Source of the DNA: Akkermansiaceae bacterium
Lineage (GTDB): Bacteria > Verrucomicrobiota > Verrucomicrobiia > Verrucomicrobiales > Akkermansiaceae
Assembly (NCBI GenBank): GCA_903908495.1
Contig: CAIVSK010000077.1
Location: 1 to 50,805 of the forward strand
DNA length: 50,805 bases
Direction: 5' to 3'
The position numbers were made by a program, and so were the translations under genes. Below are positions 1 through 50,805 of the stretch, piece by piece (positions within the stretch are counted from its first letter, which is position 1; each line of letters opens with the position of its first letter). The notes below the pieces were generated by a model, which was not told where the DNA came from, ran no database searches, and saw only the letters and a list, made by a program, of their open reading frames with translations.

Positions 1-2432
1 ACCGCTGGGATGCGCATTTCCCGCGCGGTCACCGCTCCGTGCGAGAGCGGTCCGCCGCTTTCGGTCACCACCGCCGCCGCGCTGTAAAAAAGCGGCGTCC
101 AGGTCGGGTTGGTGGTGCGCGCGACCAGCACAGCCCCTCTGGGGAAACTTGCAAAATCTTCCGGCGTGAGCACCAGGTACACCGGTCCTTCCGCCACCCC
201 GGCACTCCCCGCCAAGCCACTTAGCACATCGCCCGTCTCCGCGTATGCCGCGCCTGCCGCGGCATCGCTCTGGCCCAGAATCCACTCCGGCCGGCGCGCC
301 TTGTCGACCAGATAGGCCGCCTTTTGCTGCCGCACCTGTGCCGCCAGATCCGCCCATGCCTGCGGTGCATCCGTGGTGAGCGCGTGCTCCAACTGTGCCT
401 GATGGGCGAAGAACACATCCATCGCCTCATCCACCACGGCGCGCTGCACCAGGTGCTCGCCAAGCGCACGCAGGCCGCGCCGCAGCACGGGCGTCAGGCG
501 CGTCGTCTGATAGTGCTCCAGGTCATCGAGGCTGGTGTAGGCGCGGGCAAGGCGCAGCAATTCATGGAAGAAGAAATGCAGGTCGCCGGGCAGCTTCGCG
601 AACAAGGTCACCTCGGCCTGTTGGCTGCGGATTTTCAGCTCGCGCTCCTTCTCCGCAGGGGCCAACTCCATCGGCGTCTGCAAGATGAGCCGCAGGTTAT
701 CCATCACAATCCACGGCGCTTCGCCCCAGGTCGCCACATAGGCGTCGAAGTCCACCTCGCGGTGTCCGTGGTCGCGCAGGAACCGCTGGAAGCGGGCGTT
801 GAACTCGGGAAACCCCGCCAGCACCCCGCGCTGGATCAACTCGCGTGAGTTCATCCCGGCGATATCTTCCATCAGCACCGGATCCTTGCGGGCAAGCAAC
901 GCCAGCCCGAACAGCTCCTTGTTGATCTGTCCTGTCTTGGTTTCGCACCACGTCATCAGGTGATCAAACAGCAGTTCTGCGTCCGCAGGACCAATGGCAA
1001 GCTGCAACAGCGCGTGCAGTATCCGATAAATCGTGCCCTGCGCGATGGAGATGGCGATATTGGGCAGAAAATACTGTGCGCCGTGTTCGTTGACAGCAAG
1101 CACATGCCGCCAAAGCTCCAACGGCGTCTTGTCTGCCAGCGGCTCTGCCTGATAGCGGCCCAGCGTGATGAGATAATGGTCCAGATCGCGCATCCAAGCG
1201 ACCGGCAGGTCCTGGACCCAGCCGAATTGCCGGCGCAGGCGCGGGATGGCGGCGCGCAGTTCATCTAACGAAGCAACCGCGAACGGCGCGCGGCGGGCAT
1301 ACAGTTCCACCGCATTCTGGTTGCCATAGATGTAATGCCCGAACATCACAAACCACTTGCCGGAAAAATGCGGGAAATCGAGCAACCCGAACGAATAATT
1401 CAACGAGCGGTGAAACCCCGAGTCCACAAAATCCCAGGTCAGCGGGGTGATCACATTCGGAAAGCGCTCGGCGGATTCGTCGCGGGTCCAGCGCGGCGGA
1501 ATGGTGGTGATCGGCCGCGATTGGAGCAGCCACAAGCGCCCGTCCGCAAACGCCCACTCGATGTCCTGCGGAAACGCATAACTCGCCTCAACCCTGAATA
1601 ACAAATCCGCCAGCTCCGCCAATTGCGCGTCGCTCAGGCTCGGTGCGGCCGCCTCGGCACCGGCAAGGTGGATCTCGCGGGTGCCCGACGCGGCGCTCAC
1701 AATTTGGCGCGACTTGCTGCCGATGTGGGCCGCGCTCACGGCGCGGGTGGACTTGTCGAGAATCCACTGATCCACCTCCCCTTCCCCGCTGACCACCGAT
1801 TCGCCCAGCCCGAAGTTGGCATTGATGACCATTTCGCCAAGCTGGCCATTGACCGGATTGATGCTGAAGCCGACGCCCGCGGATTCACTCGGCACCATTT
1901 GTTGGACGACGACAGCCATCACAGCCAGAGCATGGTCGAAGCCTTGCTGGTGGCGATAGGCAATGGCGCGGTCGGCCCACAGGGACACGAAGCAGCCGCG
2001 CACGCGATCCAACACATCGGCCACGCCCAGCACATTCAGGAATGTCTCGTGTTGGCCGGCGAAGGCGGCTCCCGCGAGATCTTCCATGGTGGATGAGGAG
2101 CGCACCGAAAACGCCGTACCTTGGGCAAACCCTGCGAGTTGTTGCTCGATGGCGGCGGCCGCATGTTGCGGCAGCGGCAAGCCCATGAGTTCCGCCTGCA
2201 ATGTCTCGCTCGCCGCGCGCAGCGCCGCCGCGTCATGGAACGGCAGCGCGCCAACCCGCCGCAACCAACCGCCCGCGCCGCTGATGAATTCACCGTAAAC
2301 CGAGGCGGTGATGACAAAGCCGCGCGGCACGGGGAACCCGCGTTGCGTTAGAATAGCGAGATTGGCCCCTTTGCCACCGCTCAATTCGAGCTGCGTGGCG
2401 AGGGGATTTTCAAACGTGAGGGTCGGGATCAT
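1..2432 (-). CDS. PEP-synthase-like ATP-dependent dikinase, rifampicin-phosphotransferase-type domain order (partial, C-terminus cut)
   Basis: Reading back from an ATG at 2432, an uninterrupted frame runs off the window start (about 810 codons). The N-terminus is a PPDK_N/PEP-synthase ATP-binding domain: GGKGANL at 19-25, SVRSSSTMEDL at 109-119 and FAGQHETFLNV at 124-134. A long middle region (about 340-720) matches nothing I recognise. A swivelling phosphohistidine domain comes last, with ESGGPLSHGAVTARE and the catalytic His at about residue 798. The order ATP domain - substrate domain - His domain is that of rifampicin phosphotransferase, not of PEP synthase, where the His domain is central and a TIM barrel follows. 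The enzyme should therefore pass the ATP beta-phosphate to an unknown acceptor. The start overlaps the end of the PAP2 gene by 23 bp, so the two are probably co-translated. About 50 residues are probably missing. Confidence 0.9.
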   Translation of the reverse strand, partial: MIPTLTFENPLATQLELSGGKGANLAILTQRGFPVPRGFVITASVYGEFISGAGGWLRRVGALPFHDAAALRAASETLQAELMGLPLPQHAAAAIEQQLAGFAQGTAFSVRSSSTMEDLAGAAFAGQHETFLNVLGVADVLDRVRGCFVSLWADRAIAYRHQQGFDHALAVMAVVVQQMVPSESAGVGFSINPVNGQLGEMVINANFGLGESVVSGEGEVDQWILDKSTRAVSAAHIGSKSRQIVSAASGTREIHLAGAEAAAPSLSDAQLAELADLLFRVEASYAFPQDIEWAFADGRLWLLQSRPITTIPPRWTRDESAERFPNVITPLTWDFVDSGFHRSLNYSFGLLDFPHFSGKWFVMFGHYIYGNQNAVELYARRAPFAVASLDELRAAIPRLRRQFGWVQDLPVAWMRDLDHYLITLGRYQAEPLADKTPLELWRHVLAVNEHGAQYFLPNIAISIAQGTIYRILHALLQLAIGPADAELLFDHLMTWCETKTGQINKELFGLALLARKDPVLMEDIAGMNSRELIQRGVLAGFPEFNARFQRFLRDHGHREVDFDAYVATWGEAPWIVMDNLRLILQTPMELAPAEKERELKIRSQQAEVTLFAKLPGDLHFFFHELLRLARAYTSLDDLEHYQTTRLTPVLRRGLRALGEHLVQRAVVDEAMDVFFAHQAQLEHALTTDAPQAWADLAAQVRQQKAAYLVDKARRPEWILGQSDAAAGAAYAETGDVLSGLAGSAGVAEGPVYLVLTPEDFASFPRGAVLVARTTNPTWTPLFYSAAAVVTESGGPLSHGAVTAREMRIPA

Positions 2433-3309
2433 GAATCAGGTATGGGTTGGATGGAGACAGATGGATAGAGCGCTCCCAGCGGTTGGCCACCCACAGTGCA
2501 AAGCCCGCGAGCGCAAAGCCGGCGGCGACATCAGCGAAATAATGGTAGCGCAGATAGATTGTGGCGAGCCACAGCCCGCAGCAGGGCACCAGGTAGAGCC
2601 GGTAGCGCCACCGCGCGTGCTGGCGGTCGAAGCACAGCAGGAAGCACGAGATGGCGCAATGCAGGCTGGGAAACACATCCACACCGTTACTGCCATTGGC
2701 GACGACGTAGGCATTGAAGCGGGTGATGGCCCAACCGCTCAGCGGCACCGTGAACTCGTCCGCCAACGCAAGGTGCGGGCCGCCTGCCGGCACCCACGAG
2801 TAACCGAGAAACCCGATGCCGTAGATGGTGAACATTCCCACCATCAATTTGCGCAACAACGGCAGACCGCGATTGGCATAATAGAACCAGCTCACGAACA
2901 GATAGGGGAAAAACAGCAGGTAACAAAAACTCAGAACCTCGGTGAGCAGCGGCGTGGCCAGCAACCCGGCCCGCCCGCTCAAGGTCATGCCAAACAGCCC
3001 GCGGTCCAATGAGGCGAGCAACGCGTCGCACTTGTGCGCTGCGATCTTGAGCACGACCGAACCCATCAGCGGAAACACCGCGTTCATCGCCACCGGATAG
3101 AACCACAGCCGCACCTGCCAGCGCAGCGTCGTCTCGCGCCGCCAGCACCAGCCAATGACTCCGATGCTTGCTAACAACACACCCAGGAAAAACACCGCGT
3201 CACGATCGAGCGGGCCGACCGCCAGTACCAGCCGCAACCAGGTCACGAGCAGAAACAGCCCGAAGAACCCTTCGTGAGGCAGCAGCTTGGTTTTGAAAAT
3301 CCAGTTCAT
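2410..3309 (-). CDS. PAP2_3-type membrane phosphatase/phosphotransferase
   Basis: The product is 299 residues and strongly hydrophobic, with about six membrane segments. It carries the signature of the PAP2_3 (Aur1/inositol-phosphorylceramide synthase-like) branch: GGPH at 176-179, FPSLHCA at 213-219 (His217 as phosphate acceptor) and RYHYFAD at 254-260 (His256 and Asp260). Members hydrolyse or transfer phosphate-bearing headgroups of lipids at the membrane face. The ATG overlaps the stop of the upstream acyltransferase as ATGA, and its own end overlaps the dikinase start, so all three are translationally coupled. By inference it acts on the same lipid pool as the acyltransferase. It could equally be a plain phosphatidate or undecaprenyl-pyrophosphate phosphatase. 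Confidence 0.85.
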   Translation of the reverse strand: MNWIFKTKLLPHEGFFGLFLLVTWLRLVLAVGPLDRDAVFFLGVLLASIGVIGWCWRRETTLRWQVRLWFYPVAMNAVFPLMGSVVLKIAAHKCDALLASLDRGLFGMTLSGRAGLLATPLLTEVLSFCYLLFFPYLFVSWFYYANRGLPLLRKLMVGMFTIYGIGFLGYSWVPAGGPHLALADEFTVPLSGWAITRFNAYVVANGSNGVDVFPSLHCAISCFLLCFDRQHARWRYRLYLVPCCGLWLATIYLRYHYFADVAAGFALAGFALWVANRWERSIHLSPSNPYLIHDPDPHV

Positions 3310-4595
3310 GGGAATGGCAGGTTATCGAGAACGACCTGATGAAATTCGCGCGCTGGCACCCTCAAATCCCGCTGGACCAGCCCGTTCCACACGGCGACGG
3401 CGAGCTTCTTGGCCCGGTACAGTGCTTTGAGCGCCGCAAGGGTCAGAAGCAGGTAACCTAACAACCAATTCCAACCCGCGATATGGGCGATGGCCGCGGC
3501 CATGCCCGCAAACCACAGCCCCCCTAACGGCAGGCCGACGAGGATCCGCCACAGCGCAACGACGTTGCGCCCGTCGGCGAAGCGGCGCGCCGCCAGCCAG
3601 GCCGCGAGCAGGGGCGGCAGGTTGAGCAGTGCCCCGGCGAGCACCAACGGGCCGAGCACGGCCAACAGCGCGGCATAGCCAAGCCACGGCCCAACCGGAA
3701 ACAGCGGCACCCCCTGGTGCCTCAGCACGCGGTGCGACCCGAGGCGCTGCTGCAGCTCGCTCCAACCCGCCACCACGTCCGCGGGCACACCCGGCTCGAG
3801 TGCCTTGAGCGCGCTAAAATAGCTGCGCGTGCTGCCGAGGGTCGCAACATAGGCGAGGCACTCGGCCTCCTCCTGCGCTGCGGCAGTGGCAAAGTTGCAT
3901 CCGACGTCCTCCAGGGCGCGGGTCATGCGCCGTTTCATTTCCTTGAGGCGGCCCAAGTCGCTCAACCCATCCGGCATATCAGTTAGTATAGCTTCACCCA
4001 CCACCACCTCGGCCTTGCTGCGGAATGCCCAGGCGCGTTCGTAATGAACGCCCAGCGGCACAATGCGCAGCGCCACGCCGTGTGCCAAGGCATCCAGCGC
4101 CAGGCGTGCCGCGCCGCTCTTGAACGGCAGGTGGCACGGTCCCAGCGAACTGGTGCCCTCCGGAAAAACCATCACCTCGCCGCCGTCCGCCAGCACCCGC
4201 ACACACTGGTGCAGCGCCGCCTCGTTATGGCTGCCATCTTCTGCGTCCTGCTTGCGGGCCACTGCAATGCCGGTGAAAAACAGCCGGCCGAAAAAGCCCC
4301 GCAGCAATTGCGTCGAAATCAGATAGATACCGCGCGGCACCACCTGGTGATAGACAAACCCGTCCACCGCACCGTTGCGGTGCAGCACCACATAAAGCAC
4401 CGGACCGCCGGCGGCCAACCGCTGCGGATGCACGACCGTGACCCGCTCGAAGTAAGCGCGCACGCACAGCCAATGGCAACAGCGATACCAGAGCCAGTTA
4501 TTGGGCCCGTCGGGATTTCCGCGCAGCGCGACGCGGCCTGCGAGCACCTGCGCCTCGCCGGGTCGGTCTAAGGGTGTTGGATCAGACGGTTTCAA
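3306..4595 (-). CDS. PlsC-like lysophospholipid acyltransferase with C-terminal membrane domain
   Basis: The 429-residue protein has a PlsC/LPLAT domain in its first half. The catalytic His motif is LHRNGAVDG at 71-79, and FPEGTSS at 144-150 is the glycerol-phosphate binding block. The His-to-Asp spacing is five residues instead of the usual four (HX4D), as far as I can read it. About residues 295-395 hold two or three hydrophobic segments, which ordinary PlsC lacks. It would acylate a lysophospholipid or a related alcohol from acyl-ACP or acyl-CoA at the inner membrane. It follows an LplT-like transporter after a 128-bp gap and is coupled to the PAP2 gene. That pairing recalls LplT-Aas, which retrieves and re-acylates lysophospholipids, here without the acyl-ACP synthetase part. 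Confidence 0.87.
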   Translation of the reverse strand: MKPSDPTPLDRPGEAQVLAGRVALRGNPDGPNNWLWYRCCHWLCVRAYFERVTVVHPQRLAAGGPVLYVVLHRNGAVDGFVYHQVVPRGIYLISTQLLRGFFGRLFFTGIAVARKQDAEDGSHNEAALHQCVRVLADGGEVMVFPEGTSSLGPCHLPFKSGAARLALDALAHGVALRIVPLGVHYERAWAFRSKAEVVVGEAILTDMPDGLSDLGRLKEMKRRMTRALEDVGCNFATAAAQEEAECLAYVATLGSTRSYFSALKALEPGVPADVVAGWSELQQRLGSHRVLRHQGVPLFPVGPWLGYAALLAVLGPLVLAGALLNLPPLLAAWLAARRFADGRNVVALWRILVGLPLGGLWFAGMAAAIAHIAGWNWLLGYLLLTLAALKALYRAKKLAVAVWNGLVQRDLRVPAREFHQVVLDNLPFP

Positions 4596-4723
4596 ACCAA
4601 TTAGAGGTTAGATATATTGCAAGCGCCGGCAGCAGGCATGGTGAATGAGGCTTGAGATTGGGAAGATGAGTGGCCGCAAACTGAGTTTGGTTCAAGCGTG
4701 AATTCCGTACCCCGCCAACCTTA

Positions 4724-5995
4724 TCACACCCCGTCGCCGCGCTGGCACCAGCGGGCGATCATTTGCGGCACGGCCCGCGGCCGCGACCAGGTGACAAAGC
4801 CGCCGGTCAGCGCAGCCACCGCTCCGCAAACCCAGAAGACTTGGTTGTAGCTGAGGTGAGCAGCGCCGGATAGCAATGTCTGGGTCTGGGCAGCGGCAGC
4901 GATGCCGACCCACGACAGCCAACTCGCGGCACCTTGCACCGCTCCCTTGGTCTGCGCCGAGGGCCGGTGTTGCAGCACCGAAACAATCGGCACGATGAAC
5001 AAACCTCCGCCCAGACCTAGCAACGAAAGCGCGGCCGTGAAGGCTGGTCGGCCCAAGCCGGGCCAGCCGAGCCACAGGCCCGCCACAGCCATCAGCGCGG
5101 CACCCGGCGCGATAAGACCATACTCGATGCGACCGCGAGAGAGGCGACCGGCCAGCATGCTGCCGGCGCCGATGCCGAGGCTCAGTGCGGCCTGCAGCCA
5201 CGCCTGTTCGGTGGGTTTGAGGTGGAACACCTTTTGGGCATAGAGAGCGAGGTTGATCTGCACCAGAGTGGCCACAAAGAAGAACGCGGTGTTGCCCCAA
5301 TTGGCACGCCACAGGTCGCGGTCGGCTTTCATCACACGCAGGTTGCTCCAGATCTCGCCCAGAATGTTGGGGTTGAATTTACGGGCTGGATCGGCGGCGG
5401 GAACCTTGAAAATGCCCAGGCTAACCAGACAGCCGACGCTGGCGAGCGCTGCGAGGATGGCCCCCGACCAGACCTCGCGATGAGTGAGGGTTTCGGCCAG
5501 CCAACCGCCGGCAAAGGTGCCCAGAATGATCCCGACGAAGGTGAGCAATTCGAGGATGCCGTTACCTGCGGATAGTTGCGAGGGATGCAACACCTCAGGC
5601 ATGATCCCATACTTGGCCGGGGCGAAAAACGTGCTGTGCACGCCCATCAGGCAGATGGCGGCCAGTTGCAGCGCCGGATGTTCCCAAGCCAGTGCCAGCG
5701 CCGCAAATATCATGATGGCGACCTCACCCAGCTTCACACCGATCATCACCGAACGCTTGCTGCAGCGGTCTGCCAGCCAGCCGCCCACCGTCGAAAACAG
5801 CAGAAACGGCACAGCGAAAAGCAATGACGCCTGCGACGCGAAGCCCTCTTTATCGGCATCGCTCAAGGTGATCGATGCCAGCACCGGAAAGATCACCAGC
5901 CAGCGCAGGGCATTATCGGAGAACGCACCCTGAAACTGGGTGAACATCAGGTTCCAAAAGCCTTTCGGCCAAGACGGAGACGGTTCGTTTTGCAT
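4724..5995 (-). CDS. LplT-like MFS lysophospholipid transporter
   Basis: The product is 423 residues with about 12 hydrophobic segments. The N-terminal FTQFQGAFSDNALRW and the later FAPAKYGIMPEVL are characteristic of the LplT branch of the major facilitator superfamily, and GGWLADRCSKRSVM is the loop 2-3 motif. LplT flips lysophospholipids inward for re-acylation. Its position directly before a PlsC-like acyltransferase supports that role. It follows the YiiX-like gene after 89 bp on the same strand and probably belongs to the same transcript. Other MFS substrates cannot be excluded, but the motif match to the LplT/Aas group is good. Confidence 0.88.
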   Translation of the reverse strand: MQNEPSPSWPKGFWNLMFTQFQGAFSDNALRWLVIFPVLASITLSDADKEGFASQASLLFAVPFLLFSTVGGWLADRCSKRSVMIGVKLGEVAIMIFAALALAWEHPALQLAAICLMGVHSTFFAPAKYGIMPEVLHPSQLSAGNGILELLTFVGIILGTFAGGWLAETLTHREVWSGAILAALASVGCLVSLGIFKVPAADPARKFNPNILGEIWSNLRVMKADRDLWRANWGNTAFFFVATLVQINLALYAQKVFHLKPTEQAWLQAALSLGIGAGSMLAGRLSRGRIEYGLIAPGAALMAVAGLWLGWPGLGRPAFTAALSLLGLGGGLFIVPIVSVLQHRPSAQTKGAVQGAASWLSWVGIAAAAQTQTLLSGAAHLSYNQVFWVCGAVAALTGGFVTWSRPRAVPQMIARWCQRGDGV

Positions 5996-6084
5996 ATGTT
6001 ATGAGGGTTTTCCGAGGGGCATTCGAGAGGGAGGAAGAAGTGTGCCACCCGTTCACCTTGCCGGTGCCGGGTTTCATGAAGTTG

Positions 6085-7641
6085 CTAGACGCCGGCAGGA
6101 TGCCCCCCCAGCAACGGTGCCCTGCGCGCCGGACGCCAACCGCGACGAATCCGCAGCAGCAGCGGCACGATCCGCTTGGCCGCCACCACGTGCGCCTGGC
6201 CGTCGCCGCGCTTGAGGATCAGGCCAATCGGCCGCAACGGCGCGTTTTCGGACCCGCCGGCCCGCGCCAATTCATCGAGTGCCAGATGCACCACATCATC
6301 CCCGCTGAGCGTGAAGCGGCCGAGTCGCTTGACCAGCGGAAACCGGATCGGCCCGCGCTGGTGATAACTGCGATATACCAACTCGGTGCAAACGATGCGA
6401 CTGCTCACGTTGAAGTCGAACTCGAAGTCATAGGGTTTGCCAAGGTGCCCGAACGCCTCGCCCAACGCCGCAGCGAGCTCCCCGTCCGACACGTTGGGGC
6501 GGAGCACGACGACGTGGTCGGCATGCAGGCAGGCAGCCAACGGACAGATGCGCACCCGCGGAGCGACGCCCTCGATGACACAGCCGAGCGGGCCGGCCTG
6601 CTGTGGGACTTGCTCCCAGCGTTTGGCGGCGTGAGGCTGGGTGTGCACCTGGAGTGCCTCGAGCTCGGCGCGCGACCCGAGATAGATCGCCACATGCGAC
6701 CAGAAGCCCGGCAACATCGCCGCACTCAGTTTGCCCTCGGCGCGGCATAACAGAATGTCCCCCGGCCGCAGCTGCGGAAGCAACCCGGCGAGCACCTCTT
6801 CGGTTAGAACGTGCACGGGATTGGGCACGACGTGAATACCGGCGAAGCGCCCGCCCACCAGGGATTGCAGGCCATAGCGGGTCCGCCGCGCGGGACGCAG
6901 GGCATGCCGCCAAACCACATCCCAATTGGATCGCAGGTACCGCAGCAGCGCCCCTAACAAGCTCTTATGGATCACGCCGCGTTTCCGGCGGATGATCTCG
7001 CAGAGCCAGTGCCAATCCGCGTCCAGATCGAGGCTGCGGAACAACCCGCTGCGGCGCACGCCGCCCCAAAAGCGGTCGGCGCGCAACAACGCCCGGTAAT
7101 TGAACAGCGAACTATAGCCATTGCGCACGTCATCAAAGAAGCCGGCTTCGAGGTCGAATTTGGCATCCGGTTCGTTGAGCTTGGCGCGCAACAGCGGGTG
7201 GCGCTCCGCAACGTGGATGAATTTGAGCGACTTGGCATAGAGGACCAACGCGGCGGCAAACGCTACCAAGAAGCCGGGAGTGCGCAGGCTCTCGTCCTCG
7301 ATCTGCGCAAACTCACGATAGCGGAAAATGATGTCATAGGCAGCGAATCGATAGTTGCGGTATGCCAGCAACGCCTGCCGGACGCGGTCGTCCTCGTCCG
7401 GCGTGAAGTAGCCGCGCTGCGCGGCGGCGGCCAGCACCGGAGTGTGATCGAGCAGATCTTCCAGCCGGTTGAGCCCGTCGAGAATTTCGCGAAACGTGTC
7501 GCGGTCGGCCAGCAACTGCGCCTGCGCAGCGCTGCCGGCGAGCGCCGGGGCGGTAGGCTTCAGACCACTCGGGGGCCGCAGGCGTGGCGCTGTCATGGGA
7601 CGTGGTAACCGGTCTAAAGGCAGCTCGAGCAGCCCCACCAT
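6085..7641 (-). CDS. YiiX/YebB-like permuted NlpC/P60 (LRAT-clade) protein with long N-terminal helical domain
   Basis: The 518-residue protein has a C-terminal papain-fold domain of the circularly permuted NlpC/P60 type. PGDILL is at 293-298, WSHVAIYLG at 315-323 (catalytic His316), CVIEGVAP at 354-361, and VCTELVYRSY at 417-426 (catalytic Cys418). In this permuted clade His precedes Cys; the clade includes YiiX/YebB and lecithin:retinol acyltransferase. The first 280 residues form a mostly helical region rich in aromatic and charged residues that I do not recognise, with a possible membrane-associated helix near 122-136. ATG16 is an alternative start. It lies at the head of the lipid-gene run, 89 bp before the LplT-like gene. 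Lipid hydrolase, acyltransferase or peptidoglycan hydrolase activity are all possible. Confidence 0.85.
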   Translation of the reverse strand: MVGLLELPLDRLPRPMTAPRLRPPSGLKPTAPALAGSAAQAQLLADRDTFREILDGLNRLEDLLDHTPVLAAAAQRGYFTPDEDDRVRQALLAYRNYRFAAYDIIFRYREFAQIEDESLRTPGFLVAFAAALVLYAKSLKFIHVAERHPLLRAKLNEPDAKFDLEAGFFDDVRNGYSSLFNYRALLRADRFWGGVRRSGLFRSLDLDADWHWLCEIIRRKRGVIHKSLLGALLRYLRSNWDVVWRHALRPARRTRYGLQSLVGGRFAGIHVVPNPVHVLTEEVLAGLLPQLRPGDILLCRAEGKLSAAMLPGFWSHVAIYLGSRAELEALQVHTQPHAAKRWEQVPQQAGPLGCVIEGVAPRVRICPLAACLHADHVVVLRPNVSDGELAAALGEAFGHLGKPYDFEFDFNVSSRIVCTELVYRSYHQRGPIRFPLVKRLGRFTLSGDDVVHLALDELARAGGSENAPLRPIGLILKRGDGQAHVVAAKRIVPLLLRIRRGWRPARRAPLLGGHPAGV

Positions 7642-7644
7642 GGA

Positions 7645-7713
7645 GCCACCAACAGGCGGAGACTAGCCAAGGCGGCGGCGAAGGCAATGGAAAAAGCCCC
7701 GCCACCAACAGGC
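7645..7713. repeat. Short direct repeat between recQ and the YiiX-like gene
   Basis: GCCACCAACAGGC occurs at 7645-7657 and again at 7701-7713, both followed by a purine-rich stretch. The 200-bp gap otherwise holds a GC hairpin that could end recQ transcription and no gene. Confidence 0.5.
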
Positions 7714-7787
7714 AGGAGATTTGGAGGCCGCTGACATCCACCCCAGCCGGGAAGGGGCTCGTATTCAGGGAAATTGAATGAAGCCAG

Positions 7788-7820
7788 AAGACGGACAAGT
7801 GCGTCCGCCCGCCGTCCTTG
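7788..7820 (-). terminator. Candidate hairpin downstream of recQ
   Basis: Just beyond the recQ stop (minus strand), CGGAC and GTCCG flank a six-base loop inside a larger imperfect palindrome running from AAGACGGAC to CGCCGTCCTT. There is no clear U-run, so termination is only a guess. Confidence 0.3.
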
Positions 7821-7841
7821 AACTTGCGCCTTGCAAGCGCT

Positions 7842-9992
7842 CTAACTGCGGCGGGTCTTGCGCCACTGAGCCAAGGTCTTGAGGAACGCGCCGATGAAAC
7901 GCTGGACCTTGGCCGCGCCAATGCCGGGCACGCACATGGCCTCCTCGGAGGTGGCCGGGCGGTAGCGGGCGAGCGCTTCGAGTGTCTTGTTATTGAAAAC
8001 CACGTAGGGCGGCAAGCCCTCGCGCTTGGCGATGCTGCTGCGGAGGTCCCGCAGCAGTGAGTATAACTCCGCATCGAACCCGTGGTCCTGCAGGGCGATT
8101 TCCTGGCCGCCGGTGCCGGATTCCGGCCACATCAGGGTGAACTGCGCTTCGCCTCGCATCACGCGGTCGCCCAGTGGTGTTAGAGTCAGCAACGGATACT
8201 CGCCGCTGACGGTGAGCACCAGCCCGGCATCGGTGAGCGAGCGCATCAGCGCGTTGAGGTAGCCGACGCCCTTGTCCTTGAGGATGCCGTAGGTGCTGAG
8301 CTGGTCCAGCCCGACGGTTAGAACCTCCTGCGAGCGGCTGCCGGAGAGCATTTGGACAATGCGGCCGCGGCCATAGCGGCCCTCCCAGCCGGCGCTGCCG
8401 CGGCGGGACATGCGCGCCACCCCGCTGAGGGCCTTTTGCACCACCAGCAGTTCCTCGGCGGTGGGCGCGCGCAACTCGCCGCCGCCTAGTTCACGACACA
8501 CGTCGCAACAGCCGCAATCCCCCTCCCCCTGCTCACCGAAGTAGTTGAGAATCCACCGCTGGCGGCAGGTCCTGGAGTAACACATTTCCACCATGGCCTT
8601 GAGCTTTTCGTGGTCCCGCCGGTCCTTCTCCTCGATGGCGGTTTCATCCAGCTTGAGCTGGCGGGCCAGCACCTCCGGTTGCAGCAGGCGGGTGCCGCGC
8701 ATCCGCCGGCCGGGCACATCAAAGCGCTCGATGTAGCCGGCCCGCGCCAGCACGATCAGGGCGCTGCCCACCGCCATCGAGTTTTTGACGTCGGCGTTGG
8801 CCGCGATTTCCTCCAAGGTGCGGTGCACCTCGTAGTCTTTGTCCGCCTCGTTCAGCAAATACTGATAGATCGTGCGGATCACCGCCACCGTCGGGTTGGC
8901 ACCCTCGATGAAAAACTCCTGCGTCCGGGTGTCGGCATAGTTGAACAACAATTCGCACACCGCGCTTTCTCCGTCGCGGCCGGCGCGGCCGGCTTCCTGG
9001 TAGTATGCCTCGACGCTGCCGGGCACCTCGTAGTGAATGACGAAGCGCACGTCCGCGCGGTCGATGCCCATGCCAAAGGCATTGGTGGCCACCGCCACAT
9101 CGGCCTTGCGCTGGATGAAGACCTCCTGCGCCCGCTCGCGCTCGGAATCGCTCATGCCGCCATGATAGGCCACGCACTTGAAGCCCCAACTGGCGAGAGT
9201 CTCGGACACCGAGTCGACCTTCTTGCGGGTGGCGCAATACACGATGCCGGTGCGATGGGCGGTGATGATGGCCCGCATCCGCTCGTTTTTCTGTGACACC
9301 TTTTCCACCGCCGCGATGGTCAGCGACAGGTTCGGCCGCGAGAACCCGCTGACCTGCTCGAAGGGCACGCGCAGGCCCAGCACTGAGCTGATGTCATCCC
9401 TGACAATCGGGGTGGCGGTGGCGGTGAACGCGACGCACTGCGGGTGGCCGAGTTTTTCCAAGGCCTTGCCCAGGCGCAAGTAGTCCGGGCGGAAATCGTG
9501 CCCCCACTGGCTCAGGCAGTGGGCCTCGTCCACCGCGAAGAGCGACACCTCCACTCCGGCCAGGGCGTTAAGAAAACTCTCGGCGCGAAACCGCTCCGGA
9601 GCGATGTAGACGAGCTTGTAGGCGCCGTTGCGCATCGCGTCCAAACGCTCGCGCTGCTCCGGCCATGACAGCGTCGAGTTGATCATCGTGGCATCGATGC
9701 CGCGCGCCACCAGCGCATCCACCTGATCCTTCATCAAGGCGATCAAGGGTGAAACCACCAGCGTCACCCCGCCGAAACACAGCGCCGGGATTTGAAAACA
9801 CAGCGATTTACCGCCGCCGGTGGGCATCACCACCAAGCCGTCGCGGCCCGCGACGATGTGTGCGATGACCTCCTCCTGCCCGTCCAAAAACCCGGAAAAC
9901 CCGAAATGCCGCTTAAGCGCCTCATGCGGCGTGGCGACCAGGGGTCTGGTCGCGGAAACGGGTATGGCTGCGGAGTCGCTCATGGCTTGCAC
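7842..9992 (-). CDS. recQ: ATP-dependent DNA helicase RecQ
   Basis: The 716-residue length is typical of long RecQ forms. Walker A PTGGGKS is at 57-63, the DEAH box at 155-158 is followed by the RecQ aromatic loop CLSQWGHDFRPDY, and motif VI QEAGRAGRD is present. The RecQ-C-terminal zinc site shows as CYSRTCRQ and DCGCCDVC, followed by a winged helix and an HRDC domain at about 625-705 (ending PGIGAAKVQRFIGAFL). RecQ unwinds DNA 3' to 5' in recombination and fork repair in the cytoplasm. ATG4 (MSDSAA) is as likely a start as the ATG used here. It is same-strand with dgt (39 bp upstream) and the lipid genes downstream. Confidence 0.97.
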   Translation of the reverse strand: MQAMSDSAAIPVSATRPLVATPHEALKRHFGFSGFLDGQEEVIAHIVAGRDGLVVMPTGGGKSLCFQIPALCFGGVTLVVSPLIALMKDQVDALVARGIDATMINSTLSWPEQRERLDAMRNGAYKLVYIAPERFRAESFLNALAGVEVSLFAVDEAHCLSQWGHDFRPDYLRLGKALEKLGHPQCVAFTATATPIVRDDISSVLGLRVPFEQVSGFSRPNLSLTIAAVEKVSQKNERMRAIITAHRTGIVYCATRKKVDSVSETLASWGFKCVAYHGGMSDSERERAQEVFIQRKADVAVATNAFGMGIDRADVRFVIHYEVPGSVEAYYQEAGRAGRDGESAVCELLFNYADTRTQEFFIEGANPTVAVIRTIYQYLLNEADKDYEVHRTLEEIAANADVKNSMAVGSALIVLARAGYIERFDVPGRRMRGTRLLQPEVLARQLKLDETAIEEKDRRDHEKLKAMVEMCYSRTCRQRWILNYFGEQGEGDCGCCDVCRELGGGELRAPTAEELLVVQKALSGVARMSRRGSAGWEGRYGRGRIVQMLSGSRSQEVLTVGLDQLSTYGILKDKGVGYLNALMRSLTDAGLVLTVSGEYPLLTLTPLGDRVMRGEAQFTLMWPESGTGGQEIALQDHGFDAELYSLLRDLRSSIAKREGLPPYVVFNNKTLEALARYRPATSEEAMCVPGIGAAKVQRFIGAFLKTLAQWRKTRRS

Positions 9993-10031
9993 AAATGAAC
10001 ATCACTCACCCCGCCCTTGTCAACTCCGACC

Positions 10032-11330
10032 TCATCCCACCAAGTCGCCGATGGAACCAAAGTCCGCCACAAACAAGCGCTTGTAGGTGCGCGCCGCGTA
10101 GCCATCCGTCATCCCCGCGAGAAAATCGCACACCAGGCGCGCCCGTCCCGCCGCATCGGCAGCAGCGGCGATTTCCGCGGCGGTATCGGCCGGCAGCAGT
10201 TGGAAATCCTGGCCGTCGATGAGGTTTTGTGCGATGTAGCGTTCGCTCAGCACGTCCCACAACTGCCGCAGCATCCGGCTCCCCTTGTGCTCGAGCTGTT
10301 TCAACTGGGGCGATAAAAACACCACTTCGAAGGCCAGGCGCTTGAACAGGGCGGACTCGGCCCGCACCGCCGGGTCCACCTCCAGCCGGTACGCATAGCG
10401 ATGAGTCACCGCGCTGAGGAAATTGGTGGTGGGCACCAGGCTCGCCGCCTGAATGAATCTGCCGATGCGTTTGCCGACGAAGGGATCCACCCGGCGCTGG
10501 CGGATCGCCCGCATCAAGTCACCCAGCGCTGTCCCCTCGCCGCTGGGTTCGCCGCGCAGTTGCGCCCACGCCTCGATTTTCTCAAGTCCGAGAAACCCAG
10601 CCCGCACACTGTCGGACAGGTCGTTGAGCGAGTAGGCCGTGTCGTCAGCCCAATCCATCACCTGGCATTCGATCGACTTGAACGAATCGCGTGTCGTGCC
10701 CGGCGTGAGTTCCTCGGGAAAGGCATGCCCGCCCAGCGCCCAGTCGAGATAGCCGGCCTGATCGTCGTACAGGAAGTGATGCTGCGGAGGGGCACCGGTG
10801 GCGGCCCGGAGCGCGCCCCACAAGGACTTGTATTTCAGCACGCCATCAAGAAACGCCCGGGTGGGATCCATGCCACTGCGCCGTGCGGAGAATATCCGTT
10901 CCGTCAGAATCCGCAGCGTCTGCGCGTTGCCCTCAAAGCCACCGTGCTCGCGCAGCAGGTGGTTGAGACTGCGCTCCCCCGCATGCCCGAACGGCGGATG
11001 CCCGAGGTCATGCGATAAACACACCGCCTCGATGAGGTCCGGATCGATGAAAAAGCCGTCGTCAAGCGGACCGCCGGGACGCGTCTTGAGCCAATAGCTG
11101 ATGGACTTGCCAATCTGAGCCACTTCGAGCGAGTGGGTCAGCCGGGTGCGGTAAAAATCGTACTCGCCGCTCCAAAAAACCTGGGTCTTGTTTTGCATGC
11201 GCCGAAACGCCGGTGTGTGCAACACCCGGTCGCGGTCCGTTTGAAACGGCGTCCGATAGTCCTCCGCAGCTCCCGTCGCCGCCCGCCGCTCCACATCAAA
11301 GTCGCTGTAAAACCGGTTCATCATCGCCAA
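10032..11330 (-). CDS. dgt: Deoxyguanosinetriphosphate triphosphohydrolase-like HD protein
   Basis: The 432 residues match the dGTPase type 2 family. RTPFQTDRDRVLHTPAFRR opens the domain, RLTHSLEV (His66) and LSHDLGHPPFGHAGE (His107/Asp108) form the HD metal site, and a second Asp lies in MDWADDTAYSLNDL. The family converts dNTPs, chiefly dGTP, to the deoxynucleoside plus triphosphate and so adjusts dNTP pools. Start ambiguity is limited to ATG1, ATG3 or ATG4. It precedes recQ by 39 bp, so the two may be co-transcribed as a DNA-maintenance pair. Confidence 0.94.
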   Translation of the reverse strand: MAMMNRFYSDFDVERRAATGAAEDYRTPFQTDRDRVLHTPAFRRMQNKTQVFWSGEYDFYRTRLTHSLEVAQIGKSISYWLKTRPGGPLDDGFFIDPDLIEAVCLSHDLGHPPFGHAGERSLNHLLREHGGFEGNAQTLRILTERIFSARRSGMDPTRAFLDGVLKYKSLWGALRAATGAPPQHHFLYDDQAGYLDWALGGHAFPEELTPGTTRDSFKSIECQVMDWADDTAYSLNDLSDSVRAGFLGLEKIEAWAQLRGEPSGEGTALGDLMRAIRQRRVDPFVGKRIGRFIQAASLVPTTNFLSAVTHRYAYRLEVDPAVRAESALFKRLAFEVVFLSPQLKQLEHKGSRMLRQLWDVLSERYIAQNLIDGQDFQLLPADTAAEIAAAADAAGRARLVCDFLAGMTDGYAARTYKRLFVADFGSIGDLVG

Positions 11331-11412
11331 GACCCTAGGCCCAAGCCGCCTCGCCTGGCAACCCTTTCCTCACGACCCATACCAGATGGAGGCCAGCGTC
11401 TACGCTCCGAGC

Positions 11413-11454
11413 GGGCGATCTCCGAATCGCCCTCGCCCATCAGGCACCGATGGG
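11413..11454. repeat. Two adjacent hairpins in the dgt / AP2-like gap
   Basis: GGGCGAT (11413-11419) pairs with ATCGCCC (11426-11432) over a six-base loop. Immediately after, CCCATC (11436-11441) pairs with GATGGG (11449-11454) over seven bases. Both stems are perfect. They sit in the 280-bp gap downstream of the small AP2-like gene, where no gene is seen. Confidence 0.6.
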
Positions 11455-11610
11455 AAGCGGATTCCCTCCACCCATTGCCCCGTCGCGAGCCGCAGCGGAC
11501 CGGAGTCCGCCGCGCCGCCTCGGCGCAGGCCGCCTACAAAACAGCCGACCCAGCCATGCCCGCTACGGGCCTGGCCGCCATCGAACCGCCGACAGCCAGC
11601 GGCTGCCGGG

Positions 11611-11871
11611 TCACGTCTGCTCGAGCAATTTCTCCGCCTTGCGGATCGTGGTGGCGGGGAATTTCCCGTTCACCTTCTTGGCGGTTTCAAGCAACTCCTT
11701 CAATTTCGCCAAAGCTGTCTCAGCGGAAATGAACGACTTCTTGTCACTGCCATATTTCTTATCGGAGAAATACTTGGTGAAAACCGTTCCGGCGCGGCTG
11801 ATGGAGAGCCGCCAGCCCTGAAATGCCGCCGTATCGTAAGTGAAGCGAGTCAAATTTCTGATCGATTTCAT
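11611..11871 (-). CDS. Small basic AP2-like protein
   Basis: I chose the ATG at 11871 (MKSIRNLTRF), giving 86 residues; an upstream in-frame ATG at 11928 would add 19 unconvincing residues. The core GWRLSISRAGTVFTKYFSDKK resembles the three-stranded sheet of AP2/integrase-N DNA-binding domains, and a long Lys/Ala-rich helix follows (SAETALAKLKELLETAKKV). The composition is Lys-rich and less GC-biased than its neighbours. Small proteins of this plan recur in Verrucomicrobia, from what I recall. DNA binding is inferred only. It diverges from rpoA across a 257-bp region that could hold promoters for both. Confidence 0.72.
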   Translation of the reverse strand: MKSIRNLTRFTYDTAAFQGWRLSISRAGTVFTKYFSDKKYGSDKKSFISAETALAKLKELLETAKKVNGKFPATTIRKAEKLLEQT

Positions 11872-12128
11872 AATGATTGGGAGTCTTAGTTCAATTCTAC
11901 CAGCTACACTAGAGCACTGTTCCAGCATTTTTCAAGCACTTTTTTGGGCGTCGGTGGTGAAAAACCCGCCGCGAGCCGATTTCTGGAAAAAATTTGCTTG
12001 GCAAAGCCCCACCGCAGGCCGTTAACTCCCCGCCCCGCGAGCAATTCAGCATCGCCGTTGGTCCTCCAAGACGCCCCATCCGGGACGTTTTGCTCGCTGG
12101 AGGGCAACCCGGCCACCCCCAAGTCCAC

Positions 12129-13220
12129 ATGTCAACACCTGTCAAACTGGCTCGTTTCGAGCTACCCAGCCGCCTCCTCCGCAACGAGGACACCGCCACC
12201 GATACCTACGCCCAATTCACCGCCGAGCCTTTCGAGCGCGGATACGGCCACACCATCGGCAACTCCCTGCGCCGCGTCCTGCTCTCGTCGTTGGAAGGTG
12301 CCGCCATCACCTCGGTGCGCATCGCCGGCGTACAACACGAATTCTCCAGCCTGCCCGGCGTGGTGGAAGATGTCACCGACATCGTGCTCAACCTCAAGAA
12401 GGTCAAGTTCCATCACAACGACAAGGAACCGCGCATCCTCTCCATCAAGGTGGAAAAGGAAGGCCCGATCACCGCCGGCGATATCCTCGATGACAATATC
12501 TACGAGGTTGTCAACCGCGACCAGATCATCTGCGTGCTCGACAAGAAGGTGAAATTCGACTGCGAGTTCGAAGTGCGCGTCGGCCGCGGCTTCTCCACCG
12601 GCGATGAAAACAAGCGCAAGGACCAACCCATCGGCGTCATCGCCATCGACTCGATTTACTCGCCGGTCACCCGCGTCAAGTACTCGGTGGACACCACCCG
12701 CGTCGGCCAAATGACCGATTTCGACAAGCTCACCCTGGACATCTGGACCGACGGCCGCACCACCCCGCAGGACGCCCTGCTGCAGGCCTCGGCGATTTTG
12801 CGCCACCACCTCGACGTGTTCGTCAACTACGACGAAAATGCGGTCGGCTTCGAAGCGGCCCCGGCCGAAAGCAGCGAGGAAAACGCCGCGCTCAAGAAGT
12901 TGCTCAACATGTCGGTCAACGAGATCGAATTGTCTGTGCGCGCCGCCAACTGCCTCAACAACGCCAACATCACCACCGTCGGCCAACTCGCCATGAAGAC
13001 CGAGGCGGAAATGCTCAAATACCGCAATTTCGGCAAGAAGTCGCTCAACGAAATCAAGGACAAGCTCGTCGAGCTGGGCCTTGGCCTCGGCATGACCTTC
13101 GAGCCCGCCCTGCTCACCGGCCCCAGTGCCGCCTCCCGCGGACCGCGGCTTGGCGTTGAGGACGAAGCGCCGGTCGGTCTGGCCGATCTGATCGCACAAA
13201 ACATCGACGACGACGAATAA
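12129..13220 (+). CDS. rpoA: RNA polymerase subunit alpha
   Basis: The 363-residue product starts at the ATG giving MSTPVKLARFELPSRL. The N-terminal assembly domain carries FERGYGHTIGNSLRRVLLSS, and the C-terminal DNA/activator-binding domain starts near residue 258 (NMSVNEIELSVRAANCLN) and includes FGKKSLNEIKDKL. An acidic tail closes the protein. The upstream in-frame extension to 11994 is not conserved in the family and is rejected. A GGAGGG lies about 25 bases before the ATG, too far for a normal ribosome site. rplQ follows after 34 bp. The usual upstream genes rpsM, rpsK and rpsD are absent; a divergent small gene lies there instead. Confidence 0.98.
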   Translation: MSTPVKLARFELPSRLLRNEDTATDTYAQFTAEPFERGYGHTIGNSLRRVLLSSLEGAAITSVRIAGVQHEFSSLPGVVEDVTDIVLNLKKVKFHHNDKEPRILSIKVEKEGPITAGDILDDNIYEVVNRDQIICVLDKKVKFDCEFEVRVGRGFSTGDENKRKDQPIGVIAIDSIYSPVTRVKYSVDTTRVGQMTDFDKLTLDIWTDGRTTPQDALLQASAILRHHLDVFVNYDENAVGFEAAPAESSEENAALKKLLNMSVNEIELSVRAANCLNNANITTVGQLAMKTEAEMLKYRNFGKKSLNEIKDKLVELGLGLGMTFEPALLTGPSAASRGPRLGVEDEAPVGLADLIAQNIDDDE

Positions 13221-13254
13221 TCCCCCCAACCTCACCTAGAAACGGAAGCCCCCG

Positions 13255-13668
13255 ATGAGACATCGACGCAACACCACCAAGCTCAAACGCTCCGCCTCCC
13301 ACCGCCGCTCGCTGCTCGCCAACTTGGCTTGCAGCCTGATCGACCATGGGAAAATCAAAACCACCCTCGGCAAGGCCAAAGCGCTGCGTCCAGTGGCCGA
13401 GAAGCTGATCACCCTCGCCAAGCGCGATGATCTGCACTCGCGCCGCCAGGCCATCGCTTTCCTCCACCAAAAGGAAACCGTCAAGAAATTGTTCTCCGAG
13501 GTGGCACCCGCCTCGAAGGACCGTCAGGGCGGCTACTGCCGCATCACCAAGCTCGGGCCCCGCACCAGCGACGCCGCACCGATGGCCATCATCGAGTGGG
13601 TCGATCGCATCGTCGAGACCGAGGCCCTCGCTGAAGAGCCTGCAGCAGCGACCGCCGCCGCAGAGTAA
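13255..13668 (+). CDS. rplQ: 50S ribosomal protein L17
   Basis: The 137-residue product shows the whole L17 signature: MRHRRNTTKLKRSASHRRSL at the start, then LITLAKRDDLHSRRQAIAFL and a GGYCRITKLGPRTSDAAPMA core. An Ala/Glu-rich tail of about 15 residues extends beyond the conserved part. L17 sits near the peptide exit tunnel and is nearly always downstream of rpoA, as here. A strong terminator follows 30 bases after the stop. Confidence 0.98.
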   Translation: MRHRRNTTKLKRSASHRRSLLANLACSLIDHGKIKTTLGKAKALRPVAEKLITLAKRDDLHSRRQAIAFLHQKETVKKLFSEVAPASKDRQGGYCRITKLGPRTSDAAPMAIIEWVDRIVETEALAEEPAAATAAAE

Positions 13669-13698
13669 ACGGCCTGCCGCCGAGCCGAAAAATCAAAG

Positions 13699-13731
13699 GA
13701 CCGCCCGCGCCCAGCGCGGGCGGTTCTTTTT
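13699..13731 (+). terminator. Rho-independent terminator after rplQ
   Basis: ACCGCCCGCGC and GCGCGGGCGGT form an 11-bp perfect stem with a short loop, followed at once by TCTTTTTG. It closes the rpoA-rplQ transcript. Confidence 0.9.
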
Positions 13732-13768
13732 GTCGGCTGGCCACCGGACCCGGCCTGGCGCTCGTCCT

Positions 13769-13801
13769 GGCGTGGCTGCGGCGTCCCCGCCGCAGGCCGT
13801 G
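13769..13801 (-). repeat. REP-like hairpin repeat, copy 1
   Basis: These 33 bases are the exact reverse complement of 26035-26067. The core is CTGCGGCG-GGGA-CGCCGCAG, an 8-bp stem with a four-base loop. It lies downstream of the rplQ terminator in a non-coding stretch. Confidence 0.75.
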
Positions 13802-13937
13802 CTGGCGGCGTCTCGTCGCCAGTGCCTCTGCCTCGTGCCTGAAATGCCTCTTCGCGCTATCCTTCCTCGCGTCCTCGTTCGATCACTTCTTCACACGGCA
13901 CTTGGCAAGTGTCGTTCCGCGATTAGTATCACTGCGG

Positions 13938-14267
13938 ATGGCAGCCCCGATGAAAGACGAACGAGTGAAGCAAGTGCTCATTGCCGCAGTGGTGCTGACG
14001 GCCATGACCTGCGGGATGGTGGCAACCTTGTTGGGTTGGAGGCAGGTTCCCGGCGTGCTCGGCGAGTGGCTCGGGACGGTGGTGGGCATCATGTCCACCC
14101 CGTTTTTCCTCGAAGCTTCATTTGTGGTATTGGGCGTGTTGCTGGTCATGGTGGTCAACGCCGTGCGACGCCACCGCGAGGGGGATGAATTTGTCTCCAG
14201 CGACGACCTGCAAGCCCGCGAGCAAACGCGAACGACCGCTGCCAAGCCACCCGCGGCCAAGGACTGA
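13938..14267 (+). CDS. Small two-helix membrane protein, unknown function
   Basis: Using the ATG at 13938 (MAAPMKDERVK) the product has 109 residues; ATG at 13950 is equally possible, and a TTG further up is unlikely. Two hydrophobic segments (about 10-30 and 52-75) are separated by a loop GWRQVPGVLGEWLG, then a charged tail RRHREGDEF and an Ala/Lys/Pro-rich end. I do not recognise the family. It is followed five bases later by another membrane protein, so the two are probably co-expressed. Confidence 0.7.
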   Translation: MAAPMKDERVKQVLIAAVVLTAMTCGMVATLLGWRQVPGVLGEWLGTVVGIMSTPFFLEASFVVLGVLLVMVVNAVRRHREGDEFVSSDDLQAREQTRTTAAKPPAAKD

Positions 14268-14272
14268 CCCCC

Positions 14273-14824
14273 ATGCCGCGCCCCCTCCAATCGCCCGAAA
14301 AAGAATTGCGCTTCACCCGCTCGGGCCAGGCAGCGGGGTTCTGGCTCGCCGCCGCCATGCTGACCTGTATGGCCGTGACCCTGCTGGCCTGCGCGGTCTA
14401 CCGTTCTGTCAATCCACGAGTGCCGCACCCGGCCTGGGCCGTCGTCCCGCTGGCTCTGGCGGTGCTCGCGGCGCGCACCGCCGTGCACCTCACCCGCCAC
14501 GCCTACCTGATTCTAACACCTCTTGGGATCGAAATCTTCCCGTTTTTCAGGCCTGCCAGCGGCATGCGGCTGGTCACTTGGCAGGAAATTGCCGATGCCC
14601 AGATCGACCCCGGCCTCACCCGGCTGACCCTCCACCACGACACCCAGCGCAGCTCCGGCCTGCACCTCTCGCTGGCACCCATCCGCGAGGACCGCCGCGA
14701 ATTGCTTGCCAAAGCGGTCGCCGTGCGCGTATTCACCCCCGCCAGCCCGCCTGGCCCGCAAACCACGGCGAAAGCGAGCACGCCGCCCAAAAAGTGGTTA
14801 GACCGGAAATCCAGCGATTGCTGA
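14273..14824 (+). CDS. Membrane protein with PH-like domain, unknown function
   Basis: The 183-residue product has two hydrophobic segments (about 20-42 and 55-70), followed by a region resembling bacterial PH/YdbT-like domains: LILTPLGIEIFPF, then VTWQEIADAQID and LTLHH. The C-terminus is a basic, Pro/Lys-rich tail. Such proteins sit in the inner membrane with the PH fold in the cytoplasm; no substrate is known to me. It is tightly linked to the small membrane gene before it. Confidence 0.7.
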   Translation: MPRPLQSPEKELRFTRSGQAAGFWLAAAMLTCMAVTLLACAVYRSVNPRVPHPAWAVVPLALAVLAARTAVHLTRHAYLILTPLGIEIFPFFRPASGMRLVTWQEIADAQIDPGLTRLTLHHDTQRSSGLHLSLAPIREDRRELLAKAVAVRVFTPASPPGPQTTAKASTPPKKWLDRKSSDC

Positions 14825-14902
14825 GCCTGCACACCGTGGTTTCCATTTTCCGATCCAGGTTTATTGTCCCCCTCCTCCCAGCTCCCAGCCCCCTCCCCTA
14901 TC

Positions 14903-15418
14903 ATGCGCCCGCACTCACAACAAATTCTCTCCGTGGAAGAAGCCTTCGGCAGCAATGGCTGGCATTGCGAACTGGTGGAGGGCCGCGAGGTGATCCGCGC
15001 CGGCTTCGATGCCCACCACACCCGCATCGACCTGGTGGCCCAGGCCTATCCGTCCCTCAACGCCCTCAGCGTGGTGGCCGAATCGCCGCTGCGCCTCGAC
15101 GCCGAGCACCAACCACCGCTGCTCGAGCTGCTGGCCCGCGCCAACAAAGCCCTCACACTCGGCGGCTTCGAGTTTGATCTGGACCGCGCGCTGCTGGTAT
15201 TTCGCATCACCAACCTGTTCGAACGGGAAAAGTTTGACGGCGACATCATTTCCTCGATGGTCCATTGTGCGATTGCCGAATTGGATCGCATCACCCCCTA
15301 TGCCGCCATCGTATGCGCCACCCCGGAGGAGGAGTTGGACGAACTCGACCTTACCGAGTTGCTGCAACGCGAGGACGTCATCCCACCCGTTCCAGGCGAC
15401 GAAGAAGAAGAATACTAG
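14903..15418 (+). CDS. YbjN-like domain protein
   Basis: I start at ATG 14903 (MRPHSQQILSVEEAF), giving 171 residues, because the 13 codons before it are Pro/Ser-rich and non-conserved. The fold prediction is the YbjN / type III secretion chaperone-like family: an initial helix, an antiparallel sheet (GREVIRAGF, HTRIDLVAQ), a helix-rich centre (LLELLARANKAL), and DRALLVFRITNLF. It ends in an acidic tail (GDEEEEY). The family is soluble and poorly understood. Codon use is like the neighbours. No partner gene is obvious. Confidence 0.75.
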   Translation: MRPHSQQILSVEEAFGSNGWHCELVEGREVIRAGFDAHHTRIDLVAQAYPSLNALSVVAESPLRLDAEHQPPLLELLARANKALTLGGFEFDLDRALLVFRITNLFEREKFDGDIISSMVHCAIAELDRITPYAAIVCATPEEELDELDLTELLQREDVIPPVPGDEEEEY

Positions 15419-15552
15419 GACTTCACGCGTCCTGGCTTGAAAGTGTTCAATCCCTTCAAGGAGCTGCCGGAGCTCTGAGACATCCGTTGCCGCCGACTGC
15501 GCTTGATTTCCAGCTTCCCTCCTGATAATCACCTCCCCCGCCCTGCCCTTCG

Positions 15553-16293
15553 ATGCGCCGCACCGGAACCATCCAAACCCGTTTCCAAGCCCTCGAGCTT
15601 TGGCAATCCGACACCACCACCGAGTTTCGCGTGGCGGGCGCTATCCACGCGTCCTATCACCGGTCACGGTTTCTAACCGGTCTGGCGTGGGACCTCATCG
15701 CCGCCGCCGCGCTGCTGCGGGCCAGCGGCCCGCCGCGCTCCGTGCTGATGCTGGGCCTGGCCGGCGGTACCGCCTGCCGCGTGCTGCGCCACTTGCTGCC
15801 GGAGTGCAAACTCACCGCCATCGATATCGACGCGGAAATCGTCGCCCTCGCCCACACCCACATGGACATGGCGGCCCTCGACATCGAAATCATCACCACC
15901 GACGCCTATCCGTGGCTGGCGCGCAACCGGCGCCGCTTCGACGTGGTCTTTGATGATATCTATCTGGCAGGCAAGACCGACGTGTTCCGCTCCCGTGCCT
16001 GGGATGCGGCACTTCTCGGCCATCTGCGCCGCGCGGTGACCCCCGGCGGCCTGCTGGCCGTCAATCTGGTCACCGGCAGCGGCCATCGCAACATGCAATC
16101 CCACACCCGCAAAACCCTGCTGGAGGCGTTTCCCGTGGTGCGCAGCCTCAAAACGTCGGAGAGCATGAACGAGATTTTGGTGGCCGGTGAGGGAGTGGCG
16201 TCCCGTGCGCGACTCGACCCCTACGACGCCGCATTCCACGATTGGCGCGACCGCATGTTCTGGGAGCGCATCGACGTCCGCAAGCTTTCCTAG
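15553..16293 (+). CDS. Spermidine-synthase-fold SAM-dependent protein
   Basis: The 246-residue product has a Rossmann SAM site: VLMLGLAGGTACRVL at about 65-79, then KLTAIDIDAEIVALA and FDVVFDDIYLAG in place of the aminopropyltransferase DxxD region. The layout fits the spermine/spermidine synthase superfamily. The N-terminal beta-hairpin domain of true SpeE is shortened and the polyamine-binding acidic pair is not clear. It may therefore be a methyltransferase-like relative. It precedes another SAM enzyme by 13 bases, suggesting co-translation. Confidence 0.8.
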   Translation: MRRTGTIQTRFQALELWQSDTTTEFRVAGAIHASYHRSRFLTGLAWDLIAAAALLRASGPPRSVLMLGLAGGTACRVLRHLLPECKLTAIDIDAEIVALAHTHMDMAALDIEIITTDAYPWLARNRRRFDVVFDDIYLAGKTDVFRSRAWDAALLGHLRRAVTPGGLLAVNLVTGSGHRNMQSHTRKTLLEAFPVVRSLKTSESMNEILVAGEGVASRARLDPYDAAFHDWRDRMFWERIDVRKLS

Positions 16294-16306
16294 CATCCCA
16301 CCCGCC

Positions 16307-17710
16307 ATGCAATCCTCCGCCGATCCCCTCGTCAGGCAACTCTATCAAAACCACAGCTATCCGGCGATGAGCCATCCGCTGGCAGACCCGGCGGTGACTG
16401 CGGTGGCCGCCCGCCTCGGAGGTCTGACCAGCGCCCACCCGCGGCAGGCGCGCATCCTTGAAATCGGCTGCGCGTCCGGCCACAACCTGTTGCCGCTGGC
16501 CAAACGCTGGCCGCAGAGCGAATGCATCGGGATGGATCTAACGGAAAAAGCGATCACCGACGCGCGCCAGCTGGCGGCGGCGGCGGGGATTGTCAACGCC
16601 ACCTTTCACGCCGCCGATCTGCGCGAGTTCGACCCCGGCGGCGAACCCTTTGATTATATCATTGCCCACGGGTTTTTCTCATGGGTGCCGGACGAGGCTA
16701 AACTCGCGTTGTTGGATTTCTGCCGGCGGCATCTGGCCCCCGCCGGCATCGCCACCGTCAGCTTCAATCTGGCGGCCGGCTGGGCGCACCGCCTGCCGGT
16801 CGTCGCCATGGCGCGCGACTTGCAGCAAGTCACCGGCGGCGGACTCATTGAAACGCTTCATCTGCTGCGCGATACGAGCGACGGGACCACCCCGCACGGC
16901 GGGCACGTCCGCTGGATCATCGACGACATGCTGGCCAAGGGGCCGGACATTCTGGCCTTCGATGACTTCGGACCCGTCAATGATCCTTGGCCATTCGACC
17001 AGTTCGTACTGGCCGCCGCGCGGGCCGGCCTGCGCTGGCTCGGCGAATCCGATCCCGCCGAAAACATCCCCTCCGCCCTCGGCAACTCGTCGCGGGCCGC
17101 TCTCGGCCCGCTCGCCGCTCATCCGCTCCACGCCCAACTCGCCGCCGATTTTGCGATCGGCCGCACGTTCCGCTCGGGCGTGCTGTGTCGCGATGACGCG
17201 CCGACCCACCCCGGCCTGACCAGCGACGGCGTGTTTAATCTGGCCGTCCGCGCGGGTGAGGTCACCCCCACGGGCACGGCACCGCTGGGCAACACTTTCT
17301 ATCAAACACTGGCAGCCTTCGCCCCGGCCTGCGTGCCGATGCTGGAGATCCTCGCGGCCATGCCGGATGCGGACCGCAACGCGCTGGCCCGCCTGGCGTT
17401 CGATGGGATCAACCGCGGTTACATCCGCCCGCGCATCGAACCGCTGCGCTTCGACCCGAGGCCACCCGAGCGCCCCTGCCTCAACCCCCTGCTGCTGGCC
17501 TGCGCGCGGCGGAACTTGCCGCTGGTCGATGTATGGCACATGCCCTGCGCCTTTCCCGCCGGCCACTATCAAATTCTCGCCGCCATGGACGGCACCCGCA
17601 CTTGCACCGAACTGGCGGCCCTGGCCCACGCTCGCTGCCCCGAGCTCGCTGTGGAACCGTGGTTGCTGCATCTGGCAGGGCGCGGATTTTTCGTGCCAGA
17701 CGAAGCCTGA
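16307..17710 (+). CDS. Class I methyltransferase with C-terminal methyltransferase regulatory domain
   Basis: The start at 16307 (MQSSADPLVRQLY) lies 13 bases after the previous stop; upstream in-frame codons belong to the overlapping gene. The 467-residue product has motif I ILEIGCASGHNLLPLA at about 50-65, acidic motif II CIGMDLTEKAI and motif IV FDYIIAHGFFSWV. Residues from about 215 on resemble the 'methyltransferase regulatory' domain seen in bacterial outer-membrane-protein lysine methyltransferases (Rickettsia PKMT family), followed by a winged-helix-like end. Protein-lysine methylation is a reasonable inference but not shown. Confidence 0.85.
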   Translation: MQSSADPLVRQLYQNHSYPAMSHPLADPAVTAVAARLGGLTSAHPRQARILEIGCASGHNLLPLAKRWPQSECIGMDLTEKAITDARQLAAAAGIVNATFHAADLREFDPGGEPFDYIIAHGFFSWVPDEAKLALLDFCRRHLAPAGIATVSFNLAAGWAHRLPVVAMARDLQQVTGGGLIETLHLLRDTSDGTTPHGGHVRWIIDDMLAKGPDILAFDDFGPVNDPWPFDQFVLAAARAGLRWLGESDPAENIPSALGNSSRAALGPLAAHPLHAQLAADFAIGRTFRSGVLCRDDAPTHPGLTSDGVFNLAVRAGEVTPTGTAPLGNTFYQTLAAFAPACVPMLEILAAMPDADRNALARLAFDGINRGYIRPRIEPLRFDPRPPERPCLNPLLLACARRNLPLVDVWHMPCAFPAGHYQILAAMDGTRTCTELAALAHARCPELAVEPWLLHLAGRGFFVPDEA

Positions 17711-17721
17711 ATCCCCGAATC

Positions 17722-17737
17722 CACCGCCCCGGCGGTG
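17722..17737. terminator. Hairpin between convergent genes
   Basis: CACCGCC and GGCGGTG form a 7-bp stem with two unpaired bases, in the 66-bp gap between the methyltransferase and the metal pump, which converge. No U-run follows on either strand, so terminator function is uncertain. Confidence 0.4.
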
Positions 17738-17776
17738 AAATATCCAACCCGGCAGCGCAGCATCCTGCCAATCGCC

Positions 17777-20700
17777 TCACACCGGGGTGTCGAGCCGATC
17801 GCGGGGCGACTCGACAAGGTGATAGATCGCGGGCAGAACCACGAGGGTCAGGAACATCGATGAAACCAAGCCGCCGAGAACAACCGCAGCCAACGGGCGT
17901 TGAATCTCCGAGCCACTGCCGGTGGCAAACAACATGGGCACCAACCCGAGAAGCATGGCCAGGGCCGTCATCAACAAGGGCCTGAAGCGCAAATCGCAGC
18001 CCTTTCTAACCGCCTCGGCGGTGCTCAGCCCCTGCAGCCGGAGTTGGTTGAAGAAGGCAACCAGCACGACGCCGTTGCCGACCGCGGTGCCGAACAGAGC
18101 GATGAAGCCGATGGCGGCCGACACGCTCAGGTTGATGTGGAGCAGGACCATGGCCAGGATCCCCCCAACCAAGGCAAACGGGAGATTGGCAAAGACCATC
18201 AGAGCGCTGCGAACGGAGCCAAGGCCGGAGAAGAGCATGATGAAGATCAAGGCGATTGAGACCGGCACGACAATGGCGAGCCGCTTCATGGCACGTTGCT
18301 GGTTCTCGAACTGCCCGCCATACTCAAGGAAATAACCGGGAGGCAGGGACTTGGCCAGGGGTTGCAATTGTCGCTGGACGTCCTTGACAAAACTGCCCAT
18401 GTCGCGGCCCCGAATGTTGCATTCCACCACCACCCGCCGCATGCCTTTCTCGCGGCTGATCTGCGCCGGGCCCTCGGTTTCCTGGATCTTTGCCAGTTGT
18501 GCCAGCGGCACCAAAGTGCCGTCCGGAGCCGGCACTAACAATCGCCCGATCGCGGCGATGTCGCCCCGGTCCTTTTCAGGGAACCTCACCAGCATGGCAA
18601 ACCGCATCTGGCCCTCGATCACGGTGGTGGCGACCTCACCACCGACGGCAGTCTCTATCAGACTATTGATATCCGCGAGGTTGATCTTGTACCGGGCGAT
18701 CGCCTTCCGATCCACGACTACCTGCACCTGGGCCGCCCCGGATATCTGTTCGACCTTCACATCCTCGGCACCGGCGATGCCACCCATCAGCGCGGCGATC
18801 CGGTCTGCCTGCGGTTTAAGCAACTCCAGATCAGGCCCGAAAAGCTTCACCGCGAGGTCGCTCTTGACTCCGGAAATCAGCTCGTTGACGCGCAAAGCGA
18901 TCGGCTGCGAGAACGAGAGCCGCACCCCGGGGATCGCCGCTAATTCCTCCTTCATGGCCGCAACCAGTGCTTCCTTTGTCCGCCCGGTTTTCCATTCACG
19001 CTCAGGATGAAGCATGATCACCAAATCGTTCTGCTCCGGTCCCATCGGGTCTTCGGAAATCTCTGCGCGCCCCGTCTTGGTGACTATGGTTTTGACCTCT
19101 GGAAACTTTCCGAGGCGCTGTTCCATGGCGGTGCCCACGGCCACCGATCCATCTAACGAGGCGGACGGCAGCCGCACGACATTGATCGCAATCGAGCCTT
19201 CATCGAGTTGCGGCAGGAATTCGGTGCCCAAGCGGGGCACCAGTGCCAGAGTGGCGGCAAACGTGGCGACGGCAACGGCCACGGTGGCCCAACGGAACCG
19301 GATTGCCAACGCCAGCACAGGCAGATACAAGCGTTTCAACATGCGGATGGAGAGGTTATCGCGGGTGGTCTTGTGGCCGCGCAGAAACAACGAGCACAAC
19401 ACGGGAATGATGGTGAGCGCCACAAGCAGCGACCCGATCAGCGCAAAGCACATGGTCAGGGCCAGCGGCTTGAACATTTTGCCCTCCATCTGTTCGAGAG
19501 TGAACAGCGGCAGGAACACGATGATGATAATGAGGATGGCGAACACCACCGGGCGCGCCACCTCACGCACCGCCTCCTGGATGATCGTCAACCGCGGAGT
19601 GCCGGACCCCTCCCGCTCGGTGAGATGACGCGCGATGTTCTCTGCCACGACGATCGAAGCATCCACCACCATACCGATGGCAATGGCCAAGCCCCCGAGG
19701 CTCATCAGGTTCGCCGTGACATTCTGCCAGCCCATCATGATGAATGTGAAAAAGGCGGTGAGCGGCAGGGACAGGGCCACGATCACGGCACCCCGAACAT
19801 TTCCCAGCAGGACGAAAAGAATGATGATCACAAACAAGGACCCATCCCGCAATGCCTTGGCCACCGTCTCGATGCAGGCTTGTATCAAGGTCGTCCTGTC
19901 ATAAAACGGCTTGATGCGCACATCCTTCGGCAAGCTGGCCTGGATGTTGGGAATGGCTTTCTTGACGCTGTCGACAACGATCTGGGAGTTGGCACCCCGC
20001 AACATGATGGCCATGCCGGCCACCGTCTCGCCGCGACCGTCCTGGGTAACGGCACCCTGGCGTGTCTGCGGGCCGATCTTCACGTCGGCCACATCCTTGA
20101 CGAAAACCGGCGTGCCATCCTTGGCATGCAGGACCACATCTTCAATGTCTTGGACGGACTGAATCATCCCCACGCTGCTCACATAGGACTGCTCCCAGCC
20201 CTGGGTGATGAAATTGCCGCCGGCGTTGGCGTTGTTCTTCTGCAACCCGTCCAGGACCTCCTGTAGCGTTAGACGATACTTGAGCAGGCGCGCGGGGTCT
20301 ACCAGCACCTGGTATTGCTTCACGAAGCCGCCAAAACTGTTGACTTCGTTGACCCCGGCGATGGAGCGCAATTGCGGAGCGATCAACCAATCCTGCATGG
20401 TGCGCAGTTCCATCGGCGAACGGCGCTCGCTTTCCAGCGTGTACTGATAGATCTCACCCAGGCCGGTGCTGATCGGGCCCATGGCCGGTTCCACCCCCTT
20501 GGGGAGTTGATCGCGGGCGGACTGCAGCCGCTCGAAGACCAATTGGCGGGCAAAGTAGATATCCACATCGTCGTCAAAGACCACGATGACCTGCGAGAAG
20601 CTCGCCTTGGACATTGAGCGGATTTGGCGCACCTTGGGCAACCCCTGCATGGCCAGTTCAACGGGAAAGGTAACCCGTTGCTCCACATCCACCGACGCGA

Positions 20701-20863
20701 GGCCCGGCGCATCCGACAGGATCATGACCTGCACATTGGTGACATCCGGGAACGCATCAATCGGCAACGCCTTCCAGGCGAGGACTCCCCCGACCGCCAG
20801 CACGACAAAGGCCATGATCACCAACAGCCGCTGGGTCAGCACAAATTTGATTAGATGATTCAT
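17777..20863 (-). CDS. Heavy-metal efflux RND pump (CzcA/CusA family)
   Basis: The 1028-residue length is right for an inner-membrane proton-driven RND pump. It opens with MNHLIKFVLTQRLLV and the HME signature FPDVTNVQV, and has twelve membrane segments with two large periplasmic loops. The TM4 motif reads AIGMVVDASIVVAEN (Asp401, Glu408). The first Asp of the Zn/Co/Cd type (DFGxxxD) is Ala, as in the Cu/Ag pump CusA. The Met residues used by CusA near the substrate cleft are not evident. Substrate is therefore open. It is the last gene of a Cys-rich protein - outer-membrane factor - adaptor - pump run. Confidence 0.95.
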   Translation of the reverse strand: MNHLIKFVLTQRLLVIMAFVVLAVGGVLAWKALPIDAFPDVTNVQVMILSDAPGLASVDVEQRVTFPVELAMQGLPKVRQIRSMSKASFSQVIVVFDDDVDIYFARQLVFERLQSARDQLPKGVEPAMGPISTGLGEIYQYTLESERRSPMELRTMQDWLIAPQLRSIAGVNEVNSFGGFVKQYQVLVDPARLLKYRLTLQEVLDGLQKNNANAGGNFITQGWEQSYVSSVGMIQSVQDIEDVVLHAKDGTPVFVKDVADVKIGPQTRQGAVTQDGRGETVAGMAIMLRGANSQIVVDSVKKAIPNIQASLPKDVRIKPFYDRTTLIQACIETVAKALRDGSLFVIIILFVLLGNVRGAVIVALSLPLTAFFTFIMMGWQNVTANLMSLGGLAIAIGMVVDASIVVAENIARHLTEREGSGTPRLTIIQEAVREVARPVVFAILIIIIVFLPLFTLEQMEGKMFKPLALTMCFALIGSLLVALTIIPVLCSLFLRGHKTTRDNLSIRMLKRLYLPVLALAIRFRWATVAVAVATFAATLALVPRLGTEFLPQLDEGSIAINVVRLPSASLDGSVAVGTAMEQRLGKFPEVKTIVTKTGRAEISEDPMGPEQNDLVIMLHPEREWKTGRTKEALVAAMKEELAAIPGVRLSFSQPIALRVNELISGVKSDLAVKLFGPDLELLKPQADRIAALMGGIAGAEDVKVEQISGAAQVQVVVDRKAIARYKINLADINSLIETAVGGEVATTVIEGQMRFAMLVRFPEKDRGDIAAIGRLLVPAPDGTLVPLAQLAKIQETEGPAQISREKGMRRVVVECNIRGRDMGSFVKDVQRQLQPLAKSLPPGYFLEYGGQFENQQRAMKRLAIVVPVSIALIFIMLFSGLGSVRSALMVFANLPFALVGGILAMVLLHINLSVSAAIGFIALFGTAVGNGVVLVAFFNQLRLQGLSTAEAVRKGCDLRFRPLLMTALAMLLGLVPMLFATGSGSEIQRPLAAVVLGGLVSSMFLTLVVLPAIYHLVESPRDRLDTPV

Positions 20864-20903
20864 ATAAGCTGATTATTTGTTAGAAAACTCGTGGCTCTTG
20901 GCG

Positions 20904-22235
20904 TCAATCCGCACAACCTGCTCCCATTTTTGAGCGCAACGCGTCGGACTTGAGGACGAACGCGCCCTCGGTGACGATTTGCTGGCCCGGCGCGAGGCCG
21001 CTGAGAATTTCAACGCCCTCGGCGAAATCGCGGCCCCTTTTCACATTTGTCCTGAGGTAGTAGTCATCCTGCATGTGGGTGAAGACGAAGTCCACTCCCT
21101 CATCTGATAGGAGAGCCACCTTGGGGATGGCCAGAACCTCCTCATCGGTGGTGAGGAGGATGCGGCCCTGGCAGAACATGCCCGGCCGCAGGCGGCGATC
21201 CTTGTTGTCAATGACGGTGCGCACTTTGATGGTGCGGGTGGCCTCATCCATGGTCGCCGCGATGTAGTTCATCTGACCGCGGAAGAGGGTTTGCGGGTAC
21301 GCGGGGACGGATAGCTCGACGGCAATCCCGTCTGCGAGCTTGCGCTTGAGCAACAAGTCCAAATCCCGTTCATAGACACCGCCCCACACCCACACGCTGT
21401 TGAGATCCGCCAGCACCATCGTATCCTTGCCCGGCTCGACAAGTTCACCCACCACTGCGTGCTTATCGATGATGGTGCCGCTGATGGGGGCACGCACGGC
21501 GAGCGAACCGCTGAGACTGTCGTGGCGGTTCGGGTTGATCTTGGCGATATCATCGTCACTCAACCCCAAGACGTGGAGTTTCTGTTCGGATGCTTTCAAA
21601 GCGATCTGATACTCCTGATGGCGCATTTGCGCATCAATCATATCACTTTCAGATCCGACCTTCTTTTCATACAGACTTTTTTCGCGTTGGAAGTTTCTGC
21701 CGGATAGCTCCGCCATGGCCCGGTTTTTTTCCCAATCGCTCAGGGCCTGGCCGAGCTCAACGCTATCGAGCGTGAAGAGAACATCCCCCTTGGCAACCTC
21801 CGCGCCAATATCCACGTTGACGGCGCAAATGACGCCGGGAATGCGCGGGCTGAGGTGCACGGCGGAGTTCTCGTTCATGCGGACTTCGCCAGTGATGCTA
21901 ACGGCCGTGGTGGTGGTGCTTTGCGCCACTTGGATGGTCTTGATCAAGCCGGTGCCGGCACCCTCGGCAGCTTGCATCAGCGAGGGGTCCACTTTGACGA
22001 CGCCGACCTCATAGCGGCACTCGGCGCACTCGAGCGTCGACCCATGCGGGCACTTGGCCCGCAGCACTTGTTCCACCGTGAGATCCCCGACCCTAGCCTC
22101 CTGCTTTTCTTCAGCTTCCGCCTTGACGCCGGGCTTGTCACCTGGCGCGGTCTTGCCGCAACCGGCCACCGCCAATGCGCCCCCGGCGATTCCACAGGCC
22201 AGCAGCCAATTCCGCAATATTTTGGTAGTATTCAT
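20904..22235 (-). CDS. RND efflux periplasmic adaptor lipoprotein (CusB/CzcB-like)
   Basis: The 443-residue product begins with a lipoprotein signal, lipobox LAVAGC with Cys26 as lipidation site. A Cys/His cluster, KCPHGSTLECAECRYEVG (Cys62, Cys70, Cys73), comes before the membrane-fusion core and may bind metal. The core has a barrel-sandwich half (SPRIPGVICAVNVDIGAEV), an alpha-hairpin, the second lipoyl half (VRAPISGTIIDKHAVVGELV) and C-terminal beta-barrels. It bridges the pump and the outer-membrane channel in the periplasm. It lies 40 bp before the pump gene and 42 bp after the channel gene. Confidence 0.93.
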   Translation of the reverse strand: MNTTKILRNWLLACGIAGGALAVAGCGKTAPGDKPGVKAEAEEKQEARVGDLTVEQVLRAKCPHGSTLECAECRYEVGVVKVDPSLMQAAEGAGTGLIKTIQVAQSTTTTAVSITGEVRMNENSAVHLSPRIPGVICAVNVDIGAEVAKGDVLFTLDSVELGQALSDWEKNRAMAELSGRNFQREKSLYEKKVGSESDMIDAQMRHQEYQIALKASEQKLHVLGLSDDDIAKINPNRHDSLSGSLAVRAPISGTIIDKHAVVGELVEPGKDTMVLADLNSVWVWGGVYERDLDLLLKRKLADGIAVELSVPAYPQTLFRGQMNYIAATMDEATRTIKVRTVIDNKDRRLRPGMFCQGRILLTTDEEVLAIPKVALLSDEGVDFVFTHMQDDYYLRTNVKRGRDFAEGVEILSGLAPGQQIVTEGAFVLKSDALRSKMGAGCAD

Positions 22236-22277
22236 AAGTTTGTCAGTTATTCTATCAATTCAGACGGCCTCTCATCA

Positions 22278-23579
22278 TCAGTTGGCGGGCACCGGTTCCG
22301 CCATGGCTTCGAGCTCGGCCCGTACGGAGTTCAACTCGAGCAGTTTTTTCTGATAGGCCAGCCGCACCTCGGCGGTGGTGCGCTGGATATCGAGGTAGTC
22401 GATGAAGGTGAATTTCCCCTCATCGAATCCGGTCTGCACCAGGCGCAGTGCCTGCTCGCTCTTGGGCAGGATGCGTTCGCGGTGGGCTGCCACCAACTCG
22501 GCGGCAGCTTGATAGCGGGCCACCGCGCTGCGCCACGCGGCCAGCAGGTCTTGGCGGGTGGCGGCGATGTCGGCCTCTGCCTCGAGCACGCCGGCGCGGG
22601 CTTCCTGCAGTTTTCCCTTGCTGCGATCAAAGATGGGCAAGGGAATGCTGAGGCGGAAGGCCATCAGGTTTTCATTGGCCGCCTCGTCGCGACCGGCGGC
22701 CACGCCCACCGTCACATCGGGCCGCGAATCCAGCCCGGCGCGCTGCAGGGTGGCCGCCGCCTGGTCGCGCCGCGCACGGGCAGCGACCATCGCCGGGTGC
22801 CCGGCTAACAATGCCGAGGGGGCCAGGTTGACCAGTGAGAGTTTTGGTGTTTCGTCGGGGGTGCCGGTGAGTTGAGCCGCGCTGAGGTCCGGCCGCCCCA
22901 ACAATCTAGCCAACTCTTGGCGGGCAACGGCAGTCTCGCGGCCGGCGTCCACCCTCTCGGCCTTGGTTTGCTCGAGTTGGATTTCGGCGCGGAGTTGCTC
23001 CTGGAGGGCGATCTCACCGGCGACGTTGCGTTTGGCGGCCGCCGTTGCCGCCGCGTCGGCCACCCTGACCAAGTCGGCAGCCACGGTTGCCGAGCGCTCG
23101 GCGGTTTGCACCTGACAATAGGCGATTTTCACCTCGCACACCAATGCGGCGCGGTGCAAGCGCCACTCTGCGGCACCCACTGCGGCGTCGGCCGCACCGA
23201 TCTTGCCGTCTGCCATTTTCTTCCCGGGATAGGGCACGACCTGGGTGATGCCAGCCATGTTTTTCGCTTGGGACAGCCCTCCGCGATGGGTCGGCACGTC
23301 GTCGGCGGATATTTCGAGTTCAGGGTTGGGCCAGGCACGGGCTTGCACCGAGCGACCGAGGGCCGCCTCCTTGCGGGCGGCACTGGCCTGGAGTTGAGGA
23401 TTGTGGTTCAAGGCCAAGCGAATCGCCTGGTCCAGCGACAGCGGGCCATCCTCGGCGGGCCGCTTGGCGCTGGGTGGCGTGGCCTCGGCAAGCCGCCTGG
23501 GTGCCGCCGCAAAGCCCGGCAGCGCGGAGACGACCACCCCAAGGCAGGCTAGATATTTTGATAGATAAGTGGGTTGCAT
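22278..23579 (-). CDS. TolC-like outer-membrane efflux channel (CzcC-like)
   Basis: The start at 23579 (MQPTYLSKYLACLGV) gives 433 residues and a clean signal peptide ending near GFAAA; the longer frame upstream adds 71 non-export-like residues. Two repeats of the outer-membrane factor domain are visible: LSLDQAIRLALNHNPQLQAS in the first and LAGHPAMVAARARRDQAAAT in the second, with long coiled-coil helices rich in Ala, Gln and Glu. It forms the outer-membrane exit of the metal pump. Confidence 0.93.
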   Translation of the reverse strand: MQPTYLSKYLACLGVVVSALPGFAAAPRRLAEATPPSAKRPAEDGPLSLDQAIRLALNHNPQLQASAARKEAALGRSVQARAWPNPELEISADDVPTHRGGLSQAKNMAGITQVVPYPGKKMADGKIGAADAAVGAAEWRLHRAALVCEVKIAYCQVQTAERSATVAADLVRVADAAATAAAKRNVAGEIALQEQLRAEIQLEQTKAERVDAGRETAVARQELARLLGRPDLSAAQLTGTPDETPKLSLVNLAPSALLAGHPAMVAARARRDQAAATLQRAGLDSRPDVTVGVAAGRDEAANENLMAFRLSIPLPIFDRSKGKLQEARAGVLEAEADIAATRQDLLAAWRSAVARYQAAAELVAAHRERILPKSEQALRLVQTGFDEGKFTFIDYLDIQRTTAEVRLAYQKKLLELNSVRAELEAMAEPVPAN

Positions 23580-23722
23580 ATTGATAGATTCGATGGCAGA
23601 AAATGTAAGATTCCGGGTGCGATTCATGATCGCTGCGGCAGCGCAAAGATCGCGCCACAAGGGCCGGTGCCTGACAGGCGTCCGGACTGGATCAGGTGCC
23701 ACGCACCCAACCGTCAAGCCAA

Positions 23723-24229
23723 TCAGCCAACTGCTGATGGCGCACGCGGAGCGGGAGCCGCGCGCAACACAAATTGCCAGACCCGGCTCCAACCGGGCGG
23801 GGCTCCGGTGGCCTCGGTGACGGCGGTGGCCACCAACGACAAGTCGCGGCGCGCAGCGTGCAGGACTGGCGCGGCGATCACCGCACTGGATGCTGCCGGC
23901 ACCGACTGCGGGGCCATATTCGAAAAATAGTTACCGGTTTCGACGATGTTGCAGACCGCCGAATGGGAGTCGGGGGCCACACCGCAACATGCCGGGTCGT
24001 TGCACTTGGCCTCGTTCTCAGCGCAGGGCTGGACCTCGCAGCAGGTCCCCACGGTGCAGCAGATTTTCAAACCCGCCAACTGGCAATGCATCGTGAGCGG
24101 CAGCCACAAGGCAGCCAACCACAACGCAAACAACCGCAAGGAAAGTGTCACCGGGCGGAGACTAGAGTGGATCTGAGGCCGCGCAAGATCAATTTTGAAA
24201 TTCCCCACCCCCTCTCTGCCGGATCTCAA
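23723..24229 (-). CDS. Cys-rich exported protein at the head of the metal efflux run
   Basis: The frame gives 168 residues from ATG 24229; a GTG at 24148 (VTLSLRLFALWL) would place a signal-like helix right at the N-terminus and may be the true start. After the hydrophobic stretch come about ten Cys: LKICCTVGTCCEVQPC, then KCNDPACCG. The end is WQFVLRAAPAPRAPS. I do not recognise a named family. The Cys pairs and the position 143 bp before the channel gene suggest metal binding or sensing in the periplasm. Confidence 0.7.
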   Translation of the reverse strand: MRSGREGVGNFKIDLARPQIHSSLRPVTLSLRLFALWLAALWLPLTMHCQLAGLKICCTVGTCCEVQPCAENEAKCNDPACCGVAPDSHSAVCNIVETGNYFSNMAPQSVPAASSAVIAAPVLHAARRDLSLVATAVTEATGAPPGWSRVWQFVLRAAPAPRAPSAVG

Positions 24230-24907
24230 TACACCTGAGAGTGGTGTCCCGCGTCGAGAAGGATGATGATGACAATAAGGCCGCCTTACTCACAGTAGAT
24301 CACGCGCAAGTCCCATGCGGCGGAAAAAGCACGCAGGGGCAACCGGATGAAGCCGAGGGTGCCGGCGTGCCTATGGTGAAGCCCGCCGCAGCCTGGCTAC
24401 GCTGAGCACCGGCCACGTGGGCTAAAGCGGCCTGGCGGGGCCCCAAGAAGCCCCCTCCCCGTCACGGCACGGCGCGCGGGCTGTGGTGCTCCGGCCGTTC
24501 CGGCAGCGGCGGGAGGGTTCCGTCCGCAGCCTTGTTTTCGGTGTGGGTGAGGGCCTTGCGCCAGGCTGGAATCTCGGCGGCATTGATGGTGGCCGCCGGG
24601 GTGCCCAAGTCCGGCATCGACAGCTTGGAATTTTTAAAGGTCACCAGAATGCTGCGGAAAAGTTTGCGTTCCTGGCCCATGAATTCGCCGCCTCAAATCT
24701 TCATGTTTTTGGGTTTGTCAGACGCATGTGGCGTCGCAACTAGCAAGAGTTGTAGCGCCGGCACCAGCCTTTGTCTGTATCTATTTCTTGTAGGCCGTGG
24801 CCTACAAAATGGCGCGCCACGGCAGGCCATTGATGTTAGCCTTTAAAAATCAGTCGGGAAGCATCGGTGCTTTGCATTGGCGGGCGGCTCCGCTAGGCTC
24901 GCGCCCG
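24230..24907. other. 678-bp region with no confident gene
   Basis: This divergent region lies between the Cys-rich gene and corA. A 72-codon minus-strand frame at 24462-24680 (MGQERKLFRS...) has a plausible start but no recognisable relatives; it may be a small gene or a remnant. A perfect palindrome lies at 24788-24807. No metal-regulator gene is found here. Confidence 0.5.
24788..24807. promoter_or_regulatory. Perfect inverted repeat upstream of corA
   Basis: TTGTAGGCC and GGCCTACAA flank a GT centre, 100 bp before the corA start. It could be an operator or a transcription terminator; which cannot be told from sequence. Confidence 0.45.
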
Positions 24908-25993
24908 ATGTTCAAGTCCCGCTACGCACTGCCCGGCACGCCGCCGGCCACCCTCACTCCGCTCACGGCCGATCAGACCAGCGCCACGGTGATCCGGTGG
25001 ATGGAATATGATGCCGACTCCCTGACCGAACACAGCGTCAAAAGCGTCAGCGAGCTGCCGTCGGTCACCGGCGAGGACGGCAAGGTCCACTGGATCGAGT
25101 TCAACGGCCTCCGCGACCTGGACGGACTCAAGGCGCTCGGCGAAAAATTCGGGCTCCATCCGCTCACCCTCGAAGACGTCCTGCATGCCGGCCAGCGCCC
25201 GAAGGTGGAGGCATACGACAAGCACTTGTTCATCGTGGCGCTGATGATTTATCGCGATGGCGGGGACGAGCGGATGATCGGCGAGCAGGTCAGCATGATC
25301 CTCGGCAACGGGTTCCTGCTGTCCATCCAGGAGGATCCAACCTGCGACGTGTTGGAGCCGATCCGCCAGCGCATCCGCAGCGGCAAGGGCTGGATCCGCA
25401 AGATGGGCCCCGACTATCTAACATACGCACTGCTTGACGCCATCATCGACCATTGTTTCCCGATCCTCGAGGGGCTCGGCGAGGCGCTGGAGGACCTCGA
25501 GACCCAAATGCTGCAGCGGCCAAGTGCCGCCTGCATCTCCACCTTGCACGATTACCGCCGCACCCTGGTGCAACTGCGCCGCGCCGTGTGGCCGGAGCGC
25601 GATCTGGTCAACTCGCTGCTGCACGACGAGAGCCCGTTCATCACCGCGCCGACCAAGGTGTTTTTGCGCGACTGCTATGACCACACGCTGCGCATCATGG
25701 ACCTCATTGAGAGCTACCGGGAAATCAGCGCCGGCCTGCTGGAGTTATATCTATCAGCCGTGAGCATGCGCACCAACGAAATCATGCGGGTGCTCACCGT
25801 CATTTCCGCGTTTTTCATCCCGCTGACCTTCATCGTCGGCGTCTATGGCATGAACTTCGATTACAAGGACGGCGAGCACTGGCTCAACATGCCTGAATTG
25901 CACAGCCGCTACGGCTATGTCTGGCTGTGGCTGTTCATGTTGGCCGTGGTCGCCGCGATGTATGTGTTCTTCCGCCGCAAGAAGTGGCTGTAG
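24908..25993 (+). CDS. corA: Magnesium/cobalt transporter CorA
   Basis: The ATG at 24908 (MFKSRYALPG) gives 361 residues, normal for CorA. The large cytoplasmic N-domain includes LHPLTLEDVLHAGQRPKVE, the long stalk helix runs through about 200-290, and two membrane helices at the C-terminus enclose the selectivity motif YGMNF (about 312-316). A basic RRKKWL end anchors the last helix. CorA forms a pentamer that admits Mg2+. It sits next to the metal efflux genes but on the other strand. Confidence 0.96.
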   Translation: MFKSRYALPGTPPATLTPLTADQTSATVIRWMEYDADSLTEHSVKSVSELPSVTGEDGKVHWIEFNGLRDLDGLKALGEKFGLHPLTLEDVLHAGQRPKVEAYDKHLFIVALMIYRDGGDERMIGEQVSMILGNGFLLSIQEDPTCDVLEPIRQRIRSGKGWIRKMGPDYLTYALLDAIIDHCFPILEGLGEALEDLETQMLQRPSAACISTLHDYRRTLVQLRRAVWPERDLVNSLLHDESPFITAPTKVFLRDCYDHTLRIMDLIESYREISAGLLELYLSAVSMRTNEIMRVLTVISAFFIPLTFIVGVYGMNFDYKDGEHWLNMPELHSRYGYVWLWLFMLAVVAAMYVFFRRKKWL

Positions 25994-26034
25994 GGGAAGT
26001 TCTGAGGCACTGGCATTGGGCGTCCCGCCGCCAT

Positions 26035-26067
26035 CACGGCCTGCGGCGGGGACGCCGCAGCCACGCC
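26035..26067 (+). repeat. REP-like hairpin repeat, copy 2
   Basis: Same 33 bases as 13769-13801 in the opposite orientation, again downstream of a gene (corA). Upstream GCGTCCCGCCGC at 26020 can also pair with GCGGCGGGGACGC ending at 26055, so two alternative hairpins are possible. Confidence 0.75.
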
Positions 26068-26177
26068 CAGGTGCCCGCACTTGCATCACAGCCCGGGGGT
26101 GCGGCGGCGGCGGGTGCGGATGAATGCGCCGGGCCCACCAGGCAGCCGAGCGCCAGCCTGGCATTGCGCCGACTCCG

Positions 26178-28712
26178 CTATTTTTTGGCCGGGGTGATGA
26201 GTGGCGCACCGGGAATGCTCCACTCGTAGATGCCCATTGCGTAGCGAGCCGTCTTGTTTTGCGTTGCCACTTCCAGCCGCAGGGCGCGGGTGGTCACCGG
26301 CTTGAACTTCACCGTGTTGAACTTGTCCGGCTCGATGCCATAGCCGTCGGGGTTCTCGACTTCCCGCCATTCCTTGCCGCTGAGGTACATCACCCGCCAC
26401 GCTTGCGGCAGACGCACATCGCCCTTGCTCGGTGCCTCGTCGAACCAATACACCGAGCACTCACCAACCGTTAGAGGTTGATCGAAATTACGCCGCACCC
26501 ATTGCGGCTTGCCATGTTCGGCCCCGCCGAACGAATAGGTGGTGAAATGCGGCAACGTCTTGTCGGAGGACGATTTGCCGACCTTGCCGTCGAACATCGC
26601 CTCGTACGGGTCGGTGGTGCCGCCGCGGCTGTACGACGCGAGCGGTTCGGCGGGCAATTGCCACTCACGGGCATCCGCGCCGCTGCCGAGCACCGGCATG
26701 GCCGCCAGGCGCAGGCGCGCCGCGCCCATCGGGATGAGGGTGACCGTCTCGAGGGGCTCGGACGATTTCACAGGGCTGGGTTGGAGAAGGTCGACGAGAC
26801 CGAGGTGGTCTTCCCTCCAATTCGGCAGCTTGCGGGCCTGGGCGGAGATCTCCAGCGGCGTGCCGTCGTGGGTGAAGGGCATGTTGTTAGCCGGCCACGC
26901 TTTGGCCACGACCCGCAGCGTTTGGCCGAGGTTGGCCGGGTCCACCTGCAGGGCGTAGTTCCACGCGGTGGTGGGCACGATTTCCCACGCCGGCCACGGC
27001 TCAGGCAGGTGTTCGGGTTGATAGGCACGGAGCCTCTCGCCGATTTTGAGCGAAAACGTCAGCGGACCGCGGTTGACCGACACGCTGTTGTGGTTGGCCT
27101 TCCACGTGGTGAGACTGAGGTTCATGGGCAGGACCATCACCAGCATGTCGCCGGCATGCCAGGTGCGGGTGAGCCGCAGGAACGTGCCCGGCCGTGCCTG
27201 GACGACAAGCGGGCGGCCGTTGAGCAGGAGCTTCACGGGGCCGTTGCACCACCCCGGCACGCGCAGGTGCAGCGGGAAGGCGGCGGGCGCATCAGATACA
27301 ACCCTGAACTCCACCGTGCCGTCGAAGGGATACCTGGTGACCTCCTCGATGGTGACGGAGACGCCCGTGCCGACGGTGGCTTTGACGATGCTGGGAGCAT
27401 ACATCACGGCGGCCAGGCCGTCGCCGGGGGTGGCCATCCACAGCGCTTGGGCGAAGTATGGCCAGCCCGCGCCGCTGTTGTGTTGGCAGCAGCGGTGGTC
27501 GTGCGGGTTCATCACTTGCATCGGCCCGCCATCGGCAAGCTCGGGGGCCTTGGAGCGGGCATCGGAGTTGACCTGGTTTGGAGATGTTAGATAGCGCAAT
27601 CCCTTGAGGTCGGCGGTCATGGTGGCCGGCAGGGTGTTGAAGGCGATGTTCTCGCAGCGGTCAGCCCACTGGGTGTCGCCGGTGATGCGGGTGAGGATTT
27701 GATGGGATATCATCATCTCCACCGCGCCGCAGGTTTCTATCGCCTGGCGCGGGTCGGTGTAGCCGGGGCGGGCGAATTCATCGCCGCCGAACGCCCCGCC
27801 GGGCACCTGGCCGTAGATGCCGATGATGCTGTCCCAATGGCCCTCGGTGGTGGCGAGGAATTTGGGATCCTTGTTCTGCTGATAGAACAAGGCCGGCTTG
27901 CGGAAGCCTTGGGAAAAATCCACGTTATGGCCGCCGGTGGCGATGGTCAGCCACGACGCGCCGCAGCGTTGGATTTTCGCCGCGAGTTCGAGCAATTGCG
28001 CGTCGCCGGTGCGGTTGTAGAGCCAATAGACGTTTTCGAGTTCATCGGCATTGCGCGGCACCTGCCAGCCACCGGCGAAAAACTTCGGGTCGGGGATGGC
28101 CAGTTCCCACGCGAAATAGCGCCGCATCAACTCCAGCACCCGCTTGTCCCCGGAGTATTCGTGGTAGGCGCGCAGAACGTATAACATGTTCATGTTAGAC
28201 ATCAAATCGTGCTCGCCGCCCGGCTTCAAGTTGCTGCGCGGGCCGAAATACCCGTCGCCGCGCTGGCTGGCGAACATCGTCTCGATCCACGGCATGGCCT
28301 CGGCGATGAGCTTGTTGTCGCCGAGCACAAAGCCCATCGCCGCGAAACCCCGCAACCAGTATGGCACCTCCTCCCAGCCGTTGGATCCAATGCCCTCGGC
28401 GCTCAGCCAGGCGTTGCCCTTGGGATTGCAGAACGAACTGATCTCGGTCAAGTGGCCGACGTAGCCCGCCGCCTGCAGCTCCAACTGCTTGCGCAGCCAG
28501 CCCTGCGGCTTGACGGCTCCGAAAGGCAGTGGGACCAGCGGACTCGCCAGCAAGGGCGGGCGGTTGGCGGCGTAGTGGGTGTTAGGCCGGGTGATGTCGG
28601 GCCGCGCCACCACCTCCAGCGACTCTTGCGCCAGCAGCGGGGTCACTGCCAGCGCCGTGGCCAGCGCCAGCGCCACGCGGCTCAGGCTGGCTTGTGTTGG
28701 ATTGTATTGCAT
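26178..28712 (-). CDS. GH127-like glycoside hydrolase (DUF1680, beta-L-arabinofuranosidase type)
   Basis: The start at 28712 (MQYNPTQASLSRV) gives 844 residues with a signal peptide ending near TPLLAQ; the longer frame adds 36 unlikely residues. The (alpha/alpha)6 catalytic domain covers about 55-470. Glu326 and Cys328 in ETCGAVEMM, with Cys408 and Cys409 in HRCCQHN, correspond to the zinc-thiolate site of GH127, where a Cys is the nucleophile. Beta-sandwich domains follow, the last one resembling a discoidin-like module. It should remove arabinofuranose or a similar sugar outside the cytoplasm. An MFS gene lies upstream, ending 91 bp before this start. Confidence 0.88.
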   Translation of the reverse strand: MQYNPTQASLSRVALALATALAVTPLLAQESLEVVARPDITRPNTHYAANRPPLLASPLVPLPFGAVKPQGWLRKQLELQAAGYVGHLTEISSFCNPKGNAWLSAEGIGSNGWEEVPYWLRGFAAMGFVLGDNKLIAEAMPWIETMFASQRGDGYFGPRSNLKPGGEHDLMSNMNMLYVLRAYHEYSGDKRVLELMRRYFAWELAIPDPKFFAGGWQVPRNADELENVYWLYNRTGDAQLLELAAKIQRCGASWLTIATGGHNVDFSQGFRKPALFYQQNKDPKFLATTEGHWDSIIGIYGQVPGGAFGGDEFARPGYTDPRQAIETCGAVEMMISHQILTRITGDTQWADRCENIAFNTLPATMTADLKGLRYLTSPNQVNSDARSKAPELADGGPMQVMNPHDHRCCQHNSGAGWPYFAQALWMATPGDGLAAVMYAPSIVKATVGTGVSVTIEEVTRYPFDGTVEFRVVSDAPAAFPLHLRVPGWCNGPVKLLLNGRPLVVQARPGTFLRLTRTWHAGDMLVMVLPMNLSLTTWKANHNSVSVNRGPLTFSLKIGERLRAYQPEHLPEPWPAWEIVPTTAWNYALQVDPANLGQTLRVVAKAWPANNMPFTHDGTPLEISAQARKLPNWREDHLGLVDLLQPSPVKSSEPLETVTLIPMGAARLRLAAMPVLGSGADAREWQLPAEPLASYSRGGTTDPYEAMFDGKVGKSSSDKTLPHFTTYSFGGAEHGKPQWVRRNFDQPLTVGECSVYWFDEAPSKGDVRLPQAWRVMYLSGKEWREVENPDGYGIEPDKFNTVKFKPVTTRALRLEVATQNKTARYAMGIYEWSIPGAPLITPAKK

Positions 28713-28803
28713 GGGAAAGCGCAGGCTACGCGGTGCCGGCCCGGCGCTATCGGCATTTCGCGAATTAGGCAGCCGCTGCGCGGAATGACCCATGGAGGGG
28801 CTG

Positions 28804-30084
28804 TTAGTGCTGGCCTTCACGACGGTCCATGATTGCCCGTGGCATCAGCGGCACAATCCCCACCAGCGCCATCGCCGCGGCCGCGTTGATCCAAATCAGG
28901 CCCACCAGGGAGATGTGAAAATGCTGGTTGAGGGTTGAGCCGAACCACGGCGCGAACTGCATCACATTGCTCCACACCGCCATGATCAACCCGTATCCCA
29001 GCGCCTCGCTGCCCTTCGGCGTCGAACGGGCCGCCAGATCAAACAACGGGGCCTGGATGAGCGTGATGACGATCCCGTTCAATGCCTCAATGCAAAACGC
29101 GGCAGGCATGCTGTCATAGAAAAAATACGCGAGGTTGCCCAGCGAGTAGATGATCAGGCCAATGGTCAGCGTCCAGCGCAACGAGAGTTTTCCGCACAGG
29201 ATGCGGAACGCGAGCGCTCCTAACAAACCAAACACGCCGAAGGTCAGCCGCAGGTAACCGATCTGCTCGTAGCTGAATCCCAACTGCCGGATCTGCTTGA
29301 AGGTGATGAGCGTGGCAAAGCTGGGCAGCGCCAGCACCAGCGTGATGACCCCCACCGCCACCCACAGCGATGGATGCTGGAACAAGCCGCTGAGGTTGCG
29401 CCAGGCATTGCGCGCCGACTGGCCCACCGGCACGCCCGGCACCCGCGCCTCGCGCAAAACCACCCAACTGGCGGCCCACAGCACCCCGAAAATCACCGCC
29501 CCAAGGCCGGCCGCCATGCGCAGGCCGCCGGTGGGCCCGTAGCGCGTCGCCAGCAAACCGCTCACCGGCCCGCCTACCAGGAAGCTGATGTTGACGATCA
29601 CCGAGCGCAGCGTCGTCAGCCGGCCGGTGGCAGCGCTGCGGCGCCCCTCCTCGACGATGAGCGCGCCGATGACGGTGCTGACCAACATGAACGCCGCATA
29701 GAGCAGCATGGCCGCACCCAGCATGACAAAGTAACTGGCACTCACCCAGGCCAGAACGAACCAGAGCCCCGCGGCCATGGCCGAGGCAAAGAGGATGTAG
29801 TGCCGCCGCCGCGTCCCGCACAGCGGGATGCTATCGGATAGCAGCCCGGCCAGCGGTTTGAAAGCCCACGGCAGCGTCATGAGCCAGAAGAACCGTGAAA
29901 CTTTTTCGGGATCGCAGCCGAGTTGATTCATCAGCACATTGGTGAGCGGCAATTCACCGATGCTGGTGACCGAGCCCAAAGTGGTGGCGATCAGGCCGAT
30001 GCAGATGAGCGTCATCCCGCGCTGCAACTCGGCCTTGGTGCGGGTGACGGGCAACGCTGACTCGGGTGCTAGAACTGTTTCCAC
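28804..30084 (-). CDS. MFS transporter, BT1/folate-biopterin-transporter-like
   Basis: The 426-residue protein has about 12 membrane segments. FFWLMTLPWAFKPLAGLLSD and the short loop with CGTRRRHYI match the BT1-like branch of the major facilitator family. Substrate is unknown; in bacteria this branch is often next to sugar or cofactor genes. It lies upstream of the GH127-like gene on the same strand with a 91-bp gap, so sugar uptake linked to that hydrolase is possible but unproven. Confidence 0.82.
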   Translation of the reverse strand: METVLAPESALPVTRTKAELQRGMTLICIGLIATTLGSVTSIGELPLTNVLMNQLGCDPEKVSRFFWLMTLPWAFKPLAGLLSDSIPLCGTRRRHYILFASAMAAGLWFVLAWVSASYFVMLGAAMLLYAAFMLVSTVIGALIVEEGRRSAATGRLTTLRSVIVNISFLVGGPVSGLLATRYGPTGGLRMAAGLGAVIFGVLWAASWVVLREARVPGVPVGQSARNAWRNLSGLFQHPSLWVAVGVITLVLALPSFATLITFKQIRQLGFSYEQIGYLRLTFGVFGLLGALAFRILCGKLSLRWTLTIGLIIYSLGNLAYFFYDSMPAAFCIEALNGIVITLIQAPLFDLAARSTPKGSEALGYGLIMAVWSNVMQFAPWFGSTLNQHFHISLVGLIWINAAAAMALVGIVPLMPRAIMDRREGQH

Positions 30085-30451
30085 AAGTTAGTTGGATTGC
30101 GACGGGTGACGCCGGCTTGGCTGCGACGGGTGGTTGGCCGGCTGCCGGCTGCCCGCGCCGCTGCCGCGCCTGGCGGGGAAGCGCTGTGCCAGTGACTCTG
30201 CCGCGATACCAACCATGCTGCGCAAGCTAGGGTGAGCGGCCCGCTTGACAAGCAGAAAATCCGCGGAAAATCCGCCAGTCCCACCGAGTGCATGGTTTTC
30301 ATCATGCAGCAAACCCTCCGGGGCTGATGGTGGCCCCCTCCAGGCAGACACCAAATCGCCAGATCTCCCGCCGCCCGCAAAATTCCCACGAGATTCCTTG
30401 CCAGTGCCGGAATCGCCACCTAGGCTGCCGCTTCAATCAACCCACACGCCC
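30085..30451. promoter_or_regulatory. 367-bp divergent region before the CBS gene
   Basis: No gene is seen. TTGACA at 30245-30250, inside GCTTGACAAGC, could be a -35 element, but the -10 at the right spacing is poor. AAAATCCGC occurs twice in tandem just downstream. Evidence for a promoter is weak. Confidence 0.3.
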
Positions 30452-30901
30452 ATGGAAATCTCCGGCACCGTCCGTCAAATCCTCGCCACTAAAGGCTCCG
30501 AGGTCTCAACCACCACCCCGGAAACCCTCGTTTTTGACGCGCTCACGCTGATGGGCGAAAAAAACATCGGTGCCCTCGTCGTCATGGAGGGCCCCACTGT
30601 GGTGGGTGTCTTTTCTGAACGCGATTACAGCCGCAAGGTCATCCTGCAGGGGAAAACCTCGCGCACCACCCGCGTCGGCGAGATCCTCTCGCAACCCGTC
30701 ATCTGCATCACCCCGGACGACAGCATCGAGGAATGCATGACCCGCATGACCCTCAACCGGATCCGGCATTTGCCGGTGCTCGACGGCGGGCAACTCGCCG
30801 GCTTGGTTTCCATCGGCGACGTGGTCAACTGGATCATGCATGCCCAACGTCACGCAATCCAACAACTCACAGGATACATCAGCGGCCAATACCCGGCCTG
30901 A
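30452..30901 (+). CDS. CBS-pair protein
   Basis: The ATG at 30452 (MEISGTVRQIL) gives 149 residues made of two CBS domains: the first includes TLMGEKNIGALVVMEG and VVGVFSERDYSRKVIL, the second ITPDDSIEECMTRM, IRHLPVLDGGQLAGLVSIGD. Stand-alone CBS pairs bind adenine nucleotides and act as energy sensors; the regulated partner is not evident. The following oxidoreductase starts 60 bp downstream. Confidence 0.9.
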   Translation: MEISGTVRQILATKGSEVSTTTPETLVFDALTLMGEKNIGALVVMEGPTVVGVFSERDYSRKVILQGKTSRTTRVGEILSQPVICITPDDSIEECMTRMTLNRIRHLPVLDGGQLAGLVSIGDVVNWIMHAQRHAIQQLTGYISGQYPA

Positions 30902-30960
30902 GCACCGTGCGCCCCGGCCTGACGCCGGTTTTTTTGAAAAATCCACGGGGCTTCGCCAGT

Positions 30961-32346
30961 ATGACACCGGGCATGGTTCCTCCCATCAACCGCCGCCGTT
31001 TTCTGTGGACCACAGGTGCCGCCGGCCTCGCTGTATCCGCCAGGCTCGGCGCGCAAGCGCCCGCAGTCTCACCTAACGCGAAGCTGCGGGTGCTGTGCAT
31101 CGGCGTGGTTGGCACCATCGGCGGTGAAGACCGCAAGCAGGTTGCCAGCCATCCGCTGGTGGAAATCGCCGGCCTGTGCGACGTCGATGCCGGAGCCCTC
31201 GCCCAGGCCGCCAAGGATCACCCGCACGCATTCCAATGCAGGGATTACCGCGACGCCTTCGCTAACAAGGCCGGCCAGTTCGATGCGGTCATCGTCTCCA
31301 CCCCCGATCACAGCCACGCCCCGATCATGCTCACCGCGCTGGCGCATGGCAAACATGTCTATGGCCAAAAGCCCCTCGTCCATCAGTTGGAAGAACTCGT
31401 CATGATGGAAAATGCGTTGGCCGCCCGCCCCGCGCTGGTCACCCAACTCGGCAACCAGCGCATGGCCTTGGCCGGACGTCGCGCCGCAGTGGAAATCCTC
31501 CGCCAGGGGATGTTAGGCAAGGCCGTCGAGGCGCATATCTGGATCGGCTCGCCCAATGACCGCGCCTATTTCAATCTCGACCGGGCCCTCGCCGAGCCCA
31601 CGCCCCCGCCGCCCAACCTCGACTGGAATCTGTGGCTCGGCGCCTGCGATGAGGTGCCGTATCGCGCCGGAATCGCCCCGGTCGTGTGGCGCTCGTGGTG
31701 GAATTACGGCAGCAATGGTCTGGGTGACTGGGGCTGCCACGTGCTCGACGTGCTGTTCTATGCCTATGACGAATTGCGCTCGCCAATCGCCGTCTTGAAT
31801 CATTGCCCGCTCTCGCCCAACCCGGACTTTCATCCCCATCCGTGCCGCACCACCATCACCTATGCGGTCGAGTCCAACGCCTTCGTCCACAAACAGTTTC
31901 CCATCTATTACAGCGATTCCGGCCAGGCCGCGTCGCGCGCCGCACTGGGCCTGCCCGCAGGTAAATTCGCCGACGACAACATGACGGTGGTCGTTTGCGA
32001 GGGCGGCGTACTCACACTCACTGCCCCTGGCCGCCTCGAAATCTGGCGCGACGGCAAACTCACCCCCGGCCTGAAAATGCCCGGCCTGCCCGAGTTCCCC
32101 CCCCTCAACCACTGGCACGCGTGGGTCGACACCTGCCTCGGCAAGCCAACCGAACTGCGCAGCCCGTTCAAAGACGCCCTGCGCATCACCGAAGCGGTCC
32201 AACTCGCCGTCAAAGCCGGCCGCTACCCCGGCCAGGAACTCCGCTGGGACAAGGCCAGCCTCAGCTTCCCCAACCACCCGCAGGCCACCGCCTCCCTCAT
32301 CCGCCGCACCTATCGCGACGGCTTCGCCCCGCCGCAGGTTGTCTAA
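30961..32346 (+). CDS. Tat-exported Gfo/Idh/MocA-family oxidoreductase
   Basis: The start at 30961 places a Tat-type signal NRRRFLWTTGAAGLAVSA near the N-terminus (461 residues). A Rossmann domain follows (LRVLCIGVVGTIGG, then LCDVDAGAL and VIVSTPDHSHAPI). The family's usual EKP block reads GQKPLVH, keeping the Lys but not the Glu. The C-terminal alpha/beta domain contains SWWNYGSNGLGDWGCHVLD, typical of the secreted clade common in Verrucomicrobia, Planctomycetes and Bacteroidetes. It would act on a sugar or cyclitol with a bound NAD(P), folded before export. Confidence 0.9.
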   Translation: MTPGMVPPINRRRFLWTTGAAGLAVSARLGAQAPAVSPNAKLRVLCIGVVGTIGGEDRKQVASHPLVEIAGLCDVDAGALAQAAKDHPHAFQCRDYRDAFANKAGQFDAVIVSTPDHSHAPIMLTALAHGKHVYGQKPLVHQLEELVMMENALAARPALVTQLGNQRMALAGRRAAVEILRQGMLGKAVEAHIWIGSPNDRAYFNLDRALAEPTPPPPNLDWNLWLGACDEVPYRAGIAPVVWRSWWNYGSNGLGDWGCHVLDVLFYAYDELRSPIAVLNHCPLSPNPDFHPHPCRTTITYAVESNAFVHKQFPIYYSDSGQAASRAALGLPAGKFADDNMTVVVCEGGVLTLTAPGRLEIWRDGKLTPGLKMPGLPEFPPLNHWHAWVDTCLGKPTELRSPFKDALRITEAVQLAVKAGRYPGQELRWDKASLSFPNHPQATASLIRRTYRDGFAPPQVV

Positions 32347-32379
32347 AAAGGAAAATGGAATGGGTTGCAGCGGCGTTTT

Positions 32380-32531
32380 TTACCACAGAGTGCACGCATT
32401 GCAGGCATTGAAGAGGATTACACGGGAAAGATGATCTTGATCTATCAAATCTCAGGCTGCCTCAAGAGGTGAGTGCCAAAAAATCCATAACTCTTTCGCT
32501 ATCCGTGCATTCCGTGCAATCCGTGGTTTCT
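32380..32531. repeat. Imperfect inverted-repeat element
   Basis: The left end ACCACAGAGTGCACGCATTG resembles the reverse complement of the right end, which reads CATTCCGTGCAATCCGTGGT. The interior is AT-richer than the region. ACCACAGAG... and ...ATCCGTGGTTTC strings recur between genes in many bacterial genomes in my recollection, so this looks like a decayed dispersed element. Confidence 0.5.
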
Positions 32532-32577
32532 ACTTTCCTATCTAGGCTAACCGCCGCGACGGCGGGCGGGCTCAGTC

Positions 32578-32615
32578 CATCGGGCATTGCTGTGCCCATC
32601 GGGCATTGCTGTGCC
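32578..32615. repeat. 19-bp tandem duplication
   Basis: CATCGGGCATTGCTGTGCC is present twice, head to tail, at 32578-32596 and 32597-32615, just downstream of the FHA gene end. Confidence 0.8.
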
Positions 32616-32696
32616 TGGAAATAGTGAATGTTTCTTTTACGGGGGTACCAGTGTCCCCCCTCCGCCGCGACAAGGCGCTTTTCTTGTCCGGGGCCG

Positions 32697-33593
32697 CTAC
32701 TGCGGGGCCGCGGCGGGCGATTCCGGTGCTACCGGAGCCTCCGGCGTGGCGGGCGCAACCGAAGCATCCGGCGTGGCGGGTGCAACCGAAGCATCCGGCG
32801 CGGTGGGCGCAACCGAAGCATCCGGCGCGGTGGGCGCAACCGAAGCATCCGGCGTGGCGGGCGCAACCGAAGCATCCGGCGTGGCGGGCGCAACCGAAGC
32901 ATCCGGCGTGGCGGGCGCAACCGAAGCATCCGGCGTGGTGGGCGCTGTGGGAGCGAAGGGTGACTCTTCTGCGGGAGCGGCGGCTGGAGCCGGGGGCGCT
33001 TGGGCATCGTGGATGGCTTTGAGCGTCTTGCCTTTGGCTTGAATGGCACTAAACAGCCAGCCGCCGGTTTCCCGGTAGTGGCGGACCGAAAGTCCGGCAA
33101 AAAACGCCAGCAGCGCAAACAGCAACAGCCCCACAAAAATCGTAAAACCCTTGCCTCCACCAGCTGGCTCAGCGGCGTGCTTGTGCGGTGCGGACTCGCG
33201 CCCCGCCAGCGATTCCGCAGCCGCCGGTGCCATCTCCACCTCCCTGCGGTCCGGTAACTCATCCAGCACTTTTTCGCGCCGCAGCGCGTCGCGCTCCTCG
33301 TCGCTCAATTGAAAATCAAACGCCACATCGCCCAGCCTCACGGTGGCACCATGGCGCAACGCGATCGTATCGCTGCGCCGGCCATCCAATTTGATGCCGT
33401 TGGTCGAGCCCAGATCGCGCAATTCATAACCACCTTCGATGCGCAGCATCTCGGCGTGCCGGACTGAGATGGAGCCGCACTCGATGGCAATATCATTCTC
33501 GCTGCCCCGCCCGATCATTACCACCTGCCGGTCCAGCGGGAAACGATATGGCTGAGGGGTCTTGTCCGGGACGGTGATGGTTACGCGGGGCAT
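32697..33593 (-). CDS. FHA-domain membrane protein with periplasmic repeat tail
   Basis: The 298-residue product opens with an FHA phosphothreonine-binding domain: [28 protein letters not shown] and [11 protein letters not shown] linker and one membrane helix ([20 protein letters not shown], about 150-170) lead to a Pro/Ala-rich tail. The tail holds seven 9-residue units of the form PDASVAPAT or PDASVAPTA. The FHA part would be cytoplasmic and the tail outside. It diverges from the bactofilin gene over 118 bp. A Ser/Thr kinase partner is not in the window. Confidence 0.9.
32743..32931 (-). repeat. 27-bp coding tandem repeat (7 copies)
   Basis: Seven full 27-bp units start at 32743 and every 27 bases to 32905, with a diverged eighth at 32932. 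Units 3 and 4 differ by two bases from the rest and are identical to each other, which indicates recent slippage-type duplication. They encode the FHA protein tail. Confidence 0.95.
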
Positions 33594-33711
33594 GAGTTTT
33601 GGGCTGCGGGTTCAACAAGTTCTATCGTACCCGGGGAAAAAATCACGGAAAATCCACCGAAATTTGTTTTGCGTTGCAAATGACCGCTGGCTCTGCTCCA
33701 TTTTGCCCGTC

Positions 33712-34032
33712 ATGGCCAACCCGACAAACGTGCTCTCCAACGGAATCGAAATCACCGGTTCCATCCGCTTCACCAATGACATGATCATCGATGGGAAAAT
33801 CAACGGTGAAATCATGTCCGACAAAGGTCGGGTAACCATCGGCGAAAACGCCGCCATCGTCGGCGACATCACCGCCGGTGAAGTGAAAATTTACGGTAAA
33901 GTGGAGGGCAAAATCACCTCGCAGCGTTGCGAGCTCAAGGATAAGTCGTGCATCAACGGCGACATCAAATCCAAGGTCTTCTCCATGGAGGAAGGCGCCA
34001 AGCTCTCCGGCCGCACCGATATCGGCGGCTGA
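33712..34032 (+). CDS. Bactofilin
   Basis: The ATG at 33712 (MANPTNVLSNGIEITG) gives 106 residues; the longer frame upstream is not bactofilin-like. The sequence is a short beta-helix of the DUF583 family: ITGSIRFTNDMIIDGKINGEI, then GRVTIGENAAIVGDITAGEV with turns every six residues. Bactofilins polymerise into cytoskeletal filaments on the inner membrane and place cell-wall enzymes. It is the first gene ahead of the moxR-bat run, 88 bp before moxR. Confidence 0.93.
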   Translation: MANPTNVLSNGIEITGSIRFTNDMIIDGKINGEIMSDKGRVTIGENAAIVGDITAGEVKIYGKVEGKITSQRCELKDKSCINGDIKSKVFSMEEGAKLSGRTDIGG

Positions 34033-34120
34033 GCACGCTGCGGTCGTTGGAAAAATCGAGCGGGACTTGCCCAAGTCCCGGGACGTTCGCGCGCTTTGGC
34101 GATTGCACAGCGCCGATCCC

Positions 34121-35128
34121 ATGCCAAACTCCGCCAGCCCACCGATGACCACCGAGACCTTGCAACAACACATCGCCGCCACCAGCGGTTGGATCCAGGA
34201 CGTGAAAGACGAGATGGGCAGCGTCCTGGTCGGCCAGGCCGATCTGGTCGACCGCCTGCTCATCGGGCTGCTATGCAACGGCCACATCCTGTTGGAAGGC
34301 GTCCCCGGCTTGGCCAAAACCCTCGCCGTCAAGGCCCTCTCCGGCTCGCTGAACGCCACCTTCGCCCGCTTCCAATTCACCCCGGACCTGTTGCCCGCCG
34401 ATCTGGTCGGCACCATGGTCTACCACCCACAGGGCACCCGCTTCGAGCCCAAGCTCGGGCCGATTTTCAACAATCTGATCCTCGCCGACGAAATCAACCG
34501 CGCCCCGGCCAAAGTCCAAAGCGCGCTGCTGGAAGCCATGCAAGAGCGCCAGGTGACCCTCGGCGACCGCTCCTATCCCCTGCCCCAGCCGTTCCTGGTG
34601 CTCGCCACCCAAAACCCGATCGACCAGGAAGGCACCTATCAACTCCCCGAGGCCCAGCTCGACCGCTTCCTGCTCAAGGTCACCGTCGGCTATCCCAGCA
34701 AGGATGAGGAACTGACGATCCTCGACCGGATGGCCACCTCCGACCCGCCCTATCAGACGCGCCACGTCGCCACCCCCGCCCAGGTGGCCACCTCGCGCGA
34801 ACTGGTCAACCAGGTCTACATCGATCCGGCGGTGCGCCAGTATATCGTCCAATTGATCCACATCACCCGCTTCCCCGCCAAAGTCGATGTGCCAATGAAA
34901 AACCTCGTCCGCGCCGGGGCCTCGCCCCGCGGCACCATCAACCTCGCGCTCACCGCCCGCGCCCGTGCCTTCATGCAAGGCCGTGCCTTTGTCACCCCTC
35001 AGGACGTCAAGGACATGGCCCACGACGTGCTGCGCCACCGCATCCTGCTCACCTACGAGGCCGAGGCCGAGGAAATCACCACCGATGCCATCATCACCCG
35101 CATCCTCAGCAAGGTGCCGGTGCCGTAG
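34121..35128 (+). CDS. moxR: MoxR-family AAA+ ATPase
   Basis: I use ATG 34121 (MPNSASPPM), giving 335 residues; ATG 34145 (MTTETLQQ) is also possible. Walker A GVPGLAKT is at 60-67, Walker B NLILADEIN at 118-126, the MoxR block APAKVQSALLEAMQE follows, then sensor-1 FLVLATQNP and the family's GTYQLPEAQLDRF. MoxR ATPases are chaperone-like and act with VWA-domain proteins, here the DUF58, BatA and BatB products downstream. Confidence 0.95.
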   Translation: MPNSASPPMTTETLQQHIAATSGWIQDVKDEMGSVLVGQADLVDRLLIGLLCNGHILLEGVPGLAKTLAVKALSGSLNATFARFQFTPDLLPADLVGTMVYHPQGTRFEPKLGPIFNNLILADEINRAPAKVQSALLEAMQERQVTLGDRSYPLPQPFLVLATQNPIDQEGTYQLPEAQLDRFLLKVTVGYPSKDEELTILDRMATSDPPYQTRHVATPAQVATSRELVNQVYIDPAVRQYIVQLIHITRFPAKVDVPMKNLVRAGASPRGTINLALTARARAFMQGRAFVTPQDVKDMAHDVLRHRILLTYEAEAEEITTDAIITRILSKVPVP

Positions 35129-35130
35129 GG

Positions 35131-35262
35131 AAATTCTAAATCATAAATTCTAAATCATAAATCATAAATCATAAATTCTAAACGAAGAGAAAGACTTCGC
35201 GACTTGGGTTCAGCTCTTTCTCTGCTCGTCGTTTAGAATTTCATACTTAGAATTTAGAATTT
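35131..35262. repeat. AT-rich palindromic element inside the moxR-bat operon
   Basis: The gap between moxR and DUF58 is strikingly AT-rich. AAATTCTAAATCAT-type units repeat at the left. AAATTCTAAACGA (35173-35185) plus AGAGAAAG pair with CTTTCTCT (35216-35223) and TCGTTTAGAATTT (35229-35241), with a five-base bulge, and TTAGAATTTAGAATTT closes the right side. The whole resembles a folded miniature element. Confidence 0.85.
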
Positions 35263-35268
35263 CATTCC

Positions 35269-36159
35269 ATGCTCTCGGAAGATCAGATCGAGGAAATGAT
35301 GGCCCGCGTCCGCAAGCTCGAGCTCAAGGCCCGGCGCTTGGTGCGCGAATCGTTTTCCGGCGAATACCTGTCGTCGTTCCGCGGCCAGGGCCTCGACTTC
35401 GAGGATTTCCGCGAATACCAGCACGGCGATGAGGTGCGCTTCATCGATTGGAACGTCACCGCCCGGATGAACCAGGCATTTGTCAGGAAATTCCGCGAGG
35501 AGCGCGAATTGGTGGTCATTCTCGCCGTCGACGTCTCCGGTTCGACCGACTATGGCAGCATCAACCACAGCAAGCGCGAAGTCGCCGCGGAAGCGGCCGC
35601 CATCCTCGGCTTCAGCGCGCTGCAAAACGGCGACAAGGTCGGCCTGCTCGCCTTTGCCGATGAGCCACTGCTGTTTGTGCCGCCCGCCAAGGGCACCCGC
35701 CATGTGCTCCGCTTGGTGCGTGAAATCCTCACCACCAACCCAACCCGCCCCGGCACCTCCATCCAGCAAGCCTGTGATTTTCTGGTGCGCACGCTGCGCC
35801 GCCGCGCGCTGGTCTTGCTCATTTCCGATTTTCATGCCGACCCTCTCGACCGCCCGCTGGGCAAGCTCGCCCGCAAGCACGAGACGCTCGCCCTGCAGGT
35901 GGCCGATCCGCTCGAGGCGCGCCTGCCGGCCGCCGGCCGAGTGGTCATGGTCGACCCGGAAACCGGCTTTGAAACCCTCGTCAATACATCCAACGCCAAC
36001 CTGCGCATGAGCTACGAAAAACTCGCGCGCCGCCACCGCGAGGGCGTGGCCACCATCCTCAAAAAGCACGCCATCGATTCCACCCTTCTGAGCACCGCCA
36101 GCGATCCGCTGCCCGCCCTCCACCAACTCCTCAAACGCCACAGCCGCCGCCGCCGCTGA
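35269..36159 (+). CDS. DUF58 protein of the MoxR-Bat system
   Basis: The 296-residue product is soluble. It has the DUF58 block FRGQGLDFEDFREYQHGDEV (38-57) running into RFIDWNVTAR, and a VWA-like fold whose metal motif is DVSGST (88-93). Later strands ALVLLISDFHADPLD fit a VWA domain. In MoxR systems this protein is the direct VWA-like partner of the ATPase. The AT-rich element separates it from moxR. Confidence 0.93.
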   Translation: MLSEDQIEEMMARVRKLELKARRLVRESFSGEYLSSFRGQGLDFEDFREYQHGDEVRFIDWNVTARMNQAFVRKFREERELVVILAVDVSGSTDYGSINHSKREVAAEAAAILGFSALQNGDKVGLLAFADEPLLFVPPAKGTRHVLRLVREILTTNPTRPGTSIQQACDFLVRTLRRRALVLLISDFHADPLDRPLGKLARKHETLALQVADPLEARLPAAGRVVMVDPETGFETLVNTSNANLRMSYEKLARRHREGVATILKKHAIDSTLLSTASDPLPALHQLLKRHSRRRR

Positions 36160-36190
36160 GCGCCCCGGAATTTCTCCTAACCGCCAGACC

Positions 36191-36700
36191 ATGGCAGACG
36201 ACAATGTCACCTTCGAGCTCAAGGAACCGGCCGCCCCGGAGGCCTTGCTGCCGCCTGACTACACCCAGGCCGGCTGGCTCGCCGCCGCCCTCGTCGCGCT
36301 GGTCCTGCTCGCGGCCTGGCTCATCCACCGGCTGCGCCGCCGCCCGGCCAACACCCCCCTGTCCCGCCGCAACCTCGCCTACAAGGAAGCCACCGGAGCC
36401 CTCGGCCGCGTCGCCGCAGCCAACGCCCGCGCCGCGGCCGTGCAGACGTCGTTAATCCTCCGCAAGTACCTCTCGCTCGCCGCAGAAGATCCGGCTTTGT
36501 TCGAAACCCACGAGGAATTCATCGCCCGCAACGACGCGTTGCAGTCCCTAACTGAAACAGCGCGCGCCGCCTGCGCCGCCGGCTTTGCCCGCCTCGCCGC
36601 CTGCAAGTACGCCCCGGCCATCCCCGACCTAACACCCGCTGCGGTGGTCGGCGACGCGCGAGAGCTGCTAGAAACCCTCCACCACGGCTTCCGAGCCTGA
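36191..36700 (+). CDS. DUF4381-like membrane protein
   Basis: The 169-residue product has one membrane helix (GWLAAALVALVLLAAWLIHRL, about 29-49), a basic stop-transfer stretch, and a helical cytoplasmic domain that includes TSLILRKYLSLAAEDP. The size and position between DUF58 and BatA match DUF4381 proteins of Bat operons. The role is probably assembly of the VWA complex at the membrane. Five bases separate it from batA. Confidence 0.82.
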   Translation: MADDNVTFELKEPAAPEALLPPDYTQAGWLAAALVALVLLAAWLIHRLRRRPANTPLSRRNLAYKEATGALGRVAAANARAAAVQTSLILRKYLSLAAEDPALFETHEEFIARNDALQSLTETARAACAAGFARLAACKYAPAIPDLTPAAVVGDARELLETLHHGFRA

Positions 36701-36704
36701 CAGG

Positions 36705-37718
36705 ATGCCCCCGTTGCTCGTACATTTCCGCTTTGCCCAGCCTGGATGGCTGTTGCTGCTGTTGCCGGCACTCATGCTCATCGTGCTGCGCCGCGGCCGC
36801 GGGGCGAGCGCCGCAGTGACGTTCCCCAACCTGTCCATTCTGGTAAGCCTTGGCCGGCGGGCGCGCCAGGGTGCGTGGAACTTCGGGGTGCCACTGGCCT
36901 GCGTGGCGCTGTTCACCGCCATCCTCGGGATGGCCCGACCGGTATGGCGCAATCAATACCAAAGCCGCAGCGCCAGCGGGATTGATATCATGATCACCTT
37001 CGATTGTTCGCTGTCGATGGCCATCGATGATTTCATATCCAAAGACGGCACCATCAACCGCATCGACGCGGCCAAACGCGTGGTCGATGATTTCATCACC
37101 CGCCGCCCGGATGATCGCATCGGCCTCATCGCCTTCGCCGGGCGGCCGGTCTCGGCCAGTCCCATCACCCTCGACCACCCATGGCTGCGCAACAGCCTCA
37201 AAGACCTGCGCCTCAATGAGAGCAGCCGCGGCACAGTCAATGAGGGCGGCACGGCCATCGGCTCCGCCATCGCCGCCGCCGCACTCCGGCTCGACTCCCG
37301 CCAATCCAAGAGCAAAATCATCGTCCTCATCACCGACGGCGCCAACAATTCCGGCAAGCTCGCCCCGCTGGAAGCCGCCGCCCATGCCAAAACCCTCGGC
37401 ATCAAGATTTACACCGTCGCCATCGGCACCGAAGACGGCCGCGTGCCCGGCAGCATCCAATCATTTCCCCGCCAGGAATTCGATTTGCCCACCCTCACCG
37501 AAATTGCCCGCGTCACCGGTGGCGAACATTTCCGGGCCCAGCAATTCGAAACCCTCGAATCCACTTTCCACACCATCGACCGGCTGGAAAAAACCGATTC
37601 CGTGAGCCACCCGGTCATTGATGACAACGAACTGTTTCCGTGGTTTATTGGGCTGGCTTTTCTCGCCGCCCTCACCGCCACCGGCATCATTGCCTTGAAT
37701 CCCCCACCCGCGCCCTGA
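36705..37718 (+). CDS. batA: BatA, VWA-domain membrane protein
   Basis: The 337-residue product has two N-terminal membrane helices (15-30 and 60-78), a VWA domain with MIDAS motif DCSLS (100-104) and ITDGANNSG strand, and a final helix near 308-330. Topology is the standard BatA layout with the VWA between helices 2 and 3. It works with MoxR and BatB in stress tolerance or in metal-dependent envelope functions; the exact substrate is unknown. The BatB gene starts six bases after the stop. Confidence 0.93.
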   Translation: MPPLLVHFRFAQPGWLLLLLPALMLIVLRRGRGASAAVTFPNLSILVSLGRRARQGAWNFGVPLACVALFTAILGMARPVWRNQYQSRSASGIDIMITFDCSLSMAIDDFISKDGTINRIDAAKRVVDDFITRRPDDRIGLIAFAGRPVSASPITLDHPWLRNSLKDLRLNESSRGTVNEGGTAIGSAIAAAALRLDSRQSKSKIIVLITDGANNSGKLAPLEAAAHAKTLGIKIYTVAIGTEDGRVPGSIQSFPRQEFDLPTLTEIARVTGGEHFRAQQFETLESTFHTIDRLEKTDSVSHPVIDDNELFPWFIGLAFLAALTATGIIALNPPPAP

Positions 37719-37723
37719 TACCC

Positions 37724-39709
37724 ATGCACTTCGCCGATCCCGCCTGGCTCGTGTTGCTGGTCCTGCTCCCGCTGTTGGCGGGCACCACCCTGCTGGCCGC
37801 CCGCCTGCGCCGCAAACAATGGCACGCCTTCGTCGCTCCTCGCCTGCGCCAAGTGCTGCTGCGCCGCTCCAGCCCGCTGCCGCGCTGGCTGGCTCTCGTC
37901 TTCCTCGGCGCCGCCTGCGCCACCCTCATCGTTGCCATCGCCAGACCTCAGGGCGATGCCGGCATCAAGGCCGAAAAATCCGTCGGCCGCAATGTCCTCA
38001 TCGCCCTCGACCTGTCCCGCAGCATGCGCGTCAAGGACGTCAAACCCGACCGCCTCACCCAGGCCAAGGTGGTCATCTACGAATTGCTCGATGCCCTGCC
38101 CAACGAGCGCATCGGGCTGTTGGGCTTCGCCGGCAGCGCCCACTTGTTCGCGCCGCTGACCATTGACCACGGCGCGGTGCGCGAGACCGTCGAACAAGTC
38201 GATGAGACCTGGGTGCCGCTCGGCGGCTCGAACCTGACTGCAGCGCTGCGGCTGGCCATCACCACCCTCAAGGAGACCGGCCAAAAAAACAACGCACTCA
38301 TTTTTTTGAGCGACGGCGAGAAACACGATGGATCACTCAACGCGATCATCGATGAGGCGAAGAAGTCCGGCGTCTATGTCTTCACCATCGGAGTCGGCAC
38401 CGAAGACGGCGGCTACGTCCCCAACCCGGATTTCCCCAACGGCAACACCGTCGATCGCAAGGGCAAGCTGGTGCTCAGCCGCCTGCAACCCGAAGTGCTG
38501 CGCAAACTCGCCACCGACACCAACGGCCGCTACGCCCTGGCCGGCAGCGGCACGGACATTCCAGCAATGGTCAGCCTCGCCGCCAAGGACATGGATGCCT
38601 TTGAAATGCGCGGCCGCGAACACCACGTGGCCATCGAGTTCTATCAGTGGCTGGCGCTCCCTGCCATCCTCTTTCTCATCGTCTCGGTCCTCGCCGGCAC
38701 CCGCTGGCGCGGCCTCAAACCCGCCGCCGCTCTGACCCTCGTCCTCGCCGCGGCACCCACCGATGCCCGCGCCGGTGAGACCGCCACCGCCGCCGGGGAC
38801 CTCGCCGCCGGCCACAACCAACCCGCCCGCGACGCCTTTCATCAACTCGCCGAAACCGCCAACTCGCCCGAGCGCGCCGCCCGCTACCGCCTCGGCGAAG
38901 CCACCGCCGCCTATCGCTCCAACGACTTCCCCGGTGCCTGCGGGGCATTCAGCGGCGCACTCCTTTCGCACGATTCCAAGGTCGTCGCATCCGCCCACTT
39001 CGGCATCGCTAACAGCTTGTTCCAACTCGGCTGGATCACCCTCGCCGGATCACCCTACCCGAGCGCCCCCAACCCAGCCCCCGACCTCGCCAGCTTCGAT
39101 GCCTTGGTGCAGGCCCGCCTCGCCCAAGTCCTCAAGGCCGACGCTCCCGACGACGGCGATACCGCCGGCATCCCCGCACTCGATTCGCTCATCGTCAATT
39201 GGGCCGACGCCGTCAAACACGATGACTCCGGCCTCGCCCACGATCCCGCCAATCCAGACCTCCGCCACAACCGCCAGACCACCCTCACCTATCTGAAGCG
39301 CCTGCGCGAGTTGCTCGACAAACAGCGCGAACAAACCAACCAAGCCATCCCCGAGCCCCAGCCCGGCCCGGACCCCGGCAATCCCGGCGAATCCACCGAG
39401 GATGACCCGCCCAAGCCAGGCGAGCAGCCCAAACCGGGGGACGGCGACAAGCCGAAACAGCCCGACCCACAGGGCGACACCGAGAAGCCCAACGCCAAAC
39501 CCAACGATAAACCGGAAGACGATCCGGACGCCAGCGGCAACAAGCCGCCCAAGGAAAACGACGAACCAGCCGACGCCAACCCAGGCCCGAAACCCGATGA
39601 ATCCCCCGAACAACGCGCCCGGCGCATCCTCGCCGAAAACGCCGACCTGGAAAAGGGACCCCGGCGCTCCGGCCACTTCGAATTCAACAACCCGGAACAG
39701 GATTGGTAA
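37724..39709 (+). CDS. BatB-BatC fusion (VWA + TPR)
   Basis: The ATG at 37724 (MHFADPAWLVLL) gives 661 residues. Residues 1-327 are BatB: two membrane helices, MIDAS DLSRS (96-100), IFLSDGEKHDG, and a third helix. Residues 330-348 (AAALTLVLAAAPTDARA) look like an intact signal peptide, complete with AxA cleavage. TPR-like repeats follow (350-520), and then an acidic, Pro/Lys-rich tail that ends NNPEQDW. BatB and BatC are usually separate genes. The relic signal shows where they were joined. Confidence 0.9.
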   Translation: MHFADPAWLVLLVLLPLLAGTTLLAARLRRKQWHAFVAPRLRQVLLRRSSPLPRWLALVFLGAACATLIVAIARPQGDAGIKAEKSVGRNVLIALDLSRSMRVKDVKPDRLTQAKVVIYELLDALPNERIGLLGFAGSAHLFAPLTIDHGAVRETVEQVDETWVPLGGSNLTAALRLAITTLKETGQKNNALIFLSDGEKHDGSLNAIIDEAKKSGVYVFTIGVGTEDGGYVPNPDFPNGNTVDRKGKLVLSRLQPEVLRKLATDTNGRYALAGSGTDIPAMVSLAAKDMDAFEMRGREHHVAIEFYQWLALPAILFLIVSVLAGTRWRGLKPAAALTLVLAAAPTDARAGETATAAGDLAAGHNQPARDAFHQLAETANSPERAARYRLGEATAAYRSNDFPGACGAFSGALLSHDSKVVASAHFGIANSLFQLGWITLAGSPYPSAPNPAPDLASFDALVQARLAQVLKADAPDDGDTAGIPALDSLIVNWADAVKHDDSGLAHDPANPDLRHNRQTTLTYLKRLRELLDKQREQTNQAIPEPQPGPDPGNPGESTEDDPPKPGEQPKPGDGDKPKQPDPQGDTEKPNAKPNDKPEDDPDASGNKPPKENDEPADANPGPKPDESPEQRARRILAENADLEKGPRRSGHFEFNNPEQDW

Positions 39710-39713
39710 TATC

Positions 39714-42188
39714 ATGACCGCCCGCAACCATCCGCTCGCCACCCTCGCCGCCCTTGCCCTCTGCCTCGGCTCCGCCAGCCAGGCATCCGCCCAACTCGCC
39801 GCGCAACTGAGCAGCCGCCACCTGGCCCGCGGCGAGCAGGCGGGTCTTGAAATCACCCTGCCCGCCCGCCCGCAGAACCCCTTGCCCAACGTCCCCGCCA
39901 TCCCCGACGTCCCTGATGTCGCCATCCGCGCCACCATGACCTCAGCCATTCCCCGCCCGGTGTCCGGCCGCCGGATCGAGTACTTCTATCAGTACAGCGT
40001 CGATAGTTACGCGGTCGGTCACCACACCATTCCAGCCGTCGAATTAGTCATCAACGGCCTCAAGTCCCGCACCGAGCCCATCGAGTTCACCGTCTTCAAT
40101 CCCGATGAACTGCAATGGCGCGAAATCACCGTGGCAGGCCGCAGCGTCCGCTACGCCGCCAGCTTCCACATCCTCAAGGACCACCCGTACTTGGGCGAAG
40201 CCATTCCCACCGAAATCAAAATCTTCATCCCCAGGGACGTCGCCGCAACCGTGGAAGACTGGGGCATCCCGGAATTCGAGCGCGACGGGGTCGCCTGCTG
40301 GCGCCTCGAACCCAGCCCCATGAAAGGCCAAATCAATGTGCTGGGCCGCCCCTACACCACCCTCGCCTACCCCAGCACGCTCACCCCCACACGCAGCGGC
40401 AAGGTCGGCATCGGCCCCGCCAAACTGCGCCTCACCTCCACCCAGGTCATTGTCGACGGCTACCTGCAACGCGTCACCGAGGAAAGTTTCCTCACCATTC
40501 CCAAACTCGAGTTTGACACCACGCCGCTACCGCCCGGGGCCCCGGCCGGCTTTGACAACGCGATCGGCAGCTTCACCCTGCGCGCCATCACCAGCGAAAC
40601 GGAAGTGCACGAAGGCGATCCCATCTCGGTGGACATCGTGGTCACCGGCAGTGGCAATCTCGACACCATGCACGCGCCGCGCCTCAAGGAGGCCAAAGGC
40701 TGGAAAATCTACGAGGCCACCGCCACCCAACGCGGCGACGAGCGCCGCCGGCTGTCCGGATCGGTCATTTTCCAACAATTGATCAAGCCCCTTGAGTTGA
40801 AATCCGCCATTCCGGCGTTCAGTCTGAGCTTCTTCGACCCGACCTTGAACCAATACCGCAGCGTCACCACCGATCCGATCCCGCTGAAAATCCTGCCCTC
40901 CCTGGTAGCGGCCGCCGCCTCCCCGGTAGCTCCCCAAGCCCTGCCCATCCCCGTCGAGCGCATGACCGATATCCTCGCCGTCATGCGCCCGGCCCAATCG
41001 CTCATCCCCGCCTCGCCCGCTCTGCCCCCCTGGCTGGGTCATGCCATCGGCGGCCTGCTCGCCCTCGGCCTCATCGCCAAGGCGCTCTGGATGCGCCTCG
41101 CCCCCCGCTTGCGACAGCACCCGCTCAAGAGCGCCGAAAGGCGCGCCCTGCAAGATCTCTCCCGCACTCCGGCCGATAACGACACGCTGTTTCTCAAGCA
41201 GGCCGGTGCTTTCATCGAACGCTGGCTCGGCGGCACGCCTGATCCCGGCTTGCACGCCATCCTCGCCGAACGCGACGCACAATGCTTCCTGGCCGAAAAA
41301 CCCGGCGCGCGCCTGGGCAAACGCCGCAGCGAAATCCTCAAACTGCTGCGCAAGGCGATCACCGCAGCGGTCCTGTTTGCCGCTATCAGCCTGTCCGACG
41401 CGCCACCCGCTGCCCGCGCCGCAGACGCCGCCACCAGCCGGGAGGCGGCGGCCAACCCAGCTCTGGCCGCCTATGACTCGGCCAATTACGCCGACGCCAT
41501 CAAGTTGTGGCTGGCCGCGGGGGATTTTGCCCGGCTCTCGCCTGCGCTCCTCTACAACATCGGCAACGCCTGCTACCGGCTCGGCTCGCCCGGCTACGCC
41601 GCGCTTTACTACCGGCGCGCCCTGGCCCGCGATCCCGGCCACGAGGAGTCCCGCCAGAACCTGCGCTTCATCGAACGCAAATGCGGTGCCCTCACCGTCC
41701 AACGCCCCGACTATCAATATGCCCTCGCCCGGCTGCCGCTCAGCGCCTGGCGCAACGCGGTGTGGACCGGCAGCTGGATCTGCGCCCTCGCCCTGCTCGT
41801 GTTCCCCGCCACCCGCAACGGCGCTCCCATCCGCATCGCCGCCATTTGCACCCTCGTCGTCGCCCCCCTGCTCGTCGCCCTAGGCGTCCTGGGCTGCCAC
41901 TTTTATCCCGACGATTCCGAGTTTGTCCCCGTCGCCGTCCAAGCGGTCGTCATCGCCGACAAAGTGGTGGTCCACAGTGATGCCGCCCGCACCTCCCCGG
42001 AAGTCATCGACGCTCCGCCCGGCTCATTGTGCGAAATCGTCCGCCTCAGCGGCGATTGGGCATACATCGCCTTCGCCAGCAAAACCCGCGGCTGGATCCC
42101 CGCCGCCGCCCTCGAAAAAGTCATCCCCGACACCCCGCCCGCCCCACCCAAAATCCGCAAGCCCCCCGCCAACGAGCGCTCCGCCTGA
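39714..42188 (+). CDS. BatD-BatE fusion (oxygen-tolerance protein + TPR/SH3)
   Basis: The ATG at 39714 (MTARNHPLATLAAL) lies four bases after the BatB-BatC stop and gives 824 residues with a signal peptide (cut near ASA). Residues 30-420 are BatD beta-sandwich modules, followed by a helix near 440-460. At 547-572 a second signal-like stretch occurs (AAVLFAAISLSDAPPAARA). TPR repeats follow, two membrane helices near 685-735, and a bacterial SH3 domain at the C-terminus. The earlier start at 39402 overlaps the preceding gene and is rejected. Confidence 0.9.
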   Translation: MTARNHPLATLAALALCLGSASQASAQLAAQLSSRHLARGEQAGLEITLPARPQNPLPNVPAIPDVPDVAIRATMTSAIPRPVSGRRIEYFYQYSVDSYAVGHHTIPAVELVINGLKSRTEPIEFTVFNPDELQWREITVAGRSVRYAASFHILKDHPYLGEAIPTEIKIFIPRDVAATVEDWGIPEFERDGVACWRLEPSPMKGQINVLGRPYTTLAYPSTLTPTRSGKVGIGPAKLRLTSTQVIVDGYLQRVTEESFLTIPKLEFDTTPLPPGAPAGFDNAIGSFTLRAITSETEVHEGDPISVDIVVTGSGNLDTMHAPRLKEAKGWKIYEATATQRGDERRRLSGSVIFQQLIKPLELKSAIPAFSLSFFDPTLNQYRSVTTDPIPLKILPSLVAAAASPVAPQALPIPVERMTDILAVMRPAQSLIPASPALPPWLGHAIGGLLALGLIAKALWMRLAPRLRQHPLKSAERRALQDLSRTPADNDTLFLKQAGAFIERWLGGTPDPGLHAILAERDAQCFLAEKPGARLGKRRSEILKLLRKAITAAVLFAAISLSDAPPAARAADAATSREAAANPALAAYDSANYADAIKLWLAAGDFARLSPALLYNIGNACYRLGSPGYAALYYRRALARDPGHEESRQNLRFIERKCGALTVQRPDYQYALARLPLSAWRNAVWTGSWICALALLVFPATRNGAPIRIAAICTLVVAPLLVALGVLGCHFYPDDSEFVPVAVQAVVIADKVVVHSDAARTSPEVIDAPPGSLCEIVRLSGDWAYIAFASKTRGWIPAAALEKVIPDTPPAPPKIRKPPANERSA

Positions 42189-42206
42189 GCGGACCACGGA
42201 TAGAGC

Positions 42207-42223
42207 GCCGGCATCCTGCCGGC
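42207..42223 (+). terminator. Hairpin after the Bat operon
   Basis: GCCGGC repeats over ATCCT at 42207-42223 form a 6-bp stem 18 bases after the stop, followed by TGGGTTT. It is a weak intrinsic terminator candidate between convergent genes. Confidence 0.4.
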
Positions 42224-42298
42224 TGGGTTTGGATCCTGCCGAACCCTCTTCGAAGAGCAAGAAGACTGCAGCAGGAGGCGCCGCAGCATGCGCGAATT

Positions 42299-43807
42299 CT
42301 AACGCCCGCCACCGACCGGCGGCTGCCACGCCGGAAACGCGGGTTCCAGATAGAGCCCGAAGTCCGACAAGGCCGGGCACACCGGCGCCTTGGTCACCCG
42401 CACGCGGACCTTGTTGCTGCGGGTTTCCGGCAAGCGCCACAAGTGGCAGGACCCGATCGACTCGGCCTTGGCCAGTTCCTTCCATTGGCCGTCAAGCCAG
42501 GCATCCACCGCAACGCCCTCAAGTCGCAAGCCCAAACGGATATCTTCCCGCAACAGAATCAAATTGAAGGATTTCTCGCCGTCGAGGGTCAGCACCACCT
42601 CAGGTGTGGTCACCGCGTCATCTGTGACCCAGGCACTCCACGGATCGCCATCCAACAATTTTTCCGGACCGTAGGCGGGGTCGTTGCCGCGGGTGTTGCT
42701 GGCTTTGGCGCTGGCCTTGGCAGCAAGATTGGTGGCGAAGGTCTGGCGCAAATGCGCACCGAGTTGCGCGAGACTGGCAACGTCATTTTCGTGCAACAGG
42801 CCCCGCTTGTCGGGCGGCACATTGAGATTGAGGCTGGCTCCGTGACCCACGGAATTCAGATAGATCTGCATCAGGTTCTCCGGCGCGCGCGGGTTTTGCT
42901 CAGGGTGGAAGAACCATCCGGGACGGATCGACACGTCGACTTCAGCCGCGATCCACTGTTTGCCGCCCAGATGCCCCGTGCCGAGCTTGCCCGCATCGAT
43001 ATTGCCCACGCTGTCACCCGGATCAAGGGTGATGGTGGCGCGGCACGGATCGCCGGCATGCCCTTGCTCATTGCCGCACCAGCGCACACCGGGCCCCACG
43101 TCGGAAAAGATCATCGCCGCGGGCTGGTTCTTGAGCACCATGCCCCAGGCCACCGGCCAGTTATAATACGTCAACCGGTCAATCGTGCGCGTTCCGCCTT
43201 TGCCACCGTAGTGGCCGCTGCCGCCGTTGGCCCCGTCGAACCAGACCTCGAAGAGCTGGCCGTATTGGGTGGTCAGTTCGCGGATTTGCTCGTGATAGAC
43301 ATCGGTCACATACTTGGGCGTGCCGTAGTTTTCGTTGTTGCGATCCCACGGCGAAACATAAACCCCGAATGCAAAGTTGTGCTGCTTGCAGGCATCGGCG
43401 AATTCACGCACAATGTCGCCCTTGCCATTCTTATATGGGCTGGCCGAAACATTGTGGGGGGTGGTCTTGGTCGGCCATAAACAAAATCCGTCGTGATGCT
43501 TGCAGGTGAGAATGACGCCCGCGGCACCGGCGGCCTGGAGGCTGGTCACTATCTGGTTGGCATCAAACGCGCTCGGATTGAAAATTTCCGGTTTCTCCGC
43601 CCCCGAGCCCCATTCCGCGCCGGTGAAAGTGTCCACCGTGAAATGACAAAACGCATAAAACGGCCGCTCGGCGTGTTTGACCTGCGCGGGCGTCGGCGTG
43701 GCCCCATGCGCAGCGGGCGGCAGCGTCGCGCCGTGACTGCTTTGAAGTGCCACACCCCAAGCAAGTGATAGAGCGAGGCGGGCGACGGATTGTGGATTTG
43801 CGTGCAT
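42299..43807 (-). CDS. GH29 alpha-L-fucosidase with C-terminal discoidin-like domain
   Basis: The 502-residue product has a signal peptide (cut near SSHGA) and the GH29 barrel: ILTCKHHDGFCLWP at 99-112 and the nucleophile Asp191 in EVWFDGANG. Residues from about 370 on form an F5/8-type-C/CBM32-like sandwich (YGPEKLLDGDPWSAWVTDD). It should release alpha-L-fucose from glycans outside the cytoplasm. The stop lies exactly on a CTAAC motif. No fucose catabolism genes are nearby. Confidence 0.92.
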   Translation of the reverse strand: MHANPQSVARLALSLAWGVALQSSHGATLPPAAHGATPTPAQVKHAERPFYAFCHFTVDTFTGAEWGSGAEKPEIFNPSAFDANQIVTSLQAAGAAGVILTCKHHDGFCLWPTKTTPHNVSASPYKNGKGDIVREFADACKQHNFAFGVYVSPWDRNNENYGTPKYVTDVYHEQIRELTTQYGQLFEVWFDGANGGSGHYGGKGGTRTIDRLTYYNWPVAWGMVLKNQPAAMIFSDVGPGVRWCGNEQGHAGDPCRATITLDPGDSVGNIDAGKLGTGHLGGKQWIAAEVDVSIRPGWFFHPEQNPRAPENLMQIYLNSVGHGASLNLNVPPDKRGLLHENDVASLAQLGAHLRQTFATNLAAKASAKASNTRGNDPAYGPEKLLDGDPWSAWVTDDAVTTPEVVLTLDGEKSFNLILLREDIRLGLRLEGVAVDAWLDGQWKELAKAESIGSCHLWRLPETRSNKVRVRVTKAPVCPALSDFGLYLEPAFPAWQPPVGGGR

Positions 43808-44017
43808 GAGTTCGGTGAATTCTGATCAAGCCACAAGCGCTGCCATGGCAGAGCGTCCTACGCGTCCCGCCGTCATGCCCTTTCAGCCGGTTTTGCGCTT
43901 GCCTAGCCTGCCACCGTGGCTTTGACTTGACCCGTGAGCGCCAGCATCCTAGTCCTCGTCTATCTCCTTCTCGCCCTCTTCGACAAGCAACACAAACACA
44001 CAATCTGTAAGGGCGTC

Positions 44018-45187
44018 ATGGCTTTTGCGATCCTCGGACTCGTTCTGTCGGATAGATCAACTGCCGATTCTCATATCGCCGTTCAGCCAACCGGAGGGAA
44101 GGATACGCTCAAATCGGCATTTGGGGAATGGTTTGCGATGGGGGCCGCGATCCCGGGCGACGACCTGAGTCAGGCGGAACGCCAACTGTTATTCAGGCAC
44201 TTTGGAACAGTAACCCCTGAGAACTGCATGAAACCCGCACTCGTGCATCCGGCACCGGATCGCTTTGACTTCGCCAAAGCCGACGCACTGGTGGATCTGG
44301 CGCGTGGCAATGGACTAACGGTCAACGGCCACACCTTGGTCTGGCACCAACAATGCCCCGATTGGTTCTTCCGCGATGGCGCGCAGGTCGCCGGCCGCGA
44401 ACTGGTGCTCGCGCGGTTGCGGGCTCACATCACTGCGGTGGCCGGCCATTTCGCCGGCAAACTGAAGAGCTGGGACGTGGTCAACGAGGCCATCGACGAC
44501 GGCCATGACTACCTGCGCAAATCACCCTGGCTAACCGGCATCGGTGATGACTTCATCGCCGAGGCGTTCATTGCCGCCCGCAAGGCAGATCCCAAGGCTG
44601 AACTCTACTACAACGACTACGGCATCGAGCTGCAGCCGAAGCGCGACAAGATGCTGCGCCTTCTCGGCGACCTCAAGCAGCGTCGGGCACCGGTTCAGGG
44701 CGTCGGCATCCAAGGCCACTGGAGAATCGACCACATCCCCTTCAAGGACATCGAGGCGGCCATTGTCGCCTTTCACGCCGAAGGCATGCGGGTGGCGATC
44801 ACCGAACTTGACATTGACGTGGGCACCCGCGCAACCGCAGGTGCCGAGTCCGGAACCCGGGAGCAGGACGCAGCAGACCCGCTCGCCAATGGGCTCACAG
44901 CAGATCTCCAGCGCCGGCTCGCCGACCAATACGGCCAGCTTTTCGCCCTGTTTTTCAAACATCGGGACAAGATATCCCGCGTCACTTTCTGGGGCCTCCA
45001 AGACGGGCGGAGTTGGCTGAACTACTGGCCATCCAAGCGCACCAACCACCCCCTGTTGTGGGATCGGGCATTGCAGCCCAAGCCGGCGCTGGCGGCCGTC
45101 CTGGCCGCGGCGAAGGCGGAGCCACCCAATGCCCCGCCAGCGGGCAGCGGACCCGCGGCACCGCCGAAGGCCTCTCAAGGACACTAA
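44018..45187 (+). CDS. GH10 endo-beta-1,4-xylanase
   Basis: I use ATG 44018 (MAFAILGLVLSDRS), preceded by a TAAGGG site, giving 389 residues; a GTG at 43934 would add 28 residues with another hydrophobic stretch. The GH10 barrel shows TPENCMKP, HTLVWHQQCPDW, acid/base Glu157 in SWDVVNEAID, and nucleophile Glu263 in AITELDID. The Pro/Ala tail may be a linker with no module. The stop overlaps the stop of the convergent S46 gene by four bases. Confidence 0.92.
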   Translation: MAFAILGLVLSDRSTADSHIAVQPTGGKDTLKSAFGEWFAMGAAIPGDDLSQAERQLLFRHFGTVTPENCMKPALVHPAPDRFDFAKADALVDLARGNGLTVNGHTLVWHQQCPDWFFRDGAQVAGRELVLARLRAHITAVAGHFAGKLKSWDVVNEAIDDGHDYLRKSPWLTGIGDDFIAEAFIAARKADPKAELYYNDYGIELQPKRDKMLRLLGDLKQRRAPVQGVGIQGHWRIDHIPFKDIEAAIVAFHAEGMRVAITELDIDVGTRATAGAESGTREQDAADPLANGLTADLQRRLADQYGQLFALFFKHRDKISRVTFWGLQDGRSWLNYWPSKRTNHPLLWDRALQPKPALAAVLAAAKAEPPNAPPAGSGPAAPPKASQGH

Positions 45188-47541
45188 CGCGCAGCTGGTG
45201 GCGCGTCCGCCGCTGCGGGCCCGCCCGCGATCTCCTCGATGAGGTTGGTGGCACCATCCACTTCAGCCATGGTCCAAAGCATGTAGCGCGTGTCGACGTG
45301 GATCGAACGCGTCCGCACCGGGTCGAACAGGTAGTCGGACGCCACCGTGTCGTAAGTGCCGTCGAAGAGGAACCCGACGAGTTCACCCTTGCCGTTGAGG
45401 GTGGCCGAGCCCGAGTTGCCACCCGTCGTGTCGACCGTGCTGAGAAAATCCACCGGCACGTCGTTGAGCTTCGGGTCGAAATACGGCGTCTGCTTGCCGG
45501 CGCGCAGGGCCTTGATGGCGGCGAGCTCGGCCTCCGGCGCATTGAACGGGCTGGTGCCGCTTGCCTTGTCGACGATGCCCTGCAGGGTCGTCTGCGATGG
45601 ATTCGGAATGCCCTCGCTGGCCGGGACGCCCATGACCCGGCCATAGGTGACCCGGAGTGTGCCGTTCGCGTCGGGGGCCACGGCACCGCCACTGTGGGCG
45701 AGCAGCGCCTCGGCGTAGCGGGGCCCTAGGCGATAGAGCGAGCCGGAGTGTTGTTTTGACTTTTCGCGGGTGGCTTCCATCAGCGGAAAAAGGGCGGCTG
45801 TCAGCTTGATGGCGGAGTCGTCGGTGGCGAGCAACTCGGCGGTGGACATGTCGAGGCGGGCGAGACGCACGTCCTTCTGGTAGAGCTGGGTGCCGGCCAG
45901 CAGCTTGCCGATGAAGGCGTCGATCGCAGCGCCAGTGGCAGCCGCGCTCATGGTCGCTGATAGCCCGATTTCCTGATCGAGCACATCGATGCGCTGGCCC
46001 GCCGGAAGCTTGGCAACCTCGGCGAGCGAATACCTCAGGAGTGCGTCGTCGGCCTTGACGTCAAGACTGCGCTGGAGCCGGTCCTGCCCCTCGCGCAAAC
46101 GACTCCAGTCGCGCTCTTGGAATGCCGGATCGCGCTCGGCGTCGCTCTTCGGACGCTCGCGAGAAAGCCGATAGAGCATCTGCGCGGAGCCCATGACCGA
46201 GCCCATGCCGCCACAAATTTCGGCGACGAGGGCATCGCGTTCGGCCGTCAGGACGCGCTCAGCCACAAGGCTGTTGAGGGCAGGCAGCACATCGCCGTAG
46301 GCGGTCTTGCGCCCGGGCTCCGCATCGATCCACGCCAGCAGTGACTTTTCGCGCAGCTCGCGCTCGGCTAGAAGCCCGCGCTTGTGCATGCTCTCGACGA
46401 CCCCCTTGGCTTTGGTGAGCGAGTTGTTCAGACCGCGGATACGCGTCGAGACGCGGATGCCCGTCTCGGGGTCCTGTTGGGAAAGTTTCGTCAGCAGGTC
46501 GATCTGGTCCGTGTTGCGCCTCACCGTCCGCGGCAGGCTCCATTCGACGGTCCGTTTCACCTCGGCATAGGGGGCCAGGCGCGCGGTGCGGCCCGGATAT
46601 CCCGCCACGAACACGAGCTCGCCGGGGCTGGCACCCTGGGGCGACACCCGCAACCAGTGCTTGGGCTTGTACGGGACGTTGTCCTTCGAGTAGACGGCGG
46701 ACTTGCCTGCCGGCGAGACATAGGCGCGGTAAAACGAGAAATCTCCGGTGTGGCGGGGCCACTGCCAGTTATCGACTTCGCCACCGAAATTTCCGATGCC
46801 AGCGGCAGGCGCATACACGAGCCGCACATCCTGGATCTCCATCTGCCCGATCTCGAACCACTTCCTGCCCTCGAAAAAACTCGAGACCGTGCAGCGCAGA
46901 CCGCGCTTCTCACAGGCCGCCGTAAGCTCCTTGACCCGCTTGTCAACCGCATCGAAACGCGCGCGATCAGACAACTGTGGGTCGAGAGCGCCGATGACGT
47001 CATCGGTCACATCCCTAACAGAGACCGTCACGTAAACCCGCGAACCGGGGCCGTTCCAAAGTTCCTCGGCGCGCGTCTTGGCGAGAAACCCCGATTCCAT
47101 CAGATTATTCCCGGGCTTTGAGTTGTACTGCAGGGACCCCTGGACGCAATGATGATTCGTCGCGATGAGCCCGTCGGCGGACACAAACGAGGCACTGCAG
47201 CCACCCAGCGAGACGATGGCACCGAGCGGATGGCCCGTCAGATCGGCGAACGCGCCGGCGTCGCCGGTGAAGCCCATGGCCTGCAACTCCGCCGCCTGAG
47301 CGGGAATCTGCTCCGGCATCCACATCCCCTCGTTGGCCGAAGCCCGCGTCGACGCGATGCAAAGCATCACCGGCGCGCAGACGGCGACGAGCGCCCTGGT
47401 GAATGGACTCAAGCGACTCCCAGCTGGCGGCCCGGCGGATGCCGCCGGTGTTTGGCTGCAATGGCTGATTTCCAGTTCGTCTGCGCTTTTTCGCCCGGGG
47501 TTGATCAATTGGCTCACGTCGCTACGCTGCCCCGCGGCCAA
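45184..47541 (-). CDS. S46-family dipeptidyl-peptidase (DPP7/DPP11 type)
   Basis: The 785 residues match the S46 family. The export signal lies at about 44-69 (ending STRASA), so the true start may be some 40 codons in, though no ATG is well placed. The catalytic His is in TNHHC (about 128-132), Asp in EVDNWQWPRHTGDFSF, and Ser in TGGNSGSATLNG near residue 690. S46 enzymes cleave dipeptides from N-termini in the periplasm. Whether it prefers acidic (DPP11) or hydrophobic (DPP7) residues cannot be told here. It diverges from the glycosidase gene over about 100 bp. Confidence 0.92.
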   Translation of the reverse strand: MAAGQRSDVSQLINPGRKSADELEISHCSQTPAASAGPPAGSRLSPFTRALVAVCAPVMLCIASTRASANEGMWMPEQIPAQAAELQAMGFTGDAGAFADLTGHPLGAIVSLGGCSASFVSADGLIATNHHCVQGSLQYNSKPGNNLMESGFLAKTRAEELWNGPGSRVYVTVSVRDVTDDVIGALDPQLSDRARFDAVDKRVKELTAACEKRGLRCTVSSFFEGRKWFEIGQMEIQDVRLVYAPAAGIGNFGGEVDNWQWPRHTGDFSFYRAYVSPAGKSAVYSKDNVPYKPKHWLRVSPQGASPGELVFVAGYPGRTARLAPYAEVKRTVEWSLPRTVRRNTDQIDLLTKLSQQDPETGIRVSTRIRGLNNSLTKAKGVVESMHKRGLLAERELREKSLLAWIDAEPGRKTAYGDVLPALNSLVAERVLTAERDALVAEICGGMGSVMGSAQMLYRLSRERPKSDAERDPAFQERDWSRLREGQDRLQRSLDVKADDALLRYSLAEVAKLPAGQRIDVLDQEIGLSATMSAAATGAAIDAFIGKLLAGTQLYQKDVRLARLDMSTAELLATDDSAIKLTAALFPLMEATREKSKQHSGSLYRLGPRYAEALLAHSGGAVAPDANGTLRVTYGRVMGVPASEGIPNPSQTTLQGIVDKASGTSPFNAPEAELAAIKALRAGKQTPYFDPKLNDVPVDFLSTVDTTGGNSGSATLNGKGELVGFLFDGTYDTVASDYLFDPVRTRSIHVDTRYMLWTMAEVDGATNLIEEIAGGPAAADAPPAAR

Positions 47542-47640
47542 GCGCTTGCCAAGCCATTCCTTTGCCGGATTATTGCTCGCGGGTCGGATTTATCCTCGCC
47601 TTTTTGGCGGCTTCCCCAACGATGCCCCCCGTCATACCTT

Positions 47641-49842
47641 ATGAATGCATCCAGTTTGTTGAAGTCCCCATTGTTGTTAGTCGCCACCTTGATCGGAATG
47701 TCCGATCGAAGTCTGGCTGTCGAGACCGGAGCCATCCTAGCACCCCCACCGGAAGCCTCCGTCGCGTTTCCCGGGCCGCTGCCGGGGGTGGCGAAAGCCG
47801 TGGCGGGAGAGCACTCCGTCGAGCTTTCCAACGCTGCCATCGCCGCAGGCTGGACTTGGCTAAATGGCTCCCTCAAGCCGGTCTCGCTGGTCAACAAACT
47901 TTCCAATCAGCCGCTGGCCGTGCCCGACGAGGCATTCATCCTGGAGTTCCGCGATGGCCACCAGCTCCGGTCCTCGGCCCTTAAAGTCGGGCCCGCCAAA
48001 CTGGAAATCCTGGCTGCCGATCCGCAATCCGTCGGCCTCGCAGGTCGCTTCGCCGGCCAGCAGATCACATTGCTACTCTCCTCCGCAAATTCGGCGCTGC
48101 AAGTCAAGTGGTCGGTTTCCCTGCGCGATGGGGCCAATTACATCCGCCAACAGGTCAGCATCGCGGCGCTGCATGGCGAGGCGGACCTCGCCAAAATCAT
48201 CCTGGTCAGCCAGGCCCTGCCGGGGGCAGACATCAGCGGCAAGGTGGCGGGATCGCCCATCGTTGATGCTGCGTTTTTCACGGGCTTTGAGCACCCGATG
48301 TCGATCTCGCGGGTGGAAACCTACAAGCTGGTTCCAGACCCGGATGCCGAGGATGGCAATTTGGCGGCCGATCACATCCCCACCCTCCAGGAGCCTGCCG
48401 TCCGCCATCGCGCCACCGCCTGGCTGGAGCGGGCTCTGCCGATTCAGGAGGGAAAAGTCTTTTCTGTTAGCAGTGTGCAAGGCGTGGTGCCCGAGGGCCA
48501 ACTCCGGCGCGGCGTCCTCTACTACATCGAGCGCGAACGGGCCCATGCCTATCGCCCGTTTCTCCACTATAACTCGTGGTATGACATCGGCTACTTCACG
48601 CCCTACGATGAGAAAGACTGCCTCGGCGTCATCGACGGATTTACACGGGAACTCCATGACAAGCGAGGCGTAAAAATGGACTCGTTCCTGTTTGACGATG
48701 GGTGGGACGACACATCGAAGGGCGGTCAGTGGGTCTTTCATAAAGGCTTCCCCAATGGCTTTACCACCGTGAAAAATGCCGCACTCAAAACCGGCGCCGG
48801 CCCGGGCGTCTGGCTGTCCCCGTGGGGCGGCTATGGCAACCCACGCATCGAACGGCGCAAGAGCGGCGAGGCCGCCGGTTATGAAACCGCCAAGGCGCAG
48901 GATGACCCGGCGGCCAAGCCGAACCCCGAGTACGACAAGTTGTTCGCGCTTTCGGGGCCCAAATATTACGCTAGCTTCCACGCCGCTTGCGTCAAAATGG
49001 TGCGCGACTACGGCATCAATCAATTCAAGCTCGATGGCACCGGCAACATCAACTCGGTGGTTCCCGGCAGCAAGTTCGGCAGCGACTTCGAGGCGGCCAT
49101 TTCCCTCATCGGCGACCTGCGTGGGGTGAAGCCCGACCTGTTCATCAATCTAACCACCGGCACCTGGCCCTCGCCCTTCTGGCTGACGATTTGCGACAGC
49201 ATCTGGCGCGGTGGCGACGACCACGATTTTGCAGGCGTCGGCCCGAAGCGCGAACAGTGGATCACCTATCGCGATGGCGATACCCACGAGCGCATCGTCA
49301 AGGGCGGCCCGCTTTTCCCACTCAACTCGCTCATGCTCCACGGCATCATCTACGCCCGCAAGGCCCATGACCTCAACACCGATCCATCCGACGCATTCAC
49401 CCACGAGGTCCGCAGCTATTTCGGAACCGGCACCCAGTTGCAGGAAATGTATATCTCCCACGATCTTCTCACCCAAGCCAACTGGGATGAACTCGCCACC
49501 TGCGCCAAGTGGTCGCGGGCCAACGCCGCTACCCTTGTCGACACCCACTGGATCGGCGGCAGCCCCCGCAAACTCGAGGTCTATGGCTGGGCCTCATGGT
49601 CGCCAAGGAAAGCCATCCTAACGCTTCGCAACCCATCCGACAAGGCCCAGGAATTCACCCTCAAACTCAGCACGGCGCTTGAGTTGCCCGCCGGTGCCCC
49701 GGCTTCGTATACCTTGACCAGCCCTTACCAGCAACGCGAGATCAAGGAACTAACAGGCAAAATCAACCCGGCGAATCCAGTGAAATTCACGTTGTCGCCG
49801 TTTGAGGTTCTGGTGTTCGAAGCGCTTCCAGCAGCCGATTGA
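47641..49842 (+). CDS. Exported clan-D-like glycoside hydrolase (GH27/GH36 or related)
   Basis: The ATG at 47641 (MNASSLLKSPLLL) gives 733 residues with a signal peptide. An N-terminal beta-sandwich (30-300) precedes a TIM-barrel region: HYNSWYDIGYFTPY near 310, FLFDDGWDD near 355, a probable nucleophile Asp465 in NQFKLDGTGN, and an acidic WRGGDDHDF (522-530) as acid/base candidate. A small C-terminal beta domain ends the protein. Retaining alpha-galactosidase or N-acetylgalactosaminidase activity is the best guess; the exact family is uncertain. Confidence 0.75.
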   Translation: MNASSLLKSPLLLVATLIGMSDRSLAVETGAILAPPPEASVAFPGPLPGVAKAVAGEHSVELSNAAIAAGWTWLNGSLKPVSLVNKLSNQPLAVPDEAFILEFRDGHQLRSSALKVGPAKLEILAADPQSVGLAGRFAGQQITLLLSSANSALQVKWSVSLRDGANYIRQQVSIAALHGEADLAKIILVSQALPGADISGKVAGSPIVDAAFFTGFEHPMSISRVETYKLVPDPDAEDGNLAADHIPTLQEPAVRHRATAWLERALPIQEGKVFSVSSVQGVVPEGQLRRGVLYYIERERAHAYRPFLHYNSWYDIGYFTPYDEKDCLGVIDGFTRELHDKRGVKMDSFLFDDGWDDTSKGGQWVFHKGFPNGFTTVKNAALKTGAGPGVWLSPWGGYGNPRIERRKSGEAAGYETAKAQDDPAAKPNPEYDKLFALSGPKYYASFHAACVKMVRDYGINQFKLDGTGNINSVVPGSKFGSDFEAAISLIGDLRGVKPDLFINLTTGTWPSPFWLTICDSIWRGGDDHDFAGVGPKREQWITYRDGDTHERIVKGGPLFPLNSLMLHGIIYARKAHDLNTDPSDAFTHEVRSYFGTGTQLQEMYISHDLLTQANWDELATCAKWSRANAATLVDTHWIGGSPRKLEVYGWASWSPRKAILTLRNPSDKAQEFTLKLSTALELPAGAPASYTLTSPYQQREIKELTGKINPANPVKFTLSPFEVLVFEALPAAD

Positions 49843-49942
49843 GCCTCAGACGTCCTCACCTCAAAATCGTCTTCGGCGCGGGTCTCACCAACACCCTCGC
49901 CCGCGGTGAGTGCATTCAAATTAAATGACCGAACTGCCGATT

Positions 49943-49969
49943 ATTACCATTTTGTGCGATTTCGGTAAT
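49943..49969. promoter_or_regulatory. AT-rich inverted repeat between convergent genes
   Basis: ATTACC (49943-49948) and GGTAAT (49964-49969) are separated by 15 bases; flanks CGATT and TCG extend the symmetry imperfectly. It lies in a 200-bp non-coding gap between convergent genes, where promoters are not expected. Confidence 0.3.
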
Positions 49970-50042
49970 TCGCTTGGGGGTCTAATTGTCGCTGGACAAG
50001 CGCAGGACCCAAGATGCGTTCGTCGGGCATGGTGAAATCTGG

Positions 50043-50805
50043 CTAACTGTTTGCAAAATCGGACTCGAGCAATCGGCCCAATTTCCCGACATCCCGCAGA
50101 ATGGCATCGGTGAGCTGGCGGCCGGTGAGATCGCGGTTTGCGGTCATGGTATGGCGGAGAGCGGATTCACGGAGGGCTGGGGCGATCTCATCGAGGAATC
50201 CGCGTTGCTGGATTGCCTGGAGGTGTTCGGAAGCACCGGGTGTGTCGGTCTTGCCTAGCAACTGCAAGGTACGAAAAGCGAAATAGAAGACAGGAGGCCA
50301 GTTGATCCAGCGGGGGAAACCACTGGCTTCCGGCCAAGTGATCAGAAAGCTCCAGTCCTGGCGGTTGAGACGGAATTTCTTCTCCCTGCCATCCCTTTCG
50401 GAACGGACGTGACACGATTGTTCCATCTCGTTGAGCGTCACTTGGATGGATTTCGAAAAATAGCCGCTGTCCTTAGCAATCGCTGCCGGGTGGCCGGATT
50501 CGTGCGTAAGCAGCCAGGCCATGATCTCGGCCCGCGCATTCACTCCGAACAGCGCACGCAGGGTGCAGAGCAGATTGCCGGGCCGGTCGGCGCGGGGGAT
50601 CTGGCAGACGGCCCTAGGTGCCCAGCGGGTGCGCAGCAGGCCGAATTTCTCAAAGCGTGGGTCGGGATCCCCGAAAACAGGCGGCGAGGTGCCTGCATGG
50701 GAAGTGAACAACGGCTCAGGCGGGTCGGGTAAACGAGGGGTTTCGCCCAACGACTGCCATTTCCGCAGGACGGACTGCTCGGCGAGAATCTCGGCGATAC
50801 CGCTC
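50043..50805 (-). CDS. Winged-helix protein, unknown function (partial, N-terminus cut)
   Basis: The frame stays open to the right window edge (about 253 codons), so the TTG at 50750 is not the true start. A winged-helix-like stretch lies in the middle: ARAEIMAWLLTHESGHPAAI, then SGYFSKSIQVTLNEMEQS and the wing VRSERDGREKKFRL. It is preceded by a Pro-rich segment and followed by a helical tail that includes WINWPPVFYFAFRTLQLL. It may be a transcription regulator or a toxin-antitoxin related protein. The stop overlaps a CTAAC motif. Confidence 0.75.
   Translation of the reverse strand, partial: SGIAEILAEQSVLRKWQSLGETPRLPDPPEPLFTSHAGTSPPVFGDPDPRFEKFGLLRTRWAPRAVCQIPRADRPGNLLCTLRALFGVNARAEIMAWLLTHESGHPAAIAKDSGYFSKSIQVTLNEMEQSCHVRSERDGREKKFRLNRQDWSFLITWPEASGFPRWINWPPVFYFAFRTLQLLGKTDTPGASEHLQAIQQRGFLDEIAPALRESALRHTMTANRDLTGRQLTDAILRDVGKLGRLLESDFANS

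Follow-up and report, generated by a model that had tools for sequence, protein, structure and literature searches.

A putative membrane-lipid remodelling unit built on a three-gene core of acyltransferase, PAP2_3 protein and dikinase in an Akkermansiaceae bacterium

Comparison of loci across genomes shows that an HX5D acyltransferase, an AUR1-like PAP2_3 protein and a dikinase of RPH architecture form a conserved gene core that is widespread but patchy. In an Akkermansiaceae bacterium, we found this core within a five-gene island at the start of contig CAIVSK010000077.1 (positions 1 to 50,805 were analysed; this whole stretch is called the window). On balance, we take the island for a membrane-lipid remodelling unit with the three-gene core as its basis, and we propose a mechanism for it below.

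The five neighbouring genes all lie on the minus strand, exactly where the initial annotation had placed them. Its family assignments and its one-strand unit were borne out, and the ORF coordinates confirm that the last three genes overlap. In order of transcription, the genes are:

6085..7641, minus strand: C92/YiiX-family permuted papain-fold protein, 518 aa (PF05708 E=1.2e-17, residues 290-450)
4724..5995, minus strand: LplT-like MFS transporter, 423 aa (MFS_1 8.7e-28)
3306..4595, minus strand: PF01553 acyltransferase, core gene 1, 429 aa (PF01553 3.2e-13)
2410..3309, minus strand: PAP2_3 (AUR1-like) membrane phosphatase/phosphotransferase, core gene 2, 299 aa (PF14378 1.9e-17)
1..2432, minus strand: RPH-type dikinase, core gene 3, 810 of 840 aa in the window (PPDK_N 3.8e-84, PEP-utilisers 1.1e-14)

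The overlaps measure 4 bp (3306-3309) and 23 bp (2410-2432), and the gaps upstream of the overlapping trio 89 bp and 128 bp. From this spacing, we infer that the island genes are probably co-transcribed. A promoter scan gave nothing above shuffled sequences (two promoter-like sites, both on the plus strand, vs 1.6 expected), and a terminator scan returned 11 terminator-like sites vs 9.2 expected. The dikinase has the family and place given to the fifth gene, but its ORF is truncated by the window edge and finished on contig C319. Window bases 1-141 match C319 exactly (a 141-bp contig overlap), and the remaining residues and the stop codon are found there (locus L006, to base 229). Read across this overlap, the complete dikinase is 840 aa long. 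Beyond it, C319 continues with a convergent ORF, so the dikinase appears to be the last gene of the unit.

To find further loci, we searched with two 8-residue patterns from the dikinase acceptor domain; neighbouring genes played no part in this search, and more distant dikinases were missed because of it. We analysed the best 80 of 117 confirmed loci, many of them on MAG contigs, several of which stop short of the upstream genes. In 77 of the 80 loci, the dikinase is preceded on the same strand by an acyltransferase match no more than 1544 bp away; the three others are all cut by a contig end. The PAP2 protein is present at 60/80 loci. It was found at none of the 14 scorable actinomycetotal loci and is also absent at L055 and L067; at L063 and L066 it is short or weak. 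The complete core occurs in nine phyla, as named in the record titles. Its cultured carriers include Methylomonas sp. LW13 (L073), Brevibacterium has the version without PAP2, and Chthoniobacter flavus (L041) also has a copy of the dikinase. Acyltransferase-PAP2-dikinase is the commonest order (43/80), followed by acyltransferase-dikinase (17/80) and PAP2-acyltransferase-dikinase (7/80). The 43-locus order is preceded by C92 at 5/80 and by LCAT at 3/80 further loci; acyltransferase-dikinase-PAP2 and PAP2-acyltransferase-C92-dikinase were each seen once in 80, and 3/80 loci are cut. Since the order varies, it is the co-location that is conserved, although the gene order is not. At L114, represented by one MAG, acyltransferase and dikinase share a single 1451-aa frame. 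Judged from these comparisons, the grouping of the genes goes beyond chance.

The distribution is patchy: within the phylum, a match was found in 3 of 387 genomes sampled, the source genome included, and one of these matches is partial. Some of the actinomycetotal acyltransferases match weakly. At L053 the match covers 41 residues only (2e-5) and L094 scores 17.7 vs a Pfam cut-off of 23, so the acyltransferase assignment in Actinomycetota depends on iterative profiles for which these same loci were the training set. Between the three core proteins, pairwise distances correlate with r=0.89-0.91 over 56 of the 80 loci (24 were left out because a protein was missing or short). A common history of the species would be expected to produce such a correlation as well. 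The dikinase tree omits L045, L056, L064 and L092, and alignment A5 omits L077, which has an in-frame stop.

We also considered whether the module might belong to anti-phage defence, phages or plasmids, and rejected each of these. None of the five proteins had a PADLOC match at E 0.01. Of 58 viral stretches that matched a pattern, none was confirmed. Eleven plasmid records matched a Providencia dikinase at 25-35% identity, one of them over at least 80% of the query; as a weak negative control, three of these plasmid dikinases had no annotated acyltransferase or PAP2 gene within 2.5-3 kb, in PLSDB records whose annotation is incomplete (the Nonomuraea stretch is unannotated). Among the top-ranked open PMC literature, titles and abstracts disclosed no paper on this gene set.

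The dikinase carries the motif LDDLEHYQTTR at 498-530, which is conserved as LDDxEHYxTTR in all 80 locus dikinases. The swivel histidine, His798, lies at 39-41; its motif is present in 78/80 sequences and was not found in L064, which runs into a contig end, or in L066. The protein matches RPH (5hv1) over its whole length (Z 38.5, 740 residues, rmsd 21, the domains being placed differently). Like RPH (5hv1/5fbs), as described in PMC4844700, it has an ATP-grasp domain, an acceptor domain and a C-terminal swivel His. However, it carries Asp636-Asp637 and His640 where RPH has Arg666-Glu667 and Lys670, and its clade is accompanied by an acyltransferase. Outgroup dikinases have Arg at the RPH position or one column off (3/3). 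According to PMC4844700, Arg666 and Glu667 are required for transfer to rifampin; with Asp-Asp in their place, the description 'phosphorylates an alcohol' is therefore not simply transferable from RPH. The RIF_Ptrans_rph profile matches with an E-value of 3.9e-98, but the window copy, which lacks the last 30 residues, scores 329.9 bits vs a cut-off of 999. 'RPH-type', as the initial annotation had it, thus describes the architecture, not the Arg666-Glu667 pair or the equivalog. The whole-length match and the profile E-value could also be read as an antibiotic-inactivating phosphotransferase of the rifampin type with lipid genes as chance neighbours. The Asp-Asp pair, the invariant motif, the low score and the acyltransferase match upstream at every uncut locus largely refute this reading, to which we give next to no weight.

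PEP synthase does not fit as an identity: NF005057 gives 325.6 of 598 bits, and the dikinase ends 42 residues after the swivel His, whereas PEP synthase has its His domain mid-protein and a C-terminal pyruvate domain. Among the Foldseek/VIA matches listed, those ranking below RPH, PEP synthase, HpeI and PPDK are for the most part ATP-grasp enzymes that align with the first domain only. For a paralogous dikinase of the same genome, on contig C154, no acyltransferase or PAP2 gene was recognised by eye among the listed ORFs of at least 200 aa. According to PMC4844700, RPH-type dikinases form a large group, and their substrate affinities are still to be explored. The prodigiosin ligases PigC and RedH resemble the dikinase in their terminal domains by profile (E 8.9e-83 and 1e-85), but with scores far below the equivalog cut-offs (278.6/1300 and 288.4/1350). 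It is conceivable, if rather unlikely, that a specialised metabolite is the product of the core. In that case, the dikinase would be a PigC/RedH-like condensing ligase or a small-molecule kinase, the acyltransferase would add a fatty chain, PAP2 would remove a phosphate, and C92 and LplT would handle lysolipids caused by the product or its export. Besides the profile matches, the rarity within the phylum would fit, as would the glucoselipid of Rouxiella, which PMC12299268 attributes to three genes, a PlsC-like acyltransferase and a phosphatase gene among them. Against it stand the low PigC/RedH scores and the neighbouring ORFs: the chosen few that were scanned have lipid-type, ankyrin, esterase or no families, and no natural-product synthetase was among them.

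The core acyltransferase, whose TTG start is uncertain, is a member of PF01553 (50.1 bits vs a cut-off of 23) and has the motif HRNGAVD (HX5D) at 4362-4382. The catalytic motif of PlsC is HX4D. In the first 110 residues of the acyltransferase matches, we found HX5D (HxNxxxD) in 73 of 77 and HX4D in none; the HX5D count excludes HPDLRED and HVLDLSD, which were judged chance, and two partial sequences lack the region. The TIGR00530 score is 39 vs 102.95 bits. The protein has PF01553, but not HX4D, in common with PlsC (1-acylglycerol-3-phosphate acyltransferase), which qualifies the earlier label 'PlsC-like'.

The second core protein carries PSLH at 2659-2670 and HYFAD at 2530-2544, and PS(L/F)H and H(Y/W)xxD occur in 60/60 PAP2 matches. 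Its PF14378 score (64.1 bits vs a cut-off of 27) places it in the PAP2_3 family. It shares this family with AUR1 inositol phosphorylceramide synthase, which provides its nearest solved relatives, although the match reaches only E=2.4e-4. The model for bacterial phosphoinositol dihydroceramide synthase gives 22.5 of 480 bits.

In the C92 protein, a member of PF05708 (64.9 bits vs a cut-off of 27), the probable catalytic dyad consists of His316 (6694-6696) and Cys418 (6388-6390). All relatives in the alignment (7/7) keep both residues, the His within GFWxH and the Cys within VCT(E/S)L. The domain and the order of His before Cys are shared with YiiX/LnsA/LRAT enzymes (as described in PMC3142127 and PMC7387801), but the window protein has an extra N-terminal half (about 280 residues), helical in a low-confidence model (mean pLDDT 70.5, pTM 0.47), and it stays below the YiiX equivalog cut-off (28.2 vs 216). 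Lipid binding, or a link to lipids, is described for YiiX-type enzymes in PMC3142127, PMC7387801 and PMC12994826.

The transporter resembles the MFS half found in fused Aas proteins (PRK08633, acyl-ACP-phospholipid O-acyltransferase: 1.4e-85, 288 bits, 405 residues, below cut-off) more closely than LplT itself (PRK11195: 3.8e-34, 118.5 vs 297 bits, below the equivalog cut-off). LplT-Aas coupling is known in lysophospholipid remodelling of E. coli, as reported in PMC11416262. As in that system, the window transporter gene adjoins an acyltransferase gene. The island differs in adding C92, PAP2_3 and dikinase genes, in the HX5D of its acyltransferase and in having no Aas (acyltransferase + acyl-ACP synthetase) among the window ORFs; the best Aas match in the same genome, 29-33% identical to the cluster Aas queries, is on another contig. 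In G019, a genus relative of the window genome (same contig as L040), the transporter copy is 94.5% identical to that of the window and stands beside an Aas-type gene (acyltransferase + AMP-binding). The Sideroxydans clusters also hold such a gene, which in L057 is 50.7% identical to a Klebsiella gene annotated aas. LplT adjoins Aas in G019, L052, L057, L069, L070 and L075. The Aas coupling that the initial annotation cited as known is seen in the genus relative, while the usual partner is missing from the window.

C92, LplT, Aas, LCAT and acyl-AMP-ligase genes recur as partners of the core, as the locus comparison shows. LplT-like matches lie within 6 kb at 9/80 loci (3 on the opposite strand), 10/80 being counted as near the core overall, and at L071 an LplT-like part is fused to the core acyltransferase. 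C92 lies near 8/80 loci (6 long, 2 short). LCAT is immediately upstream of the core at 3 loci and is the partner seen in Providencia; an acyl-activating AMP-ligase is upstream at 5 Brevibacterium loci. All five families of the island occur together at 4/81 loci (the window, G019, and Sideroxydans L052 and L057), a count in which several other loci end before the upstream genes. The initial annotation had named neighbourhood in this genome alone as grounds against it, and both this recurrence and the nine phyla of the core speak otherwise. The five genes are, however, not one fixed pathway, since most cores have neither C92 nor LplT nearby; a three-gene core with exchangeable lysolipid partners is thus probably the better description.

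The scarcity of both genes at core loci would also suit a situation in which only the core is functional, C92 and LplT having come to lie beside it by chance in this genus. We regard this as improbable. The order C92-Aas-LplT-X-acyltransferase-PAP2-dikinase recurs in G019 and Sideroxydans L057, the window cluster being this arrangement without Aas, and at the acidobacterial locus L105, C92 lies inside the core run. Mapped on the dikinase tree, with G019 used to score L040, the presence of LplT requires 5 changes and that of C92 6; these counts do not separate gains from losses. A 2392-aa ORF of G019 has no Pfam match and no match in the genome of the window.

The recurring LplT, Aas and C92 partners lend comparative support to the lysolipid-handling link made at the outset, and the joint lipid function of the gene group is the strongest part of our explanation. 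At the outer face, C92 (LCAT in Providencia) would strip a phospholipid of one acyl chain and so produce a lysophospholipid. LplT would flip this inward, to be re-acylated by Aas or here possibly by the core acyltransferase. The PAP2_3 enzyme would remove or exchange the phospho-headgroup and yield a lipid alcohol, to which the dikinase would transfer phosphate from ATP via the swivel His, releasing AMP and Pi. The core acyltransferase would acylate the dikinase product or its precursor. That the phosphate acceptor is a lipid alcohol, perhaps mono- or diacylglycerol-like, seems most likely, but this is the weakest step.

An alternative is a plain salvage loop for lysophospholipid and diacylglycerol. 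In it, import by LplT would be followed by re-acylation through the acyltransferase, PAP2 would act as a normal lipid phosphatase, and the dikinase would do no more than convert diacylglycerol back to phosphatidate, as DgkA does, but with AMP as a product. It requires no new lipid and accords with the LplT/Aas partners and the PAP2_3 and PF01553 assignments. It seems unlikely to us, as it leaves unexplained both the acyltransferase-dikinase pairing of Actinomycetota without PAP2 or LplT and the use of a costly swivel dikinase. More generally, we tentatively suggest that LDDxEHYxTTR dikinases may phosphorylate a lipid alcohol (mono-/diacylglycerol or related) and, with the HX5D acyltransferase and an AUR1-like headgroup transferase, may make or recycle an undescribed phospholipid in many phyla, while C92/LCAT, LplT and Aas would supply acyl chains and clear the by-product.

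One orphan dikinase clade is thus always found with an acyltransferase where the locus is uncut, and repeatedly with lysolipid transport and acyl-transfer genes. These neighbours give an orphan kinase group a concrete, testable substrate class. They suggest that Verrucomicrobiota, Pseudomonadota and other phyla, cultured strains included, have a lipid pathway that has so far gone unrecognised.

The five genes that the initial annotation had placed in one island are indeed there, at positions 1-7641 and all on one strand according to the ORF reading. Each exceeds the curated cut-off of its Pfam family (Peptidase_C92, MFS_1, Acyltransferase, PAP2_3 with PAP2, and PPDK_N with PEP-utilisers). The last three genes, subsequently referred to as the core, overlap by 4 bp and 23 bp, and a gap of 128 bp precedes them. 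The transporter's nearest NCBIfam models, both scoring below the cut-off, are those of fused acyl-ACP-phospholipid acyltransferases, of which it matches the MFS half (1.4e-85), and of LplT (3.8e-34). The dikinase gene is truncated by the window edge; its C-terminal end is supplied by another contig of the same genome, C319, which matches window bases 1-141 exactly and brings the protein to 840 aa. The ORF that follows on C319 is convergent. A putative recQ pair, which we take to encode helicases, flanks the island:

Window 7842-9992, minus strand: putative recQ
C319 (locus L006) 1666-3957, minus strand: putative recQ

Because C319 runs reversed relative to the window, these recQ-like genes lie on opposite strands; they are diverged (49% over 349 residues, 32% over 280). 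Farther along the window, eight 27-bp units with 95% matches (32731-32945) encode a repeated ATPDASVAP stretch within an ORF (32697-33593) that presumably specifies an FHA-domain protein, and a 14-bp AT-rich unit, repeated in tandem about 3.7 times, lies between two ORFs (35131-35182).

Among 59 genomes searched as relatives, 24 had an acyltransferase match of some kind. Three besides the window's own had a long close match (80, 57 and 44% identity; the rest were weaker and shorter), followed in all three by PAP2 and then the dikinase. A collection of 84,980 genomes was searched with the dikinase acceptor domain only (alignment A4), using two 8-residue motifs and no neighbour information. It yielded 130 stretches, 117 of them encoding relatives, and neighbouring genes were scored by iterative profile searches in the best 80 of these 117 loci. 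In 77 of the 80, the dikinase is preceded on its own strand by an acyltransferase match, whose end is never more than 1544 bp away from the dikinase match; this count includes two partly cut loci (L046, L064) and a match spanning just 41 residues (L053), and the other three loci (L045, L056, L092) are all cut at that point. PAP2 is nearby in 60 of the 80 and was not found in 20, namely 14 Actinomycetota, L055, L067 and the cut L045, L056, L064 and L092. The order of the core genes varies from locus to locus. Distances among the three core proteins correlate in 56 of the best 80 loci (r 0.89-0.91; 0 of 1000 permutations as high), which looks like the pattern of a jointly inherited unit, but a common species history is enough by itself to raise correlations of this kind. 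In a Thermoanaerobaculia MAG (L114:7253-11608), acyltransferase and dikinase share a single open frame of 1451 aa. The dikinase match in L044, L077, L087, L090, L111 and L117 is broken across two or three frames or pieces, which is decay or assembly error.

Record titles assign the best 80 of 117 loci to Verrucomicrobiota, Pseudomonadota, Actinomycetota, Acidobacteriota, Planctomycetota, Gemmatimonadota, Elusimicrobiota, Chlamydiota, Synergistota and Thermodesulfobacteriota, and PAP2 too is present in each except Actinomycetota. The module is sparse: of 387 genomes sampled from the window's phylum, 3 have the acceptor domain at E <= 1e-30, a number that includes the genome of the window itself and a partial match (G235). 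On a dikinase tree, built quickly and without bootstraps, the ten phylum labels require 12 changes (minimum possible 9, shuffled mean 40.3), with Acidobacteriota scattered (4 rows, 4 changes). By these counts the module mostly tracks phyla, and its transfer between phyla is limited or old.

The dikinase model, predicted from a 34-sequence alignment (mean pLDDT 88.6), matches Listeria rifampin phosphotransferase (RPH) over its full length in Foldseek (E 1.9e-40) and over 740 residues in VIA (Z 38.5); the rmsd of 21 is ascribed to domain movement. The swivel His motif is present in 78 of the best 80 dikinases. According to PMC4844700, the second transfer in RPH needs Arg666 and Glu667, and Lys670 belongs to the same hydrogen-bond network. 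In a profile alignment, Asp636, Asp637 and His640 occupy these three positions, and the motif containing them, LDDxEHYxTTR, is found in 80/80. Outgroup dikinases have R-D (Mycobacterium branderi) or R-E (Nonomuraea) at the Asp-Asp site or one column off. Arg-Glu is likewise retained by a second RPH-type frame of the window's own genome (L007:859-4542, contig C154; 1227 aa), which carries a hydrophobic C-terminal extension. With an RPH-like model and the swivel His but an Asp-Asp/His motif, the clade is expected to follow RPH chemistry as far as phospho-His, with an altered acceptor site.

Among the 77 acyltransferase matches from the best 80 loci, 73 have H-x-N-x-x-x-D and none has HX4D; such HX5D-type spacing also occurs in yeast-type glycerol-3-phosphate/dihydroxyacetone-phosphate acyltransferases. 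All 60 PAP2 matches from these loci carry PS(L/F)H and H(Y/W)xxD, and the nearest solved relative of the PAP2 protein is AUR1 (2.4e-4). In C92, the His and the Cys are conserved without exception in the 7 aligned relatives.

All five families occur together in 4 of 81 loci (the window plus the best 80 of 117). In the same-genus genome G019, whose contig is the L040 record, one strand carries C92, an Aas-type gene (765 aa, acyltransferase plus AMP-binding), LplT, a 2392-aa ORF, acyltransferase, PAP2 and dikinase; C92 and LplT are 80% and 94.5% identical to those of the window. The long ORF (L035:10540-17718) has no Pfam match, and none was found in the window's genome either. One Sideroxydans locus (L057) has the same order, again with an unmatched ORF, and a second (L052) has the same genes, the gap being occupied by an ankyrin-repeat gene; C92 is encoded by a short-type ORF in both (226 and 270 aa). 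The window resembles this cluster minus Aas, since its C92 and LplT are just 89 bp apart. The best Aas match elsewhere in its genome, next to a gene we take to be trpA, shows 29-33% identity to two cluster Aas queries. Within the best 80 of 117 loci, LplT-like matches (among them a transporter-acyltransferase fusion in L071) lie <=6 kb from the dikinase in nine, three of these on the opposite strand, and one more lies at 8.5 kb. Three enterobacterial loci have LCAT directly before the core, and five Brevibacterium loci have an AMP-ligase upstream, one example of each being confirmed by Pfam and the remainder assigned by similarity. Mapped on the dikinase tree, LplT requires 5 changes and C92 requires 6, counts that cannot separate gains from losses.

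Known systems offer several lipid links. A fatty acid was found in the YiiX pocket (PMC3142127); lipoprotein N-acylation needs both LnsB and LnsA, a protein likened to the YiiX fold whose precise part in the reaction is not known (PMC7387801); and Lnt is described as leaving lyso-PE, with LplT-Aas flipping and re-acylating lysophospholipids (PMC11416262). Because of these precedents, the best explanation would follow a supply-and-repair logic, in which a lysolipid-producing acyl transfer would be followed by flipping and re-acylation of the LplT-Aas type. The lipid remodelling role proposed initially is better supported than it was from sequence alone, but the five genes do not form one conserved unit: on these comparisons, that unit is the three-gene core of acyltransferase, PAP2 and dikinase, with exchangeable lysolipid partners.
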